Origin: Bacteroidota bacterium
GTDB taxonomy: Bacteria; Bacteroidota; Ignavibacteria; Ignavibacteriales; Ignavibacteriaceae
DNA: 64,000 nucleotides
NCBI GenBank assembly: GCA_021815405.1
Contig: JAKAGV010000008.1
Location: 124,001 to 188,000, forward strand
Direction: 5' to 3'
The notes under the pieces are model-generated. The model ran no database searches. It was not told where the DNA came from and saw only the letters and a list, made by a program, of their open reading frames with translations. Shown here one piece after another: positions 1-64,000 of this stretch; the first letter of the stretch is position 1; each line of letters starts with the position of its first letter. Position numbers and translations under genes: made by a program.

Positions 1-550
1 TGGGTTCTTTGGCAAGCAGACGCGCCTCTGAATCATTTATTATTAATACATTCACCCGCTTAAGTAGTTCCATTAGTTTTTCTTTTTTGCCCTCAATCCA
101 ATAATTCATTGTATCGCCAACAACAAAATGCGGTTCAATCATCTGATCAAGAACTTTTATCTGCAATTCCGGATCAATATTGCCAAGACAGACAAACTTT
201 GATTTCTTAAATTTATCCGGAACAATCGGATTAAATTCTTCAAACACATTTAGCTCAGTAAGAAGAGTATCCCGTACATTCAAATCATAATGATATTTAC
301 CAGACCACCGGAACGTTCTCCCTCCGTTAACTATTTGTAATCCTCCAAGATCAATATTATGATTTTCTAAAAGATGAATATATTTTTGGGGAAAATCTTC
401 TCCTACAACTCCCATAAGATAAATCGGACCGCTGAAGTAGCTTGCCGCAAGTGAAATGTATGTTGCCGAACCGCCAAGTGCATTTGAAACTTTGTCAAAA
501 GGCGTTTCAACTGTATCTAATCCGAGAGAACCAACAACTAATAAACCCAA
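1..550 (-). CDS. PfkB-family carbohydrate kinase (3' part cut by window edge)
   Basis: Reading the minus strand from a TTG at 550 gives an open frame to the window edge, beginning MGLLVVGSLGLDTVETPF and continuing with a GGSATYISLAASYF segment. Both match the N-terminal strand and the sugar-binding glycine motif of ribokinase/PfkB kinases, which phosphorylate sugars or nucleosides with ATP in the cytosol. Further on, ...VLIINDSEARLL... fits the family's mid-protein NxxE/EA motif. The C-terminal ATP/anion-hole motif (GAGD) lies outside the window, so the substrate cannot be judged. The TTG start is supported by GGAG on the minus strand (plus 558-561), 7 bases upstream. No usable ATG lies nearby in frame. 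It diverges from the thioredoxin operon at 756. Confidence 0.8.
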   Translation of the reverse strand, partial: MGLLVVGSLGLDTVETPFDKVSNALGGSATYISLAASYFSGPIYLMGVVGEDFPQKYIHLLENHNIDLGGLQIVNGGRTFRWSGKYHYDLNVRDTLLTELNVFEEFNPIVPDKFKKSKFVCLGNIDPELQIKVLDQMIEPHFVVGDTMNYWIEGKKEKLMELLKRVNVLIINDSEARLLAKEP

Positions 551-755
551 ATTAAAGCTCCAGTATAGTTTTTGTAAAAATCGAAATCAAAAATAAAGAA
601 AACCTTAGTCAAACCAAATGAAATATGATAAATGGATTTGCTGAAAAAGTCTCGGCACTTCGTTTTCTAATTCCCTTAATTAAAAAAAATCTTGAATCCT
701 TTCATAAACATAAACATCAGATGTCTACAATAAAAAATTTTTGGAGAATAAAAAA

Positions 756-1106
756 ATGCTGAGAACAAATCTTACACACATCCTTTCAGAGAAAGAACAT
801 TCTGAATTACTTAAAAATAATGAAAACGTCATGGTCTGCTGCGGAAGAATGGGACCAATGTGTATTCCTGTATATGCAGAGATGGAAGAACTTGAAAATG
901 AATATAAGCATGTAAAGTTTGCCGATATGGAATTTGATCTTCCCGATGCAAAGGTTATTAGAGAGCTTCCCGAATGCAAAAGCTTTTTCGGCATTCCTTT
1001 CGTTATCTATTATAAAAATGGTAAAGTTGTAAAGGCTACCAGCAGTATTCAATCGAGAGAACAAATTACAAATAATCTGGACACCTATTTTAATCATCAT
1101 GAATAA
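756..1106 (+). CDS. Thioredoxin-fold protein with unusual CCGRMGPMC motif
   Basis: Encodes a 116-aa thioredoxin-like protein. The segment at residues 25-41 carries C28, C29 and C36 in CCGRMGPMC, where classical thioredoxin has WCGPC. The downstream region (GIPFVIYYKNGKVV, with the cis-Pro before the last strands) follows the thioredoxin fold. The gene overlaps trxB by 8 bases, so it is probably reduced by that enzyme (inference). I chose ATG 756 because GGAG at 743-746 lies 9 bases upstream. An in-frame TTG at 741 would add five residues but overlaps that ribosome site. Odd: the Cys spacing is expanded, so the active disulfide could be C28-C36, C29-C36 or a persulfide-type site. Confidence 0.8.
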   Translation: MLRTNLTHILSEKEHSELLKNNENVMVCCGRMGPMCIPVYAEMEELENEYKHVKFADMEFDLPDAKVIRELPECKSFFGIPFVIYYKNGKVVKATSSIQSREQITNNLDTYFNHHE

Positions 1107-2055
1107 TCATTTTGACGTAATAGTTATAGGCGCGGGAGCTGCCGGCTTAACTGCCGGCATTTATCTTTCCCGTGCAAAAGTAAATACTTTAATTCTGAAT
1201 GAGGGTACCGTCGGAGGTCAGATGGTACTTACTCATCAGATAGCTAATTATCCCGGCATCGAAAACATCAGCGGATATGAGCTTGCATCTAACATGAAAG
1301 CGCAAGCTCAAAAATTCGGATGCACAATAAAATCAAATGTTAAAATCACTTCTTTCGATCTTAAAGGCGAAACAAAGAAAATAATTGTTAATAATAAAGA
1401 TGAGTATACCTCCCATGCAGTTATAATTGCAACCGGAGGCAGACCAAGATCAGCAGGCGCATCCGGTGAGGAAGAATTTAAAGGTAAAGGAATTTCTTAC
1501 TGCGCAACTTGCGACGGTGACTTTTTTCAAGATAAAGAAATCGTTGTCCTCGGAGGCGGTAATTCTGCTCTTGAAGAAGCAGTTTCTTTAACAAAATATG
1601 CATCTAAAGTTACCATAGTCCATCAGTTTGATAACTTCCAGGCTTTCGAGCATTATGTTTCCGAAGCTAAGAAGAATCCGAAGATAAGCTTTATTATGGA
1701 ATCTAAAATTATCGAGTTTTCAGGTGATGAGAAGCTTAGGAAGATCAAAATCCAAAATCAAAAAGATTTTAATATTTCTGAAATGAATATTGATGGAGTA
1801 TTTATTTTTATCGGATATGTTCCCAACTCGGAAATGTTTCAGGAAATAATCGATCTAAACGAGAATAAAGAAATCATAGTTGATAAAAATATGCATACAA
1901 ATCTTCCCGGCGTATTTGCTGCGGGTGATAATGTAGCTAAAAGATACCGGCAGGTTACAACTGCTGTTGCAGATGGTACTATTGCCGCGTTAAGTGCAGC
2001 GGAGTTCGTTAACAATATAATAAAGAATGTTCATATTGAAGATACTATTGAGTGA
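1099..2055 (+). CDS. trxB: Thioredoxin reductase (NADPH, FAD)
   Basis: A 318-aa protein of the usual bacterial low-Mr thioredoxin reductase size. FAD-binding GxGxxG motif GAGAAGLTAG is at residues 11-20; the redox pair CATCDG is at C135 and C138; the NADPH-binding segment VVLGGGNSALEEA is near 150-162; the C-terminal FAD motif GVFAAGDN lies near 270. It transfers electrons from NADPH through FAD to thioredoxin-type partners in the cytosol. Start ATG 1099 lies inside the end of the thioredoxin-like gene, and its stop overlaps the next start (GTGA), so the three genes are translationally coupled. Its natural partner is probably the upstream unusual thioredoxin-like protein. Confidence 0.93.
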   Translation: MNNHFDVIVIGAGAAGLTAGIYLSRAKVNTLILNEGTVGGQMVLTHQIANYPGIENISGYELASNMKAQAQKFGCTIKSNVKITSFDLKGETKKIIVNNKDEYTSHAVIIATGGRPRSAGASGEEEFKGKGISYCATCDGDFFQDKEIVVLGGGNSALEEAVSLTKYASKVTIVHQFDNFQAFEHYVSEAKKNPKISFIMESKIIEFSGDEKLRKIKIQNQKDFNISEMNIDGVFIFIGYVPNSEMFQEIIDLNENKEIIVDKNMHTNLPGVFAAGDNVAKRYRQVTTAVADGTIAALSAAEFVNNIIKNVHIEDTIE

Positions 2056-2459
2056 AATTAGAAATGAATGTAAAACAATTAAAAGCAGCATTTGCTACGA
2101 ATGATGGTGTTAAAATAAGCAAGCATTTCGGGCGCGCAGAATATTTTGAAATAATCGAAATGAATGAAGATAAAATTATTTCAAGAGAAAGAAGAGCCAA
2201 TACCGGTGCACACCAACATCATACACATGATCATGAACACGGAGGCATGCACCATGAGCACGAAGGAAGGCATAACCAGATGGCGGAAATAATTAAGGAC
2301 TGCGATCACGTTATTGCAGGTGGAATGGGAACTCCTATTTATAATGCTCTCACCAGTCTCGGAAAGAAAGTTATTGTTACATCATTAAATAATATCGATG
2401 AGGCATTAGCTGAAATTTCTAAAGGTACAATCGTTAATCATACCGAGAAACTGCATTAA
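2052..2459 (+). CDS. Dinitrogenase iron-molybdenum cofactor (NifX/NafY/NifB-C-terminal) family protein, His-rich
   Basis: Encodes 135 aa from GTG 2052, or 131 aa from an in-frame ATG at 2064; the start is not settled because neither has a strong ribosome site. The fold signature is AFATNDGVKISKHFGRAEYF at the N-terminus, then DHVIAGGMGTPIYNAL and KVIVTS, typical of the small Fe-Mo-cofactor-binding family. Most non-Nif members are of unknown role and are thought to bind metal or FeS clusters. Between about residues 54 and 75 it carries a His-rich loop (HQHHTHDHEH then HHEHEGRH), so metal binding is likely. No nif genes are in the window. Coupling to trxB suggests a redox or FeS-related task (inference). 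Confidence 0.8.
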   Translation: MKLEMNVKQLKAAFATNDGVKISKHFGRAEYFEIIEMNEDKIISRERRANTGAHQHHTHDHEHGGMHHEHEGRHNQMAEIIKDCDHVIAGGMGTPIYNALTSLGKKVIVTSLNNIDEALAEISKGTIVNHTEKLH

Positions 2460-2473
2460 TTTTAATTATAAAG

Positions 2474-2598
2474 AAGGTATTGCTGGAAAATTGCTGACAG
2501 TAGAAATACTCTGTTAAAAGAATTTTTAATAAGTCTCTAATTTATGAGACTAATCTCTGAAGAAATATTTTCAAGACAAAATTTTTCAGCAATACCTT
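2474..2598. repeat. 125-bp inverted-repeat unit downstream of the NifX-like gene
   Basis: Left arm AAGGTATTGCTGGAAAATT (2474-2492) pairs with the right arm at 2580-2598 with about two mismatches. A second inverted repeat (AGTCTC / GAGACT) sits in the middle. It is either a terminator-like structure for the trx operon or a miniature transposable element abutting the family B repeat. No second copy is seen in the window. Confidence 0.6.
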
Positions 2599-2603
2599 TA
2601 AAT

Positions 2604-2726
2604 CTGAAGTTACGCAAAGAAATGTTTTTGTCATTCCGAACTTGATACGGAATCTCTTTTTCGTGTAATTTTTAGATGCTGAAACAAGTTCAGCATGACA
2701 TTCATAAGCTCCTGCGTAATCTCAGC
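2604..2726. repeat. Family B hairpin repeat, copy 1 (CTGAAGTTACGC subfamily)
   Basis: The ends CTGAAGTTACGC and GCGTAATCTCAG are near-inverted. Inside are the two family B hairpins: ATTCCGAACTTGATACGGAAT and ATGCTGAAACAAGTTCAGCAT. It lies between the convergent NifX-like and membrane-protein genes. Confidence 0.8.
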
Positions 2727-2755
2727 TTAAATGTTATTCTTACCTAAAATTTTTT

Positions 2756-3625
2756 CTAATTACTTTCTTCAGCCACAACAAGCAAGCCCAGCATTCCAAG
2801 GTCGCTGAATAAAAGTGGAGCTAATACTGGAGCAAAAGCTAAAATTCTTTCAAGGCTCAATGTTCCGGTTCCTGCTAAATCAGATGACAGGTGAAATCCA
2901 AAACCAAGTACACCGACAATAACAGCGCATATCATTGTCCAAAGGAAAACATTCTCATCTCCTTTTGTCCATTCCTTTGAAACAGCAAGGTATATAACTA
3001 CCGAAGAAGCAAACAAGCCGAATATAATCGGTATCATTTTATAAAAAGTATAACCGTACTGGGCATGATCAATTATAGAAGTAATCGTACTTGCCGCAAA
3101 TCCTAATCCAACAAGCCATAAGAAATGTCTATCTCTTGAAATTGGAGCTTTGAAAGTTCCAAGCCCGGAGATTTTAAGCATTCCGGGCTCATTATTAATT
3201 TCTTCTGTTACAGCGTATAAACCGAGTAATGAAATTCCGGCAAATGCCATAGGTGCTAATATCGGAGATCCAAATACAATCCATGCCCACGTTAGATAAC
3301 CTTCCGGATTAAGAACTGCATATGCATGAAATGCAGTTCCTAATACACCGATTATTATTCCTATCAGCATTAGTGCAATATGAATTAATGCAGTCCATTT
3401 CTTAGGCTGTGTCTGCAATCCGGCAAGTATGCAAGAAAGCGCACCGAAAGGAAAATAAATTATCGGTATCCATTCATAAACGGGCACGTAGCTGTTTATT
3501 GAATGTGCTAATGCTACATCAATTCCGGTAAACATTAAATTTATTCCGACAAACACTAAAAGCAGGCGGTTCTTAGCCATCGGAAGTTTAATGTTGGCTA
3601 AATGAAATATATTTATACTGCTCAT
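2756..3625 (-). CDS. Eight-helix membrane protein with internal duplication, partner of octaheme cytochrome
   Basis: A 289-aa protein with eight hydrophobic segments. The two halves align: GVLGTAFH (H100) matches GVLGFGFH (H245), H41 matches H187, and PILAPMAFAG...AVTEE matches PVLAPLLFSD...VVAEE. The His spacing is 59 and 58 residues in the two halves. A duplicated four-helix unit with two conserved His per half could ligate heme b or quinone, so a membrane electron-transfer subunit is plausible (inference). Its start overlaps the cytochrome gene stop by four bases (ATGA), so the two should be co-translated. I do not recognise a named family. The TonB, NrfD and NapC motifs I know are absent. 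Confidence 0.75.
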   Translation of the reverse strand: MSSINIFHLANIKLPMAKNRLLLVFVGINLMFTGIDVALAHSINSYVPVYEWIPIIYFPFGALSCILAGLQTQPKKWTALIHIALMLIGIIIGVLGTAFHAYAVLNPEGYLTWAWIVFGSPILAPMAFAGISLLGLYAVTEEINNEPGMLKISGLGTFKAPISRDRHFLWLVGLGFAASTITSIIDHAQYGYTFYKMIPIIFGLFASSVVIYLAVSKEWTKGDENVFLWTMICAVIVGVLGFGFHLSSDLAGTGTLSLERILAFAPVLAPLLFSDLGMLGLLVVAEESN

Positions 3626-4896
3626 TTTCTTACTCCTTGCTTATGAGCAGTGCGAAGTTCAGCCGCTTCTTCTTTTACTTTTGTAAGTTGTTTAAGAAGA
3701 GGATAAACGCCGTGCCACTGCACAAAATCAGGTCCTCCCATATAAGCACCAAACTTTGCTGTTCTTCCGTAATAATGCCACAAATCGAATGCATCAAAGC
3801 TAATTGCATTTGCAAATGGCTTTGATGAAATGATTCCATCTTTAACCAGTCCTTCCATTATTGCAGAAGCCTCTTTTACTTTTGAATTAACGAAAGCAGT
3901 TACGCTGTCGGCATTGGCATATTGTTCATCAATAAATTGACTCGAATGGCAATTTGCACAAATAGCTTTCATTGCTTGCCTGCCTTCAAAAGCATTAGGA
4001 CGATCTTGCGTAACAGCAGCAAATAAGAATTTCGAAAGCCTTTGCCCGACATCGTGAGTTGTACCTTGATTGCCGAAACCGCTCATATGGCAGGTAGCGC
4101 AAGTTGGTGCAGGCATATCTTTAGTTGTTAATCTTCCCGGTTTTTGACTCCAGTTCCACTTCGATCCGTCTGTCTGGTACATTACTCCATGAGCCGATTC
4201 ATGATAAATTTCCATCTGGGGATGATCCGGTCCTAAATGACACTGCCCGCATACTTCTGGTTTGCGAACTTGTTCAATGGAGAACTCATGGCGTAAATGG
4301 CATTTATTGCAGTTGCCAATACTTCCGTCAGGATTGGGTTTGCCTATTGCATGGCAAACCTGACACGCAGCTTTGGTAACAGAAGACCCTTCCATATCGA
4401 ATACAGCATTTCTGGTAGCGGTAATTATTCCAGCAGCGTCGCGATTTACTTCAGGAATTTGTTCAATTAGTTTCTGCTGTTCAGCATTAAAATCTGCAAA
4501 ACCGGTAAGCGCAACCCATGCAGGTCCGGCATGCCTGCTGTGTTCAAATTGTTTTGTTTCAGCCGGATGGCATTTTGCACATTGCTTTGGCGTAGGAGAT
4601 GAGGTTATAAAAAATCCTTCATGCTCTTTTCCCATTGGATTTGATCTATCCACGACATGACAATCAATGCATCTTACTCCGGAACGTGCCATTGTACTTT
4701 GCGAGAACTGTTGAACAATGTCAGGAGTAACACGATTATGGCAAGTTGCGCATTTATCTACACCTGAATATGAAACTTGTGAGACAGCTTGTTTTTCACC
4801 TCCGCTCGGCAGTGAAGTGAATAAGAAAATAATAAGAAGAACTACAATTGTAATTATGCTTCCCACAATTAATGTTCTTGGTAATTTTTGTGGCAT
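3622..4896 (-). CDS. Octaheme cytochrome c, hydroxylamine oxidoreductase-like, membrane anchored
   Basis: A 424-aa protein with one N-terminal membrane helix (about 9-30) and eight CxxCH motifs at C49, C76, C106, C178, C196, C216, C266 and C313, plus His residues in the gaps for distal ligation. Number and spacing fit the HAO/octaheme family, which interconverts nitrogen compounds (hydroxylamine, nitrite, hydrazine) in the periplasm. After the last heme comes GGPDFVQWHGVYPLL. From memory, catalytic HAOs have a Tyr there that crosslinks to heme P460; a Phe at that place would favour the reductive type (uncertain, needs alignment). The partner membrane protein overlaps it. The promoter carries a palindrome candidate (4990-5005). 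Confidence 0.85.
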   Translation of the reverse strand: MPQKLPRTLIVGSIITIVVLLIIFLFTSLPSGGEKQAVSQVSYSGVDKCATCHNRVTPDIVQQFSQSTMARSGVRCIDCHVVDRSNPMGKEHEGFFITSSPTPKQCAKCHPAETKQFEHSRHAGPAWVALTGFADFNAEQQKLIEQIPEVNRDAAGIITATRNAVFDMEGSSVTKAACQVCHAIGKPNPDGSIGNCNKCHLRHEFSIEQVRKPEVCGQCHLGPDHPQMEIYHESAHGVMYQTDGSKWNWSQKPGRLTTKDMPAPTCATCHMSGFGNQGTTHDVGQRLSKFLFAAVTQDRPNAFEGRQAMKAICANCHSSQFIDEQYANADSVTAFVNSKVKEASAIMEGLVKDGIISSKPFANAISFDAFDLWHYYGRTAKFGAYMGGPDFVQWHGVYPLLKQLTKVKEEAAELRTAHKQGVRK

Positions 4897-5005
4897 AATA
4901 GACCTAAAATTTGTGTTATTATTAAAATAAGAATTTTTCCGCAGAAAGACAGAATTAATTATTTATAATCTAATAATTGTAATAGTAGTATTTTAGACCT
5001 AAAAT
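4895..5005 (-). promoter_or_regulatory. Candidate operator pair upstream of the octaheme cytochrome gene
   Basis: ATTTTAG-AC-CTAAAAT at 4990-5005 is a perfect 7+7 inverted repeat with a 2-base spacer. A second copy with the same right half (TAGACCTAAAAT) lies at 4899-4910, about 95 bases away, overlapping the ribosome-binding region and start codon at 4896. Two copies with one over the translation start suggest repressor sites. The regulator is unknown. Confidence 0.45.
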
Positions 5006-5122
5006 CTTTTTGTATTCAAAAATGTTTTTAATGAGAAGATATTTTTCAAAATAAGATGAAGAAGTTTAATATAACTCTTTGCTCCTGGATAGACTTTTCA
5101 GATATTTAATCTAAAGATATGA

Positions 5123-5145
5123 GAGCGGGGAAAATTACCCCGCTC
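5123..5145 (-). terminator. GC-rich hairpin after the tricorn gene
   Basis: GAGCGGGG (5123-5130) pairs with CCCCGCTC (5138-5145) around a 7-base loop, 13 bases beyond the stop of the minus-strand protease gene. The minus-strand T tract is weak, so it may be a terminator or an mRNA 3'-end stabiliser. Confidence 0.6.
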
Positions 5146-5157
5146 CACAGAAATTTT

Positions 5158-8100
5158 TTATCTTATTTGATAAGGTGGCTGTTTCGGATGAACTGGGGGA
5201 TGCTCTTTCACTAACTGCATCTCTACTTCAATTGCTTTTTCAAGCTGCGGATCAATTCCTTTTGCAAGCTGTGCCTGATCGTCGACAACCTTTATGTCCG
5301 GATCGACTCCATGCCCTTCTGCAAACCACTTACCGTCGGGCAGATACATTCTGAAGGTAGGGACAGTTAAAAATCCTCCGTCAATAAGAGAAGGTGAACC
5401 GGAAATTCCAATAAGTCCTCCCCAAGTTCTCATGCCTATCAAAGGACCAATGCCAGCTTCTTTGAAGAATTCCGGGAAAGCATCTCCGCCTGAACCGCTC
5501 CATCCGTTAATCAACATTACTTTTGGACCGAATACTGCATACTGCGGCCATTGCCAATCTTTGCCGTCTCGTACTGCCCAGAATGCAAGCGGCTTTCTAT
5601 CTAACATTTCGATAAATCTATCCGGTATCTGTCCTCCGCTGTTAAATCTTTCATCGATTATTAAACCTTGTTTATCTATTTGAGCGGTAAATTGTTTTAC
5701 AAGGTCGTTCTGTCCTTCAATTCCAGTATCCTGAATATAAATGTACCCAATCTTGCCGTTAGTTTCATTTTCAACAACTTCTCTCTTTTGCTCAATCCAA
5801 TTAAGAAGCCTCAGCCTGCTTTCATCAGTCATCGTTTCAACCAGAATTTTCCATGCACCATCCATTGTTGGCTTGCTGTTAACTGTAAGCTCAACTGTTT
5901 TACCAGCAAGCCCCTGAAATGAAGCCCAGGGATCTTTTTTAATATCCATAGGTAAATCGTTTACTGCAAGGATGTAGTCCCCTTCTTTAACTTTTACTCC
6001 CGGCTGATTAAGTGGTGATCTTGTTTGCGAATCCCAAGGCGCTCCTTTAATAATCTTTTTAATTCGATAAGCACCGTTTGCAAGTTCCCAGTCGATGCCT
6101 AAATAACCAACGGGTCTTCTAACTTCTTTCTCAAGATCACCGCCTCCGCGGTACGTATGTGAAGAGCTCATTTCAGAAATCAGTTCTCCGATTACATAAT
6201 TTACATCAGATCTGGTCATAGCATAATCGATGAGTTTGCCGTAGCGCTCGCCCATTTCTTTCCAGTTAACTCCATGCATGTTTGGATCATAAAAGAAGTC
6301 TCTTTCGAAACGCCATGCATCGTTAAATATCTGGTGCCATTCTGCGCGCGGATTGATTGTCATTTCTATCTGGTCCGTTGGCATTTTCTTTTCAAGCTTC
6401 TGCTCTGGCGTAATATCGGTAATAAAATAAGATCCATCACCAGTGATTATCATCTTCTTACCATTAGCAGAAACCATATAGTTATTTATTCCATCCGCAA
6501 TAGTTTTCTCTTCCCTCTTTTCCAGGTCATAATATTCTACAGAATTCTTTTTTTCTGTTGAGCCTGTACGCGGAGCTTTTAAATAAATTACTTTGCCGGA
6601 TACTGCTTCAAGGTTATTATAATTTCCGGCTTCCGGCGGAAGTATAACTATCCTCGATTCCATTCCTTCAAAATCAATCTTAACTTCCTTTGACTTCTCT
6701 TCTTTCTTTTCCTCCTTTTTCTTTTCTTCCTCTTTCTTACCTTCCTCCTTTTCTTTCTTCTCTTCTTTCTTTACTGAAGTAGAATCATTCCTCGGTGCAA
6801 GTGGAGAAGCTTCATCGCTGCGAAGAGTTATTACTGCAATCTTTGTTGTGTTCGGATAAATAAAAGTATTATCAACATCGCTGTATAAAGGCGCAAATGT
6901 GTTATTGGTTAAAAAGTATAAATACTTTCCATCAGGATCAAAGCATGGTTGAGCATCATTATAATATCCGGAAGTAATCTGATGTATCTTGCCGTTGTTT
7001 ACATCATAAATACAAATTGAGCTGTGGAGATTGTCCATATCCTTGGCATATGCCAGCCATTTGCTGTCAGAAGACCAAGATACTGAAAATGATTCTAATC
7101 CTCCTTCATATTGAAACTTTTCCTTGTCAACTTTCGTAGTCTTGTTCTTGTCGATATCATAAATATAAATGTCCATGGCTTTATCTATAAAAGCAATCTT
7201 CTTGCTGTCGGGTGACCAGTAGAGATGATATCTGAATCCTGGTCCGTAGGAAGTCATCTTCTTTTCGGTTGACGGATTTTCAAAATCTTTAAGGTATAAT
7301 TCATATTCTCCTGAACGGTCGCTCCAATAAGCAGCATATCTGCCATCCGGTGACCATGCAGGAAATCTTTCAGCATAACCTGATGAATTGGTAAGATCAA
7401 CAATATTGCCATACTCAGCAGGTACCGAGAAGATATCGCCGCGTGCTTCAAATAATGCACGTTTTCCGTCCGGTGATATATAAAAATTCCTAATCATCTT
7501 CTCTACATTTTCAGTCTTCGGCATAAGTGTTATATCATCAGTAACAACTTCAATTTTTACTTCATGATATTTTTCAGTTGCAAGATCAAGCAAATATAAT
7601 TTTCCTCCTGCTTCAAAAACTATATCATTCGGTCCCAGCGATGGGAACTGAATATCAAAGTCCGAAAAGTTTGTGATCTGTCTTGTTTGTTTTGTAATCA
7701 AATCATAAGCCCAGATGTTTGCTCTTTCGTTCTTTCCTCTATCAGAAAGGAAGTAGATGGTATTACCATGCCACATCGGGAACTCATCATTTGCTGGATT
7801 ATCTGTAATATTCTCGGCTGTTCCCTTTTCAAAATTAAATATCCAGATATCAGCAGCCCAGCCGCCGCGGTATCTCTTCCATGTTCTATAAGCTTGGGAT
7901 TCGGGTGTATAAGCTATTTGCTTACCATCAGGAGATATCGAAGCAAATTCTCCGTATGGTATAATAAGCTTCTCAGGCATTCCGCCTTCTGCGGAGACTT
8001 TATAAAATTGATCGAATCTCTGCCTTCCACTTTCCATTGATGAAGCGTAAAGAAGATTTTTCCCATCCGGATACCAATCAACAATTCTATCCGGGTAACC

Positions 8101-8421
8101 GTGGTGAGTTATTCTTAAAGGCATTCCTCCTTTGGAAGGGATAACATAAACATCAGTGTTTCCTTCATAATTACCGCTGAACGCAATCTGAGATCCGTCA
8201 GGCGAGAATCGAGGTAGAACTTCATCGCCTGGAGGAGTTGTTAATCGTTCGGCAACACCGCCCTCTTTGGGAGCAATCCATAAGTCTCCGGCATATTCAA
8301 ATACTATCTGAGTTTTGGAGACTGCGGGATACTGCATTAGTCTGGCATCTATTTGCGCCGAAGCGATTCCCGTAAGTCCGTAGAAACTTAACGCAATTAA
8401 AAGTAGAAATAATTTTTTCAT
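5158..8421 (-). CDS. Secreted tricorn-type S41 protease
   Basis: A 1087-aa protein with signal peptide (cleavage near SAQ, residue 23). The N-terminal two thirds hold PD40/WD40-like propeller repeats (many SPDGK and SPDS motifs). A strongly charged K/E linker at about 545-590 is followed by the tricorn C1 domain, a PDZ domain near 785-850 and the S41 core. Catalytic candidates are Ser-His in SSSHTY (about 755), the nucleophile Ser in GWSGSGGDAF (about 973) and Glu in AEGHGVDPD, matching tricorn Ser745/His746/Ser965/Glu1023. It would degrade peptides, here exported to the periplasm or beyond. A hairpin follows its stop. The ATG has an upstream AAGGAGAAAC ribosome site. Confidence 0.92.
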   Translation of the reverse strand: MKKLFLLLIALSFYGLTGIASAQIDARLMQYPAVSKTQIVFEYAGDLWIAPKEGGVAERLTTPPGDEVLPRFSPDGSQIAFSGNYEGNTDVYVIPSKGGMPLRITHHGYPDRIVDWYPDGKNLLYASSMESGRQRFDQFYKVSAEGGMPEKLIIPYGEFASISPDGKQIAYTPESQAYRTWKRYRGGWAADIWIFNFEKGTAENITDNPANDEFPMWHGNTIYFLSDRGKNERANIWAYDLITKQTRQITNFSDFDIQFPSLGPNDIVFEAGGKLYLLDLATEKYHEVKIEVVTDDITLMPKTENVEKMIRNFYISPDGKRALFEARGDIFSVPAEYGNIVDLTNSSGYAERFPAWSPDGRYAAYWSDRSGEYELYLKDFENPSTEKKMTSYGPGFRYHLYWSPDSKKIAFIDKAMDIYIYDIDKNKTTKVDKEKFQYEGGLESFSVSWSSDSKWLAYAKDMDNLHSSICIYDVNNGKIHQITSGYYNDAQPCFDPDGKYLYFLTNNTFAPLYSDVDNTFIYPNTTKIAVITLRSDEASPLAPRNDSTSVKKEEKKEKEEGKKEEEKKKEEKKEEKSKEVKIDFEGMESRIVILPPEAGNYNNLEAVSGKVIYLKAPRTGSTEKKNSVEYYDLEKREEKTIADGINNYMVSANGKKMIITGDGSYFITDITPEQKLEKKMPTDQIEMTINPRAEWHQIFNDAWRFERDFFYDPNMHGVNWKEMGERYGKLIDYAMTRSDVNYVIGELISEMSSSHTYRGGGDLEKEVRRPVGYLGIDWELANGAYRIKKIIKGAPWDSQTRSPLNQPGVKVKEGDYILAVNDLPMDIKKDPWASFQGLAGKTVELTVNSKPTMDGAWKILVETMTDESRLRLLNWIEQKREVVENETNGKIGYIYIQDTGIEGQNDLVKQFTAQIDKQGLIIDERFNSGGQIPDRFIEMLDRKPLAFWAVRDGKDWQWPQYAVFGPKVMLINGWSGSGGDAFPEFFKEAGIGPLIGMRTWGGLIGISGSPSLIDGGFLTVPTFRMYLPDGKWFAEGHGVDPDIKVVDDQAQLAKGIDPQLEKAIEVEMQLVKEHPPVHPKQPPYQIR

Positions 8422-9290
8422 GTTTCTCCTTATTTTTAGTTTAACATGACAATTTGAAAGTGAGTTAGCGGAACGTTTTTATAGTTAAATCCTTATAATC
8501 ATAATTCTAACTATATTGAAAGTAATTTAGACAAATAAATATAATTCTTTTCGGAAGAATTATTCAGACAGGATAATAAAAATGCTGAAAGGCAAAATAT
8601 TCATGTTGAATGGGGATAATAATTTCTTACGAAGCAGCATAAATTATTTTTTTGTCTTCATAGATAATTTATTTCACATTATGAACATAATTAACCTCGT
8701 TGAATTTTAATCGGAATATGCCGTTATGGCAGATATTTTATGTATGGAATTATGTGCTTGTCAGAGGTTTGTTAGAGGCTTGTTAGAAGCCTGTTAGAGT
8801 TTTAGCTTAAGGAGTTACCAAATCTGAAATATTGACGGACTAATTTCGATCGCATCTCATCAATTAAATTACTTGCCTCATATTTTGTAATTGAAAAATT
8901 ATGGAGGTATAAAGATATGAGTACAATTCTGATTTATTCGCCTAAGTAAAGTTAAAACTTAATGAATGCTGTAAATTTATTGTAAACGATATTATCATCC
9001 TCCCATAAAGAGTTCAAAGATATCTCAGTACTGCTCGTGTATATTGGCAGCTTGTGGGACTCCAGTACCTCGATCTTTTTCTGATCTTTTAAGTAAAATG
9101 GATGCTTCCCAATATTTATGTTCGCCAACTGGAACGACTTTTTTACTCAAGACTTCTTATTTATGGTATAGAGATAAATTAAAATATTTTGATAATGAAT
9201 TAATTGAAGCTTTTCTCTTTTGTGAAGTATAATGGAAAATTTATTCTAAATTTTTATTAACTTACCTTAATAATAAAGAGATGAAATAAC
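8422..9290. other. 869-bp gap between tricorn and MFS genes
   Basis: Apart from the 11-bp tandem repeat at 8761-8804, I see a 10-codon ORF (8917-8949, MSTILIYSPK) behind a near-perfect GGAGGT at 8903-8908, perhaps a leader peptide or a gene remnant. A reading frame at 9044-9232 begins with TTG and has no ribosome site; I do not call it. Confidence 0.5.
8761..8804. repeat. Four tandem 11-bp units
   Basis: TCAGAGGTTTG, TTAGAGGCTTG, TTAGAAGCCTG and TTAGAGTTTTA follow each other without gaps. The 11-bp period places each unit on about the same DNA face, which would suit a cooperative binding site, but slippage is equally possible. Confidence 0.65.
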
Positions 9291-10547
9291 ATGGAACAAT
9301 CAACCTACAAAATATACGGTTATAGATGGCTTATATTAATAGTCTTCATGTTGGTCGCAGCCTTCAATCAGCTAATCTGGATAACGTTTGCCGCTGTAAC
9401 AGATGCAGCCGCGGCATACTATCACGTTTCGCAATTAGACATCGGTCTATTGTCCATGAGTTTCATGATTGCTTATTTGGTTGTGTCTATACCAGCTTCA
9501 TGGGTTATTGACACTTATGGTTTCCGGTTAGCAGTCGGCATAGGAGCAGGACTTTCCGGAATATTTGGTTTGATGCGTGGTTTGGTGGCTTCTAATTACA
9601 TGCTTGTTATGATTGCACAAATCGGTACTGCAGTGGGACAACCATTTATTCTTAATGCTATAACAAAAGTTGCGGCGCGTTGGTTTCCTATTGAAGAACG
9701 TGCTACCGCATCCGGACTTGGATCGCTGGCAATGTATCTTGGTATACTTGCGGGACTGGTAGTAACGCCTTCACTTACACTCTCGGCGGGATTTAATAAC
9801 ATGCTTCTGTATTATGGCATTGGCGCACTGGCGGCAGGCATAGTATTTATAGTCTTTGCAAAGGAACATCCAGCTACACCTCCCGGTCCAAAGGAATTAG
9901 AAGAACGTGCACTGATGTTCGACGGAATGAAACAGATTCTCCGAAATAAAAATTTCATTTCCTTAATGGTGATATTCTTCATTGGTCTTGGGTTATTTAA
10001 TAGTGTTACTACTTGGATCGAAGATATAATTAGCCCGCGTGGTTTCTCGGCAACACAAGCTGGAACTGCTGGGGGGTTAATGATATTTGGTGGGATTATC
10101 GGAGCGGTTATACTTCCAACTCTGTCAGACAAATACAGAAAGAGAGTTCCATTCATTATAATTGGTCTTATCGGTACGATACCGGGAATCCTTGGAATAA
10201 CTTATGCTGCTTCAAGTGGGCTTTTATTTCTCTCATGCTTTGCATTTGGTTTCTTCCTTTTAAGTTGCGGACCTATCGGATTTCAATATGGTGCGGAGAT
10301 AGGAAGACCGGCACCAGAAGGAACATCAAATGGACTTTTACTTCTCATGGGTCAGATCTCAGGCATTGTATTCATATTTGCGATGGACGCGTTCAGAATG
10401 GGTCCTAAAGGCTCCATGACGCCTTCACTCCTTATATTGACATGTTTGGTCATTTTAGGTGTATTCATGGCGTTTAGATTACAGGAATCTGAACTAGTGC
10501 TAACTCCTCAGCATAAGATAGAACAAGCACCTGAAGTGTCAAAGTAG
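9291..10547 (+). CDS. MFS transporter (FLVCR/CynX-like)
   Basis: A 418-aa inner-membrane protein with about twelve hydrophobic helices. The N-terminal GYRWLILIVFMLVAAFNQLIW, the helix 2-3 loop segment IDTYGFRLAVGIGAGLSG and the mid-protein loop before a second set of six helices match the major facilitator superfamily. By general appearance it resembles the FLVCR-like branch, whose distant members move heme, choline or small anions, but the substrate cannot be read from the sequence. The start ATG 9291 follows AATAAAGAGATGAAATAAC, which gives a modest GAGA ribosome site. The gene stands alone, with a family A repeat 100 bases after the stop. Confidence 0.85.
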   Translation: MEQSTYKIYGYRWLILIVFMLVAAFNQLIWITFAAVTDAAAAYYHVSQLDIGLLSMSFMIAYLVVSIPASWVIDTYGFRLAVGIGAGLSGIFGLMRGLVASNYMLVMIAQIGTAVGQPFILNAITKVAARWFPIEERATASGLGSLAMYLGILAGLVVTPSLTLSAGFNNMLLYYGIGALAAGIVFIVFAKEHPATPPGPKELEERALMFDGMKQILRNKNFISLMVIFFIGLGLFNSVTTWIEDIISPRGFSATQAGTAGGLMIFGGIIGAVILPTLSDKYRKRVPFIIIGLIGTIPGILGITYAASSGLLFLSCFAFGFFLLSCGPIGFQYGAEIGRPAPEGTSNGLLLLMGQISGIVFIFAMDAFRMGPKGSMTPSLLILTCLVILGVFMAFRLQESELVLTPQHKIEQAPEVSK

Positions 10548-10646
10548 AATCATAAGTGAAAATACTCTATTATAGAATATGAAAAAAAAAGTCACTTACT
10601 GATATATACAGATATGATTCATATACAAATGTATCAAGTAATAAAC

Positions 10647-10768
10647 TGGATTCGCTCTAAAAAGCTAAAAAAACGAAATGTCATTCCCACGAAAGTGGGA
10701 ATCTATTCGATAATCAAAACTTTTTGGATTCCCGTTTTCACAGGAATGACCTTTTTAGAGCGGACTCT
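10647..10768. repeat. Family A MITE-like repeat, copy 1
   Basis: The ends are inverted: TTCGCTCTAAAAAG at the left and CTTTTTAGAGCGGACTC at the right. Inside are two hairpins: ATTCCCAC-GAAA-GTGGGAAT and a second pairing ATTCCCGT with AGGAAT. It lies 3' of the MFS gene and of the convergent DUF6051 gene. Confidence 0.8.
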
Positions 10769-10805
10769 GTAAAAAAAATTATTTCTCAGGACACAAATAG
10801 CATCT

Positions 10806-12038
10806 TTATGATAAATGCGCGGACGCTAATTCAAAAACTTCGTTAAAACTTTTACTTACAGCATCGGATATTTCAACTTTATTTAGAAAAGGATTAACGT
10901 GAGTATATTCGAACGGAAAATCCAGCACTTTAACTTCGATTGGTATTTCTCTAAAATCTCCTTTTAGAATATTTAATACTTCTATTGGCGGTATTACATC
11001 GTCTTTTGTTAAAGCAACAGCAGCTATATTATCTTTAAGCTGCATTAGTCTGTTCTCCCTAAATTTTTTCATCTTCTGGTAACTTAGCATTGCTTTAAAA
11101 TATTTCCCCGCTAAATGATCATCATTAAAATAATGTGACAGCCTCTTATCTTTCTTAAATTCGTTCTCAAGATGCTCAATGAAGAAAGAGTACAGCGCAA
11201 TGTTTGCGTCACTATCAAGAATGTGTTTAGATACTGGATACATTCTGTCAATTGTTGGACCTCCGCAGAATATGAATAGCTTAGACTTTAAGAATAAGTC
11301 TTCATGATTTGCCATTAAAAGTATTTCTGCCAAGAACGAGCCTACTGAATATGCAAAAATATCTACCCCGGCTTCTTTATCTATCAGCTTATTTTTATCA
11401 TCCCTTATATCTTTTATAAGCTGGATAACATCATAATAGGTTTGCAGACCAGACCAGAAAAATCTTTGCGGAGTCATTTGTATTCGCGCGCTGATTGCGG
11501 AGTTTGCAAATGATGAATTTACCACACTTGGAAAATGTTTTTTCCTTTCATCTGAAACGATTTGCATTTGCTTAGGTTTACTCCATTCCACAGGTGCTCG
11601 ATTCATATGGAATGCTATTGGAAATAATATTACCATTTTACCTGTTAGTTCAACCAGTCTTTTTGCCCATGGAAGATATTTATCCCAGTTCTTTTCATTC
11701 AATCCATGTAAAAGTAAAATTACATTCTTTGCCTTGTTCTGTTCATCTTTTTTAAATATTGAATACCTGAATTTTGTATTTTCAATAATATTACAGTCAG
11801 CAACTTTCAAGCTTTCATGGTAATTTTGGAAATACTCATTATTGTCGATAAAAGGACAATCCTGAAATTCTATTTTGTGTTTCTTGCAAATATATTTATC
11901 AGTGCCGGGAAGAATGCCGCTGCTCTCTGATATGAATTCTTGATTGTAGATTGAAATATTGCTTCCGGGAATTTTGATTTTATCATCTAAAATATTAAAA
12001 ATTTGTTTTAACGAAACGAAAGTGTCCCTATAGCCCAT
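10806..12038 (-). CDS. DUF6051-type alpha/beta-hydrolase-like protein
   Basis: A 410-aa protein without signal peptide. LLLHGLNEKNWDKYLPWAKRL (about 130-150) is the HG oxyanion strand-loop of an alpha/beta hydrolase, and VDIFAYSVGSFLAE (about 230) is the nucleophile elbow, with Ala in place of the first Gly of GxSxG. A C-terminal EYTHVNPF could hold the catalytic His. The overall layout, including an N-terminal Cys/His stretch (CKKHKIEFQDCPF), is what I recall for the Bacteroidota DUF6051 family, of unknown function. No operon partner; it is flanked on both sides by family A repeats. Confidence 0.65.
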   Translation of the reverse strand: MGYRDTFVSLKQIFNILDDKIKIPGSNISIYNQEFISESSGILPGTDKYICKKHKIEFQDCPFIDNNEYFQNYHESLKVADCNIIENTKFRYSIFKKDEQNKAKNVILLLHGLNEKNWDKYLPWAKRLVELTGKMVILFPIAFHMNRAPVEWSKPKQMQIVSDERKKHFPSVVNSSFANSAISARIQMTPQRFFWSGLQTYYDVIQLIKDIRDDKNKLIDKEAGVDIFAYSVGSFLAEILLMANHEDLFLKSKLFIFCGGPTIDRMYPVSKHILDSDANIALYSFFIEHLENEFKKDKRLSHYFNDDHLAGKYFKAMLSYQKMKKFRENRLMQLKDNIAAVALTKDDVIPPIEVLNILKGDFREIPIEVKVLDFPFEYTHVNPFLNKVEISDAVSKSFNEVFELASAHLS

Positions 12039-12073
12039 GCTTTGCTTTCCTAAAAGATTTTATGAATAATACA

Positions 12074-12190
12074 TAGTCCAGTCTAAAAAGATCATTCCCG
12101 TGAAAACGCGAATCTAAAGAGTTTAGTATTTGGAATAGATTCCTTTCTTGGAAATGACATTCTGGCTATTTAGGCTTTTTAGACCGATAT
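12074..12190. repeat. Family A repeat, copy 2 (degenerate)
   Basis: AGTCCAGTCTAAAAAGATCA at the left and CTTTTTAGACCGATAT at the right are changed versions of the family A ends. The inner ATTCCCGTGAAAACGCGAAT hairpin is damaged. Confidence 0.6.
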
Positions 12191-12570
12191 CATACATTAA
12201 ATATTATTATCATGCTTACTAAAAAAGTAAAGATTTCAGTTATGATCAACAAGTTTCAGTGAAAGTTTTTAATAATCCACTCTTGCTTATTAGGTTGACA
12301 TGGGTATTTGTTTTAGATCGATCAGACTTTAAATGTTTGATCATTTATTAAATTACTCACGTTGGATGACTAATTGAGTGGTAATAAAAAAACTGTTGAA
12401 ACGGTTAGAAGTTGGCGAAGAGAGAATATATTTAGAGGCTGACCAGGGAGTAATATTTTTCTAAAATAATGGGACACAGATATCGCAGATTAAACAGATT
12501 TACACGGATTATAAAATAGTAAATTACTTTCTGGTCAGCCTCAACTGCGCATAGCTAAATTAAAGTTAAT
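12191..12570. other. 380-bp gap without recognisable gene
   Basis: AT-rich; I see no ORF with a ribosome site and no strong hairpin. A stretch at 12470-12515 (ACACAGATATCGCAGATTAA followed by a similar piece) resembles dispersed intergenic repeats but has no second copy here. Confidence 0.4.
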
Positions 12571-12698
12571 TAACTCACGTTACGCACAATTAAGGATCTG
12601 ATTTACTTTGTCATTCCTAACTTGATTCGGAATCTCATTTTTCAGCATTTTTGGGATGCTGAAACAAGTTCAGCATGACATGTGCGTAACGTGAGTTA
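12571..12698. repeat. Family B repeat, copy 2 (TAACTCACGTTACGCAC subfamily)
   Basis: Near-perfect terminal inverted repeats TAACTCACGTTACGCAC and GTGCGTAACGTGAGTTA, extended by flanking TTAA. Inside come AATTAAGGATC, the CGGAAT hairpin and the ATGCTGAAACAAGTTCAGCAT hairpin. Confidence 0.85.
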
Positions 12699-12720
12699 AT
12701 TAAGTTGGATAAATATATTT

Positions 12721-12837
12721 GAGTCCGCTCTAAAAAAGTCATTCCGTGAAAATGGGGATCAAAAAATTTATATTATCGAATAGATTCCCACTTTCGTGGG
12801 AATGACATTTCGTTTTTTTTATTTTTAGAGCGAACTC
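12721..12837. repeat. Family A repeat, copy 3
   Basis: It starts GAGTCCGCTCTAAAAAAGTC and ends TTTTTAGAGCGAACTC. The right-hand hairpin ATTCCCACTTTCGTGGGAAT is intact and inverted relative to copy 1. It sits 22 bases after family B copy 2. Confidence 0.8.
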
Positions 12838-12946
12838 ATATTTCTTTAAGTTTTCATTTATATTAATTATTTTTTTGTAACTTTGAGACAATTAACAGAA
12901 CATACATTATAAAAACAGTTGCGGTACGATAACCTTTAACCATTAA

Positions 12947-13483
12947 ATGAAAAAAACCTTTGCGGTATTTATACTGTTGATTTTTGCTTTTAACATTACC
13001 GGGATGTACATCCCTTTTTATCTGGTACGCTCCTTCATTAGAGATGAAATGAATGAGAGAGCTAAAGAAGATATTAAGGCTGAATCTCTTGTCAAATTTA
13101 CTTTCTCAGCTAAAGAAATTCAGGAAGGCTTTACGTGGAGCAGGAATGGTCGGGAATTCGAATTCGGCAATAAAATGTATGATATAGTTAAAACCGAAAC
13201 ATCGGGAGATAAAGTTGTATATTACTGTCTCCGTGATAATGATGAAACCAATCTTAATAATATCTTTAATGTACTCGTAAAAAAAGACAACGAAAAAAAT
13301 ACTAAGGGTAATATCAACTTTACAAAAGTGTTGAGCAAATTTAATCTTTCAACAAATTCAATTATAATTCATTCACCACATCCAGCTTTTCAAAGTGCAA
13401 GGATCAGATATTTTTATCAAAGCCTTCATAATGAAGTAATCTCACCTCCTCCGGAACGTTTCTTACTTGTAAATCATATTTAA
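12947..13483 (+). CDS. Small membrane-anchored protein upstream of a TonB receptor
   Basis: A 178-aa protein with one N-terminal hydrophobic segment (about 3-28), which could be an uncleaved anchor or signal peptide; the rest is soluble and probably periplasmic. The mid region includes VVYYCLRDNDE and the C-terminus PPPERFLLVNHI. It precedes a TonB receptor by 169 bases on the same strand, as does the 120-aa protein at 57788 before another TonB receptor. Bacteroidota often place small anchored proteins with a Cys near the middle and a C-terminal PP motif before metal-linked TonB receptors; the analogy is inferred. I cannot name the family. Confidence 0.6.
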   Translation: MKKTFAVFILLIFAFNITGMYIPFYLVRSFIRDEMNERAKEDIKAESLVKFTFSAKEIQEGFTWSRNGREFEFGNKMYDIVKTETSGDKVVYYCLRDNDETNLNNIFNVLVKKDNEKNTKGNINFTKVLSKFNLSTNSIIIHSPHPAFQSARIRYFYQSLHNEVISPPPERFLLVNHI

Positions 13484-13652
13484 TTCAGTCCACCTTGCAA
13501 TAATGGAGTTGCAGAGTGATGGAATTGACAAATTTATTCTGACATTCCAATACTCCGTGGAGATTAATTGTGTAAAGTGAGCTGTATAATTTTCATTTAC
13601 AGTTATCACTATTCTGTTTTGATAAAATATTTTTTATGAAAGGAAATAAGTA

Positions 13653-16001
13653 ATGAAAAATAATTCATTGCTGTTTATAACTATTTTTTTTATTTCATTT
13701 TTTGCAGTAGTCAATGCACAGAATATAGTTAAAGGAACTGTGGTTGACCGGCAAAGCAAAAGTCCAGTTCAAGGTGCCTCAGTTATTGTGGAAGGTACGA
13801 ATATAAATTCAACTACTGATGAAAACGGCAAGTTCACTCTTTCTTCATTTTCCCCGATAAAAATGTTAATGGTAAAACGAATCGGCTATATAACGAAATC
13901 TGTTCCGGTTAACAATTATGAAAAGCCATTACTTATACATTTGACAGCATCACCAGTTCAATTAACAGGAGTTGAAGTTGTCGGAAGTCAACAGCTTTTA
14001 AAGGCGCAGTCAATAGGTATGCTTACAAAGAAAGATCTCAATCGTTTTAGCGGTCTCTCGCTTGTTAACTCAATTAATACCATCCCCGGCGTGTTTATGC
14101 AAACCAGAACACCGTGGGGAGGCGCAAGAATAACTATTCGAGGTTATTATCCCAGCACCAGCGGCAATACTCCAAACCAAAACGGACTTGGCTATCAAGT
14201 CTATCTTAACGACATACCGATAACTGATGCCGCGGGCACAACCGTCCTTGATGATATTGATTTTTCAACACTAGGCAGTGTTAATGTAATTAAAGGACCT
14301 TCTTCAAGTTTGTACGGCAGTTTTATTGGCGGCACTGTTAACCTTTACACTGCTAAGCCGCAGCCCGGACAGACAAGCTTTAAAGAGCAAGCTGTTGGGG
14401 GCAGCAATGGTCTTTTTAGAACCACAACCTCTTTTGAAAGTGCAGGCGAAACTTCTAATCTTCTTGTAAATTACGGACATCAAACATATGATTCATTCCG
14501 TCCGCACAGTGCTTCTAAAAAAGATTTCTTCAATCTAACTGGTAATTTCAAGGTTGATAACGATCAGTCAATCTCCACTTTCTTTTCATTAAATAAGTCA
14601 TATGAAGAGCTTGCCGGAGAAATTGATGCCGCTGATTTCTATAATCGTCTGTCAGCAAGCAATCCATTATATCTTGCTAACAACTCTCATATAAACGTCA
14701 ATAATTATATACTTGGCGTTTCAGATAATTATCGTATTAACGATAGATTGAGCAGCAAGACTACATTATTCGGTTCCGGCTTTACATCTAATCAGCCTTT
14801 TGCTCACGGTGTTACGGATATAAATCAATTTAATTACGGTTTGCGTTCACTTTTAGATTATACTACTCAAGCAGGCAGTGTTGGAATAAACGGCATATTC
14901 GGCGGAATGTTCCAGAGATCTAATTTGACAACCAACGGCGTATTTATTATTCCGGCACCGCCTTTTCCGCAAAGACCAACCGATCAGGAAAACTATGCAA
15001 TGAATTATTATTTGTTTACCGAGTGGAGCTTTGCTCTTCAAGGTCAAGTTACGATTACTGTCGGCGCAAGTATTAATAAAAATGAGTTCGGTATAAGAAA
15101 CATGTTAAAGAACAACCAGGTTAATGATACCACACAGTTAGAAGTCAAAGCATTTGATCCGATTTTTACTCCGAGAGTTTCAATATCGAAAGTATTTTGT
15201 AATTCAGTATCGGTTTATGCTAGTGTAAGCAGCGGTTATACTCCTCCTCTGTTAAGCGACGCAATTGCCAGCGACGGTACTGTAAATCTTTCATTAACAC
15301 CTGAGAGAGCTGTGCAATACGAAATAGGAACAAAGGGAAATATTCTCGATAACAAACTTGCTTATCAATTAGCTCTATTTGATCTGGAGAATAGCAATAA
15401 GCTCGTTAGTCAAACTTCAAATGCCGTAACATTTACTACTAATGCAGGCAAGCAGCGTAATGAAGGACTTGAGCTCTCGTTGAATTATCTTGCCATAGAT
15501 AATAAAGACCACGCTATTTCCCTGCTCAGACCATGGCTGTCTTATACATATTCGGATTTCAAGTACATCGATTTTAAGAGCAATAATAACAACAATGCTA
15601 GCACAGTAGATTTTTCCGGAAATTATGTTGCAAGAGTTCCAAAGAACATGTTAAGCGCCGGCTTTGATCTTGAAACAAATTTAGGTTTTTATCTTTATGG
15701 AACTTACCGGTATGTAGATAAAGTCCCGGTTACATTTGATAACTCAACCTATGTTAAAGCTTATAGTCTTCTTAATGCAAAGGTTGGTTTCAAGTCGCAG
15801 CTAAACGATCATTTTAATCTTGATATTTTTGCAGGCGGCGATAACCTTTTAAGCAGTACATATTATTCATTTCTTTTTGTAGGACCCAACATTAAAGGAT
15901 TGGAACAATCACAAGATGGAGGCAATGGCGACGGCTACATTATTCCAGGTTCTTATAAGCCGGATTATTACATAAGCCTTTCACTTTCATACAGTCTCTA
16001 A
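13653..16001 (+). CDS. TonB-dependent outer-membrane receptor
   Basis: A 782-aa protein with signal peptide (cut near NAQ, residue 23), a carboxypeptidase-regulatory-like domain at about 25-105 (KGTVVDRQSKSPVQGASV), a plug domain at about 115-230 (NTIPGVFMQTRTPWGGARI, with VIKGPSSSLYGSFIGGTVNL), and a beta barrel to the C-terminal aromatic strand (YYISLSLSYSL). Such receptors use TonB energy for uptake of siderophores, metals, vitamins or glycans. The substrate is not evident and no SusD partner follows, so a metal or cofactor is more likely than glycan (inference). The ribosome site is AAAGGAAATAAG before ATG 13653. It may be co-transcribed with the 178-aa protein upstream. Confidence 0.9.
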   Translation: MKNNSLLFITIFFISFFAVVNAQNIVKGTVVDRQSKSPVQGASVIVEGTNINSTTDENGKFTLSSFSPIKMLMVKRIGYITKSVPVNNYEKPLLIHLTASPVQLTGVEVVGSQQLLKAQSIGMLTKKDLNRFSGLSLVNSINTIPGVFMQTRTPWGGARITIRGYYPSTSGNTPNQNGLGYQVYLNDIPITDAAGTTVLDDIDFSTLGSVNVIKGPSSSLYGSFIGGTVNLYTAKPQPGQTSFKEQAVGGSNGLFRTTTSFESAGETSNLLVNYGHQTYDSFRPHSASKKDFFNLTGNFKVDNDQSISTFFSLNKSYEELAGEIDAADFYNRLSASNPLYLANNSHINVNNYILGVSDNYRINDRLSSKTTLFGSGFTSNQPFAHGVTDINQFNYGLRSLLDYTTQAGSVGINGIFGGMFQRSNLTTNGVFIIPAPPFPQRPTDQENYAMNYYLFTEWSFALQGQVTITVGASINKNEFGIRNMLKNNQVNDTTQLEVKAFDPIFTPRVSISKVFCNSVSVYASVSSGYTPPLLSDAIASDGTVNLSLTPERAVQYEIGTKGNILDNKLAYQLALFDLENSNKLVSQTSNAVTFTTNAGKQRNEGLELSLNYLAIDNKDHAISLLRPWLSYTYSDFKYIDFKSNNNNNASTVDFSGNYVARVPKNMLSAGFDLETNLGFYLYGTYRYVDKVPVTFDNSTYVKAYSLLNAKVGFKSQLNDHFNLDIFAGGDNLLSSTYYSFLFVGPNIKGLEQSQDGGNGDGYIIPGSYKPDYYISLSLSYSL

Positions 16002-16040
16002 AAATGAATTTTTTTTTCCCCCTAAAAGGTTAACCAAAAT

Positions 16041-16067
16041 GTAGCACAGATTAGTAATCTGTGCTAC
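16041..16067 (+). terminator. Hairpin after the TonB receptor gene
   Basis: GTAGCACAGAT pairs with ATCTGTGCTAC, an almost perfect 27-base palindrome 39 bases after the stop. There is no T tract behind it, so it may be a 3'-end stabiliser rather than an intrinsic terminator. Confidence 0.5.
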
Positions 16068-16404
16068 GATGATCTGGATTTTTAATTAAATTCAAACAAA
16101 TAAAATTTAACGTTTTAATATTTTTTCCTTTTTGGTCAATCTCGTTAAGCCTCTATATAATAATACAGCGATAGTTCTCAGCGCCTTAATTATCTGACAA
16201 AGCGAAAACCTTTAGCTTCAATCATTCATCCTAAATCCACACAATAGACTTATATTTTTCAAACTGGTTGTTTACATCCTGGTTGCATTTCGATTTGTTC
16301 AGTGGAACCATCTTGTGTTTCTAATTAAATCTTAAAATACTTGAACTTATTATTTTAGAGTTTGATTTTTCCATATATAAATTCATTTATCATTAATTAT
16401 GTAT
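16068..16404. other. 337-bp gap, no gene seen
   Basis: AT-rich stretch without a credible reading frame, leading into a family A repeat. No promoter could be assigned. Confidence 0.4.
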
Positions 16405-16526
16405 GAGTTTACTCTAAAAATATAAAAAAAAACGAAATGTCATTCCCATGGAAGTGGGAATCTATTCGGTAATCAAAACTTTTAGGATTCCCATTTTCAC
16501 GGGAATGACTTTTTTAGATCTGACTC
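16405..16526. repeat. Family A repeat, copy 4
   Basis: It runs GAGTTTACTCTAAAAATAT to TTTTTTAGATCTGACTC. The inner hairpin is CATTCCCATGGAAGTGGGAAT with the second arm ATTCCCATTTTCACGGGAAT, in the same orientation as copy 1. It lies 34 bases before the TauE/SafE gene, so it may carry or disturb that promoter. Confidence 0.75.
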
Positions 16527-16560
16527 ATGTATTGAATAAAAAATTAACTATAAATTTTTA

Positions 16561-17388
16561 ATGAACAATCTATTATTTAGTATCTTTATTTACTTCAGTT
16601 CGGTTGCGGCAGGTCTTGTTGGCGCTTTAACCGGACTTGGAGGCGGAGTAATAATCATACCTTTGCTTACTATTTTTTTCGGGGTTGATATTAGATATGC
16701 CGCCGGAGCCTCGCTTATTTCCGTTATCGCTACTTCATCGGGCGCGGCATCTGCCTATGTTAAAGAAGGCTTTTCAAATATCCGCATTGGTATGTTTCTC
16801 GAAATAGCAACTACACTTGGCGCAATAATAGGAGCTACTTTAGTTGTCTTTGTCTCTCCGGGTGCAATATCAATTATTTTCGGATTAGTGCTTATATATT
16901 CGGCTTTTCAATCTTATATAAGCAGCAGAAATGTTGAACACACCTATAAGCCTGATAAAATAGCTACAAAATTAAAATTGAACGGAGAATATCCTTCAAT
17001 GAGCGGAATAAAAAATTACTTTCCCCAAAAGGTGCCGATCGGCTTCGGAATTATGTTTCTTGCCGGTTCACTTTCCGGACTGCTGGGAATCGGTTCAGGA
17101 GCGGTTAAAGTTTTAGCAATGGATCAGTTTATGAAAATTCCGTTTAAAGTTTCAACTACAACAAGCAATTTTATGATTGGTGTAACCGCTGTTGCAAGCG
17201 CTGGAATTTATTTTAGTCACGGCTTTATAAATCCGTCACTTGCTATGCCTGTTTTGCTTGGAGTTTTAACCGGTGCTTTTGCCGGTGCAAAAATTTTAAC
17301 AAAGACACCATCTAAGAAACTGAAAATTATATTCAGCATTATTATTATAATTTTAGCTGTCGAAATGTTAAGAAACGGAATAAAATAA
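16561..17388 (+). CDS. TauE/SafE-type sulfite/anion exporter
   Basis: A 275-aa integral membrane protein. The N-terminal GLVGALTGLGGGVIIIPLL and the second-half GSLSGLLGIGSGAVKVLAMD are the paired glycine-rich signature of TauE/SafE (DUF81) permeases, with about eight helices in two halves. The family exports sulfite, sulfoacetate or related organosulfur anions. The DUF1634 gene starts two bases after its stop, a common pairing in which DUF1634 is a small membrane partner. The start ATG 16561 has no strong ribosome site. Confidence 0.88.
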   Translation: MNNLLFSIFIYFSSVAAGLVGALTGLGGGVIIIPLLTIFFGVDIRYAAGASLISVIATSSGAASAYVKEGFSNIRIGMFLEIATTLGAIIGATLVVFVSPGAISIIFGLVLIYSAFQSYISSRNVEHTYKPDKIATKLKLNGEYPSMSGIKNYFPQKVPIGFGIMFLAGSLSGLLGIGSGAVKVLAMDQFMKIPFKVSTTTSNFMIGVTAVASAGIYFSHGFINPSLAMPVLLGVLTGAFAGAKILTKTPSKKLKIIFSIIIIILAVEMLRNGIK

Positions 17389-17389
17389 A

Positions 17390-17770
17390 ATGGAAATTTC
17401 AAATAAAACATTGCAGGATAAAAAAGTTGAAATAGTCCTGGGAAATTTATTAAGAACCGGAGTCTTAATATCTACTGTAATTGTTCTGGCTGGTGCAATT
17501 ATCTTTTTAACCAAGCATGGTTACGAAGTACCTCACTATATAACATTTCATAAAGGAACTTTCTATCTGCCAGGCATTAAAGATTTTTGGAATGAACTTA
17601 CCTCATTTCATGGATTGGCAATAATCGAGTTGGGTATTATTTGTTTGGTTGCAACACCGGTATTAAGAGTAGTATTTTCCATTTTCGCTTTTCTAATTGC
17701 AAAAGATTATTTGTATGTGGCGTTTACAATAATAGTTTTAATGATTTTAATGTATAGTATATTTGCTTAG
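17390..17770 (+). CDS. DUF1634 membrane protein
   Basis: A 126-aa protein with three hydrophobic segments. The start region NLLRTGVLISTVIVLAGAI and the middle segment FHGLAIIELGIICLVATPVLRVVFSIFAF match DUF1634. It begins two bases after the TauE/SafE stop, so it is translated from the same mRNA and probably forms or regulates the same permease. The function is unknown beyond this association. Confidence 0.85.
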   Translation: MEISNKTLQDKKVEIVLGNLLRTGVLISTVIVLAGAIIFLTKHGYEVPHYITFHKGTFYLPGIKDFWNELTSFHGLAIIELGIICLVATPVLRVVFSIFAFLIAKDYLYVAFTIIVLMILMYSIFA

Positions 17771-17783
17771 CGATGGAGCTTTT

Positions 17784-18545
17784 ATGGCTGATCAATTAAA
17801 TGGAAAAGTTGCAATCATAACTGGCGGCGGAAGAGGAATCGGAAAAGTAATAGCATCGGCTTATGCCGCTATTGGGGCAAAAGTTATAATAACCGCCGCT
17901 GCTCATAAGAATGAAATCGAAAAAACAGCTTCACAAATAAATGCGATGGCTGTCTTAGCCGATATTACAAAAGAAAGCGACGTTAATAATTTAGTTGACA
18001 CAGTTCTAAACAAATTCGGCAGGATTGATATACTCGTAAATAATGCCGCAAGAGGAATGCTCTTTGTAAATGAAAAATTTATGACTGAGCCGATACCTTT
18101 TTGGGAATCTGATCCTGATAGCTGGCAGATGGTGATAAATACAAATGTTAACGGAACCTATTTAATGACTCGTGCAGTCATACCTCAAATGCTTAAACAA
18201 AAGTACGGCAGGATAATAAACATCTCAATCAATCTTGAAACAATGAAACGCAAGGGCTTTTCACCTTACGGACCATCAAAAGCTGCACTGGAATCAATGA
18301 GTACAATCTGGGCTCAGGAACTAGAAGGAACAGGCGTTACGCTAAATGTTTTACTGCCAGGCGGTGCAACATTAACCGGAATGATTCCTCCTTCTTTCCC
18401 CGAAGATAAAATGAAAAACATTCTTAAACCGGAAGTTATTGCCCCTGCAGCAGTCTATCTCGCTTCCGATGAGGCTTCAAAATTAAATGGACAAAGAATT
18501 GTTGCTGCTGATTGGAATAGAGAACACGGAATTATTTCATATTAA
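17784..18545 (+). CDS. Short-chain dehydrogenase/reductase
   Basis: A 253-aa NAD(P)-dependent oxidoreductase of classical SDR size. TGGGRGIG (about 14-21) is the cofactor motif and NNAA the structural motif. A Ser in INISIN with YGPSK gives the Ser-Tyr-Lys catalytic set. I chose ATG 17784 because GGAG at 17775-17778 is 5 bases upstream; the longer frame from TTG 17763 overlaps the previous stop and lacks a ribosome site. It may be the third gene of the TauE-DUF1634 operon, 13 bases after the DUF1634 stop. The substrate is unknown. The end touches the converging AraC remnant. Confidence 0.88.
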   Translation: MADQLNGKVAIITGGGRGIGKVIASAYAAIGAKVIITAAAHKNEIEKTASQINAMAVLADITKESDVNNLVDTVLNKFGRIDILVNNAARGMLFVNEKFMTEPIPFWESDPDSWQMVINTNVNGTYLMTRAVIPQMLKQKYGRIINISINLETMKRKGFSPYGPSKAALESMSTIWAQELEGTGVTLNVLLPGGATLTGMIPPSFPEDKMKNILKPEVIAPAAVYLASDEASKLNGQRIVAADWNREHGIISY

Positions 18546-18761
18546 TTGAAAGTCAGATTCTTAAATTCATTCGGACTCATTCCGACTTCTTTTTTGAACA
18601 GACGTGAAAAGTACGGCGGGTTTTCTATACCAAGTTGATATAATATTTCAGAAACGCTCTGCTCACTTGTAACAAGCAAAATTATTTCTTTGGAAATTAC
18701 TTAAAGATGAATCAACAATTTTTTTAATCTCCCAAATTTCAGTATCAGTTATAAATTCTTT
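18542..18761 (-). pseudogene. Remnant of an AraC-family regulator
   Basis: The minus strand encodes the AraC C-terminal helix-turn-helix end: SEQSVSEILYQLGIENPPYF, then SRLFKKEVGMSPNEF, ending at TAA over 18542-18544. Upstream, in another reading, KEFITDTEIWEIKKIVDSSL resembles the helix before the DNA-binding domain. The middle helices between them are missing, and the frame ends at the stop of the SDR gene 18762-18764. So this is an internally deleted, N-truncated gene. An AraC gene beside SDR and cupin genes is a familiar Bacteroidota cluster. Confidence 0.8.
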
Positions 18762-19493
18762 TTATGGAAATGATATTCCGGTAATCTCTTTACACACCGA
18801 TAAAAATTTATCCTGCAGATTATTATCATCTGCTTCAGGGTTGCAGTGCATAATTTTTTGATGATGTAAATACTGACCGGTTACTTTCGCATTTTCATCA
18901 TTACTTACCGCAAGCCAAACTTGCGTCTCGTATCCTTTTTGCAAATCATCAGGCGCACCTCTTCCGCCCATCTTTGTAGGAACCCATCCTGGATTAACGG
19001 CGTTGGAATATACATCAGTCCATTTGCGTGCGACTGCCTTAGCGAGCATTACTACATGCAGTTTTGAGTCGGAGTAAGTTATGCGGTTAATATCGCTCTT
19101 AAAACTCTCCAGTTTTGCATTCCCTTGCATGTGCATTCCTGAGGTTAAATATATTAACCGTTTAGGTTTTTGGATTAAGCAAGTAAGAATGTATGGCGCT
19201 AATGTATTAATGCTGAAAATCTCTTTTGATGAAGTCCGGTAAACTCCTGCGTTATGAATTATGACATCAAAAGGACCAAGCGCATTAACTTGATCTGCAA
19301 GATTAATTGTCTCATCGATTTTCGAAAGATCTCCTGTTAATACATTTTCTGCACCGGACACATTTTTCATTGCATCGGCTCCACGCTTTGAATTGCGTGC
19401 GTGAAGTACAACCTTATGTCCCTTTTCAACCAATAATTTTGCAGCCAGTTGTCCAAGTCCGTCTGCTGACCCTGTGATAAATATTCTTGCCAT
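18762..19493 (-). CDS. SDR-family oxidoreductase
   Basis: A 243-aa protein. FITGSADGLGQLAAKLL (about 4-20) is the nucleotide-binding motif, followed by HNAG (about 80) and LTSGMH and YSDSK for the catalytic Ser, Tyr and Lys. The C-terminal part (NPGWVPTKMGGRGAPDDLQKGYETQVWLA) resembles the retinol-dehydrogenase/WW-oxidoreductase-like SDRs. It is flanked by the decayed AraC gene downstream and the decayed cupin gene upstream, so it is the surviving member of an older cluster. The ribosome site is AAAGAGAAAATTA before the ATG at 19493. Substrate not known. Confidence 0.88.
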   Translation of the reverse strand: MARIFITGSADGLGQLAAKLLVEKGHKVVLHARNSKRGADAMKNVSGAENVLTGDLSKIDETINLADQVNALGPFDVIIHNAGVYRTSSKEIFSINTLAPYILTCLIQKPKRLIYLTSGMHMQGNAKLESFKSDINRITYSDSKLHVVMLAKAVARKWTDVYSNAVNPGWVPTKMGGRGAPDDLQKGYETQVWLAVSNDENAKVTGQYLHHQKIMHCNPEADDNNLQDKFLSVCKEITGISFP

Positions 19494-19667
19494 TAATTTT
19501 CTCTTTATTATCCTATTCGTAATTAATTATTTCCTATTATAAAAAAGGAATCAGAGTCTAGAACTGAATTTCTAACCTCTGATCTCTGATCTCTGACATC
19601 TTTTTGTTTCATGCCGTACAGCTCATGATATCCAAAATTTATTTTTAATTTATTCCAAAAGTAAATC

Positions 19668-19812
19668 TTATTTAAACATTTTGTATTGATCCTCGCTAAC
19701 CTTCTCAAACTGATTTGCCATCAAGTTGTTCTTGTATTGCAATATGCGTCATTGCTGTATCTGCCTTTGCACCATGCCAATGTTTTTCACCGGGCGAGAG
19801 GTAAACTTTCAA
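19668..19812 (-). pseudogene. Cupin-domain protein remnant
   Basis: The minus strand encodes [20 protein letters not shown], then [14 protein letters not shown], followed by a stop. After a frameshift it continues EKVSEDQYKMFK and a stop at 19668-19670. The HWHGA motif is the metal-site strand of small cupins related to carboxymuconolactone-type proteins, and the tail is the usual cupin end. The N-terminal half is absent; a family B end (TAACTCACGTTACGC) starts at about 19845 just beyond the break. Confidence 0.75.
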
Positions 19813-19943
19813 AAAAATCTAACAAGCCCCAAAATAACTAACTCACGTTACGCAACAAAAATAAAAATATCATAAGTTAGTGAAGGAAAAATTAAGAGGT
19901 ATGCGATGGATAAGCAATTGTTGGAGACCTATTCAGATTACTT

Positions 19944-20078
19944 AATTACTCACGTTACGCACATGTCATGCTGAACTTGATTCAGCATCCCAAAAATGCT
20001 GAAAAATAAGATTCTGAATCAAGTTCGGAATGACAAAGTAAATTAGATCCTTAATTGTGCGTAACGTAAGTGAATAAC
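19944..20078. repeat. Family B repeat, copy 3 (inverted)
   Basis: ATTACTCACGTTACGCACA at the left and GTGCGTAACGTAAGTGA at the right. The order of inner hairpins is reversed relative to the copy at 12571 (CATGCTGAACTTGATTCAGC first). A lone end of the same family (TAACTCACGTTACGC) lies near 19845, suggesting a broken second copy. Confidence 0.8.
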
Positions 20079-20109
20079 TAAGCCCGGAATGATATAATTT
20101 TTAAAAAAT

Positions 20110-20158
20110 AAACGGCTGCTTTTCACCCTCTCACCAAAGATTTTATAAGCAGCCGTTT
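20110..20158 (-). terminator. Terminator of the outer-membrane barrel gene
   Basis: AAACGGCTGCTT (20110-20121) pairs over 12 bp with AAGCAGCCGTTT (20147-20158). On the minus strand the stem is followed by TATTTTTTAA. It starts 8 bases after the stop of the minus-strand gene at 20166. Confidence 0.8.
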
Positions 20159-20165
20159 ACTGTTT

Positions 20166-20705
20166 TTATAAGCCGAAATTTAAGCCGGCTTTTACATCTA
20201 TATAATTGGAAGCAGAACCACTTGTACTAATAGAATTAAATGAAGCATTAATATCTACATTAAGATCGGTACTAACAGGAATTAAAACACCTGCCCCGAC
20301 AAGAAATCCAAAATCATTTTCAGAAGTTGAAACCGTCATTCCAAGAACGGAAGCACCGACGGTAGCAAAGTGCAATCCAATTTTTGCCATTGCATAAGGA
20401 GTAAATCCGCCGGCATTGTCGAATGAATATTGCACACCAACCAAAACAGGAACGGTTGAAAATGTAACATCCGAAGTTTCTTTAGCTGACCATCTATGGT
20501 AACCGATTGTTCCGGTAAGATCTAAATTCGGCTGCAATCCGTAAAGAAATGTACCGTCTAATCCCCATCCTGTACTAAAAGTCGATCCAAAATCACCCAT
20601 AGGTAAACTAACGCCTGCGTTAACAGTAGCGCTCATTTTATTCTGGGCAAAGGTTGTCCCCAATAAAAGAATTGATACGATAAGAAGCTTAAGAGCTGTT
20701 TTCAT
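20166..20705 (-). CDS. Small outer-membrane beta-barrel protein
   Basis: A 179-aa protein with signal peptide MKTALKLLIVSILLLGTTFAQ. The mature part alternates polar and hydrophobic residues in about eight strands (VNAGVSLPMGDFG, WGLDGTFLYG, FTPYAMAKIGLHF) and ends in GLNFGL, as in outer-membrane-protein beta-barrel (OmpW/OprF-N-like) domains. It likely sits in the outer membrane as a structural or adhesion barrel; no ligand is evident. A good AAAGGAAACC ribosome site precedes the ATG and a 12-bp-stem terminator follows. It appears monocistronic. Confidence 0.82.
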   Translation of the reverse strand: MKTALKLLIVSILLLGTTFAQNKMSATVNAGVSLPMGDFGSTFSTGWGLDGTFLYGLQPNLDLTGTIGYHRWSAKETSDVTFSTVPVLVGVQYSFDNAGGFTPYAMAKIGLHFATVGASVLGMTVSTSENDFGFLVGAGVLIPVSTDLNVDINASFNSISTSGSASNYIDVKAGLNFGL

Positions 20706-20946
20706 AAGGTTTCCTTTATATGTTTTTATTGTTAGTGTTTAATTAGTTAAAGGAACTTATTAGTCCTTTAAAAATACCGGATTAAAAATAACCCTTTAAA
20801 ATAAAAATTACAATTGGTTACAAATTTTTACAATTATTTTTTAACATAATGATGTATTAGTCCTTTTAAGAATAACACAAAGAACTTTTCGATCAACGTT
20901 TATAAATTATATTTCTTTATTACAGTTTTATTACAGCCTTATTTCA

Positions 20947-22266
20947 TCACTCATTAAACCAACCGTTTTCTACAAGCGAATCAATTATCTGCTGACCTCT
21001 ATGTCCGAATATCGGATGATTTTCTTTCGAAAGTTTATCAGCAATCTTAACTGCAATCTTGCTTGTAGATTGTCCGCTTCTCTTAGATTCTGCCAGCACT
21101 GCAAGGCATGCTTGATGTATCGAATGTTTCCATCCCGTTTGCAAATGCATTTCAATTGCCGGATCGTTGTTTACATATCCGTATTGTTCATTTGCACAGT
21201 TTACTATTCCCATTCTGTTGGTAAGGAAATCCGGCACATAGATAATCCCGCGTTTATGTAGGTCTCGTCCGTCTCTTTCTGGATCTTCAAGTTGATTATT
21301 AGCTGCGCCGCAAACAATCTTTGCTTTAATAAAAGGAATAGTGCGGTCATTTAATATTGCGCCGGTTGCACAAGGCGAAACAATATCGCACTCCTGCTCA
21401 AGTATAGATGAATCATCAAAACCGACCACATAAGCTTCAAAGCTTTTTCCTTTTAGTTCTTCTTTTAATTTTTCCACATTGTTAGTTGAAACGTCGCATG
21501 CAATTACTTTTGCCGCTCCTTCATCAAATAAATATTTTATTAGCGGACCGCCTACATTTCCCATCCCCTGAACTGCAATTGTTTTTCCTTTCAAAGATCC
21601 TTTCTTTAAAAATTTTATAGCCGCTTTCATACCGGCAACAACGCCTCTTGCAGTTGGTATGGAAGGATTTCCGCTTCCTCCGAGATTAAAAGGAATACAG
21701 GTGGTAAATCTAGTAGCAGAAAAAATATTTGCCATATCGTGCACGTTTGTTCCGACATCTTCAGCGGTAACATAACAACCGCACAGCGAAGTCATCAGTT
21801 CGCCGTACTCTTTATAAATCGATGATCTTACTTCCGGATCATTTTTATCGTAAGAGGGATTATAAGCCATTACACCTTTACCGCCTCCCCACCAAAGTCC
21901 CGCAAGCGCATTTTTATGCGTCATACCTTTTGAAAGCCTAAGCCCGTCGCGGAGATATTCTTCAAAACTATTATAGCTCCAATATCGAACTCCGCCGGCT
22001 GCCTGACCTCTGTTTGTCCTGTGAACAAATGCGCTTTGAAGTGTATCGTAATTTTTCGTTACCTGGAAAAACATTCCTTCATGGAAGTTAAAATCTCTCT
22101 TGTCCGAATTAATGAAGTCTGCAATCTGCTGAAGCTGTTTATGCGAGCTTACTACTTTTTTCTTTTTTCTGTCATAAACAAAATAAAATCGGCGGATGCT
22201 GTTGTCTTTTAAGAATTCAACAAACTTTTGAGTTGATAGGTTAAGTAAATCTTCTTTTGGTTCCAT
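20947..22266 (-). CDS. Glu/Leu/Phe/Val-type amino acid dehydrogenase
   Basis: A 439-aa NAD(P)-dependent oxidative deaminase. LWWGGGKGVM (about 125) carries the catalytic Lys of the GGGKGG-type motif, TAEDVGT (about 168-174) the catalytic Asp, and AVQGMGNVGGPL (about 232) the dinucleotide-binding turn; NNQLEDP near 320 is also family-typical. The short N-terminal domain and length fit leucine/valine-type or a divergent Glu dehydrogenase rather than the 450-aa hexameric GdhA. An extra stretch of about 60 residues, rich in Lys and aromatic residues, precedes the dimerisation domain. Amino-acid specificity cannot be decided by eye. Confidence 0.85.
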   Translation of the reverse strand: MEPKEDLLNLSTQKFVEFLKDNSIRRFYFVYDRKKKKVVSSHKQLQQIADFINSDKRDFNFHEGMFFQVTKNYDTLQSAFVHRTNRGQAAGGVRYWSYNSFEEYLRDGLRLSKGMTHKNALAGLWWGGGKGVMAYNPSYDKNDPEVRSSIYKEYGELMTSLCGCYVTAEDVGTNVHDMANIFSATRFTTCIPFNLGGSGNPSIPTARGVVAGMKAAIKFLKKGSLKGKTIAVQGMGNVGGPLIKYLFDEGAAKVIACDVSTNNVEKLKEELKGKSFEAYVVGFDDSSILEQECDIVSPCATGAILNDRTIPFIKAKIVCGAANNQLEDPERDGRDLHKRGIIYVPDFLTNRMGIVNCANEQYGYVNNDPAIEMHLQTGWKHSIHQACLAVLAESKRSGQSTSKIAVKIADKLSKENHPIFGHRGQQIIDSLVENGWFNE

Positions 22267-22349
22267 TTCTGTGCCCCGGAATTTATTAAAAATATGATAA
22301 CAAATTTATAATTATCCTGGTATGAATAAAACCCCTTCTAAACATTTTA

Positions 22350-22481
22350 CTGAAAGTACGTAAAATAAAGTTTTTGTCATTCCGAACTTGTTTCGGAATC
22401 TCTTTTTTATACTGCTTCTTGAAGCTGATCTCGAATGCTTTCGGGACATCATGACATTCTTATTTACCGACGTAACTTCAA
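22350..22481. repeat. Family B repeat, copy 4 (degenerate)
   Basis: CTGAAAGTACGTAAAA at the left and ACGTAACTTCA at the right, with an intact first hairpin (ATTCCGAACTTGTTTCGGAAT). The second hairpin is broken and only CATCATGACATTC remains. Confidence 0.65.
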
Positions 22482-22665
22482 ATAATTTAGATAAAAAGCA
22501 AAGGATGATAACGAAGCAAAGTAATTAGATTACTGTTGCAAAACATTATCACCCTTCAGCCGCCATCGCTTATGTCACTATAAATTTTTAAGTCTACTTA
22601 ATTCCACTACATTCGCAGCCTCATCTTTGTCGGAGCAAATCAGTGCAATCAGTGAAATCTGCGTC

Positions 22666-25600
22666 TTACTTAAGCAGCAGCATCTTCTTAACGGAATTAT
22701 ATTCTCCTGCTTTAATAGTATAGAAATAAATTCCGCTTGCAAGATTCTTTCCATCAAAAATGATTTTGTACGCGCCCGGCTTTTGTCTTTGGTTTATAAG
22801 CGTTCGTACTTCCTGCCCAAGTATATTATAAACCTTAATGTTTACAATCGATTCTTTGGGTATTGAATAAGAAATAGTTGTTGACGGATTAAACGGGTTA
22901 GGATAATTCTGAAGCAGAGAAAATTCTTTTGGTAACACATTTTCTTCAACACCTGTAACGGCATCTATTGTTGCCGTCTCCGTCATTGCAGTCTCTATAT
23001 TCCCAACATTATCAACACTTAAAGCATAAAAAGAATATCTATGGCTGCCTGAAATCAATCCTAACCTCAAAGAATCGCTGTTGGATGTGCCTATTTGGTT
23101 ATAAGCCCCGCCGTCAATTGAACAGAAAACAGTAGTTGCACTTACACCGGAACCGCTTTGTTTATCTTCCGCTACCCATTTTAGTACAAGAGAATCACCT
23201 GGTATCCTTGTTATTGATTTATTTATTGCCGTAACTGGCGGATTAAAATCAAGAACATTTGTTACTTCATTCGTCATTATCGGATCGTTAATATCAAATA
23301 CTATTGTCGCAGTATTTTTCAATACTGTTCCTGTTTCAAGGTTATCTTTTGTATTGACTGAAAATGTTACCCAGCCTTCACCTTCAGGAGGATTTACATT
23401 CGGCGGAAGTTCTATCCCTTCTATTTCCCATCTTAAAATATTGCCCTGTCTCGTCATCTTAAACCCAGGATGACTCGTTTTCCCGAATTCTACTGTCTCA
23501 GGATTAAATTCCTGCCGCAGTGTATCGACCACTACTATTTTCCAGGCTGGCGCTTTCGCTTCTTTTTTATTCTCGAATAATATTTGATAATTCATCTTTC
23601 CAGACGATGATATGTAATTCTGAGTGCCATATCCTGCCGGACCTATTTTTTCGTTTGGATCCCACGAAGTAACACCTTCCATTTTTTTGTATGTACCGGC
23701 ATAATCGGGTTTAAACTCACCACTGCTTGTCTCTTCAACACCGTACAAACCTGTCTCTTTATACAGCCATTGCCACATCTTAGTTCTAAAACTGTCTCCT
23801 ACCTTTTTTATATTTCTAGTGATTGCCGCGGCGGTTTCAACAGTACCACCTATTACTCCCATCATCTTTTCGGTTGCAACAACTGCAATTTTACGCAGCA
23901 CCCACATTTTTTTCCCTTGGCTTTTTTCCTTATCAATTTCTTCCTTAATTTGTCGCTTGAAAATTTGTGCATCAGTTTTTTTCTGTTCGGGCGTTAAGAT
24001 TTCCCACTTGTCAATTTTTTCTGCTGCTTTATCTCCCACATAATCTAATGCTTTGCATCCCGCATAAACTATTATCGCAGCCGCAACCATACTAAACGGC
24101 TCGAAAGCAACTTTGGAAATATTAGCTTGGACTTTTTGCAGTCTATCTGCAGTTACAATAATATCGAAACTTCTCTCTTCATGCGGATCCATTGCAGCAA
24201 TGTAAAATGCAGCAACGCTGTCTTCATTTTCAAACTGCATACTGTCTATTGGAACAACCTGAACCGTACCATCTGCCAAAGGAAATTCCGCCTGCTTTAA
24301 ATGAGTCTTATTTCCAAGGCTCATCGTAATAAAGAAATCTTCGGTTGGAACATCGCTGTTATTTACAAAGTTGATTGTATATCTATTTGGAGGACCAATT
24401 CTTATCTGCGATCTTCCTATTACTGTTAAGATAACAGCCGGACGCACTGAGTAAGGATTAGCGCTCGAAGACAAGATATAATCCCCGTATGCGGGAATAT
24501 CATTTATCGTAATATTATTTAAATCGGTATTTCTTGTAACGTTTAAGGAAGTAGAAAGCTGCATCCACGTTTTACCGCTGTCTACGGAATGAAATACCTG
24601 AAGCGCCGCTTCATCATTATTTCCAAGTTGTTCCTGTTCATAATAAAAAGTTGCGGAAGAGAAAGTTGTTTGGATATTCTGCGGCATTGGCTTTACTCTC
24701 CACCAGCACTTAACACCGTTACCGAATGTTACCGGGACTTGATTTCCATAAGTCTCAACCGTCATTGAATCTATTTTACTTCCTTGAAGAAGATTTACGT
24801 TGAAATTATAGAAATTAATCTGCTGAGAACTGCCAATTATTTTTTTTGCAACAACTAAAGATTTATTTGAAATTCCTCCCCGGTTTGTCAAAGCTCCGTT
24901 TTGATTTAACACCGATCCTGATGATATCTCAAAGTTTGTTTCCGGGTTAATAACTAGTTCTCCAAAGTTGTTTAAGGTACCGCCAGTTTTAACCATTCCT
25001 GCTGAAGGATCGCCGGTTTTATTTAGTTCGACATAATTATAAAAATTACCGCTTATCCTTCTATCGCTACCCTCGGTGTTTAAATAAATATTTTGGTTTT
25101 TATAAAGCCCTGGTCCCGATAAATTCCCTTTAATATTTATCCATAGTTCATTGCCTGCCGGATTGTTTCTAACAATACCATAATTAATCAAATTGCCGCT
25201 AATATAAAGAGTAACCCATCCCAAACCTCCTACGTTTTCAAGTGTATCTCTAATAATTATATCGCCTATAAGGTTAACTCTTGAATCATTGATTTTTGTA
25301 TTACCATAAAAATTAGTCGAGCCTAAATAAGTAACACTTGAAAGAGCAGAATTTTCCAAACAGTGTACTTCCGATGCATTCTTAACTGTACCATAATAAA
25401 TATTTGCTGAACCTTTTAGTGTCAATGAATGTCCTGCCATATCTAAAGTACCCCAAAAATCACCAATGCTATAATTATATCCTTTTAGCTCAAAAATATT
25501 ACTGAATGTTAAATCGCTCGATGCTACCGCGTATACTGTATCAGCCCATCCGCCGCTGTTTCTTTTATAAAATTCAGACTCAAACATTTTACCTGAACTT

Positions 25601-27114
25601 TGAGAGATATATTGAACTTTCTTGCTTTCAAGATAAACCCCTCTATTTTTCCAAATTCCGTTGTTTACAATGTTGCCTCCTATGTTGAGCCAGAGTTCAT
25701 TGCCGCTCGGATTGTTTTTTATTACTCCGTTGTTTGTCAAATTACCCGATACGTGTAGCGTTACCCAACCTAATCCTCCCCCTTGACGCAAGGTATCGAC
25801 AACAAAAATATTGCCGTCAAACAAAACATTGCTGTCGAATATCCTTGCGCAGCCGTGTAAATTCGTTGTTCCCGAATAAGTTACACTGGCTATTTTTGAA
25901 TCATCGTAACAATAAAGGTTTGCTGCATTCTTAACTGTACCGCTGTAAATATTTGCGGTTCCTCTTAATGTTAATGTATGTCCTGCCATATCAAGAACGC
26001 CGCCAAAATCTCCAACACCGCTTTTATATCCATGAAGATCAAATGTATTATTAAATGTTAAATCGCTTGATGCTTCAGCGTGCAATGTATCAGCCCATCC
26101 ATTGCTGTCTTTTTTATTAAATTCAGACTCAAATTTTTTACCTGAGCTCTGAGAGATGTATTGAACTTTCTTGCTTTCTAGATATACTGCTCTATTTTTC
26201 CAGACTCCGTTGTTTACAATGTTGCCTCCTATTTGAAGCCATAGTTCATTACCATTAGGATTGTTTTGTATTACTCCATTATTTGTCAAATTACCTGATA
26301 CTTTTGGAGTTACCCAGCCCAATCCACCGCCGTTCTGCAAAGTATCTGTAACAATTACATCGCCATCAAATAATACATTGGTGTTAAATATCCTTGCACT
26401 GCCGTGCAAATTTGTTGTTCCCGAATAAGTTACACTAGCTATTTTTGAATCATCGTAACAATAAAGGTTTGCTGCATTCTTAACTGTACCGCTGTAAATA
26501 TTTGCGGTTCCTCTTAACGTTAACGTATGTCCTGCCATATCGAGAACGCCGCCAAAATCTCCAACACCGCTTTTATATCCATGAAGATCAAATATATTAT
26601 TTAATGTTAAATCGCTTGATGCTATTGCGGATAAGGTATCAGACCATCCGCCGCTGTCACTTTTATAAAATTCTGACTCAAACATTTTGCCTGTGCTCTG
26701 AGAGATATATTGTACCTTCTTACTATCAAGATAGATCCTTCTGTTTTTCCAGGTTCCGTTATTTACAATATCTCCTCCGATGGAAAGCCATAATTCATTG
26801 CCGCCGGGATTGTTTCGAATTGTTCCGTTGTTAGTCAAACTGCCGTTTACGTGAAGAGTTACCCACCCTAAACCGCCGCCGTTTTGCAGAACACATCCGG
26901 TATTTATTGCTAAATTGCTGCAGCCTGAATTTGAATTTGTTACTGATACAGTTCCGTTTATTATTACATCATTATTGGAACCAGGGACAACGCCTCCGAT
27001 CCAGGTGTTTACATCTTCCCAAATGCCCCCGCTGGATTTTGATGTAATAGTCTGCGCTGAAATTAATAAATTGAAAATTAATGCAGGTAATAAAATTGTA
27101 AATAACCTTTTCAT
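22666..27114 (-). CDS. Large secreted repeat protein with type IX sorting domain
   Basis: A 1482-aa protein with signal peptide. The N-terminal half (about 40-640) consists of three near-identical units of about 183 residues plus a degenerate fourth, each with GGGLGWVT, NPxGNELWL, SKKVQYISQS and LDMAGHTLTL; these look like parallel beta-helix adhesin repeats. Then come a region of unknown type with a hydrophobic stretch (VAAAIIVYAGCKAL), a DUF7619/DUF11-like domain (SWDPNEKIGPAGYGT ... ATIVFDINDP), a Fibronectin-like domain, and the C-terminal sorting domain with NYPNPFNPST and YNILGQEVRTL. Such domains direct T9SS export and surface attachment. The ligand is unknown. Confidence 0.88.
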   Translation of the reverse strand: MKRLFTILLPALIFNLLISAQTITSKSSGGIWEDVNTWIGGVVPGSNNDVIINGTVSVTNSNSGCSNLAINTGCVLQNGGGLGWVTLHVNGSLTNNGTIRNNPGGNELWLSIGGDIVNNGTWKNRRIYLDSKKVQYISQSTGKMFESEFYKSDSGGWSDTLSAIASSDLTLNNIFDLHGYKSGVGDFGGVLDMAGHTLTLRGTANIYSGTVKNAANLYCYDDSKIASVTYSGTTNLHGSARIFNTNVLFDGDVIVTDTLQNGGGLGWVTPKVSGNLTNNGVIQNNPNGNELWLQIGGNIVNNGVWKNRAVYLESKKVQYISQSSGKKFESEFNKKDSNGWADTLHAEASSDLTFNNTFDLHGYKSGVGDFGGVLDMAGHTLTLRGTANIYSGTVKNAANLYCYDDSKIASVTYSGTTNLHGCARIFDSNVLFDGNIFVVDTLRQGGGLGWVTLHVSGNLTNNGVIKNNPSGNELWLNIGGNIVNNGIWKNRGVYLESKKVQYISQSSGKMFESEFYKRNSGGWADTVYAVASSDLTFSNIFELKGYNYSIGDFWGTLDMAGHSLTLKGSANIYYGTVKNASEVHCLENSALSSVTYLGSTNFYGNTKINDSRVNLIGDIIIRDTLENVGGLGWVTLYISGNLINYGIVRNNPAGNELWINIKGNLSGPGLYKNQNIYLNTEGSDRRISGNFYNYVELNKTGDPSAGMVKTGGTLNNFGELVINPETNFEISSGSVLNQNGALTNRGGISNKSLVVAKKIIGSSQQINFYNFNVNLLQGSKIDSMTVETYGNQVPVTFGNGVKCWWRVKPMPQNIQTTFSSATFYYEQEQLGNNDEAALQVFHSVDSGKTWMQLSTSLNVTRNTDLNNITINDIPAYGDYILSSSANPYSVRPAVILTVIGRSQIRIGPPNRYTINFVNNSDVPTEDFFITMSLGNKTHLKQAEFPLADGTVQVVPIDSMQFENEDSVAAFYIAAMDPHEERSFDIIVTADRLQKVQANISKVAFEPFSMVAAAIIVYAGCKALDYVGDKAAEKIDKWEILTPEQKKTDAQIFKRQIKEEIDKEKSQGKKMWVLRKIAVVATEKMMGVIGGTVETAAAITRNIKKVGDSFRTKMWQWLYKETGLYGVEETSSGEFKPDYAGTYKKMEGVTSWDPNEKIGPAGYGTQNYISSSGKMNYQILFENKKEAKAPAWKIVVVDTLRQEFNPETVEFGKTSHPGFKMTRQGNILRWEIEGIELPPNVNPPEGEGWVTFSVNTKDNLETGTVLKNTATIVFDINDPIMTNEVTNVLDFNPPVTAINKSITRIPGDSLVLKWVAEDKQSGSGVSATTVFCSIDGGAYNQIGTSNSDSLRLGLISGSHRYSFYALSVDNVGNIETAMTETATIDAVTGVEENVLPKEFSLLQNYPNPFNPSTTISYSIPKESIVNIKVYNILGQEVRTLINQRQKPGAYKIIFDGKNLASGIYFYTIKAGEYNSVKKMLLLK
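25180..26900. repeat. Internal 549-bp coding repeats
   Basis: TGCTGCATTCTTAACTGTAC begins at 25921 and again at 26470, a period of 549 bases (183 codons). DNA identity stays very high through about 200 bases on each side, while the third unit toward 25380 is more diverged. Frequent recombination or slippage between units is likely. Confidence 0.8.
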
Positions 27115-27281
27115 AACAGCCTCTTATCTAGTAAAATCCTTGGGACAAAAATTGTCTTTTCAAAGGCTAAAATTCAATAACGCAGTTGTGTCATTTTTTA
27201 GAAGTGCCTTAGATTTGGAAATTGAGATGAGCTATTTAAATATGATATTCCTCCGATTGCGATGGAGCTTTTCAAAATTAA

Positions 27282-27409
27282 TAACTCACGTTACGCACAT
27301 GTCATGCTGAACTTGTTTCAGCATCCCCAAAATGCTGAAAAATGAGATTCCGAATCAAGTTCGGAATGACAAAGTAAATTAGATCCTTAATTGTGCGTAA
27401 CGTAAGTTA
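27282..27409. repeat. Family B repeat, copy 5 (inverted)
   Basis: It runs TAACTCACGTTACGCAC to TGTGCGTAACGTAAGTTA, with the hairpins in reverse order and GATCCTTAATT near the right end. It is the 128-bp length of the copy at 12571. A family A element begins 10 bases later. Confidence 0.85.
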
Positions 27410-27418
27410 ATAAATTAT

Positions 27419-27539
27419 GAGTCTGCTCTAAAAAGTCATAAATCAGGAATTGTCATTCCCACCAAAGTGGGAATCTATTCCATATTGTATACATTTTGTA
27501 TTCACATTTTCATGAGAATAAACTTTTTAGAGCGGATTC
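27419..27539. repeat. Family A repeat, copy 5
   Basis: GAGTCTGCTCTAAAAAGTCA at the left, CTTTTTAGAGCGGATTC at the right, and ATTCCCACCAAAGTGGGAAT as the first hairpin. It directly follows a family B copy. Confidence 0.8.
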
Positions 27540-27569
27540 AATTATAAAAAATTTGATTTTAATTTATTG

Positions 27570-27853
27570 GAGTTACGCAAAGTGATAATGTTGTCTGACT
27601 GTTATACTGTAAGACGCAATTCTGCATGCAGTTTTACGGCAATTTTCATAGTATTGATGTCGTTTTCAGTGTGTAACTCTTAGCGAAGCTTAGTTCGAAA
27701 GTGTCCCGCCCCTTGCGGTATCAAACAACAGCGTAACCTGTTAAAATGATCTCTTTGTCTTTTCCAACTTGCTTAAGGTTCTGCTTTTTACAATGTTTTT
27801 AGATGCTGAAACAAGTTCAGCATGACATTCTTATGTAGATGCGTGACTTTAGT
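27570..27853. repeat. Composite, decayed family B element
   Basis: A left end GGAGTTACGCAAAGTGATAA near 27570 and a right part ATGCTGAAACAAGTTCAGCAT with GCGTGACTTTAG near 27840 belong to family B. About 150 extra bases between them suggest an insertion or two fused, decayed copies. Confidence 0.5.
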
Positions 27854-27942
27854 TAGTTTATTTGAATTGAATTTAAAAATTCATTTATCATAGTGCAGAT
27901 TACTAATCTGTATAAAAGCTTTTCAGTTTCAACTTTGAAAAA

Positions 27943-28572
27943 TTATACCACGCCTTCTTTAATTGCTTTTACGACTGCCTGCGATTTTGAGTGGACTTGA
28001 AGTTTCTGATAGATATTCCTGATATGATTTCTAACAGTCTGCAGGCTGATAAAAAGTTTTTCAGAAATTTCATCATTGCTTAAGCCTGTAACTATAAGTG
28101 ATAGGATTTCCTTTTCCCGGATAGATAGGCAGTTCGTTTCATTTTTTTGAGGTACATAATTCTTAAATAAATTTAAAGCCTGTTTTGCTATAACCGGTGT
28201 CATCGGTGAACCACCTTCTGCCGCATCTTCTATAGCCTGAAGAATTCTAATCGGCTGAGTTTTTTTAAGAAGATAACCGTCAGCACCGGCAAGTATTGAA
28301 TGAAAGACTCTTTTATCATCATCAAAAACGGTAAGTATTATAATTTTGGCATCAGGAAATTTCTTTTTCAGCAGCGGCAGCCCTTCTATGCCTGATATTC
28401 CCGGAAGATTTATATCAAGCAATATTACATCAGACTCATCTTCACACTTTAGAGCGCTCTCTACGGAATCGAATTCACCTGAGCAAATGAATCCTTCTGT
28501 AGAATTAAGTATATAGCAAATACTTTTCCTGAATTCTACATGGTCCTCAATTATTGTAACTTTAATGCTCAT
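27943..28572 (-). CDS. NarL/LuxR-type response regulator
   Basis: A 209-aa protein: receiver domain at 1-120 with the acidic pair ED (residues 9-10), phospho-acceptor D53 in ILLDINLPG and Lys in YLLKKT, then a LuxR-type helix-turn-helix at about 145-205 (LSIREKEILSLIVTGLSNDE, RNHIRNIYQKLQV). It binds DNA after phosphorylation. It lies 69 bases downstream of the sensor kinase gene on the same strand, so the two form a two-component system. Its targets are not known; the T9SS cargo gene just downstream is a candidate (inference). Confidence 0.92.
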   Translation of the reverse strand: MSIKVTIIEDHVEFRKSICYILNSTEGFICSGEFDSVESALKCEDESDVILLDINLPGISGIEGLPLLKKKFPDAKIIILTVFDDDKRVFHSILAGADGYLLKKTQPIRILQAIEDAAEGGSPMTPVIAKQALNLFKNYVPQKNETNCLSIREKEILSLIVTGLSNDEISEKLFISLQTVRNHIRNIYQKLQVHSKSQAVVKAIKEGVV

Positions 28573-28641
28573 TATATTTGCTTTTCTGGTATTTATCCGC
28601 GGTAAAGTTTAGATTTTTCCTTATTGAAATCAATAGTCCAT

Positions 28642-31600
28642 TTAGGTCAATTTTCTTTTTAATCGAATTTCCGTCCCATTTCCCGGAGAAGAATTTATTG
28701 AAAGATCGCATCCTGCTTCTTCCGACCTTTTAATAATATTTCTTAAACCATGTCCGTGGAAATTATTATTTGCAGCATCATTATCCTTAATTATTTCATC
28801 CACAAGAAAGCCGGTTCCGTTATCAGCTAATGAAATCTCTATGTATCCGTCTGATGCATCAGCTTTAAACTGAACGTGAGCTGCTTTAGAATGATGGATT
28901 ATATTATTCAATGATTCTTTGAAGATTAAGTAAATATCTCTTCTTACCGTGTCCGGCATCGAATGATCAGAATGGTTTAGATTGATTTGAGAATTAAAAT
29001 TAATGGAGTTAACCGAGCATATATCGGAGATTAAAATACGCAGGCGCGAAACAAGATCGCTTAATTTGTCATGCTCAGGTGAAACCGTCCACACAATATC
29101 CGTTATTGATTCAGTTGCGTCGACCAAAAGAGAATTTACCTTATTTACCAGGAAATCTTCTTCATTTGATTGGTTTTTCAATTTCCTTTTTAGCGCTCCA
29201 ATATAAATGACAGAACTGCTTATAGTTGAAGCCAGGTCGTCATGAAGGTCTCTGGCAATTCTATCTCTTGTTTCCTGCTTTTCTTTTTTTGCTATCCTCT
29301 CCAATACTACCCGTTCATAAAAAAGATAAAGAATAATAAAGTAAAGAATTACTGATGATAAAGGAATAATTGTTGAGAGAAGTATATTTTTATAATCGAA
29401 TAGTATAATTTGCGGTAAGAAAATAGCTAACGCAGAAGTATGAAATAAAAAGCTGAATCTGTTATTCCATTTATATCTTTTTTTCCCGAACACGGATGAA
29501 ATTACTATTAGCATTAAAACAAACGCAATCTTTTCGGCTTCAAATTGAATTTCAGGATCGATTATCGATCTATTTAGAAACTTTAGAACTCGAGTCTTAA
29601 AAGCCGCAATTCCTTCTTCCTCATTTATAAAGATTTTATGCCCCGGCTTAATATCTCTTAATATTTTTTTAATATGGCTTGCAGGAAAATATACAACCAG
29701 ATCATATAACTTATTTTTATCGGCACCAAAATGTACTTCCATAGAATTGTGCGAAGAATATCCCGAGCCGCCATTAATTTCTCTATAGCCAAGAAGTCCC
29801 TGCTGGTTTTCGGCATAACCGTTTTTATAAAGCCAGACTTTAGTGCCAATAGCATCACGGTTGCTTTTGGTTCCTTTTATTTTTAACAGTATATAATTAT
29901 CATTATTCAGATTATTTATATAAAGATTACTTGAGCCGTTAACATAATTTGCAGCGTAAAGATCGATGTCTCCGTCATTATCAACATCGCCTGCCGATGT
30001 ACCCGTTCCATAACCGCTATGCTGTGCACCTGTTTGAGTTGTAATGTCAATAAACTTTTTGCCTTGGAGATTTTTATATAAAATATTGGAACCGACATTT
30101 GAAATGTATAAATCAACAAATCCATCCTGATCAAAATCCGCAAATGTCGCCCCGTAAGTTTGCATCGAATCCAGACCGAGATATTCTTTTGTAACATCAG
30201 TAAAAACACCTTTACCATTGTTTAAGTAAAGCCGGTTTGAAGTCTTTCTGTTGGCAACGAAAAGGTCTAGATAACCATCATTATTTATATCCGCAAAAGC
30301 TGCACCGTTGCTTTTAGTGTAAGGTTCTCCGGCTGTTCCAGACATCTTGGTTATATCTTGAAACTTTATAATTCCGTCGTGCGAAATATTCTTGTAAAGA
30401 ATATTTGGAAGTCCCCAATTGGTAACATATAAATCAAGTTTCCCGTCGCCGTCAATATCCGCAAATGAAGCACACATACCGCCGTATTTTGTTGAAAGCC
30501 CGGCTAAATCGGTTATATCTTCAAAATATCCATTGCCGTTATTTCTGTAGAGTCGGTTGGAAGAATATTCGTTTGTAATAAAAAGATCAACATCGCCGTC
30601 ATTGTCCACATCGCCGAAAACTGCCATGTTGGTTCTTTCCTTTAAATTGCAGGCTCTTCCTTTTTGATTTGTTACATTTCTGAAATAACCATTACCGTTA
30701 TTTAATAATAATTTGTTTTTCCCTCCAAGGTTGCAGAGGTAAATATCTTCATCGCCGTCGTTATCAATATCAGCAGTACCGGAGCCAAGAAAAATTTCCC
30801 TTGGTGCATTAATACTGGAATCTTCTGTAATCCCGGTAGTTCCTCTATAAATAGCTTCATCCTCAAAATATATTTGCTTTGTTTCATTATTTTCAATTCC
30901 AATGTACAGCCTGCTCGGATTAAAAATACAAACTGCAAAAATATCTTTTATACCGTCGTTGTTAAAGTCTTCAATAGAAATTCCGTATTCATCGGTTACA
31001 TCCTTGCTGAATGATGAAATCTTAATCTGCTCAAATCCAAGACTGATATTTCTGCTGTTTTCTTTTACCGGTGAATAGTGAAGGATAGTTCCTTTGTCCC
31101 CTACAATCCATCCTTCATCCTTAGAGACCATAAAAACATCATGCAGATTTTCTTTAGTAGGAGAATAAATTTGTTCCCAATTCTTTTTATTAAAATGTAT
31201 GATTAAACCTTTAAGCCCTGTACCCCAAATATCACCGTTACTTAAGAAAAATAATCTGTCAACATTTCTGAACATCGGATTTTTTGAATGTAAATGCCAA
31301 TTGGAATTCAAATAATAATATAATTTATCGTCCGTCATGGCATAACCGGAATCTTCATTAGAAAAATCTATGAAACGTATCTTTTCTCCCGGCAGTTGCT
31401 GCTTCCAGATGTTGTTCTTGTAATGAAATAAACTTTGATCGACAGTCTGTATCCAGATATTGTTTTTATTGCTGCCGTATATGTTGATAATACCCCACGG
31501 CGTATTCGGAAGAGGCAGAAACTTCCAGCGGTTATTATTTAAAAAGGCTATCTCCCTGTCCCCCGCCAGCCAGCCTGAATTCTTATTTTTAAAATGTATT

Positions 31601-31983
31601 GCTGTAATCTGATTTGCTAACGGGTTATATTCAGCTTTCCATTTAGTACCGTCAAAATAATAGAAATCCGATCCATTAGATATGTTTGAATATGCAGCCC
31701 AATAATTATTTTCATCGAGCATAAAAAAGTAGTTTATTCTAGGAACAGGCGGAGACTCAGATGAAATAATCCATTCTGTTCCGTTAAACTCTAATAAATA
31801 TCTTCCAGCAATATATCCCTTTATACCTGACAACATTACAATCTTATCCAGTTTATTTTTTATAGGAGAATGGTAGATAGTCCAAGTGTTAGGATTATTG
31901 TGTAATAAATTTTGTGAATATGTTCCCCCTGCAGTAAAAAATATAAACTGAAATATCAAAATATATTTTATTTTGGGAATCAT
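28642..31983 (-). CDS. Sensor histidine kinase with large propeller (FG-GAP/VCBS + ASPIC/UnbV) ectodomain
   Basis: A 1113-aa protein. After the signal peptide come about 300 residues of YCF48/two-component-propeller-like repeats (WLAGDREIAFL, WGTGLKGLIIHF, WIVGDKGTILHY). About 330-690 holds Ca-site VCBS/FG-GAP repeats (DFNNDGIKDIF, DVDNDGDVDLF, DIDGDGKLDLY), and about 695-790 an ASPIC/UnbV domain (NRDAIGTKVWLY). Two or three helices lie at about 815-890, then HisKA_3 with H-box RIARDLHDDLAST (about 914) and HATPase_c to the end. Kinase and NarL-type regulator (69 bases away) pair. The ectodomain probably senses an extracellular polymer, surface or Ca-dependent ligand (inference). Confidence 0.88.
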   Translation of the reverse strand: MIPKIKYILIFQFIFFTAGGTYSQNLLHNNPNTWTIYHSPIKNKLDKIVMLSGIKGYIAGRYLLEFNGTEWIISSESPPVPRINYFFMLDENNYWAAYSNISNGSDFYYFDGTKWKAEYNPLANQITAIHFKNKNSGWLAGDREIAFLNNNRWKFLPLPNTPWGIINIYGSNKNNIWIQTVDQSLFHYKNNIWKQQLPGEKIRFIDFSNEDSGYAMTDDKLYYYLNSNWHLHSKNPMFRNVDRLFFLSNGDIWGTGLKGLIIHFNKKNWEQIYSPTKENLHDVFMVSKDEGWIVGDKGTILHYSPVKENSRNISLGFEQIKISSFSKDVTDEYGISIEDFNNDGIKDIFAVCIFNPSRLYIGIENNETKQIYFEDEAIYRGTTGITEDSSINAPREIFLGSGTADIDNDGDEDIYLCNLGGKNKLLLNNGNGYFRNVTNQKGRACNLKERTNMAVFGDVDNDGDVDLFITNEYSSNRLYRNNGNGYFEDITDLAGLSTKYGGMCASFADIDGDGKLDLYVTNWGLPNILYKNISHDGIIKFQDITKMSGTAGEPYTKSNGAAFADINNDGYLDLFVANRKTSNRLYLNNGKGVFTDVTKEYLGLDSMQTYGATFADFDQDGFVDLYISNVGSNILYKNLQGKKFIDITTQTGAQHSGYGTGTSAGDVDNDGDIDLYAANYVNGSSNLYINNLNNDNYILLKIKGTKSNRDAIGTKVWLYKNGYAENQQGLLGYREINGGSGYSSHNSMEVHFGADKNKLYDLVVYFPASHIKKILRDIKPGHKIFINEEEGIAAFKTRVLKFLNRSIIDPEIQFEAEKIAFVLMLIVISSVFGKKRYKWNNRFSFLFHTSALAIFLPQIILFDYKNILLSTIIPLSSVILYFIILYLFYERVVLERIAKKEKQETRDRIARDLHDDLASTISSSVIYIGALKRKLKNQSNEEDFLVNKVNSLLVDATESITDIVWTVSPEHDKLSDLVSRLRILISDICSVNSINFNSQINLNHSDHSMPDTVRRDIYLIFKESLNNIIHHSKAAHVQFKADASDGYIEISLADNGTGFLVDEIIKDNDAANNNFHGHGLRNIIKRSEEAGCDLSINSSPGNGTEIRLKRKLT

Positions 31984-32298
31984 AATGATTTAACCTTTAC
32001 ACCAATATAATAATACTTTTAGAAGATTAAAAGCTTATTATCCCCATTTCATTAATAAAAATTTTATTTGAATACCTGCTTATCCCCCGTAGTCAAATAT
32101 TTTTTGAAACATCCCGTTAATTTGTTCCGCCTAATTTTAAACGAGATCTGCTTGTTAAATTACTCCCATAATATTAAATTATTATTGAGATATAACTTAA
32201 AAAGTTATTTTAATTCTATTTCAATGAATATGAAACTCAAAATTACATCCTATCAAAGGAAGTAAAAACAATCAAAAACATAATTAAGGAAAAATACT
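31984..32298. other. 315-bp divergent promoter region
   Basis: AT-rich segment between the divergent sensor kinase and the surface-repeat gene; it must hold both promoters, but no box can be placed by eye. A short reading frame at 32068-32265 has no ribosome site and is not called. Confidence 0.5.
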
Positions 32299-32784
32299 AT
32301 GAAAAACATTTCTGCACTTTTACTGATCAGTTCTCTTTTCCTTTTTTTATCTTCTGTTGGCAATGCCCAGACTAAACCAATCAACGTCGCTTTATTCAAT
32401 CCGGTTCAAATATTTCCGGAAAGTAATCCTATCCAAGGTCTTCGCATAAATTTCATTTATGGCAAGAACGTTTCAATGGAAGGACTTGACTGGGGTCTTG
32501 TGAACAGTGTCGGCTCAGGCGGTTTTACAGGCGTACAATGGGGCTTTATCAATATTGATGAAGGTAATGTTGTCGGCTGGCAAAGCGGCGCTGTAAACCT
32601 TAACGATAATAACGTTAAAGGATTTCAATGGGGTTGGTTTAATAAAGGCAACCATGTAAGCGGGTTGCAGCTCGGGCTGGTAAATATGGCTCAAAGCTTA
32701 TACGGCATACAAATTGGTCTTATTAATTTTATTCAAACCGGCGGGCAATTCCCAGTGTTTCCAATTGTCAATTGGTCTTTCTAA
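32299..32784 (+). CDS. LA_2272-type surface repeat protein
   Basis: A 161-aa protein with signal peptide ending at NAQ (about residue 24). The mature chain is built from short repeats of the kind GxQWGxxN: GLDWGLVN, GVQWGFIN, GFQWGWFN, GLQLGLVN, GIQIGLIN. This is the pattern of LA_2272-like surface repeat proteins, thought to form a compact beta-structure on the outer membrane. No ligand is evident. The ribosome site AAGGAAAAATACT lies before ATG 32299 and a strong intrinsic terminator follows, so it is a monocistronic unit. Confidence 0.78.
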   Translation: MKNISALLLISSLFLFLSSVGNAQTKPINVALFNPVQIFPESNPIQGLRINFIYGKNVSMEGLDWGLVNSVGSGGFTGVQWGFINIDEGNVVGWQSGAVNLNDNNVKGFQWGWFNKGNHVSGLQLGLVNMAQSLYGIQIGLINFIQTGGQFPVFPIVNWSF

Positions 32785-32808
32785 AACATAAATAATATTA
32801 AACTGCAC

Positions 32809-32873
32809 ATTCCCGTTAAATCTGCCAGCACGCTTTCTGAAAGTATGCTGGCAGGTAATACGGGAATTTTTTT
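32809..32873 (+). terminator. Intrinsic terminator after the surface repeat gene
   Basis: ATTCCCGT (32809-32816) pairs with ACGGGAAT (32860-32867), enclosing a second stem CTGCCAGCA / TGCTGGCAG. The structure ends in a run of seven T (32867-32873). Confidence 0.9.
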
Positions 32874-32991
32874 AAAAAGAAATTGTGTTTAAATGCGGAT
32901 TATTAATTATCGTTGTAATTGTTCTTTAAAATTGTTTGTACAGCACAAAAGGCAAGGACAAAAACATATTCAATCAATTGAAAGTGTATTA

Positions 32992-34359
32992 ATGAAATCA
33001 GCAGCAATATTTATAATCATCATTTTTTCTTTATTAAATTTCCATTGCGGCAGCTCTTCAAATATTGAAAAGAATAAGACAGCTAATGAAACTGAAAAAA
33101 CAATTAGCCATAAGATTAAACCAAAATTAGATTACTCAGGTATTTATTTGGATAATCCGGGTGAACATGCTGCTATCTGGTATTTTAATTCTAAAGATAG
33201 TGTTAAGAAGCTGATTCTTAGCCTGCCTTTCAATTACGGAATATTAACGGATAATTTTAAACTGTCGCCATCAAACAGATTTCTCGCCTTCTATGATTAT
33301 GATTCATCAAATAATAAAACTAATGTTTATTCGATTAACCTGGATAATAGTGATCTTGCCTGGCTGAAGAGTGATCCCGGAAATAATGGAGTAGATCTGG
33401 TCTGGGCAAATGATTCATTATTGTATTGCAACTTAAATTCAGGAGATAATGACTCATATCCGAGAGAGAAATATACTTCCCTGATAAATGTTATTAAGAA
33501 TAAGGCAATAGAAAATTTCAAACCCATCAGAGGTAACCGGCTGATTGATTTTATAAATAATAAATATTTGCTTTTTGAATTTTACCCCGGCAGTAGCATA
33601 TATAAAAATCATTATTATTTAATTGATAAGAACAGCAATAAAATATTTAAGGATTTTCAGAAAGAAGATGATTCTCACGGACTTGTTCATTTTGAAATTT
33701 CACCTTCCGGTAAGGAATTTTTCCATATACCTTACAAAGTTTTTACGAATGAAAAAGGTAACTCTATTAAAGAGGAAGAACTAGTTGTTCAAAAGATTAT
33801 CGGGTCATCGGATGAATCGATTTCGCATACACCAAACGGATTTACTAATGTAACATGGTCACCGGATGGCAATGTTATTTCTTTTCTGAAAGTCGGTTCA
33901 ATTAATTATAACGCTGCCACACGAAAGTATACGAATATTAGGTATCTCTATTTTTATAATGTAATAACTAAGCAATTAACAAACCTTAAAACTTATCAGG
34001 ATGAAAGTGCTAATGGAATAGAAGCAAAATTTGATATACCCAAAACATTAACAAACGTATCAACCATATTTAATTATTTAGATTATAAATGGTCACCTTC
34101 AGGGAAATATCTTTTTATTAATAGACAGGACCTTACGATGAACAGCGCGGTTACTAAATCTATTCTTTACGATATTAATTCAAAAACTGAAAAGACACTG
34201 ATAAACAATTCTGATAGTAATGTTAAAGTTGATGGATGGTGGAATGACAAGCTGATTCTTCTTTCTGAAGGAAACAAGCATATTCTTTATGATTTGAAGA
34301 TAAATAAAAATACTGACATTCCTTTCAATGGCAGAATTTTATATCTAAAAGAAGAATAG
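32992..34359 (+). CDS. Lipoprotein with TolB-like propeller
   Basis: A 455-aa protein. Starting at ATG 32992, the N-terminus is a lipoprotein signal with lipobox LNFHC (Cys19) and a following GSSSN, so it is anchored to a membrane by lipid. The frame is open back to 32893, but that extension has no ribosome site and would bury the signal. Repeats such as SPSNRFLAFYDY, WSPDGNVISFLK and WSPSGKYLFINR resemble the blades of TolB/DPP4-N-type beta-propellers. The function is unknown; possible roles are envelope protein interaction or carbohydrate sensing. It converges on the RND pump gene. Confidence 0.7.
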   Translation: MKSAAIFIIIIFSLLNFHCGSSSNIEKNKTANETEKTISHKIKPKLDYSGIYLDNPGEHAAIWYFNSKDSVKKLILSLPFNYGILTDNFKLSPSNRFLAFYDYDSSNNKTNVYSINLDNSDLAWLKSDPGNNGVDLVWANDSLLYCNLNSGDNDSYPREKYTSLINVIKNKAIENFKPIRGNRLIDFINNKYLLFEFYPGSSIYKNHYYLIDKNSNKIFKDFQKEDDSHGLVHFEISPSGKEFFHIPYKVFTNEKGNSIKEEELVVQKIIGSSDESISHTPNGFTNVTWSPDGNVISFLKVGSINYNAATRKYTNIRYLYFYNVITKQLTNLKTYQDESANGIEAKFDIPKTLTNVSTIFNYLDYKWSPSGKYLFINRQDLTMNSAVTKSILYDINSKTEKTLINNSDSNVKVDGWWNDKLILLSEGNKHILYDLKINKNTDIPFNGRILYLKEE

Positions 34360-34392
34360 CAGCCAAGCCATCGGAAGTAATTCAGTCATTTA

Positions 34393-37300
34393 CTATTCTT
34401 CTTCAGAATTAACTTTCTCAAACTTACCAAACTTTAGAGATAATGTCGGCAGCACCAAAAGGTTCAACAGCGTTGATGTCGTTAATCCTCCGAGAATTAC
34501 AATCGCTAATGGTCCTTCAATTTCTTTACCAGCAGTACCGCTTCCGATTGCAAGCGGAAGCAAGCCGAGTCCGGTAACCAATGCCGTCATCAAAATCGGT
34601 ACAAGCCTTTCCGATGCACCTTGTATTGCGGTTGCAAGGTTCCATTCCTTGTTTTCATATTTTACAAGATGGTCGTAATGTGATATCAGCATAATTGAAT
34701 TACGCATAGTTATCCCAAACAAAGTAATAAACCCGACCATCGAGCCAAGGCTTAAAACCCTGCCGGAAAAAAGTACTGTTATTATTCCGCCGACAAACGC
34801 AAAAGGAAGATTTGACAAAACCAGCATAAGGTTTCTTAAATTTTTCATCGCAATAAAAAGAAGAAGAATAATTCCAACTCCTGCTATAACCGAGTAAATA
34901 AGCAGTTCATTTCTCGATTTAGCCTGCGCTGCCGCGGTTCCGCCAAACTCTATGTATGTTCCCGGCGGAAAATCAACTGAAGAATTAATCTTTTTCTCCG
35001 CATTCTTAACAAATGAAACTACATCTGTACCGGATACATTGCATGTAATAGTCTGTACCCTTCTCGCTCCGTTATGCAGAATAATATATCTGCCGGAATC
35101 CTCATAAACATTTGCAAGCTGGCTAAGCTTTACGTAAACTCCGTCTGGATTCTTTAAGAGAAGATTCGAAACATTTGGCACAGACTCTCGGTCTTTTGAA
35201 TCAAGGATTGTCGATACTGTAAATACACGGCTTCCGTCATAAATCTGCCCGACGTCTGTTCCTTGATAAGCAGTCTGAACATCATTAAGAACATCCTTTG
35301 CATCGAAGCCCCATCGCTGCAAATCATCTTTGCGCAAGCTTATTACTAACTCCGGCATACCTGGCGATGATTGAATCTGCATATCAACAGCACCGGGAAC
35401 GCTGGAGAGAACTTGTGAAGTTTCCTGTGCTAGAACGTCGAGTGTAGATAAATTATTGCCGTAAATATTCAGCACAACTGCACTCGTGTATCCGGATAAA
35501 GTTTCTTCCATCCTCTCTGTTAAAAATGTGTTTACTCCGGCACTTACTCCGGCAAATGAATTCAATACCTTTCTAATTCCTGCTTGAGCTTTTTCAATCT
35601 GATCACCTTCTAAAGGCTTAAGCTGAATTTCATATTCGCCGTAATTGGTTCCCCAAGTATCGTCTCCCTTCTCTGCCCTGCCGATACGCGCACCGACAGT
35701 CTTAACATAAGGAAGCTTAAGCAATGCTTTTGTTATTCTTTCGCTTATAGCAATTGACTGATTGAGCGATGTCCCCGGAGCTAACATTACGTGTCCGATA
35801 AAATGTCCTTCCTTCAGCTCAGGTATAAAGCTGCTTCCGAAAAATGGCAGGCATGCAAATCCCGCAATTGTAATTATTATAACAGCGCTGATTACCAAAC
35901 GTGAATTCTGTTCAACTTTGTTTAAGATAGTTTTATATTTCTCTTTCAGCCAATGTGCAAATGGCGATTCTTTCCTTTCCATTAAGCTCTGATTACTGAG
36001 CAGAACAAAGCTTAATGCCGGCGTTACCGTAAGAGCAACAAGCAGCGATGCCAGCACTGAAAAGATGTATGCAATTCCAAGCGGTGAAAAGAGTCTGCCC
36101 GCTACTCCGGTTAATGTTAATATCGGAACAAACACAAGCACTACAGCAAACGTTGCATAAATAACTGCTGTACGTACTTCAAGAGATGCTTCGAGTATTA
36201 CGCGAAAAACTGCCTTAGGCTTTTCAAGCTTACGGTTTTCCCTTAGTCTTCTTAAAATATTTTCCACGTCAATCACCGCATCATCAACCACTTCGCCGAT
36301 TGCAATAGCTAATCCGCCGAGCGTCATCGTGTTAATTGTATATCCGAATAACTGCAGCGCAGCGATGCCCGCTAATAATGAAAGCGGAATTGCCGTGCAT
36401 AAAATTGCAGCAGTTCTAAAATTAAAAAGGAACAGAAGCAGAACTATTACAACCAAAATTCCACCAAGTATAAGCGAGCCGGCAATATTGTGGAGAGCTG
36501 TTGTAATAAAATCCGCCGGACGAAATAAAGTTATCAAATTAATCTTTTCGGAATTAAGTGCCGGCTGCATTCCTTTCAATGCGGCTTCAACATTTTTTGT
36601 TACCTCAAGAGTGTTGGTTCCGTACTGACCGTATATCATCAGCATAACTCCGGGTTTGCCTTCAATTGTGGCTCCGCCTATTGGCGGCTCTGCAGCAGCT
36701 TTTACATTTGCTACATCGCCGAGCGTAATGTTCATGCTTCCCTTGTGCAGAACAACTGTCTGTGCAAGCTCGTCAGTAGTAAAGGATTGTCCTTCGGTTT
36801 GCAGAACAACACGCTGGTTGTTATTTTCTATGAACCCGGAGCCTTGAACCGAAGTTGCATTCTTTGCAGCATTAAGTACTTCATCAATAGATAAATTATA
36901 TTCTACAAGTTTATCCGGCTTTACCTGAATTTGGAACTGCTTTACATCTCCGCCGAACTCAGTTACATTTGCAACACCTGAAACCGAAAGCAGTCTTCTC
37001 CGCAATACCCAGTCCGCATAGGTCCTAAGCTGCATCGGAGTTTTTATATTTGATGTAAGTCCGATTACAAGTGTAAGTCCGGTTGATGGTACAAGCGGAG
37101 TCATCTCAGGCTGCTTAACGCCCGCCGGTAATTGCCCTGCTAAAGTAGAAAGCCGCTCGGTTACAAATTGCCTGTCTATAAAAATGTTTGTGCCGTCTTT
37201 GAATGTAACATTAACAACCGAGATGCCTTGAATAGACTTCGAGCGAAGCGATTCTATGCCGACAATTCCATTTACCGCGTTTTCAATTGGAGTTGTAACC

Positions 37301-37506
37301 AACTCTTCAACCTGTTTTGGAGAAAGACCAGGAGCCTCGGTTTGGATTACAGCCTGCGGCGGTGCAAACTCAGGAAAGACTCCGTACTTTGCCTGCGTTA
37401 AAGTGTAAATTCCGTAACCGGCAAACAAAATGCTTAATGCAATGATGATTCCTCTAAACCTAAGTGAGAAGCGAAAAATAGAGTTTATTAAGCCATGTTC
37501 AGTCAT
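34393..37506 (-). CDS. RND heavy-metal-type efflux permease (CusA/CzcA family)
   Basis: A 1037-aa inner-membrane proton antiporter. TM4 carries GGLAIAIGEVVDDAVIDVEN, the heavy-metal RND signature with two adjacent acids and a following Glu. The usual two periplasmic loops and twelve helices are present. I recall this AIGxxVDDAxxDVEN motif in the HME3b-type subgroup, for which substrates are poorly known, so metal specificity is open. ATG 37506 (cat at 37504-37506) overlaps the adaptor stop by 8 bases. A longer frame to 37545 would extend into the adaptor gene and is unlikely. No outer-membrane channel gene follows. Confidence 0.9.
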   Translation of the reverse strand: MTEHGLINSIFRFSLRFRGIIIALSILFAGYGIYTLTQAKYGVFPEFAPPQAVIQTEAPGLSPKQVEELVTTPIENAVNGIVGIESLRSKSIQGISVVNVTFKDGTNIFIDRQFVTERLSTLAGQLPAGVKQPEMTPLVPSTGLTLVIGLTSNIKTPMQLRTYADWVLRRRLLSVSGVANVTEFGGDVKQFQIQVKPDKLVEYNLSIDEVLNAAKNATSVQGSGFIENNNQRVVLQTEGQSFTTDELAQTVVLHKGSMNITLGDVANVKAAAEPPIGGATIEGKPGVMLMIYGQYGTNTLEVTKNVEAALKGMQPALNSEKINLITLFRPADFITTALHNIAGSLILGGILVVIVLLLFLFNFRTAAILCTAIPLSLLAGIAALQLFGYTINTMTLGGLAIAIGEVVDDAVIDVENILRRLRENRKLEKPKAVFRVILEASLEVRTAVIYATFAVVLVFVPILTLTGVAGRLFSPLGIAYIFSVLASLLVALTVTPALSFVLLSNQSLMERKESPFAHWLKEKYKTILNKVEQNSRLVISAVIIITIAGFACLPFFGSSFIPELKEGHFIGHVMLAPGTSLNQSIAISERITKALLKLPYVKTVGARIGRAEKGDDTWGTNYGEYEIQLKPLEGDQIEKAQAGIRKVLNSFAGVSAGVNTFLTERMEETLSGYTSAVVLNIYGNNLSTLDVLAQETSQVLSSVPGAVDMQIQSSPGMPELVISLRKDDLQRWGFDAKDVLNDVQTAYQGTDVGQIYDGSRVFTVSTILDSKDRESVPNVSNLLLKNPDGVYVKLSQLANVYEDSGRYIILHNGARRVQTITCNVSGTDVVSFVKNAEKKINSSVDFPPGTYIEFGGTAAAQAKSRNELLIYSVIAGVGIILLLFIAMKNLRNLMLVLSNLPFAFVGGIITVLFSGRVLSLGSMVGFITLFGITMRNSIMLISHYDHLVKYENKEWNLATAIQGASERLVPILMTALVTGLGLLPLAIGSGTAGKEIEGPLAIVILGGLTTSTLLNLLVLPTLSLKFGKFEKVNSEEE

Positions 37507-38572
37507 CGTCGCCCTCACCGCCTCTGGTATTTTGGGACTTAGCATTTAATTCTTCGGATAATAAAAGCTGCGCGCCGTCCTTTACAACAACCGCGCCGGG
37601 TTTCAAAATATTTTCTTCAGGAACAAAAAATCCCTTACCTGCCGGGTTATCTGTATTGATTTTAATACGTGCAAATTTTCCCGTGGATATTTCTGCATAT
37701 ATCCATGCACTTCCTTGATACCATATAACCGCATTCGAAGGAACATCTACGCCTGTTAAATCATTCCCATCCGGAAGAAATGCTTTCACATTCATGCCGC
37801 TGCTTAATGATACTCCGGGCATTATATAGTAAAGAGTCTTTGTCTGAAATTGCGAATTTGCCGTTCTGCTTTCGGAAACATACCTGCACAAAATCTTCTT
37901 GCTGTTATCAGATGGCGATTGAATAAAAATATCAGCCGGAATATTTATTCCTGTTCTTTCCGGCGGAAGCGAAACTTGAATTAAAACATCATCAAGCGAG
38001 AGCAAGCGCTGTAATTCCGGAGAATTATTAAAAATCCATTTTGAAAGATTAACTCCCCACTGCTGTTCAATTGAACTTTTTGTGCTGCTTAAATTTACTG
38101 AAGCCGAACTTACATCAGCCTCATCTGATAAATACGCTGCTTGCGCCGATTGGTAATCCTGCTCGCTCGCCAGTTTCTTGTTATAAAGATTCTTAACACG
38201 CTCATAATTTTTCTGTGAGACTAAAAGAATCTCTTTCGATTTAGCAAGCTGTGCTTTATCAGTTTCATAGCTCTGTACATCCTTTGATAAATCCTGTATG
38301 GAAACAACAGAACCGTACGCCGTCAATTCTGCACGGTGCTTTACCGGAATTAATTTTACAGTTGTTATGCCTGACTCGTTTTGTTCTTCCGGAGTTACGA
38401 CTACTGCTGTAATTCCATTTATTACCTGAACCGGGGACTCTGTTTTAATATCCTTGCTGTCGGCGTTATCCTGTTTATCGCTGTCGGTGTGCTTAAATAT
38501 TAAACCTGCGTCTATTATCAAAACAATAATGATAGATATTAAGGCGATACTGATTATCTTTTTATTTTCCAT
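37499..38572 (-). CDS. RND periplasmic adaptor (HlyD/CusB-like)
   Basis: A 357-aa membrane-fusion protein with N-terminal anchor (about 5-26). A long alpha-hairpin at about 100-170 (SYETDKAQLAKSKEIL, YNKKLASEQDYQSAQAAYL) links to lipoyl/beta-barrel segments; the C-terminal PSNAVIWYQGSAWIYAEIS is a typical adaptor motif. It bridges the inner-membrane permease to an outer channel. Overlap with the permease gene indicates co-translation. The N-terminal lipoyl half seems short. The C-terminal tail (GGEGDDD) is acidic. A hairpin (38621-38661) and the small secreted protein gene lie just upstream on the same strand. Confidence 0.85.
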   Translation of the reverse strand: MENKKIISIALISIIIVLIIDAGLIFKHTDSDKQDNADSKDIKTESPVQVINGITAVVVTPEEQNESGITTVKLIPVKHRAELTAYGSVVSIQDLSKDVQSYETDKAQLAKSKEILLVSQKNYERVKNLYNKKLASEQDYQSAQAAYLSDEADVSSASVNLSSTKSSIEQQWGVNLSKWIFNNSPELQRLLSLDDVLIQVSLPPERTGINIPADIFIQSPSDNSKKILCRYVSESRTANSQFQTKTLYYIMPGVSLSSGMNVKAFLPDGNDLTGVDVPSNAVIWYQGSAWIYAEISTGKFARIKINTDNPAGKGFFVPEENILKPGAVVVKDGAQLLLSEELNAKSQNTRGGEGDDD

Positions 38573-38739
38573 CTTTAAAACTCTTTTTAATAAGTCAAAT
38601 TGTTGAATTGCTTAAATGCTAAACTGCTTTACTTCCCGGACAAAACTCCCTGCAGCAGTTTAACAATTGAGCGATTATACAATTATAAAATTACTCAACT
38701 TCTACTGATCGCAAAAAATAATTTTGATGCAAAGAGGTT

Positions 38740-39066
38740 TTATATTCGGAGGACGGATATATCCAAATAAATATCTTTAGAAAAGAATTGATGGAGAGAT
38801 TTAAGATGCTTTATATAAGATGTGACACTAAGATTCAAAGAAAGACATTCTTGAAAATTATCAAGCGGGAAAAAAGAAATGGACCTTGAAGAATTATTTT
38901 CCTGCCGTTTTTTTGGAAAAGTCCGATTGTAATTAATCGACTCAATAAAAGAATGGCATTCGGTCTTATAATTTTGTTCCGCTTCTTTTGCGTCTACCTC
39001 ATTTGTAGAAGCAAAGAATAGAGCAATAAGAATCAGAATTAAATATTTTGTAAAATTACTCTTCAT
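38740..39066 (-). CDS. Small secreted protein upstream of the RND pump
   Basis: A 108-aa protein. From ATG 39066 there is a clear signal peptide (hydrophobic core LILILIALFFAS, cut before about residue 29), then a short mature region with two Cys (KTECHSF and FQECLSL). The start GTG 39072 is possible but adds only two residues. It lies 167 bases upstream of the adaptor on the same strand and is probably co-regulated. Small Cys/His proteins near metal pumps can be metallochaperones, but this is inference; I recognise no family. Confidence 0.5.
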   Translation of the reverse strand: MKSNFTKYLILILIALFFASTNEVDAKEAEQNYKTECHSFIESINYNRTFPKKRQENNSSRSISFFPLDNFQECLSLNLSVTSYIKHLKSLHQFFSKDIYLDISVLRI

Positions 39067-39293
39067 AATCACTTTTAAATTTATCGAACTTGCTTTTACA
39101 AATATGTGATCTGGCTATGGAATCAGAAGTATAAATATTTTACAGCGTAGCCGAAAAACCAATGTATGCTTGATTTTAGACCAATAGATTAAAATAAAAA
39201 TATATTCTGAAAGAATAATTCCTGATGCAATTATAATTATGAATGCAAATATTAATTGCAGCTTTAATACTTTTTAAAGTACATTCCTTTCCA

Positions 39294-39504
39294 GCATCAC
39301 GAAGTGATGCAACACGAATAACCATGCGTGAAATGCATGGGAAGTAGGAAATCCAAATGTCATAGAACTACGAAGTAGTTCAACAATAACGCAGTCATAT
39401 TTGTTTATTTTTGTACTACCATTCGGTGGACTTGATTATCTATTCATAATCTTTCCGGCATCACGAAGTGATGCAACACGAATAACCACGCATGAAATGC
39501 ATGG
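39294..39504. repeat. Family C hairpin array, block 1
   Basis: Ordered hairpins with GAA triloops: GCATCAC-GAA-GTGATGC (39294-39310), CCATGCGT-GAA-ATGCATGG (39322-39340), GAACTAC-GAA-GTAGTTC (39365-39381), then again GCATCAC (39458-39474) and CCACGCAT (39486-39504). The first two hairpins of each set are separated by the fixed spacer AACACGAATAA. Confidence 0.9.
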
Positions 39505-39567
39505 GAATAAAAAATGATTAGTAAGGACTATAATTGTTTTTTATTATGGAATTAGTTAATTAGCAAT

Positions 39568-39927
39568 ATGCGATTATATTATGCTCGTAAAATAATACCC
39601 GGATTTACTGCTTTAGTTTCATCTGCCGCAATCATTTTAAATTTAATGGTTTATCAGGTAAACAGTGGCTTCTCTATAACGAAAACCGAGACTCCAAAAA
39701 TTTTTACTCAGCCAGCCTTTCATCTTGAAGCAGTAAATTTTCAAAATCCAAACATTACTAGAATAGAACTAAAAAATATTGTCTACAGTGTTTACGACAA
39801 GATAGAAGAACTTAATGATAATCTATTCTATACAGCAGTAAAACAAACTACTGTAAGAATACATTTTATACAACAAAAGCTTTCCTTTCAAAAATTTATT
39901 TCTGCTCATTTCGCTACAAGCACCTAA
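39568..39927 (+). CDS. Small membrane protein between hairpin arrays
   Basis: A 119-aa predicted product with a basic N-terminus (MRLYYARK), one hydrophobic segment (about 10-30) and a soluble C-terminal part. No family recognised. It is followed after 64 bases by a 41-aa membrane protein gene and an intrinsic terminator, which makes a two-gene unit plausible. The ribosome site is poor and codon use is not a strong guide, so it might be a chance frame. The unit is enclosed by two nearly identical family C blocks. Confidence 0.5.
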   Translation: MRLYYARKIIPGFTALVSSAAIILNLMVYQVNSGFSITKTETPKIFTQPAFHLEAVNFQNPNITRIELKNIVYSVYDKIEELNDNLFYTAVKQTTVRIHFIQQKLSFQKFISAHFATST

Positions 39928-39991
39928 TCCTTCATATAAACTCTCAATAATTTAATTTAAATAACTTTTAATAAAGTAAGAGGATTTTACT

Positions 39992-40117
39992 ATGCAGGAA
40001 TCTGTTAAAAAAGATAGTAAAGGATCTGGGATAATATTTTATTTACTTATTGGAGCTTTAGGCTTATCCCTAATTGGAGTTGTATTGTTTATTATTTATT
40101 CGCTAATCGTACAATAG
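39992..40117 (+). CDS. 41-aa single-helix membrane peptide
   Basis: ATG 39992 has AAGAGG at 39979-39984, about 7 bases upstream. The product starts MQESVKKDSKGSG, then one hydrophobic helix (IIFYLLIGALGLSLIGVVLF) and a short tail. An intrinsic terminator follows its stop directly. It resembles small subunit or stress peptides of membrane complexes, but no homolog can be named. It is too short for most gene callers. Confidence 0.65.
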   Translation: MQESVKKDSKGSGIIFYLLIGALGLSLIGVVLFIIYSLIVQ

Positions 40118-40137
40118 CAAATCCTTACTAAATAAGT

Positions 40138-40173
40138 GCGGAAGGTTTTAATTGTTAAAGCCTTCCGCTTTTT
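40138..40173 (+). terminator. Intrinsic terminator after the 41-aa peptide gene
   Basis: GCGGAAGG (40138-40145) pairs with CCTTCCGC (40161-40168), with the stem extended by T/A pairs around loop ATTG, then five T. Confidence 0.92.
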
Positions 40174-40382
40174 ATCTGCATTGTAATTAAAATAGTCAAT
40201 GAGAAAGAGTGAGGATGGGAATCGTTCTCTTAGCATGATAAATTGAAGAATCACTAAAATATAAAGCTGATTTTCTCTTGTCCTATTTTCTATTGTTCCA
40301 AACTACACCAGAGGCTTACTAACATAGTTATTCATATTCATCCCCTTTTCACGACTATGAAGATCTGTTCACATTCTTTCCG

Positions 40383-40633
40383 GCATCACGAAGTGATGCA
40401 ACACGAATAACCATGCATGAAATGCATGGGGAATAGGAAATCCAAATGTCATAGAACTACGAAGTAGTTCAACAATAAAACAGTCATATTTGTTTATTTT
40501 TGCGCTTCTATTCGACAGACATGATTATCTATTCGTAATCTTTCCGGCATCACGAAGTGATGCAACACGAATAACCACGCATGAAATGCGTGGGAATAAA
40601 AAAGATAAGAGATAAAGAACTACGAAGTAGTTC
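40383..40633. repeat. Family C hairpin array, block 2
   Basis: The same order as block 1: GCATCAC hairpin (40383-40399), CCATGCAT hairpin (40411-40429), GAACTAC hairpin (40454-40470), GCATCAC hairpin (40547-40563), CCACGCAT / ATGCGTGG (40575-40593), GAACTAC hairpin (40617-40633). The segment from 40375 to about 40600 matches 39285 to about 39515 as a direct repeat. It ends 40 bases before the transposase stop. Confidence 0.9.
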
Positions 40634-40672
40634 AACAAATTCAGGCGTTATCTTCTAAACAAAAAATGTACT

Positions 40673-41119
40673 CTAAAACAGGTAACGTTCATCAAATTTA
40701 ATTTGATGCTCTTTTAGCAGGCATATATACTCATCTTTAAACGATTTCTTCATATGATGTTCTTTCTGATTTTTTACATATTCTATCAGATTATCTTTCG
40801 CAGAAATTGAATAACTAAATGCACCGTAGCCAATCTGCCATCCGCCAAAATGAGGGAATATTTTTTCAGTCTTAATGAATTCATCTGCGGCAATCTTTAT
40901 ATCTTTGACTAGGTTTGCTATGGCTATTGTAGGATGTATATGAGTAATAATATGAATGTGTTCTTTCATACCGTTTATGCGGTACAAATGACAGTCCTTA
41001 TTTTTAAGTATACCAGCAATATAGCTGTATAGTTTATCTTGCCCCGATTCAATCATTGTTTCTTCACGGTTCTTTGTTGAAAATACTATTTGATACAAAA
41101 GCTGGGTATACGTGCTCAT
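40673..41119 (-). CDS. tnpA: IS200/IS605-type Y1 (HUH) transposase, REP-associated-like
   Basis: A 148-aa single-domain Y1 transposase of normal length (about 130-160). The HUH pair is H54-I-H56 in KEHIHIITHI; WQIGYGAFSYS (about 94-104) is the family segment before the catalytic helix, and Y114 in EYVKNQKEHH is the predicted nucleophile. Such enzymes move single-stranded DNA by recognising hairpins next to the element ends. Here no TnpB follows, and the gene lies amid the GAA-triloop hairpins of family C, which may be its recognition structures or mobilised remnants. It appears intact. No clear ribosome site. Confidence 0.9.
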   Translation of the reverse strand: MSTYTQLLYQIVFSTKNREETMIESGQDKLYSYIAGILKNKDCHLYRINGMKEHIHIITHIHPTIAIANLVKDIKIAADEFIKTEKIFPHFGGWQIGYGAFSYSISAKDNLIEYVKNQKEHHMKKSFKDEYICLLKEHQIKFDERYLF

Positions 41120-41216
41120 AATATTTTACCATTTTTTATTATCGAAAAAATAATTCGATTAAAATAAATATTCTAATTGAATTAACTCAATAAAACGACA
41201 TGAACCATTTTTTATT

Positions 41217-41480
41217 GAACCACTTCGTGGTTCGGTTTTTCTCCGTCTTTTTATTTCTTAGGGTTGCATTTTAGCAAGAGGCTTGCAGGCGTGGATACTC
41301 TCTTCTCTATGGATTGCATCCATAGTTATTATTGTTTAACCGCTTCGCGAATATGATGTTCTGTCAATAATTCTTTCCAGCATCACGAAGTGATGCAACA
41401 CGAATAACCATGCATGAAATGCATGGGAATAAAAAATCTATATGCAATAAAACTACTCAAAATTGACCGCTGTGCGGGAA
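41217..41480. repeat. Family C hairpins, upstream side of the transposase
   Basis: GAACCAC-TTC-GTGGTTC (41217-41233) is a hairpin of the opposite polarity (GAA loop on the minus strand). GCATCAC-GAA-GTGATGC (41380-41396) and CCATGCAT-GAA-ATGCATGG (41408-41426) repeat the array order. Then AACTAC and GAAGTAGTTC (about 41451-41478) form the third hairpin, split by about 21 extra bases. Confidence 0.85.
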
Positions 41481-41697
41481 GTAGTTCAACAATAAAGGTG
41501 TTATTATCCAAAATGCTTTTTATTTATTTTCAAAATGCAGTCCCTTTTGTTGAATCACTTCGAGGTTTGATTTAGAATTAGGGATTTTCTTTCCTACGAT
41601 TTCGCCCGAAGTTATTTATGTTCATCCGCTTTTCTGATATCAATCTTTCCATCAGAAGATTAACAACATAACAAATGAATAGTCAGTCTTTTTAATT

Positions 41698-41919
41698 TTA
41701 GTTTCTTTTCTCCGCGCTGAATTGTTTTGTTAATTCCTGCATCGACTGCATTCCTTTTACTGCCTCAAGGTCTTCCTCTGTTGACTTGCCTGATGAAGGA
41801 ATTACTTTGCACATTTCTTCTAAATCGCTTTTCAATGATTTAACCGTTTGCAAAATTTCCCGGTTTTCACTTATTACATCTTTGTAAATTTCGAAAAGAG
41901 CAAACACCCGTTCATACAT
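41698..41919 (-). CDS. Small coiled-coil protein downstream of the DUF4011 helicase
   Basis: A 73-aa product: acidic and Leu/Ile/Glu-rich, with a heptad-like N-terminal half (FALFEIYKDVISENREILQT) and a flexible Ser/Gly turn (IPSSGKSTEEDL). It follows the very large helicase gene on the same strand after 105 bases and could be an accessory subunit. There is no recognised family and the ribosome site is weak, so a hypothetical small protein is the honest call. Confidence 0.45.
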   Translation of the reverse strand: MYERVFALFEIYKDVISENREILQTVKSLKSDLEEMCKVIPSSGKSTEEDLEAVKGMQSMQELTKQFSAEKRN

Positions 41920-42024
41920 TTCAAACTTTGCTAATTATTCTTCGGTTAGCATAAATCCTCTTTTGATTAACTAACAATTGAATCTAGCATTTTCAGAACG
42001 CAAAAAGTTTTTTCTTAGACTGAA

Positions 42025-45000
42025 TTAGTTTTCTGCTAATACAAAACGATCATTTTGTTTGATAATAATTTCTTTCCTTAGAGCGTAATCAATACTTAAC
42101 TTTATAACATCTTCTACATTCTCTCCAATGCGTGAATAGCCAAAAATATGTGCAACTTCTTTTATTAAATCTTCCTTAGGAAGACTAAACTGTACAGTTA
42201 AAACTTCTCTAATACCGTTTATAATTTCCTCTTTAGCTATATCCTCTGCATCGCGCTTATTATCTTCTTCACCTGGTACTCGAAATAAATTATAATTCTC
42301 TATTTCTTGATCATTTCGCCAATAGAAATAAGAATCTTTTTGAGTTGTCTTTTTTAAATTTAATTGATGGTATAGACTAGACAAGTATTCGTTTAATCTG
42401 ACACCTAAACGAGTTATTCCCCATGCATTTAATATTCTTTTTGATAAAAGCTCATGTCTAATCGGAGCTTCTATTTCAATAATTTTTTTAATCTGATGAA
42501 TTATTTGTGCTCTAAAATTTGGATCGAAGAAATTATCAGAATTATACAATTGTTTTTTATCAAGTTCACAGCATTTGTACAAAGAAAATATGTTTGTTGG
42601 CTGAACTATTTCTCTTGAAGTATTTTTAAGTACTTGCTTGTATTGTTTATCATCTATTACTTTAATTATTTTATCATCTCTAGGTTCATTTTTGTTAACA
42701 ACCTGTACTTTATTAATTTTTTCAATAATATCTTGAATAATTTTTTGAGGATTTTCCCACCAATCGGGAGACCACAGTTTATAAATATTCCAACCTAACA
42801 TTTTTAATACATCTATTTGAATAATCTCACGATCCTTTGCTGTCCTAGCAGCATTATAGTTATCTCCATCTGTAAGTATACCTAAAATAAATTCCGACTG
42901 TTTTTCGGGATTGACTATTCCGATGTCAATTTTAAAACCAGAACAACCTATATCAGTCTTAACTTGAAATCCTTGTTTCCGAATTTCATCAGCAACCAAC
43001 TCCTCAAAGTACTTAGGGACTGACTTTTTTATAATATTTTTTTGAGGTAATGCTCGTTTACCTTTTTCCGTATACGCTAAAAATGCTTTGAAGTTTGCAA
43101 TTTCATCTGACTTACTTCGTGAAATATCAATCTGATCTGAACGCAGTGTAGAAAAAATTTTCATTTCATAACGTGCTCTTGATATAGCAACATTTAGTCT
43201 TCTCCATCCGCCTTTTCTAACTAAGGGACCAAAATTAAGATATACCTTACCTTCTATGTCAGGGCCATAACCAATAGAGAATAAAATCACGTCACGCTCG
43301 TCTCCCTGAACATTTTCTAAATTCTTTATAAAAATAGGCTCGGTAGATTCCATTGCAACCTTTTCTAGCTCCGGATTATTTTTAAATTCTTCATTTAACA
43401 TATCCTCTATTAAGTTTTGTTGCACCGAACTAAATGTTACAATTCCAATGCTTCTTTGAGCTAAATTTTTATCAGACAAACGTTTTAGAACTTCATCAAC
43501 AATTGCTTTTGCCTCAAATTTATTTTGTGCTGTTTTTCCTCTGTCATAATGTCCCGGCACAAATATATTAGTTACTTTAGTAGTTAAATCATCCGGTGAA
43601 GGGAAAGTCAATAATGAATTTTCATAAAAGTTAGAATTACTAAATGCAATAAGACTCTCATGTTTGCTGCGATAATGCCATAATAAATGTCTCGAAGGCA
43701 TTGATAAAACGGAACAATCATCTAAAATGCTTTCTAAATCTTCTAAGTCAGCATTTTCTTCATCACTTTGGTTCGTTGAAAAGAAACTTGTCGGGGGCAT
43801 TTGTTTGGGATCGCCTACTATGATAGCATTTTTTCCACGTGCAATTGCACCAACAGCTTCACATGTAGGTAATTGAGAAGCCTCATCAAAAACTACCAAA
43901 TCGAATTTAGATTTATCAACTTCAAAATATTGTGCAACTGAAATCGGACTCATGAGCATACAGGGACAAATTCTAGGCAGTAAGTTCGGGATTGAGTCAA
44001 ACAATTTTCTAATTGACATCGCTCGCCCACCATTTCGAATTGCTCTCTGTAGAATTCCGATTTCCGAATTATTTACAGCCTCATTTGTAAATGAAGGTAT
44101 TCTAGATGCCAGCTTAGCATAAAGTTCTTGTTTTGTTAACTCTTCAAAAAGTTTACTTTGTTCTCTAAACCTATTTATTTTCCCTTCAAACAGTTTCCCA
44201 TTGAATATCGATAAAGCGGAATCATTACATATTATATATTCTGCAAAATGCTTATATAAAGACTTTTTGAAACTTAAAAGCACCTCCTCGTTCTTTAATT
44301 TACCTTTTTCATATGAGTTCATTACCTGAGATAAACCTGCTGCGATTGCTCTTTCTTTAATTTGATTCCAACTCACCCAATTTTTTAAAGATTCAATATT
44401 TGATAACCAATTTTCCGCCTTATTCTTCCAGAATACCTTCCAATCAATTGAATTATCACATTCAAATAAGAAATTGATTCTTAATAAATCTGTTAATGCA
44501 GCTTCAAGGCTATCTAGTTGACTAAAAGAATCTACATAACCTAAAAATACTTTACCCTTAACCTCAATAAATGAACTACTTCCCTGAGATAATTGAATTG
44601 ATAAACGCTCTTTCATTTTATTTGACTTTGATATATCGCCAGCGAGCTTTATAAATAACAGATGCATCTGAAAACTCAATTCGCAAATTTTAGTTACAGT
44701 AGACCATTTTGGATTTCCATCATTCCACAAAAAATCTAATTCAAGTCTTAATGTCTTTTCATTTTCGTCTAGCCGGCTTTGTTCGGACTGGTAAGCAATT
44801 ATTTTTTCCAGAAACTTTGTAACATTTGATTTATCAATTACGCCAGATTTAGAAATAAGATTAAGTGATTTTAATATTTTTTTTTGCCCCAAAAATCTTG
44901 GCAAAAACCATTTTTGCGATAGAGTATTCCATTCAGCTAATTTTGCTTCTGCCTCATATACTAAAATATCTTTTTTGAAAGTACTCAATAATGCATCTTT

Positions 45001-47913
45001 ATAAGTATCTCGTTTTTCACCATGTTCAGCTAGCTTTTTAATCCTATTATAATTAACGTCTGGATGTTCTATTGTTATCAAACTTGTCGGTGTATCAGGT
45101 AAAGAGGTTGCTAATTCGGCAATTTGTTTTAACCATAGTGTCTTTTCCTTGTTAAATATTTCATGCTCGATTTCTAAAATCTCACATAACGCTTTCTTGA
45201 AGGCTAAATGCTCCTCTATTACTACGATATATTTCGAAATTAATTCTGATGCTTTTGTTTTAATCTCTTGTGAATAGACATTTGAAGTGATTTCTGTTAA
45301 AGGATGATTGTATGGATTTCCACAAAGTGTTCCTGCATTTTGCAACTCCTCAACCAAATCGCAATATTGTATGTACTTTTCTTTTTCTAATTTTTCAATA
45401 AAAGTTTTTTCAAACTGAATATTATCGGAAACATTATTGAGCCCTGCATATCCAGTAAATGAGTCAAATAACGAAAAGCCGAAAGAATATTTTTTATGCA
45501 GCGCATGAACATATTCATTTAATTCCAACCTTTGCTTAGAAAGACGCTCAGCTTTAGCGGTAAATTCAATTGGAGAAGTTTTTAGTACTACTTCAGTTAT
45601 TTTTTGCAGTTGTTCCAGTACTGATGATTTTTTTGATTTATTTGAGTGCAGCTCAAGACAAAAAGTGCCTAACCCAATATCTGCTAATCTTTTCTGGACA
45701 ACAGATAGAGCAGCCATTTTCTCTGCTACAAAAAGAACTCTCTTACCATTGTATAATGCATTTGCTATTATATTAGTAATGGTTTGAGATTTGCCTGTTC
45801 CAGGAGGACCATGGAGAATAAAACTTCTTTCTTTCATCGCATCGCAAATAGACTCCAACTGACTTGAATCAGCACTAATAGGCAATACAATCTCAGATGG
45901 ATTATATTCATTATCTAAATCTATGTTTGCACTTCTTTCATCCAACGCCCATTCTCGTTTTCCGGAGATTAAACTTGAGACAATTTTATTTTCTTTTAAT
46001 TTATCAGAATTCTTATTTATATCGTTCCACATTATGAACTTACTGAATGAGAATATTCCAAGAAAGGAGTGTTCTTCCAAATCCCATCTTGTCTGGGACA
46101 TAATCTCCCTTCTAATATTATTAAATATTTTTACTACGTCCACACCGCTCTCATCGCGTGGAAGTTCTTCTAAGCCTTTAATGTTAATTTTGAAGTCTTG
46201 TTTAAGCTTCTCTAAAAGAGTTATATTCATTATAGTATCTTCTCCCCTACTTCTAATGACATAACCTATTTGAGCAGACTTTCTAATTATTTCAATAGGC
46301 AAAAGTAAGATTGGTGCATAACGAGCTAGTTCACTTAGAGGAGTTTCATACCATTTCAAAAAACCTAGGGCTAAATACAAAGTGTTAGCCCCGTTTTCTT
46401 CTATGGATAAACGAGAAGTTCGATATAGTTTTGTTAAACTATTTCTTAATTCTGATTCTGTTAAATATGTACGAAGGCGTTTGTGTGTAAGTTCATACTT
46501 CAGTAAATCAACAATTGGGTCAGACATATTTACTGCTTGATAAACTCCAGACCTTACATTTGAATTTACCCATTCTTCCGGTTTCGGTAATAACTGAAAT
46601 TCATCACCGTTGGCTAAGGCATCTTCAAAAGTATTTAAACTGATTGAGAATAATTGGATAGTACTTTGTGTGATTCTAAGATTTAGAAGATTATTTCTTA
46701 AACTTAAATCCAGAAGTTTTCGCTCCCACAATTTTTGTTTAGTAAAATGTCCATCGGCAGTTACAATTGATACTTCAGTGTTTTCAATATTATCCGGAGC
46801 TTTGCTTTCTCTTAATTCAAATTCTTTTTCTTCTATAACTTCCCAGCCATTTAAAGTTTTTACCCTTTGAGGAAGAGGTTTTATCCCACTAAATCTTGCA
46901 CGTTTTATATCAATAAATAAAACAAAATCATCTTCTTTGACCAACTTATAATTAGCGGAATTAATTGCATCGTCAAACGACTGATTTATACCAGCATTCA
47001 TAAAAGTAGCTTCGACTAATACAATTTCATTAATCCCTTTCGCAGAATGTTTTTTTAATAAAGATACATCATAATTTACGCTATCTACAAATGTTTCATT
47101 AATTATCCACGCTCCTACGAACGCATGTCCATTTATAATAATTAAAAGTGGATTTAAGCCGATTGCTTCGATACAACTTGCATATAAAATAGCCATATCG
47201 ATGCATGTACCTAATTTTTGTGAAAATATAGTATCGCAAGTTCTAATCCGTTGACCTTCTTTTTCAAAACTTGCAGGCGGAGTACAATAGACAATTCCTT
47301 CATTAACAATAGATTCAAATATTGCGCCCATTTGTTTTTTTACTCGGTCAGAATTTAGACTCTGATATGCGTCAAAAGACGGATTCGAAGTCCAACCTTT
47401 AAGTATAACTGAAGCTTTTTGTACAATATTAGATATCTCAGGATGGTTTGGAGTAACAAAAGCGGTTAGCATTTCAGGTAAAGTACTCACACCATTCCAT
47501 TGGTCATAAGCTAAAATCTCAACGTTATAGTTTTGATTAAATAATTCTTTATCATCTGCAAAGACTGAGAGGTTCAACTCACCCGCAAGTTTTTCAGTCA
47601 ATTCAGCTAGAAAATTAGAAGAAAGATTAAGACCTTTAACCTCAATTTCAATACTTTGCTCTTTAGGAAGCAAATCAATTCTATGTTTCCAAATATTTCC
47701 GAACTCTGGTTTACAGGTAATAGTTATTTCTATATCAAATAAGTCTGCTTCCGAAATATTACCAATAATTAATTTTCTGACGATAGGGATTCTGTTTTGT
47801 TGTATTGCATAATTTGCAACTGATGTATAATAAAATTCTACATTTAATAATTTTTTCGGGAGGTCAGTTTGGTTTATGCCAGTTTCATTCATAAGTAAAT
47901 TTCCCATTCTCAC
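42025..47913 (-). CDS. DUF4011 / SF1 helicase / Vsr-like nuclease / DUF3320 mega-protein, putative defence
   Basis: A 1962-aa protein. The N-terminal part (about 210-330) has a transglutaminase-like pattern: LGTCIDMAILYAS with Cys near 233 and GHAFVGAW. DUF4011 begins near 405 (LWERKLLDLSLRNNLLNLRI). Walker A GPPGTGKSQT is at about 702, Walker B FDEASQLPTCEA at about 1340, and the SF1 motifs HYRSKHESLI, NVQGDERDVI and LNVAISRARYEM follow. A Vsr/DUF559-like nuclease lies at about 1640-1730 (CSGFKIDIGI, GILTDGDNYN, LGWNIYKLWS), and DUF3320 at about 1790-1850. This is the architecture known in defence proteins of the DUF4011-helicase-Vsr (Hhe) type, expected to act on foreign DNA (established by analogy, not shown here). 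Confidence 0.88.
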   Translation of the reverse strand: MRMGNLLMNETGINQTDLPKKLLNVEFYYTSVANYAIQQNRIPIVRKLIIGNISEADLFDIEITITCKPEFGNIWKHRIDLLPKEQSIEIEVKGLNLSSNFLAELTEKLAGELNLSVFADDKELFNQNYNVEILAYDQWNGVSTLPEMLTAFVTPNHPEISNIVQKASVILKGWTSNPSFDAYQSLNSDRVKKQMGAIFESIVNEGIVYCTPPASFEKEGQRIRTCDTIFSQKLGTCIDMAILYASCIEAIGLNPLLIIINGHAFVGAWIINETFVDSVNYDVSLLKKHSAKGINEIVLVEATFMNAGINQSFDDAINSANYKLVKEDDFVLFIDIKRARFSGIKPLPQRVKTLNGWEVIEEKEFELRESKAPDNIENTEVSIVTADGHFTKQKLWERKLLDLSLRNNLLNLRITQSTIQLFSISLNTFEDALANGDEFQLLPKPEEWVNSNVRSGVYQAVNMSDPIVDLLKYELTHKRLRTYLTESELRNSLTKLYRTSRLSIEENGANTLYLALGFLKWYETPLSELARYAPILLLPIEIIRKSAQIGYVIRSRGEDTIMNITLLEKLKQDFKINIKGLEELPRDESGVDVVKIFNNIRREIMSQTRWDLEEHSFLGIFSFSKFIMWNDINKNSDKLKENKIVSSLISGKREWALDERSANIDLDNEYNPSEIVLPISADSSQLESICDAMKERSFILHGPPGTGKSQTITNIIANALYNGKRVLFVAEKMAALSVVQKRLADIGLGTFCLELHSNKSKKSSVLEQLQKITEVVLKTSPIEFTAKAERLSKQRLELNEYVHALHKKYSFGFSLFDSFTGYAGLNNVSDNIQFEKTFIEKLEKEKYIQYCDLVEELQNAGTLCGNPYNHPLTEITSNVYSQEIKTKASELISKYIVVIEEHLAFKKALCEILEIEHEIFNKEKTLWLKQIAELATSLPDTPTSLITIEHPDVNYNRIKKLAEHGEKRDTYKDALLSTFKKDILVYEAEAKLAEWNTLSQKWFLPRFLGQKKILKSLNLISKSGVIDKSNVTKFLEKIIAYQSEQSRLDENEKTLRLELDFLWNDGNPKWSTVTKICELSFQMHLLFIKLAGDISKSNKMKERLSIQLSQGSSSFIEVKGKVFLGYVDSFSQLDSLEAALTDLLRINFLFECDNSIDWKVFWKNKAENWLSNIESLKNWVSWNQIKERAIAAGLSQVMNSYEKGKLKNEEVLLSFKKSLYKHFAEYIICNDSALSIFNGKLFEGKINRFREQSKLFEELTKQELYAKLASRIPSFTNEAVNNSEIGILQRAIRNGGRAMSIRKLFDSIPNLLPRICPCMLMSPISVAQYFEVDKSKFDLVVFDEASQLPTCEAVGAIARGKNAIIVGDPKQMPPTSFFSTNQSDEENADLEDLESILDDCSVLSMPSRHLLWHYRSKHESLIAFSNSNFYENSLLTFPSPDDLTTKVTNIFVPGHYDRGKTAQNKFEAKAIVDEVLKRLSDKNLAQRSIGIVTFSSVQQNLIEDMLNEEFKNNPELEKVAMESTEPIFIKNLENVQGDERDVILFSIGYGPDIEGKVYLNFGPLVRKGGWRRLNVAISRARYEMKIFSTLRSDQIDISRSKSDEIANFKAFLAYTEKGKRALPQKNIIKKSVPKYFEELVADEIRKQGFQVKTDIGCSGFKIDIGIVNPEKQSEFILGILTDGDNYNAARTAKDREIIQIDVLKMLGWNIYKLWSPDWWENPQKIIQDIIEKINKVQVVNKNEPRDDKIIKVIDDKQYKQVLKNTSREIVQPTNIFSLYKCCELDKKQLYNSDNFFDPNFRAQIIHQIKKIIEIEAPIRHELLSKRILNAWGITRLGVRLNEYLSSLYHQLNLKKTTQKDSYFYWRNDQEIENYNLFRVPGEEDNKRDAEDIAKEEIINGIREVLTVQFSLPKEDLIKEVAHIFGYSRIGENVEDVIKLSIDYALRKEIIIKQNDRFVLAEN

Positions 47914-48513
47914 TTTTTAATTAAATTCATTGACTTTCTTGACTTTGTAAAGGTATTCTTTAATCAGCTTATTCTTCATCATGCAGCTTTAGAAGTAATA
48001 ATTATTAGAATTTGATATTAGATCATTTTGGATATGGGAATTATTATGTAAAAGCATTCGGAACAGTATCCCCTTTAACAACTATATATTTTCAAAGTAG
48101 TACTTTTTCATGCACTCATATTAACAAAATTTTCCAAAAGATAAAATTAATCTTAATAAAATTTTTATAATGCAATAATCCACAAGTCAGCAGCCCGCTT
48201 AGATTTCATCCACCTCGTCTTCCTCAATTCCTAATCGTGCTTCCAAATCCATTATTGTCTCTATAACAAATTCATGCAATCCCCAATCGGCTTCATCATT
48301 ATCTTGGATTATCTGATTAATCTTAATCCTTCTCTTAATTGTAATCTTACTCGTATTTTTAATCCGATTAGGAGAAAGATTACGACTGCCGAGTATCATC
48401 AGTTATTAAATAATGCGCTAACCTTTATACTTCTAATTTTTCTATCGGAATCTGAATTGACAATATTTCACAACCAAAACCGCGTAGCGGTGAAATATTA
48501 CTAAAGAAACCGG
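47914..48513. other. 600-bp gap upstream of the helicase gene
   Basis: Holds the helicase promoter, not placed. A 66-codon minus-strand frame at 48199-48399 ends in VIETIMDLEARLGIEEDEVD, which has an acyl-carrier-protein-like helix pattern but lacks the DSL phosphopantetheine motif and a ribosome site. ACCGC-GTA-GCGGT (about 48479-48491) is a small hairpin just before the family D element. Confidence 0.4.
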
Positions 48514-48686
48514 TTGTGTGAATTAGAAATTGTTTAGCGTAAAACTGTTAAAACAGTTTTAAACAGGCATTTGGGTTTTCAATAACCCACGGATTAATCC
48601 GTGGGTTAATAGAAAAAAATACTATATCATAACCGTTTCACCTGTCCGTCCTTTGGCGGAACGGTTTACAACTTAATTCACACAAC
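48514..48686. repeat. Family D MITE, copy 1 (173 bp)
   Basis: Terminal inverted repeats GTTGTGTGAATTA and its complement at the right (TTAATTCACACAAC). Inside, in order: AAAACTGTTAAAACAGTTTT stem-loop, a 24-bp perfect palindrome centred on CCCACGGATTAATCCGTGGG, and an AACCGTTT / AACGGTTT stem enclosing CCTGTCCGTCCTTTGGCGG. Confidence 0.88.
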
Positions 48687-48712
48687 GAGTACTATTATTT
48701 AAAAAAATAAAA

Positions 48713-48755
48713 GCGAACCAAATTACAATCTTTCTAAATTGTAATTCGAATTCGC
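48713..48755 (-). terminator. Terminator of the GH92 gene
   Basis: GCGAA (48713-48717) and AATTACAAT pair with ATTGTAATT and TTCGC (48751-48755). On the minus strand the stem is followed by TTTTATTTTTTTAAAT. It lies 30 bases after the GH92 stop. Confidence 0.75.
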
Positions 48756-48784
48756 TCAATGCTGGCATTAAAATCTTAAGAGTA

Positions 48785-51118
48785 TTAGTTTATTGTTGCC
48801 TTTGAAACTGACGGCGGAACACTCTCCGGTGCAGTCCCCCAGTTCTTATTCGGCTTGCTGCCCATTACAAATACTATCTTGCCGCCGTTATCAATTGCGT
48901 CATAAGGAATGTATGTTTTGTCCCATTTCTTTCCGTTTAAAGTTACGGATTGAATGTATTTATTTTCCATTGAGAAATTTATTGCATTCATTGTAAATGT
49001 TTTTCCATCCCAAAGATGCAGTGAGGCTTCTTTAACTCCGGGTGTACCGATTACATAAAAATTATCGCTTGGGCAGACAGGATAGAAACCGAGTACACTG
49101 AAAATGTACCATGCCGACATTTGCCCGCAATCATCGTTGCCGCATAAACCGTTTGGTCTGTTATAATAAAATTTAGTACAGATTTCTCTGATTAAAGATT
49201 GAGTCTTCCACGGCTCTCTTGCATAATCATATAAATATCCAATATGATGCGAAGGTTCGTTGCCGTGCCAGTATCCGCCTATCTGACCGGAATTTCCGAC
49301 ATCAAATTCTTCATCTTGTTTATTCTTCATAAACAGTGAGTCAAGTTTAGTTGAAAAATATTTGTCTCCCCCCATTAAATTGATTAAGCCCTGGACATCC
49401 TGAGGAACAAACCAAGTGTACTGCCAGTTGGTACCTTCCGTAATTGTTCGGCTGTACTTGTACGGATCGAACGGGTTTATCCAGTTCCCTTTTGAATCTT
49501 TTGCTCGCATTAACTTCCATGTAGGATCGAAAAGATTTTTATAAGACATCGCTCTTTTCATAAAATATTTGTAATCATTTTCTTTCCCGAGTTTCTTTGC
49601 TGTCTGCGCAATACAGTAATCGTCATACGCATATTCAAGTGTTTTGGAAACAGACTCGTTTTCTTTATCGAACGGAACATAGCCTAATTTTGCAAAGGTC
49701 TTTACATTATCATAATGAGGATTCATTGCAGTAGTTTTCATGGCATTGTAGGCTCGCTCGTAATTAAATCCTTTAACGCCTTTCATTATTGCATCGGCTA
49801 TTACCGGCACTGCATGGTAGCCGATCATACACCATGTCTCATTGTCATAGAGCGACCAAATAGGAAGCAGATGCTCAACACTCTGGTCATAATGAGCAAG
49901 CATGGAATTTATCATATCCGCATCTTCATGCTGATGTATTAGCACCATCAATGGATGTTCGGCTCTGAATGTATCCCATAAAGAAAAGATAGAGTATTTT
50001 GTAAAGCCTTTGGCTCTATGGATATTTAGATCAAGTCCTCTGTATTCGCCGTTTACATCTTCATAAATTGTCGGATCAAGCTGGGTGTGGTACAATGCAG
50101 TATAGAAAGTCTGCTTTTCAGCAGTGCTTCCGGTAATAGTTATCTTCCTCATCTCTTTTTCCCATGCTGAACGGCAGTCCTTTACAACCTTATCAAAATC
50201 CCATCCGGGTATCTCCGCTTTTAAGTTTTGCAATGCGTTTGCTGAACTTACTGCCGATATGCCGACCTTTACCATTACAACACGGTTCTTTTCAGTATTG
50301 TAGGTTGTGTAATATTGTATATCGTCACCGGTTGCTTCATACTTACTTCTAAACCTGTAAGTATTATAATAAACTCTCTTGCCGTCCAGCATTATGCCGA
50401 AATTATCATAAGGTCTTGAATACTCAGCGGCAAAGTACAAATATCTTTCGGCAGCCCATCCGTGAACAAGATGAAATCCTGTTACAAGTGTTTTACTAAG
50501 CCTTCTAACTCTTGACCAGATAACTTTCCATTGAAGTACATGAGAGATATCAACCATAACATTTGAACTGTCGCTTTTAGGAAATGTAAATCTCATAATT
50601 CCTGCATGCGGTGTCGCTGCCAATTCAACAAGAACATTATACTTAGGAAGCCTTACCGAATAATACCCGACTTTAGCAACTTCATCTTTATGTGAAAACG
50701 GCTGACAGTATCCTGAATCCGGATTAAAAGAATAATGATTTCCATCTTTCGTTTTTTCTTCAATCATTCCCGGTACGAATTTCATTTTACCTGTTGACGG
50801 AACAAATGCAAAATCTCCAAGATCGGGAATTCCTGTGCCGCTCAGATGCTGCATGCTGAAGCCTATAATAACACTGTCGTCGTAACTATAACCATCAGAC
50901 CAATTCCGCATATCCGTGTCAGGTCCTAATTGTACTAATCCGTGAGGAGTGGTTGGTCCTGGATAAACATTTCCACCGCCGCCGGTGCCGATGAGCGGAT
51001 TAACATAATTTATAAGATCGTCTGCTTCGTCTTTGCTTTGACCAAAGCAAGTCAAAACAAAAAAAGAAGGCACAATAATCAAAATAAGAATGAATAAAAT
51101 TGAATTTGCATTTTTCAT
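48785..51118 (-). CDS. GH92-family alpha-mannosidase-type glycoside hydrolase
   Basis: A 777-aa secreted protein with signal peptide. Family GH92 motifs: NPLIGTGGGGNVYPGPTTPH (about 40-58), GFSMQHLSGTG (about 90), YHTQLDPTIYEDVNGEYRG with the likely acid Glu (about 345), GNEPSHHIGYLY (about 620) and GLCGNDDCGQMSAWYIFS with the catalytic Asp and Ca-site residues (about 660). GH92 enzymes are Ca-dependent exo-alpha-mannosidases acting on N-glycan or mannan chains, probably here in the periplasm or outside. No other glycan-use genes lie near it, and no SusCD pair. A terminator follows; the gene is flanked by family D elements. Confidence 0.93.
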   Translation of the reverse strand: MKNANSILFILILIIVPSFFVLTCFGQSKDEADDLINYVNPLIGTGGGGNVYPGPTTPHGLVQLGPDTDMRNWSDGYSYDDSVIIGFSMQHLSGTGIPDLGDFAFVPSTGKMKFVPGMIEEKTKDGNHYSFNPDSGYCQPFSHKDEVAKVGYYSVRLPKYNVLVELAATPHAGIMRFTFPKSDSSNVMVDISHVLQWKVIWSRVRRLSKTLVTGFHLVHGWAAERYLYFAAEYSRPYDNFGIMLDGKRVYYNTYRFRSKYEATGDDIQYYTTYNTEKNRVVMVKVGISAVSSANALQNLKAEIPGWDFDKVVKDCRSAWEKEMRKITITGSTAEKQTFYTALYHTQLDPTIYEDVNGEYRGLDLNIHRAKGFTKYSIFSLWDTFRAEHPLMVLIHQHEDADMINSMLAHYDQSVEHLLPIWSLYDNETWCMIGYHAVPVIADAIMKGVKGFNYERAYNAMKTTAMNPHYDNVKTFAKLGYVPFDKENESVSKTLEYAYDDYCIAQTAKKLGKENDYKYFMKRAMSYKNLFDPTWKLMRAKDSKGNWINPFDPYKYSRTITEGTNWQYTWFVPQDVQGLINLMGGDKYFSTKLDSLFMKNKQDEEFDVGNSGQIGGYWHGNEPSHHIGYLYDYAREPWKTQSLIREICTKFYYNRPNGLCGNDDCGQMSAWYIFSVLGFYPVCPSDNFYVIGTPGVKEASLHLWDGKTFTMNAINFSMENKYIQSVTLNGKKWDKTYIPYDAIDNGGKIVFVMGSKPNKNWGTAPESVPPSVSKATIN

Positions 51119-51293
51119 TTAATAGCTCCAAATAATAAATAGTAATAGAATCATTTTTCCTTTAACCTCCGATTTCTTTTAATAAATATACCAAAGATTT
51201 TGAACTTGTTTATTATGAAGGATCAACAAGCCTTAACTCAGCTAAGGTTATAATTCTTTCCGAAGTATTGATTGAGATCGTATAAAATAACCT

Positions 51294-51379
51294 GTTGTGT
51301 GAATTAGAAAATGTTTAGCGTAAAACTGTTAAAACAGCTTCAAACAGGCATTGGGGTTTTCATTAACCCACGGATTAAG
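51294..51379. repeat. Family D MITE, copy 2 (truncated)
   Basis: It begins GTTGTGTGAATTAGAAA and keeps the first stem-loop (AAACTGTTAAAACAGCTT) and the left half of the second palindrome (ACCCACGGATTA), then breaks at 51379. The third stem and right terminal repeat are missing. The sequence AGGTTGTGTGAAAA right after the break looks like another family end. Confidence 0.8.
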
Positions 51380-51386
51380 AGGTTGT

Positions 51387-51632
51387 GTGAAAATTATTAT
51401 ATTGCTACCCAAAATAGTAGTTTGGCTTATTTATCTTGCTAAGAGCATCGGAAAGCAGTACAATGAGGACGGCTCAATTATTTTAAACAAGGATAATAAT
51501 ATTCTTCTTGCCATAACAATAATGCTGCTATTGATCGCGACGATAGCGGCAGATTATTTTACGAGAAATGTTTTTACATTGGCGATGAGTATTTTAACTG
51601 TATCTGCTTCTTACATTCTGAATTTTATTTAG
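51387..51632 (+). CDS. Small membrane protein starting at a MITE junction
   Basis: An 81-aa product from GTG 51387, behind AGAGG at 51378-51382. It has a hydrophobic N-terminal helix, a short loop (YNEDGSIILNKDN) and two further helices. The frame is open further back through the family D remnant to 51351, but those codons are repeat sequence. No family recognised. Its start signals lie at the edge of the truncated repeat, so expression may have been gained with the insertion (inference). Confidence 0.45.
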   Translation: MKIIILLPKIVVWLIYLAKSIGKQYNEDGSIILNKDNNILLAITIMLLLIATIAADYFTRNVFTLAMSILTVSASYILNFI

Positions 51633-51739
51633 GTAAAGAAAGCGGTAATAAAAGAATGCAAGGTTTAGGAAGTTGAAGCGTCTTGCATTGAACTTTTCAA
51701 TAACTCAGCATAGCAGAAAATATAAGAAGCATAGCTCAA

Positions 51740-51769
51740 AGAGCAAAGAACATTGACATTCTTTGCTCT
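51740..51769. terminator. Hairpin between convergent genes
   Basis: AGAGCAAAGAA (51740-51750) pairs perfectly over 11 bp with TTCTTTGCTCT (51759-51769). It lies between the small membrane protein gene and the old yellow enzyme gene. No T tract on either side, so termination is likely but not certain. Confidence 0.55.
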
Positions 51770-51827
51770 CTATGATTTGCAAAGTAATATATCTATTTGA
51801 TTTTATACTATATCCGAACTTTTAATC

Positions 51828-52892
51828 TTATAGTTTTGCTCTTAAATATTGTTTAGACCATTCAATATCTGAATTTAATTTTTTTGCTGCATCAAGCGCC
51901 CAATAAGGATTGCGCAGGAATGCTCTTCCTAAAATAACTATATCCGCCTGTCCGCTTACCACAATTTGCTCGGCTTGTTCCGGAGAAGTAATTAAGCCTA
52001 CCGCGCCGGTTAATATTGATGCATCTTTTTTAATACGTTCAGCAAATTGAACTTGATAACCAGGACTGGCGGGAATTTTTGCATTAGCTATATTTCCTCC
52101 GCTAGAGCTGTCGATTAGATCTACTCCAATCTCTTTCAACTTCTTAGATAAATAAACTGTCTGTTCAATATCCCAGCCGTTATCAACCCAATCGGTTGAA
52201 GATAACCTTGCAAAAAGAGGTGTGCCGTTAGGTATTGCCTTTCGAACTGTATCAGCAATTTCAACTGCAAGACGGCACCTGTTTTCAAGATTTCCGCCGT
52301 ATTCATCTTCTCTTTTATTAGATATCGGCGAAAGGAATTCATGAACTAAATATCCATGCGCCATGTGAAGTTCTATAACACTGTAACCTGCTTCAACTGA
52401 TCTCATTGCTGCAGCCTTAAATTGTTCTATCACTTCCTTTATGTCATCTTTATTAATTTCTTTTGGAACAGTATAATTCTCATCAAATGATACCGGGCTG
52501 GGTCCAAGTGTTTGCCATCCTCCGTCTTTTATAGGTACCGACCCGTTCCCTTTCCATGGAGAATAAGTTGAAGCTTTTCTTCCTGCATGTGCAATTTGAA
52601 TTCCCGGAACAGAATTTTGCGATTTAATAAAGCCGGTAATTTTTTTATAAGCTTCAACTTGCTCCTCATTCCATATTCCGGCATCATCCGGTGTTATTCT
52701 TCCTTCTGGTGAAACGGCGGTAGCTTCTTGCATTACAAGTCCCGCGCCGCCCACTGCCCTACTTCCAAGATGAACAATATGCCAATCTGTAGGCATTCCT
52801 TCTATACTGGAATATTGGCACATAGGCGAAACCATAATTCTGTTCTTAAATTCTACGTTTCTAATCTTTAGAGATGAAAATAACCTGCTCAT
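51828..52892 (-). CDS. Old-yellow-enzyme NADPH dehydrogenase (YqjM/NamA type)
   Basis: A 354-aa FMN-dependent ene-reductase. Segments: NRIMVSPMCQYS (about 17-28), with the Cys typical of YqjM-type enzymes; VIELHMAHGYLVHEFLSPIS (about 170-190), with the substrate-binding His pair; SSGG and VGLITSPEQAE for FMN phosphate binding; and ILGRAFLRNPYW near the C-terminus. It reduces electron-poor C=C bonds of xenobiotic or stress-derived enones with NADPH. Start ATG 52892 has GGAGG 6 bases upstream on the minus strand. Monocistronic. Confidence 0.93.
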   Translation of the reverse strand: MSRLFSSLKIRNVEFKNRIMVSPMCQYSSIEGMPTDWHIVHLGSRAVGGAGLVMQEATAVSPEGRITPDDAGIWNEEQVEAYKKITGFIKSQNSVPGIQIAHAGRKASTYSPWKGNGSVPIKDGGWQTLGPSPVSFDENYTVPKEINKDDIKEVIEQFKAAAMRSVEAGYSVIELHMAHGYLVHEFLSPISNKREDEYGGNLENRCRLAVEIADTVRKAIPNGTPLFARLSSTDWVDNGWDIEQTVYLSKKLKEIGVDLIDSSSGGNIANAKIPASPGYQVQFAERIKKDASILTGAVGLITSPEQAEQIVVSGQADIVILGRAFLRNPYWALDAAKKLNSDIEWSKQYLRAKL

Positions 52893-53074
52893 ACTATATC
52901 CTCCTTATTAAAATATGTTTGATTCATTAGTTATAAATTTACTTTACACAACACAAACTGCACCCTGGAAAATTGGAATGATGGAGATAAATGTAAACTC
53001 CATTGTTCCAATATTCAATTCTTCCAAAGTGCTGTGTAATATTAGTCATGTAAAAAAAGATTAATAAATTACCT

Positions 53075-53247
53075 GTTGTGTGAATTAAATTATAAACCGT
53101 TCCGCCAAAGGACGGACAGGTAAAACGGTTAGCAAATGCTTTGTTTTTTGTTAACCCACGGATTAATCCGTGGGCAAATGAAAGCTCAAAATCGAATTAG
53201 AAACTGTTTCAACAGTTTTTTTTATTGCCTTTTCTAATTCACACAAC
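53075..53247. repeat. Family D MITE, copy 3 (173 bp, inverted)
   Basis: It begins GTTGTGTGAATTAAAT and ends TTCTAATTCACACAAC. The internal stem-loops run in the opposite order to copy 1: AACCGTT...AACGGTT first, then CCCACGGATTAATCCGTGGG, then AAACTGTTTCAACAGTTT. The length of 173 bp equals copy 1. Confidence 0.88.
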
Positions 53248-53280
53248 TGGTTTAAAGTGTAATAAATATTTCTAATTTAC

Positions 53281-53410
53281 TGAAATTACGCAAAATAATG
53301 TTTTTGTCATTCCGAACTTGTTTCGGAATCCTCCTTTGCACTGTGTTCAGATGCTGAAATAATTCGCTATGGCAGACAGCATGACATTTTAATATACTTG
53401 CTTAACTTAA
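53281..53410. repeat. Family B repeat, copy 6 (TTACGC subfamily, damaged)
   Basis: It starts TGAAATTACGCAAAATAATG with an intact first hairpin (ATTCCGAACTTGTTTCGGAAT). The second is interrupted by ATTCGCTATGGCAGACAGC before CATGACATT. Directly joined to the next family B copy. Confidence 0.7.
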
Positions 53411-53411
53411 G

Positions 53412-53539
53412 TAACTTACTTTACGCACAATTAAGGATCCAATTTACTTTGTCATTCCGAACTTGATTCGGAATCTCATTTTTCAGCATTTGGGGGATGC
53501 TGAATCAAGTTCAGCATGACATGTGCGTAACATGAGTTA
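53412..53539. repeat. Family B repeat, copy 7
   Basis: 128 bp: TAACTTACTTTACGCACAA ... TGTGCGTAACATGAGTTA, with GGATCCAATTTAC, the CCGAACTTGATTCGG hairpin and the GCTGAATCAAGTTCAGC hairpin. It ends 15 bases before the aldo/keto reductase stop. Confidence 0.85.
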
Positions 53540-53554
53540 AGTAATTTAAAAACA

Positions 53555-54565
53555 TCACCTATCCAGCACTGTTCTTTCAAGCATCCAGTAGGGATATGGT
53601 TTTGGCGGAGCGCTTAACTCATCAAGCTTACTTACCTCTTCGGGAGACATTTCCCAGTCGGTAGTTTTTAAATTGTCAGCAAGCTGCTCTTTAGTCTTTG
53701 CTCCAATAATAACAGAAGAAACTCCGGGCTTTCTTAGTAAATAATTAAGCGCAGCCTGTGCAACTGTAGCGTTATGGTTCTTTGCAATCTTTTCGAGTTC
53801 ATCAACAATATCAAATCCTTTCTCTTCATTAAATTGCAGGAATTGATTCTCAGGATCGGTACGTCTTGCATTTTGAGGGCGCGCTTTTCCTCTCCTATAT
53901 TTGCCAGTTAAGAAACCTCCGCCAAGCGGACTCCACGGCAGTATTCCTAATTTTTGGTCTAAACAAAGAGGAACCAGCTCATTTTCAAGATCGCGGGCAA
54001 CTAATGAATAATATGCCTGAAGTGTAATAAACCTTTCAAGGTTTTGTTTATCCGAAATTGATAAAGCCTTCATTAACTGCCAGCCGGTATGGTTTGATAC
54101 GCCAATGTATCTTACTTTTCCTGCTCTAACTAAATCATCTAATGCTCTTAAAGTTTCTTCTTGCGGCGTATGTGGATCGAAGCTGTGAAGCTGATAAAGA
54201 TCAATATAATCAGTGCCTAATCTTTTTAAACTTGCATTGCAGTTCTCAATTATATGATGGCGTGACAATCCAACATCATTCGGACCTTTGCCTGTCCTGC
54301 CTCTTACTTTAGTGGCAAGAATAATTTCTTTGCGGCGGTTTCCCAAAGCCTTGCCGAGCATCTCTTCAGCTAAACCTTCTGAATAGACATCAGCAGTATC
54401 AAAAAAATTAATACCACCTTCGAAAGCCAAGTTCACTAATTCATTTGCTTCTTTCTGTTCGAGCTCGCCTATATATTTCCAATATCCTCTTCCCCCGAAA
54501 GTCATTGCACCAAAACATAATTCGGAAACTTTAACTCCGCTGTTTCCAAGAAATCTCATTTTCAT
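53555..54565 (-). CDS. Aldo/keto reductase
   Basis: A 336-aa TIM-barrel NADPH reductase. The catalytic tetrad is in family positions: Asp in NFFDTADVYSEG, Tyr in the same segment, Lys in IILATKV, His in IDLYQLHS. The phosphate-binding SSVIIGAKTKEQLADNL is near residue 290. It belongs to the YhdN/Tas-like group acting on aldehydes or ketones. The start ATG 54565 is followed by a second Met, and the ribosome site is AAAGGATAAAAAA on the minus strand. The neighbouring oxidoreductase (51828) suggests detoxification, but there is no shared operon. Confidence 0.92.
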   Translation of the reverse strand: MKMRFLGNSGVKVSELCFGAMTFGGRGYWKYIGELEQKEANELVNLAFEGGINFFDTADVYSEGLAEEMLGKALGNRRKEIILATKVRGRTGKGPNDVGLSRHHIIENCNASLKRLGTDYIDLYQLHSFDPHTPQEETLRALDDLVRAGKVRYIGVSNHTGWQLMKALSISDKQNLERFITLQAYYSLVARDLENELVPLCLDQKLGILPWSPLGGGFLTGKYRRGKARPQNARRTDPENQFLQFNEEKGFDIVDELEKIAKNHNATVAQAALNYLLRKPGVSSVIIGAKTKEQLADNLKTTDWEMSPEEVSKLDELSAPPKPYPYWMLERTVLDR

Positions 54566-54773
54566 TTTTTTATCCTTTATGCTAAAATTTTATTACATTT
54601 AAATTTATACAAAATTAGGTATCATTCAATAAAAATGATTTTTTTATCATCACATCGATAAGTCTGATCGGCTTCTGATTTCTCTCTGATTGTTTACTGA
54701 ATAGTTTTGATTAATACTTGAATAATACCCATTTTATAAATGCATCTTTCGTTGTATCCGGCTGAAGAATTAG

Positions 54774-54901
54774 TAACTTATGTTACGCACAATTAAGGAT
54801 TTAATTTACTTTGTCATTCCGAACTTGATTCGGAATCTCATTTTCCGACATTTTTGGGATGCTGAATCAAGTTCAGCATGACATGTGCGTAACGTGAGTT
54901 A
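54774..54901. repeat. Family B repeat, copy 8
   Basis: 128 bp, from TAACTTATGTTACGCAC to GTGCGTAACGTGAGTTA. Hairpins are CCGAACTTGATTCGG and GCTGAATCAAGTTCAGC, whose central 11-mers are exactly complementary. It lies upstream of the Cys-rich mini-protein gene. Confidence 0.88.
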
Positions 54902-54947
54902 GTAAATTAATATTTCAATCATTCCGGTAATTTTTTTATTTTTCATT

Positions 54948-55124
54948 ATGGCAATTAACTGCAGAAAATGTAAACATTTTTTTATTACCTGGGATACGAA
55001 GGCTCCCTACGGCTGTAAAATGTTTGGAATGAAAACTAGACAGATGCCTTCTGTAGAAGTCTACAAATCCTCCGGCAGGGAATGTTTAAATTTCCAAAAG
55101 AAAGAAAATACTTCCACAAAATAA
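54948..55124 (+). CDS. 58-aa Cys-rich (uracil-DNA-glycosylase-annotated) mini-protein
   Basis: A 58-aa protein. C5, C8, C23 and C46 (CRKCKHFFITWD, YGCKMFG, GRECLNF) would make a zinc or FeS site. Small proteins with the same CxxCxHF...TWD...PYGC pattern are common in bacteria and are often labelled uracil-DNA glycosylase in databases, probably by error, so the function is unknown. ATG 54948 lacks a strong ribosome site, but the frame and conserved Cys pattern make it a real gene. Too short for many gene callers. The nearest gene on the same strand is the receiver protein at 55344. Confidence 0.75.
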   Translation: MAINCRKCKHFFITWDTKAPYGCKMFGMKTRQMPSVEVYKSSGRECLNFQKKENTSTK

Positions 55125-55343
55125 CTTGTGTAATTCAACCAAGAGAAATTAATTTTGGCAAGATACAGGAAGTAATCCGACAATGTTTGGTATATGCTAA
55201 TGTGTGTCAAACGTGAAAATCTTTTATTTATAATATCCTTGTTTTATTGATGCAATAAAGATACCTTTGCTGCGGCATTAATCTCTACAAAAAATAAATG
55301 ACCCCTTTATTGCCAGCTTACATAAAACAAACCGGAAAACTGA

Positions 55344-55787
55344 TTGTATAAAATACTTTTGTTGGAAGATGATCCTGTCACGTCATCAGAAATAAATAAA
55401 TTATTCTCCGAATTTTGCCAGCTACACATTACAAGATCAGCAAATATCGCGCTGCATCTTGTCGATTTAAATAAATATAATCTCGTTATGATAGATATAA
55501 ACCTGCAGCCGGATGGCTCGGCACTTAATACAGTGCATACTATCAAAAATATGAGCAGCTACAACTCTTTTCCCATCGTCGGGTTTACATTAAATATTTC
55601 AAAGGTGAATAAAGAATATTTAATTTCCCGCGGCTATACACATTTAATATCCGGTTCTTTTAACATAAGAAATTTTGCACAGCAAATTAAGTTCATTATA
55701 TCTTCACATCTGGATACTAACCGAAACTCATTCTTGCCTTCAGAAAGTTTACCTGTGCCGAAATTGATGGTTCATAACGGTAAATGA
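55344..55787 (+). CDS. Divergent single-domain receiver protein
   Basis: A 147-aa product from TTG 55344: receiver fold with acidic pair EDD (8-10), phospho-acceptor D51 in MIDINLQPDGS, and Thr in VGFTLNIS. The usual Lys of the last loop is replaced (HLISGSFNI), so phosphorylation-dependent switching may be lost or altered. The extra C-terminal tail (about 30 residues) has no known domain. No kinase is adjacent; the radical SAM gene follows 172 bases downstream on the same strand. The alternative start is uncertain because the leader GGAAAACTGATTG is weak. Confidence 0.7.
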   Translation: MYKILLLEDDPVTSSEINKLFSEFCQLHITRSANIALHLVDLNKYNLVMIDINLQPDGSALNTVHTIKNMSSYNSFPIVGFTLNISKVNKEYLISRGYTHLISGSFNIRNFAQQIKFIISSHLDTNRNSFLPSESLPVPKLMVHNGK

Positions 55788-55959
55788 ACTGAATTATACA
55801 GTAGTCAATCATTTTTATTAATCAACATCCCCGCCGCAGAGCGGACTGGGTATATAATTGAATATTTATTATAGTTTCCAAATAGTAACCCACGACGCAA
55901 GCGTCGGGGAATTAGAGATTAAATATTAAATAAAATATAGAAAGTGTACGGTTGCCTAT

Positions 55960-57504
55960 ATGAGCATAAAGCTTCGAGTGGGAATAATTGACCTTGTATC
56001 AAAGAAACCAAATAAAAAATTATTTGCCCGCATTATGAATGCAAACTTTGCAAGCATAATGCCGCAGGTAATCGGCGTATGGTGCGAGGAAGAGGGGCAC
56101 AATGTTACTTATTTTTGTAATACTGGTAAGGAGGACTTGCTAAAAGAATTACCTCAAAATGCTGATATAATATTTATCGGCGCATTTACGGAATCTGCAC
56201 AGACAGCTTATGCGTTAAGTAATTATTTACGTTCGCGTGGAGCTGTTACCGTATTAGGCGGACCGCATGCGCGCTGCTATCCTGAAGATGCGGCTAAATA
56301 TTTTGATTATGTAGTCGGCTTTACCGATAAAAACATTATAAAAGAAATTTTATTTGACTGTTCACCTCATCGCCCTGAAGGTTTAAAGCTGACTGCGCAG
56401 AGACAGCCATTGATGCTGCCCGGCGTAAAGGAGCGATGGAAGTTTATCGAGGCTACTCTTAAGAAGGCTCCATTGATTAAACTGGTACCTATGCTCGGCA
56501 GCTTAGGCTGCCCATACACATGCAGCTTCTGTATCGATTCAACTGTTGCGTACCAGCCGCTGGACTTTGAAATTATGAAGGAAGATTTAAAGTTCCTGCT
56601 TACAAAATTCAAGCGTCCTCTTGTAGGCTGGCATGATCCGAATTTTGGAATACGGTTTAACGATTATATGGATTCCATCGAATCAGTTGTACCCGAAAAC
56701 AGCATAGACTTCATTGCCGAAAGCAGTTTATCAATATTAACCGAACCGCATGTGAAAAGACTTAAACGAAACGGATTCGGCGCAGTTCTTCCTGGCATAG
56801 AATCATGGTTCGACCTTGGCGGCAAATCAAATACAGGAAGTCTTACAGGCATGGATAAAGTTAAGCATGTTGCCGAACATATTAACATGATATTACGCTA
56901 CATACCTTACGTTCAAACTAATTTTGTACTTGGACTGGATTCCGATAAAGGCGACGAGCCTTTTGAGCTTACAAAAAAATTTGTTGATTTAACACCAGGT
57001 GCTTTCCCGGGCTACTCTCTTTTATCTGCCTTCGGCAGAGCCGCACCGCTTAATCTCGAGTACCAGCAACTAAACCGCGTAATCCCCTTCCCGTTTCATT
57101 TCCTTGATAATAATCATGCTATGAACATTAAGCCGAAAAATTATTCGTGGCAGGAATTTTATTCTCATGTAATAAATCTTGGCGAGCATACATTTTCATG
57201 GAAAGCAATTATAAAACGGCTGATAGCAACTAATGCCTTTATCCCCCGTTGGATGAATGTTGTCCGTGCTATTTCAGAAGAAGGTTTCGGCAGAGTCGCA
57301 TACAATAAAGCAATATTGATGCATTTAAATTCCGATGTTAAATTCCGAAATTACTTTGAACAAGAAACAACCGAGCTTCCGCAGTTTTATATGAATATGA
57401 TTAGAGATGAATTGGGATCTTTATGGCATTGGCTGCCGGAAGGCGCTATAATTCATGATCAGAATGCATTCTTAAATGCACAAGAGGAAAGAATTGCAGT
57501 TTAA
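55960..57504 (+). CDS. B12-binding-domain radical SAM enzyme
   Basis: A 514-aa protein. The N-terminal cobalamin-binding-like domain (about 5-135: PQVIGVWCEEEGHNVT, GGPHARCYPEDAAKYFDYVV) is followed by the radical SAM core, with C184, C188 and C191 in LGCPYTCSFC binding the 4Fe-4S cluster. The middle region GIESWFDLGGKS and TNFVLGLDSD fits Elp3-like radical SAM. The C-terminal 150 residues are not recognisable. It probably modifies a lipid, peptide or cofactor by radical chemistry, such as methylation; no partner gene shows which. Start ATG 55960 is weakly supported. The receiver gene just upstream may share its promoter. Confidence 0.85.
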   Translation: MSIKLRVGIIDLVSKKPNKKLFARIMNANFASIMPQVIGVWCEEEGHNVTYFCNTGKEDLLKELPQNADIIFIGAFTESAQTAYALSNYLRSRGAVTVLGGPHARCYPEDAAKYFDYVVGFTDKNIIKEILFDCSPHRPEGLKLTAQRQPLMLPGVKERWKFIEATLKKAPLIKLVPMLGSLGCPYTCSFCIDSTVAYQPLDFEIMKEDLKFLLTKFKRPLVGWHDPNFGIRFNDYMDSIESVVPENSIDFIAESSLSILTEPHVKRLKRNGFGAVLPGIESWFDLGGKSNTGSLTGMDKVKHVAEHINMILRYIPYVQTNFVLGLDSDKGDEPFELTKKFVDLTPGAFPGYSLLSAFGRAAPLNLEYQQLNRVIPFPFHFLDNNHAMNIKPKNYSWQEFYSHVINLGEHTFSWKAIIKRLIATNAFIPRWMNVVRAISEEGFGRVAYNKAILMHLNSDVKFRNYFEQETTELPQFYMNMIRDELGSLWHWLPEGAIIHDQNAFLNAQEERIAV

Positions 57505-57787
57505 AATATTTATGAAGACATTAAAGTATGTATATTCTTTTAGTTTTCACTGTGTAAGGGAAAAGTATTAACCAAATTAGTTGCATTATTATTTACCGGC
57601 TGGAAGGAGCTTGTATTTTTTGTGGATGATAACTTCATTGCAGCAAAGTAAAAAGATCTTACAGTTAAATACAAAGAATCTTAAATATGAATAAGCGGAA
57701 TTAAAGATTTGTAATCGAATGTTTCCAATCACTATTACGAAATAACTGTTTTGAATATTTAGCTCTAAGACTGATATTTGTTTCGCA

Positions 57788-58150
57788 ATGTTTTATAATT
57801 TAGACAAATATCGCAGGCAATATTCAACCGCATTGCTGCTGCCTTACCTATTTTTGGTTGGGCTGTCTATTCTCCATTACCATAATATTGACATTCAAAA
57901 CGGGAATTATAAACTAGCTAAGCAAGTTAATGACGGTAAACCGAATCCACTCGATCCCCGCGACGACTTGACACATGAATGTACCATAATGCAGTTTGCA
58001 AGTACTGTATTAAATTATAGCTTTTCATCGGTACTAAGCTTTATTAAAAATACCGGCGAAGAAAATCTACCCTCAATATCCAAAATTACTTTTACTTTTG
58101 AACCTCACTATAATTCAAATCCACATAGAGCTCCTCCCTATTCCATTTAA
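57788..58150 (+). CDS. Small anchored protein upstream of a TonB receptor
   Basis: A 120-aa protein: hydrophobic segment at about 15-32, then HYHN, a mid-region HECTIMQF and a C-terminal NPHRAPPY. Cys, His and a final APP are reminiscent of small proteins found before metal-linked TonB receptors in Bacteroidota and of DUF2946-like proteins; this is a resemblance, not an assignment. It precedes the TonB receptor gene by 196 bases, with a hairpin in between (58171-58203). The 178-aa gene at 12947 stands in the same place before the other receptor. Confidence 0.55.
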   Translation: MFYNLDKYRRQYSTALLLPYLFLVGLSILHYHNIDIQNGNYKLAKQVNDGKPNPLDPRDDLTHECTIMQFASTVLNYSFSSVLSFIKNTGEENLPSISKITFTFEPHYNSNPHRAPPYSI

Positions 58151-58170
58151 CTTTTTATATCAATAACTGG

Positions 58171-58203
58171 TAGCACTTCGCGAAAAAAAATCGCGAGCTG
58201 CTA
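58171..58203 (+). terminator. Hairpin between the small protein and the TonB receptor gene
   Basis: TAGCACTTCGCGA (58171-58183) pairs with TCGCGAGCTGCTA (58191-58203), with one mismatch and a wobble, around seven A residues. It may terminate the small gene or lie in a shared leader. Confidence 0.5.
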
Positions 58204-58346
58204 TTCATAACTATAATTATGCCCATCGATAACGTTTATAGTAGACTTAGTGACTAATAAGCTGTGTAAACAAACCAGGCAAGATCGATTAAGTAAATAT
58301 TACGGGCATATAAAAAATATTTCATAAAAAAACTAAAGGAGCTTTA

Positions 58347-60731
58347 ATGGATATTAGGATTTTAATGCAAAAGATTAAATATGCAGGTGCGGCAATTGTA
58401 TTTTTAATTATTTCATTTTCCCATACTGTATCGGCGGTAAATAAAAATATTAACGAAAAGAAAACCATCAAGATAAATTTTAGAGTTACGGTTATTGATT
58501 CTGCACAAAGTACACCGCTTGAATTAGTTACCTTAATTTTAAAGAAGAATGACAAAATTGTAAATGTTAAGGAGACTGATCAATTAGGCACGGCAGTATT
58601 TGCAGATATGGAACCGGGCTCATATTCATTAACATCACAATATATCGGATATAAAACTTATACATCACCAATAACGATAGACCGTGATCATCAAAGCTTA
58701 AAGATTCTTTTACGACAGCATGCAATCGGCTTGCAAGCTATTGTTGTAACCGGAAAGAAAGAAAACCGGATTGCCAACTTTACCGATATTAAAACCGGTG
58801 CAAAAACTTTCGAGCTGGAAGATTTTCATGCAAGCCCGGAAGCGCAAATGTCGACTGTTATTCAGGAAAATTTAACAGGAGCAGTAAGAGCTACCACAGG
58901 CGAAGTTCATATTCGCGGTCAGCATGGTGAGTATTCTTATTTAATTGATGGCATACCAATCCCACTCGGAGTGTTCGGCGGGTTAAATGAAGTAGTTGAT
59001 CCTTCAGTAATAAAGAGTATTACTTTCTATGACGGCGGATTCCCGGCAGAATACGGTGAGTCTGCTGCCATTATTGATATTAAAAACCAGGTTCCTCCCG
59101 GTGGATTTAAAATGAATTTATCTACTTATGCCGGAAGCTACTTAACTTCCAATAATGAAAACCTCGGTTCAAAGGTAGGAACATTTAAGTCATTAAACTC
59201 TAATGGTCAGAGCATTTCATTCAGCGACCATTTGGGAAATCTAGGATATTTCTTCTCAGGATCACGGCAAGAAACAGATCATCGTATCGATCAGCCTGTA
59301 ACGAAATTATTCAATGATCACGGCTTCGATTATTTTCTTTATGGTAAAATCGATTATTTCTTAGGCGATAAAGATTATTTTACAACTAATCTAAACTATA
59401 GTTCTACTCAAACTCAAATTCCATTCGATCCAGCCGAAGGCATTAACTTCGATACTCAGGGAAGCTATAATGCTTTTCAGACTCTTTCTTATTATCATAC
59501 TTTTTCTAATAAACCTGACAAGCAAAGTACCTTGTTTGCAGGTTTTTATGTTAGAGAAGGAGGTTTGAAATATAATACAAGTCCATTTGATCAATCGGTA
59601 ATATATCTTAATAACGATACCTCTACAGGCTACACAGTTAATCAAAACAGAAGCTTTGTTACTTATGGAACAAGATTAAAATTCAACAAGCAGTTGTCTC
59701 ATCAATTTGGTTATGCAGTAGGTATGGAACTTAGCGCTACAAATGGGAACGATAATTTTAAATTTAATAACTTCTTTGGAAACGGACCTTCCAATAACGC
59801 TAAATTTGCCGGGTCTGATTTCAGCCTGTTTGCAGAAACAAATATACACCCATTCGAATGGACTATGATTGCCGCTGGTTTAAGATATGATCATCATATT
59901 GCACCGGTTATAAATCTTCAAAGTCAATTTGATCCCAGGTTAAAGATTAGCTTTTTCCCGGATGATTTTACTACCTTTTATTTAAGCTACGACAGGCTCT
60001 TTATTCCTACTAACATTGAAGGGCTTTCTGCAATTGCAACTACTGTCGGGGATACTTCACTGCCAACTTATCCCGAAAAAGATAATCTCTATGAAGTTGG
60101 TGTGCTTCATAATTTTCTTAACGGCTTTAATGTTAAACTGGATTATTTTCATAAAGATTCTTCTCCAGGCTTGGATGATGAGACTTTAGGTTCAAGCACT
60201 ATAAGAGTAAACGTCAATATAAATCAGGTTAAAGTAAGCGGAATAGAATTAGGAATAAATTACAATGATGTAACAATTCCTTTTTCAGGATATTTAAATG
60301 CAGCACTAATTCATGCTTACGGAATTGGTCCTGTTTCAGGCGGATTTCTTCCTCCAATTTATTCTACGGCACCATTTGATTTAGACCATGATCAACGATT
60401 ATCTGTAGTCTTTGGATTAAACTATCAGCCGCAAAATTGGTTTTTGAATTTAGTTGGAATATACGGTTCCGGTTTAGCAAACGGAGTAAGCAGTTTTACA
60501 TATCAAACCGGCTTATTCGATTTTAATACCGGTGCTCATACATCTCCTTCTTGGATATTTAATTTATCCGGCGGATATACATTTGCAATCGGATACGGCT
60601 CAACTATAGAACCTTCGATAGCAATTACAAATTTATTAGATCATGCTCACTTAATTAAAGGTGCTTTCTTCAGCAGTCCAAGCTTTGAAGAAAGAAGAAA
60701 AGTAGTCTTTAAGATTGATTATAATTTTTAA
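58347..60731 (+). CDS. TonB-dependent outer-membrane receptor
   Basis: A 794-aa protein with signal-like N-terminus, a carboxypeptidase-regulatory-like domain (FRVTVIDSAQSTPLELVTL, about 50-130), a plug domain with HIRGQHGEYSYLIDGIPIP (about 190-210), a barrel of about 600 residues and a C-terminal aromatic strand ending KIDYNF. Energised by TonB, it imports a scarce nutrient. Without SusD nearby, metal or cofactor uptake is more likely than glycan. TAAAGGAG at 58334-58341 places the start at ATG 58347. The small anchored protein upstream may be a partner. Confidence 0.88.
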   Translation: MDIRILMQKIKYAGAAIVFLIISFSHTVSAVNKNINEKKTIKINFRVTVIDSAQSTPLELVTLILKKNDKIVNVKETDQLGTAVFADMEPGSYSLTSQYIGYKTYTSPITIDRDHQSLKILLRQHAIGLQAIVVTGKKENRIANFTDIKTGAKTFELEDFHASPEAQMSTVIQENLTGAVRATTGEVHIRGQHGEYSYLIDGIPIPLGVFGGLNEVVDPSVIKSITFYDGGFPAEYGESAAIIDIKNQVPPGGFKMNLSTYAGSYLTSNNENLGSKVGTFKSLNSNGQSISFSDHLGNLGYFFSGSRQETDHRIDQPVTKLFNDHGFDYFLYGKIDYFLGDKDYFTTNLNYSSTQTQIPFDPAEGINFDTQGSYNAFQTLSYYHTFSNKPDKQSTLFAGFYVREGGLKYNTSPFDQSVIYLNNDTSTGYTVNQNRSFVTYGTRLKFNKQLSHQFGYAVGMELSATNGNDNFKFNNFFGNGPSNNAKFAGSDFSLFAETNIHPFEWTMIAAGLRYDHHIAPVINLQSQFDPRLKISFFPDDFTTFYLSYDRLFIPTNIEGLSAIATTVGDTSLPTYPEKDNLYEVGVLHNFLNGFNVKLDYFHKDSSPGLDDETLGSSTIRVNVNINQVKVSGIELGINYNDVTIPFSGYLNAALIHAYGIGPVSGGFLPPIYSTAPFDLDHDQRLSVVFGLNYQPQNWFLNLVGIYGSGLANGVSSFTYQTGLFDFNTGAHTSPSWIFNLSGGYTFAIGYGSTIEPSIAITNLLDHAHLIKGAFFSSPSFEERRKVVFKIDYNF

Positions 60732-60747
60732 AGGAAAGTAATAGTAA

Positions 60748-61119
60748 TTATGCAGCTAAGGCATGTGCAATTTTTTTATTAAAATCTTCCTGGCAGAATG
60801 GTTTAATAATAAAATCGAAGTTACATTTCGAGAGCTGGCATTTGCCAATAGAAAAATCATCCAGATAAGCTGTGACAAAAATAATGGGTATTTGAAATTT
60901 GTTCCATATTTCGATACCTGCATCGATGCCGTTTACTTTTCCCTTAAGAGTAATATCCATCAATATTAGATCTGGCTTTACGGAAAGTGCGGCATCAATA
61001 GCTAATTCGCCGGAGTTAACAATTAATGCTACATGGTGTCCCATGCTCTCTATCCGCTTCTTAATATCAAGAGCGATTATGTTTTCGTCTTCGGCTATAA
61101 TTATATTCTTACAAGTCAT
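60748..61119 (-). CDS. Single-domain response regulator
   Basis: A 123-aa receiver-only protein: acidic pair EDE near 10-12, phospho-acceptor Asp in LILMDITLKG, Thr in FVTAY and Lys in IIKPFC, so phosphorylation looks intact. I chose ATG 61119 (TCKNIIIAEDEN follows directly); the frame remains open to 61158. It follows the CHASE3/HisKA_2 kinase gene by about 200 bases on the same strand and is probably its partner, with output through protein contact rather than DNA binding. Confidence 0.88.
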   Translation of the reverse strand: MTCKNIIIAEDENIIALDIKKRIESMGHHVALIVNSGELAIDAALSVKPDLILMDITLKGKVNGIDAGIEIWNKFQIPIIFVTAYLDDFSIGKCQLSKCNFDFIIKPFCQEDFNKKIAHALAA

Positions 61120-61315
61120 ATTCAGTCTAATCATAATAAAAGCAGCATTAACGGACACAGATTTTGTTATACCGGCAAGTTGAAATAGTTAAAAGCCCGT
61201 AACTGCTGCTACAATTTCTACTGCCAAAAATATTAGCCCTAAAATGATTTTTGTGTGACACGAAGGATATTATGAAGTGTAAAAAGTAGTCGTGTGAGAA
61301 AGGCTATGTTGAAAT

Positions 61316-63100
61316 TCAAGCTGAAAATTCTATTTTGAATTCAGTACAACCGTCTCGTTTAAGCTGGATAACTCCGCCAAGCTGATCTGTTAATGTCGTA
61401 ACCAACTGTAATCCAAGAGATTCGGTTTTTCTGAAATCAATGTGAGGAGGGAAACCTACTCCGTTATCCCTTACAATTAAAGTATATTGTTTTTCACCGG
61501 TCTTACTTAAACCGATATACACTTCTCCTTTAGTTCCATTAGGAAAAGCATGTTTAAGTGAGTTTGAAACAAGTTCGTTGATAATTAATCCGCATAATAT
61601 AGCTGTGTCGATCTCAAAAGAAATACCTTCCAATTCGCTTCTTAATATTATCCTATTAGCTTCCGTATTGTAAGAACTGAACAATGCAGAAGTTAGGGAT
61701 CTTATATATTCAGAGAATTCGATCTTATTAAGATCCTTAGACTGGTAGAGCTTCTCATGAATCAATGCCATAGATCTAACTCTATTCTGACTTTCACGAA
61801 ATACTTCAAGGGATTTTTTATCTTCAATATAACCGGACTGGAGATTTAATAAACTGGAAATTACCTGAAGATTATTTTTTACTCTATGGTGAATTTCCCT
61901 GAGTAGAATTAATTTTTCTTGAAGTGATGCATTTATTTGCTCTTCAGCCTTCTTGCGTTCAGTTATTTCAATTCTTAAATCTTCATTCACTTTTGAAAGT
62001 GCTGATGTCCTTTCTATTACTCTTTTTTCCAGTTCTTCTTTAGTCCGTTCAAGAGCCTCAAGGCTATATTTACGCTGAGTGCTGTCTCTTACTATTGCCA
62101 AGCCTCCGATAACTTTCTTATCTTTATCAAACAAAGGTGAATAATATGCTTCAAAATATCCTTCCCTTCCAGTCTCAGGAACATAAAACCATCTGTCCTT
62201 TGCAATAACATAATTTCCTTTTAATGTTTCGAAATAATATTTATCCTCGCCGATATCTTTTAAAAACGGCAATACCTCAAAAGCATTTCTGCCAAGCGTC
62301 TTGGATTTACTTATTCCCATTATCGATTCCATACCAGGATTCCACAAAGTAAATCTGCATTGGTCGTCAAATGCTACTATTCCATCAATGCTGCTGTTTA
62401 ATAACCTTTCGGAAAATTCCATCTCCCGTCGTATTGCTTCTTCAATTTTTTTCCTTTCAGAAATTTCTCTCTCAAGAATGTAGAAAACGGTTAAGAATAT
62501 TACAGAACTTACAAGAGTACCGACAACGATAGTAATAAATGTATTTTTAACATTTGATACCAGCAGTTGGTCCTTGGACTGAAGCAGATTATACTCCTCT
62601 GATTCGATTTGTGCAATTTGCTGGTAAATCTCATTCATATATTTTCTACCGGTTTTCTGTTTTAGCCTCGCAACTGCTTTATCAAAGCCCTCTTTCTCTT
62701 GTATTTGAATAGTTGCTTGAAGGCTGAGAAACCGGTTCATTATTAAAGTATCAAGTCCATTCAGTCTCTTAATTTGTTCTTTGTTATTTTTTAAAAGGAT
62801 TCGAAGGCTGCTCATATCGAGTTTTACATTGTTAATGCTCTTGTAAAACGGCTCAAGGTAAGATTCATCATCTGTTAAAAGAAATGATCTTTGCCCTTCT
62901 TCAGCACTTACAATTTGAGCCAACACATCTTCTGTAGTGTTCAGAATATTGTAAGAATTAGCTCGCCATTCAGCGGTCTCAAAAACTTCATTAATGTTTC
63001 TGTAAGACACCACTCCTATTCCAATTATTAAAATTAGAATAAATAATAAACCGAGCTTTGGAGAATTTAATTCATTAAAAAAAGAAAACATAAGCAGCAT
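61316..63100 (-). CDS. CHASE3-PAS-HisKA_2 sensor histidine kinase
   Basis: A 594-aa inner-membrane kinase: two helices (about 15-35 and 188-210) enclose a CHASE3 sensor ([20 protein letters not shown] near 67). A PAS domain (about 227-345: [20 protein letters not shown]) and a coiled coil (about 350-400) follow. The H-box [19 protein letters not shown] (about 405) is of the HisKA_2 type, and HATPase_c ends the chain ([23 protein letters not shown]). It probably phosphorylates the receiver protein downstream. The start codon at 63100 has a second Met at 63091; the choice makes little difference. Confidence 0.93.
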
Positions 63101-63194
63101 TCGCTATTAAAATGAAACCGAAATAAATAAGCATCGTCACTTAAATATCATTATTGGCATTAGATACACAATTACACTAAATAAGTTAATTACA

Positions 63195-63318
63195 GCTGAA
63201 GTTAAGCAAAAAAAATAAAATGGTCCATTTGTCATTCCGAACTTGTTTCGGAATCTTTATTTTTAAGCTGTTTTTAGATGCTGAAACAAGTTCAGCATGA
63301 CAATTGCGTAACTTCAGT
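63195..63318. repeat. Family B repeat, copy 9 (CTGAAGTTA subfamily)
   Basis: It begins CTGAAGTTAAGCAAAA and ends TTGCGTAACTTCAG. Hairpins CCGAACTTGTTTCGG and GCTGAAACAAGTTCAGC carry the T version of the loop change, with its partner changed as well. It lies upstream of the kinase gene. Confidence 0.85.
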
Positions 63319-63812
63319 TACAGGATTAAAAGTATATTTTCTTAATAATATATTAAGAATAAAATTTAATAAATACTATTTTGAATTAGGTCCGTTAAAG
63401 GTAATTATCCCCCTTCAAGAAAGTAAAAAAAAAGAAATTGAACTTAAAGCATAAAAAGTTTAAATGCCAATGAAATCAATAACATTAAAATAAATTAATT
63501 TGTTTTAAAATATGGAATTTCTTTGTCACGATTCAAAATTTTTCTTATGTTAACCGTAAATCTTAAAATATTTGTTTAGTACATTTAGACAATAATTTAA
63601 TTGGTTAAAAGCAGAAATTTCGGTTATATTCAACCTCATGTTTTGCGGAAAACCTATCGCCCTTATTAAATAATTGTTAAATCTAAAAATTTACTTGATT
63701 GCAAAGAATGATCACTAAATATTTGCACTCAAAAAATTATAACAATTTTTAATCTTGAACTACGTTCAATATGTTAAATCACTAATTCCAAAAACAAACT
63801 CCAGGAGATAAA
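63319..63812. other. Upstream region of the last gene
   Basis: Very AT-rich. A palindrome-like TTCTTAATAATATATTAAGAA lies near 63338-63360. No gene is visible. The ribosome site of the next gene is AGGAG at 63803-63807. Confidence 0.45.
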
Positions 63813-64000
63813 ATGAAGTTAATGGCTACTAAGCTTTTTTCTTTTGCAGTTCTAGTTTTACTAATCTTGTCAAGCAATTCTTTGTTTGCACAAGGCGTAA
63901 CTACGGCTGCAATACACGGCACAATTACAGACGAGAAGGGTAATGCCTTGCCATCGGCAACAATAATGGCTGTGCATACCCCCACCGGAACTCAATATGG
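63813..64000 (+). CDS. Start of a secreted protein with carboxypeptidase-regulatory-like domain (cut by window edge)
   Basis: ATG 63813 has AGGAG 5 bases upstream. The N-terminus is a signal peptide with a hydrophobic core (FAVLVLLILSSNSLFAQ), followed by AIHGTITDEKGNALPSATI, the start of a carboxypeptidase-regulatory-like domain of the kind that begins many TonB receptors and other surface proteins. The rest lies outside the window, so TonB receptor is likely but not proven. Confidence 0.75.
   Translation, partial: MKLMATKLFSFAVLVLLILSSNSLFAQGVTTAAIHGTITDEKGNALPSATIMAVHTPTGTQY

Follow-up and report, generated by a model that had tools for sequence, protein, structure and literature searches.

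Proteins that join a transglutaminase (TGase) domain to an SF-I helicase, a Vsr nuclease and wHTH domains were described in 2013 among HEPN-bearing proteins (PMC3710099). The sections of that paper dealing with this architecture propose that the TGase adds a protein-cleaving line of defense, and that the wHTH domains, of which DUF3320 is one, recognize DNA without a modification enzyme. The relevant portion of PMC12799240 describes Hachiman HamMAB, in which one component of a DNA-sensing helicase system carries a fused protease, and this protease activates a nuclease. Related models exist in NCBIfam, as the DUF4011 anti-phage protein Hhe (NF042953) and the equivalog antiphage_ProA (NF058533), and in PADLOC, as the candidate PDC-S37. 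Our literature search found no paper behind the anti-phage ProA name among the matches listed and no paper naming PDC-S37, and the available excerpts of PMC9122126 and PMC13092281 make no mention of Hhe or Vsr. According to the excerpt of PMC10250203, all P. aeruginosa isolates under study share a DUF4011 gene as part of the core genome, which is unlike an optional defense gene.

We analyzed a stretch of 64,000 nucleotides (hereafter, the window) that carries one large gene of this kind. Its product scores 2221 bits against NF058533 (cut-off 1500), with profile positions 1-1903 of 1903 aligned on residues 34-1928, and is a member of the ProA family with no measurable difference from it. Its combination of domains is already known, both as this named family and from the 2013 publication. 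NF058533 also passes six TGase-less proteins (L018-L023), so the ProA name does not imply a TGase domain. PDC-S37 scores 1234 bits over residues 395-1955; the match to this model, which has 1550 positions, begins only at residue 395 and leaves the first 394 residues uncovered. An initial sequence-only reading had proposed a defense-type protein, which agrees with the ProA and PDC-S37 matches, and had set the TGase-like segment and DUF3320 apart as additions to the known DUF4011-helicase-Vsr proteins; the combination is not new, given the earlier description with a proposed protein-cleavage role in the pertinent section of PMC3710099.

The window protein shares with the proteins in that section the TGase, the SF-I helicase, the MTES_1575 Vsr-type nuclease, a wHTH overlapping DUF3320 and the lack of a modification enzyme. 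A possible difference is HEPN, which they carry and which is not among the 22 Pfam matches (E ≤ 1) to the whole window protein. Hhe matches its helicase and nuclease halves (802.6 bits), but identity with Hhe was rejected, as the cut-off is 2000 and the best stretch covers residues 1010-1766 only. HamMAB, as far as the consulted portion of PMC12799240 describes it, resembles ProA in having a protease fused N-terminally to a partner of a DNA-sensing helicase, and differs in its trypsin-like protease, separate HamB helicase and separate MBL-fold pro-nuclease gene; we claim no homology between the two. No partner nuclease gene was seen adjoining the window copy, in which the nuclease sits in the ProA chain itself. 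The gene and the parts of its product are located in the window as follows.

42025..47913, minus strand: ProA-family gene, one ORF, 1962 codons long, starting with GTG
47509..47856, minus strand: N-terminal beta-sandwich, residues 20-135 (AlphaFold2 model; VIA-align matches)
46864..47508, minus strand: TGase-like domain, residues 136-350 (AlphaFold2 model and fold matches)
47203..47205, minus strand: Cys237, presumed nucleophile (C in 26/26 rows)
47125..47127, minus strand: His263, presumed catalytic base (H in 26/26 rows)
47011..47013, minus strand: Glu301, presumed third catalytic residue (E in 26/26 rows; model strand 297-301)
46204..46719, minus strand: DUF4011, residues 399-570 (Pfam 5.9e-46)
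45637..45870, minus strand: first half of the SF1 helicase, AAA_11, residues 682-759 (Pfam best stretch 1e-18; Walker A GPPGTGKS at 702-709)
43876..43887, minus strand: Walker B/DEAS box, residues 1343-1346 (alignment conservation)
43153..43698, minus strand: second half of the SF1 helicase, AAA_12, residues 1406-1587 (Pfam 7.2e-17)
42715..43008, minus strand: MTES_1575 (Vsr-like) nuclease (REase), residues 1636-1733 (Pfam 4.4e-27; conserved Asp1663, Asp1682 and Arg1695)
42394..42537, minus strand: DUF3320 winged helix, residues 1793-1840 (Pfam 1.6e-14)
42049..42228, minus strand: possible second winged helix, residues ~1896-1955 (by eye, after the two-wHTH architecture of 2013 in the cited section of PMC3710099; no family match)

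The sequence-only reading had placed one 1962-aa gene at these coordinates without giving a strand, and a single ORF on the minus strand accounts for it; a plus-strand reading was rejected because stops run throughout that frame. Translation could equally well start from an ATG, at codon 3 or at codon 8. Both N-terminal motifs that had been quoted occur in the protein; numbered from the GTG, their residues are Cys237 and His263, while the proposed "Cys 233" fits neither this count nor that from the ATG at codon 8, which gives Cys230. The order DUF4011, helicase, Vsr-like nuclease and DUF3320 was as predicted (Pfam), with the N-terminal beta-sandwich as an addition. Among solved structures, the relatives of the helicase are IGHMBP2/SMUBP-2, SEN1 and UPF1-type proteins. 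Promoter-like sites occur at chance level (32 found versus 34.3 expected).

Sequence profiles alone make a weak case for a TGase in the N-terminal region. DUF553 scores 13.2 bits on the whole protein (E 0.063), below the Pfam gathering score of 20.5, and 15.4 bits (E 0.013) on the cut N-terminus, where it is outscored by the unrelated name VtrA_C (E 0.0022). Four of the 17 aligned N-termini match Transglut_core at E ≤ 0.1, at best 0.0076, which is likewise below the Pfam cut-off, and a profile search of solved structures with the N-termini returned a single irrelevant match (E 0.82). We then turned to structure models. Residues 1-396, modeled with AlphaFold2 and six relatives (mean pLDDT 71.7), form a beta-sandwich at 20-135 followed by an alpha/beta domain, with a low-confidence linker at 344-396. 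The beta-sandwich aligns (VIA-align Z up to 10.5) with Ig-like/beta-sandwich domains of protein 4.2, glycosidases and transglutaminases; because it filled the fold matches of this model, residues 136-350 were modeled alone with seven relatives (AlphaFold2; pLDDT 81.1, pTM 0.85). Foldseek placed the putative protease 3kd4 (E 0.0039), an axonemal chain and PNGase in its top rows, with no match at E ≤ 0.001. VIA-align listed PNGase, Cytophaga and Parabacteroides proteases (3kd4, 3isr), TGase 4xz7, LapG, transglutaminase 2, Rad4/XPC and menin at Z 6-9.1, a range in which best Z values of 7-8 are common by the tool's own account. PNGase, the proteases, the TGases, LapG, Rad4/XPC and menin are known to share the transglutaminase fold. 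Since the match list agrees on this one fold, and the model places Cys237 at the start of a helix (from residue 237) and His263 on the strands after it, there is good support from the model for residues 136-350 having a transglutaminase-type fold, at moderate scores. Thus, the structure prediction and fold search that had been proposed for the N-terminus returned transglutaminase-type matches and not the absence of this fold, and the predicted domain, which lies below Pfam cut-offs, is supported by the fold together with its invariant Cys and His.

To compare active-site residues across the family, we used an alignment of 50 frames, 26 with the TGase domain (the window copy included, and with L036/L037 and L034/L039 as near-copies) and 24 without. 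Cys237, Asp239, Gly262, His263, Trp269, Glu301, Thr303, Asp335 and Arg340 are identical in all 26 domain-bearing rows. Glu301 is a candidate for the third catalytic residue because of its position at the end of the strand that comes next after the one bearing His263; a set of Cys, His and an acidic third residue is therefore presumed to be present in the domain. In the helicase, 47 of the 50 rows have the Walker Lys708 and three are gapped there, and both D and E of the DEAS box occur in 49 of 50 (one gapped). The helicase motifs and nuclease residues Asp1663 and Asp1682 are kept with and without the TGase domain, save gaps and single exceptions, and Asp1682 is replaced by Leu in one TGase-less row. 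TGase-less relatives thus retain the DNA part, for which the TGase module is dispensable.

A tree of the core from DUF4011 to the nuclease places all 26 domain-bearing rows, out of 47, on one side of a single branch (SH-aLRT 91), with one change observed versus 15.6 in shuffles. Three of the 24 frames counted as TGase-less (L071, L073 and L077) begin at a contig edge and may lack the domain for that reason alone; two of them (L073 and L077) are among the 21 rows taken as TGase-less in this tree; dropping these two still gave one change (26 versus 19 rows), and dropping the two longest rows as well gave a 43-row tree with the same single branch (26 versus 17, SH-aLRT 100). The L017 N-terminal frame, L029 and L071 have too little core and were left out of the 47-row tree, while L035 (a near-copy of L034) and L066-L070 (the same records as L033-L037) had been dropped beforehand. 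The L017 core row was labeled TGase-bearing by hand, as its domain lies in the adjacent frame. The sample was partly drawn with domain queries, which favors domain-bearing rows, and the tree is a quick LG+G4 tree, midpoint-rooted, with long branches and near-copies, so gain and loss look alike in it. Based on the residues identical in 26/26 rows and the position of domain-bearing rows on one side of one branch, we consider it probable that a single event, gain or loss, separated copies with the TGase module from those without it, and that the module has been kept catalytically intact. As far as these alignments go, the N-terminal domain seems to be a constant part of one entire side of the family, with its catalytic residues intact, and not an occasional add-on.

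This conservation bears on the strongest alternative, that the transglutaminase-fold domain binds protein or DNA as a scaffold without catalysis, like its counterparts in Rad4/XPC and protein 4.2, and that defense is left to the helicase-nuclease. In favor of this, the fold matches include Rad4/XPC (VIA-align Z 7.3-7.9), protein 4.2 and menin; TGase-less relatives exist; and known scaffolds of the transglutaminase fold lack the catalytic cysteine. However, a mere scaffold would not need Cys237, His263, Glu301, Asp239 and Trp269 to be identical in 26/26 rows, and we consider this explanation unlikely.

If the module is an enzyme, it may act on its own chain or on other proteins. Self-processing would have the peptidase cut its own chain, for example in the linker at 344-396, to release or unleash the nuclease; this linker has low confidence in the model, and protease-activated pro-nucleases exist in antiviral systems (the cited portion of PMC12799240). 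TGase-less relatives, however, have the same helicase-nuclease with no protease in the stretches of flank covered, which argues that the nuclease is not generally in need of cutting, and self-processing seems quite unlikely. A TGase encoded as a separate gene near TGase-less relatives was rejected, with no matches at E ≤ 10 among 1966 ORFs at 23 loci, where the flank is only ~1.5 kb in 14 of the 23. The domain may instead be a deamidase, an amidase or a crosslinking transglutaminase and not a peptidase. The fold matches include PNGase, transglutaminase 2, an amide synthase and N-acetyltransferases beside proteases, and the fold is silent on the reaction; we regard this, too, as rather improbable.

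To see how widely the gene occurs, we searched 395 genomes of the phylum. The ProA profile matches in 63 of them at E ≤ 1e-100 and over its cut-off in 22, and among 13 genomes of the genus it is found in one, the window's own. The TGase-domain profile matches in 33 of the 395 genomes at E ≤ 1e-5 and, at E ≤ 1e-70, at 17 places in 16 genomes. At 16 of these 17 places, the frames are 1747-2031 residues long and are also ProA matches; the remaining place is a 480-residue half of a split copy. At L017, ProA is split into overlapping frames (140-1579 and 1285-5415) that separate the TGase part from the helicase-nuclease; the split may be genuine, or it may reflect a damaged gene or an error of assembly. 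Weaker domain-profile matches (E 7e-20 or weaker) are in different proteins, judged by frame length, with 6 of 20 such places inspected. Six stand-alone proteins (L102-L107, 260-543 aa) match the ProA TGase profile at 5e-23 to 3e-16; they have no Pfam match at E ≤ 0.01 and therefore form no bridge to Transglut_core. A two-gene version in the phylum was rejected, since among 64 ORFs at 6 of the 20 weak places the window protein matches only six TGase-like proteins and no helicase.

A search of 72,556 plasmid records with the N-terminus gave matches in 76, of which 53 span at least 80% of the query, with hosts that include Acinetobacter, Raoultella, Klebsiella and Rhizobium. In the three plasmid regions inspected, the Klebsiella copy is flanked on both sides by IS110-family transposases, the Acinetobacter copy adjoins an integrase and has HipA, Fic and WYL genes near, and the Bacteroides copy adjoins a reverse transcriptase gene. 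A search of E. coli genomes with the initial 4000 bases of this Klebsiella gene gave no close match. Four of 50,697 phage records match the N-terminus (one covers 95%), and seven viral-contig records carry full-length copies. Two viral-contig ProA proteins (L036 5274-11894 and L037 1147-7767; 2207 aa) carry an additional ~200 residues within the helicase part (query 893-1176 versus subject 900-1388). Downstream of the Pontibacter burrus copy, at L032 14032-20612, lie a 533-aa unclassified gene, a PLD-like protein, a PDDEXK_4 protein and a 286-aa unclassified gene; this PDDEXK_4 protein matches PADLOC PDC-S26 (4e-117). The nearest relative of the window protein (L091, genome G385, 67% identity) lies between ordinary genes. 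Beside it, at L091 5590-5943 on the minus strand, there is also a 117-aa fragment of a RhuM-family gene, which matches profile positions 1-44 of 252 only. A housekeeping role as a DNA-repair or replication-fork helicase-nuclease would fit the IGHMBP2/SEN1/UPF1 type of the SF1 helicase by sequence and the core DUF4011 gene of P. aeruginosa (excerpt of PMC10250203), but it is very unlikely given presence in 1/13 genus genomes, the copies on plasmids and viral contigs, and the anti-phage NCBIfam name.

Our preferred reading, to which we give an even chance as a whole, is that ProA is a horizontally spread, single-gene, DNA-targeting defense protein with both its nuclease and a cysteine-peptidase-like effector under the control of its helicase. 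The winged helices and the DUF4011/SF1 helicase would engage invading or aberrant DNA, and ATP-driven movement would position the Vsr-like nuclease for DNA cutting. In the same DNA-engaged state, the N-terminal domain may be activated as a cysteine peptidase of transglutaminase fold (Cys237-His263-Glu301) and would then cleave or otherwise modify a protein, either a cell or phage target or ProA's own linkers. Here, we infer the defense role of the window copy, the DNA trigger and catalysis by the N-terminal domain from the NCBIfam and PADLOC matches, the transglutaminase fold, the invariant Cys/His/Glu, the conserved helicase-nuclease motifs and the single-branch module, together with the patchy spread, the viral-contig copies, the Pontibacter neighbors and the HamMAB precedent (as given in the cited portion of PMC12799240). 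Counted against this are the absence of other defense-family matches among the scanned neighbors of the window copy, the ordinary genes around the nearest relative, the core DUF4011 gene of P. aeruginosa (excerpt of PMC10250203), the TGase-less relatives and the moderate fold scores.

More tentatively, and with a chance well below even, ProA with the module may be a one-polypeptide, two-strike immune enzyme, in which a Cys-His-Glu peptidase, licensed once the helicase has engaged DNA, would kill or arrest the cell through a specific protein cut if DNA cleavage fails, the module having entered or left once with its active site kept. The reaction type of a Cys-His-Glu transglutaminase-fold peptidase is not used by antiviral systems in the cited sections of the literature. 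The close TGase-less relatives are natural controls for the role of a transglutaminase fold on a DNA-targeting defense helicase, and that role is now directly testable.

The surroundings of the window copy include no matched defense families (two neighbors compared with PADLOC and 10 with Pfam). The flanking GH92 gene has homologs in 12 of 13 genus genomes, the window genome included, and the ProA gene is absent from all six relatives' GH92 regions compared; these six regions share little gene order with the window, so an insertion boundary cannot be drawn. Two small ORFs without a Pfam match lie on the same strand as the gene, one just upstream (48202-48402, minus, 67 aa) and one just downstream (41701-41934, minus, 78 aa), the latter with a weak PHROG match of unknown function (E 0.0047). 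The sequence-only reading had seen mobile-element debris next to the gene. A mobile element is indeed there, as a 148-aa transposase ORF (40673-41119, minus) amid repeats, but debris is a loose term for it, as its Y1/IS200-like transposase domain (Pfam) is full-length. Five copies of a palindromic unit of ~45-85 nt (window 39286-41456) flank this ORF, and together they are presumably a REP element with its own transposase (RAYT).
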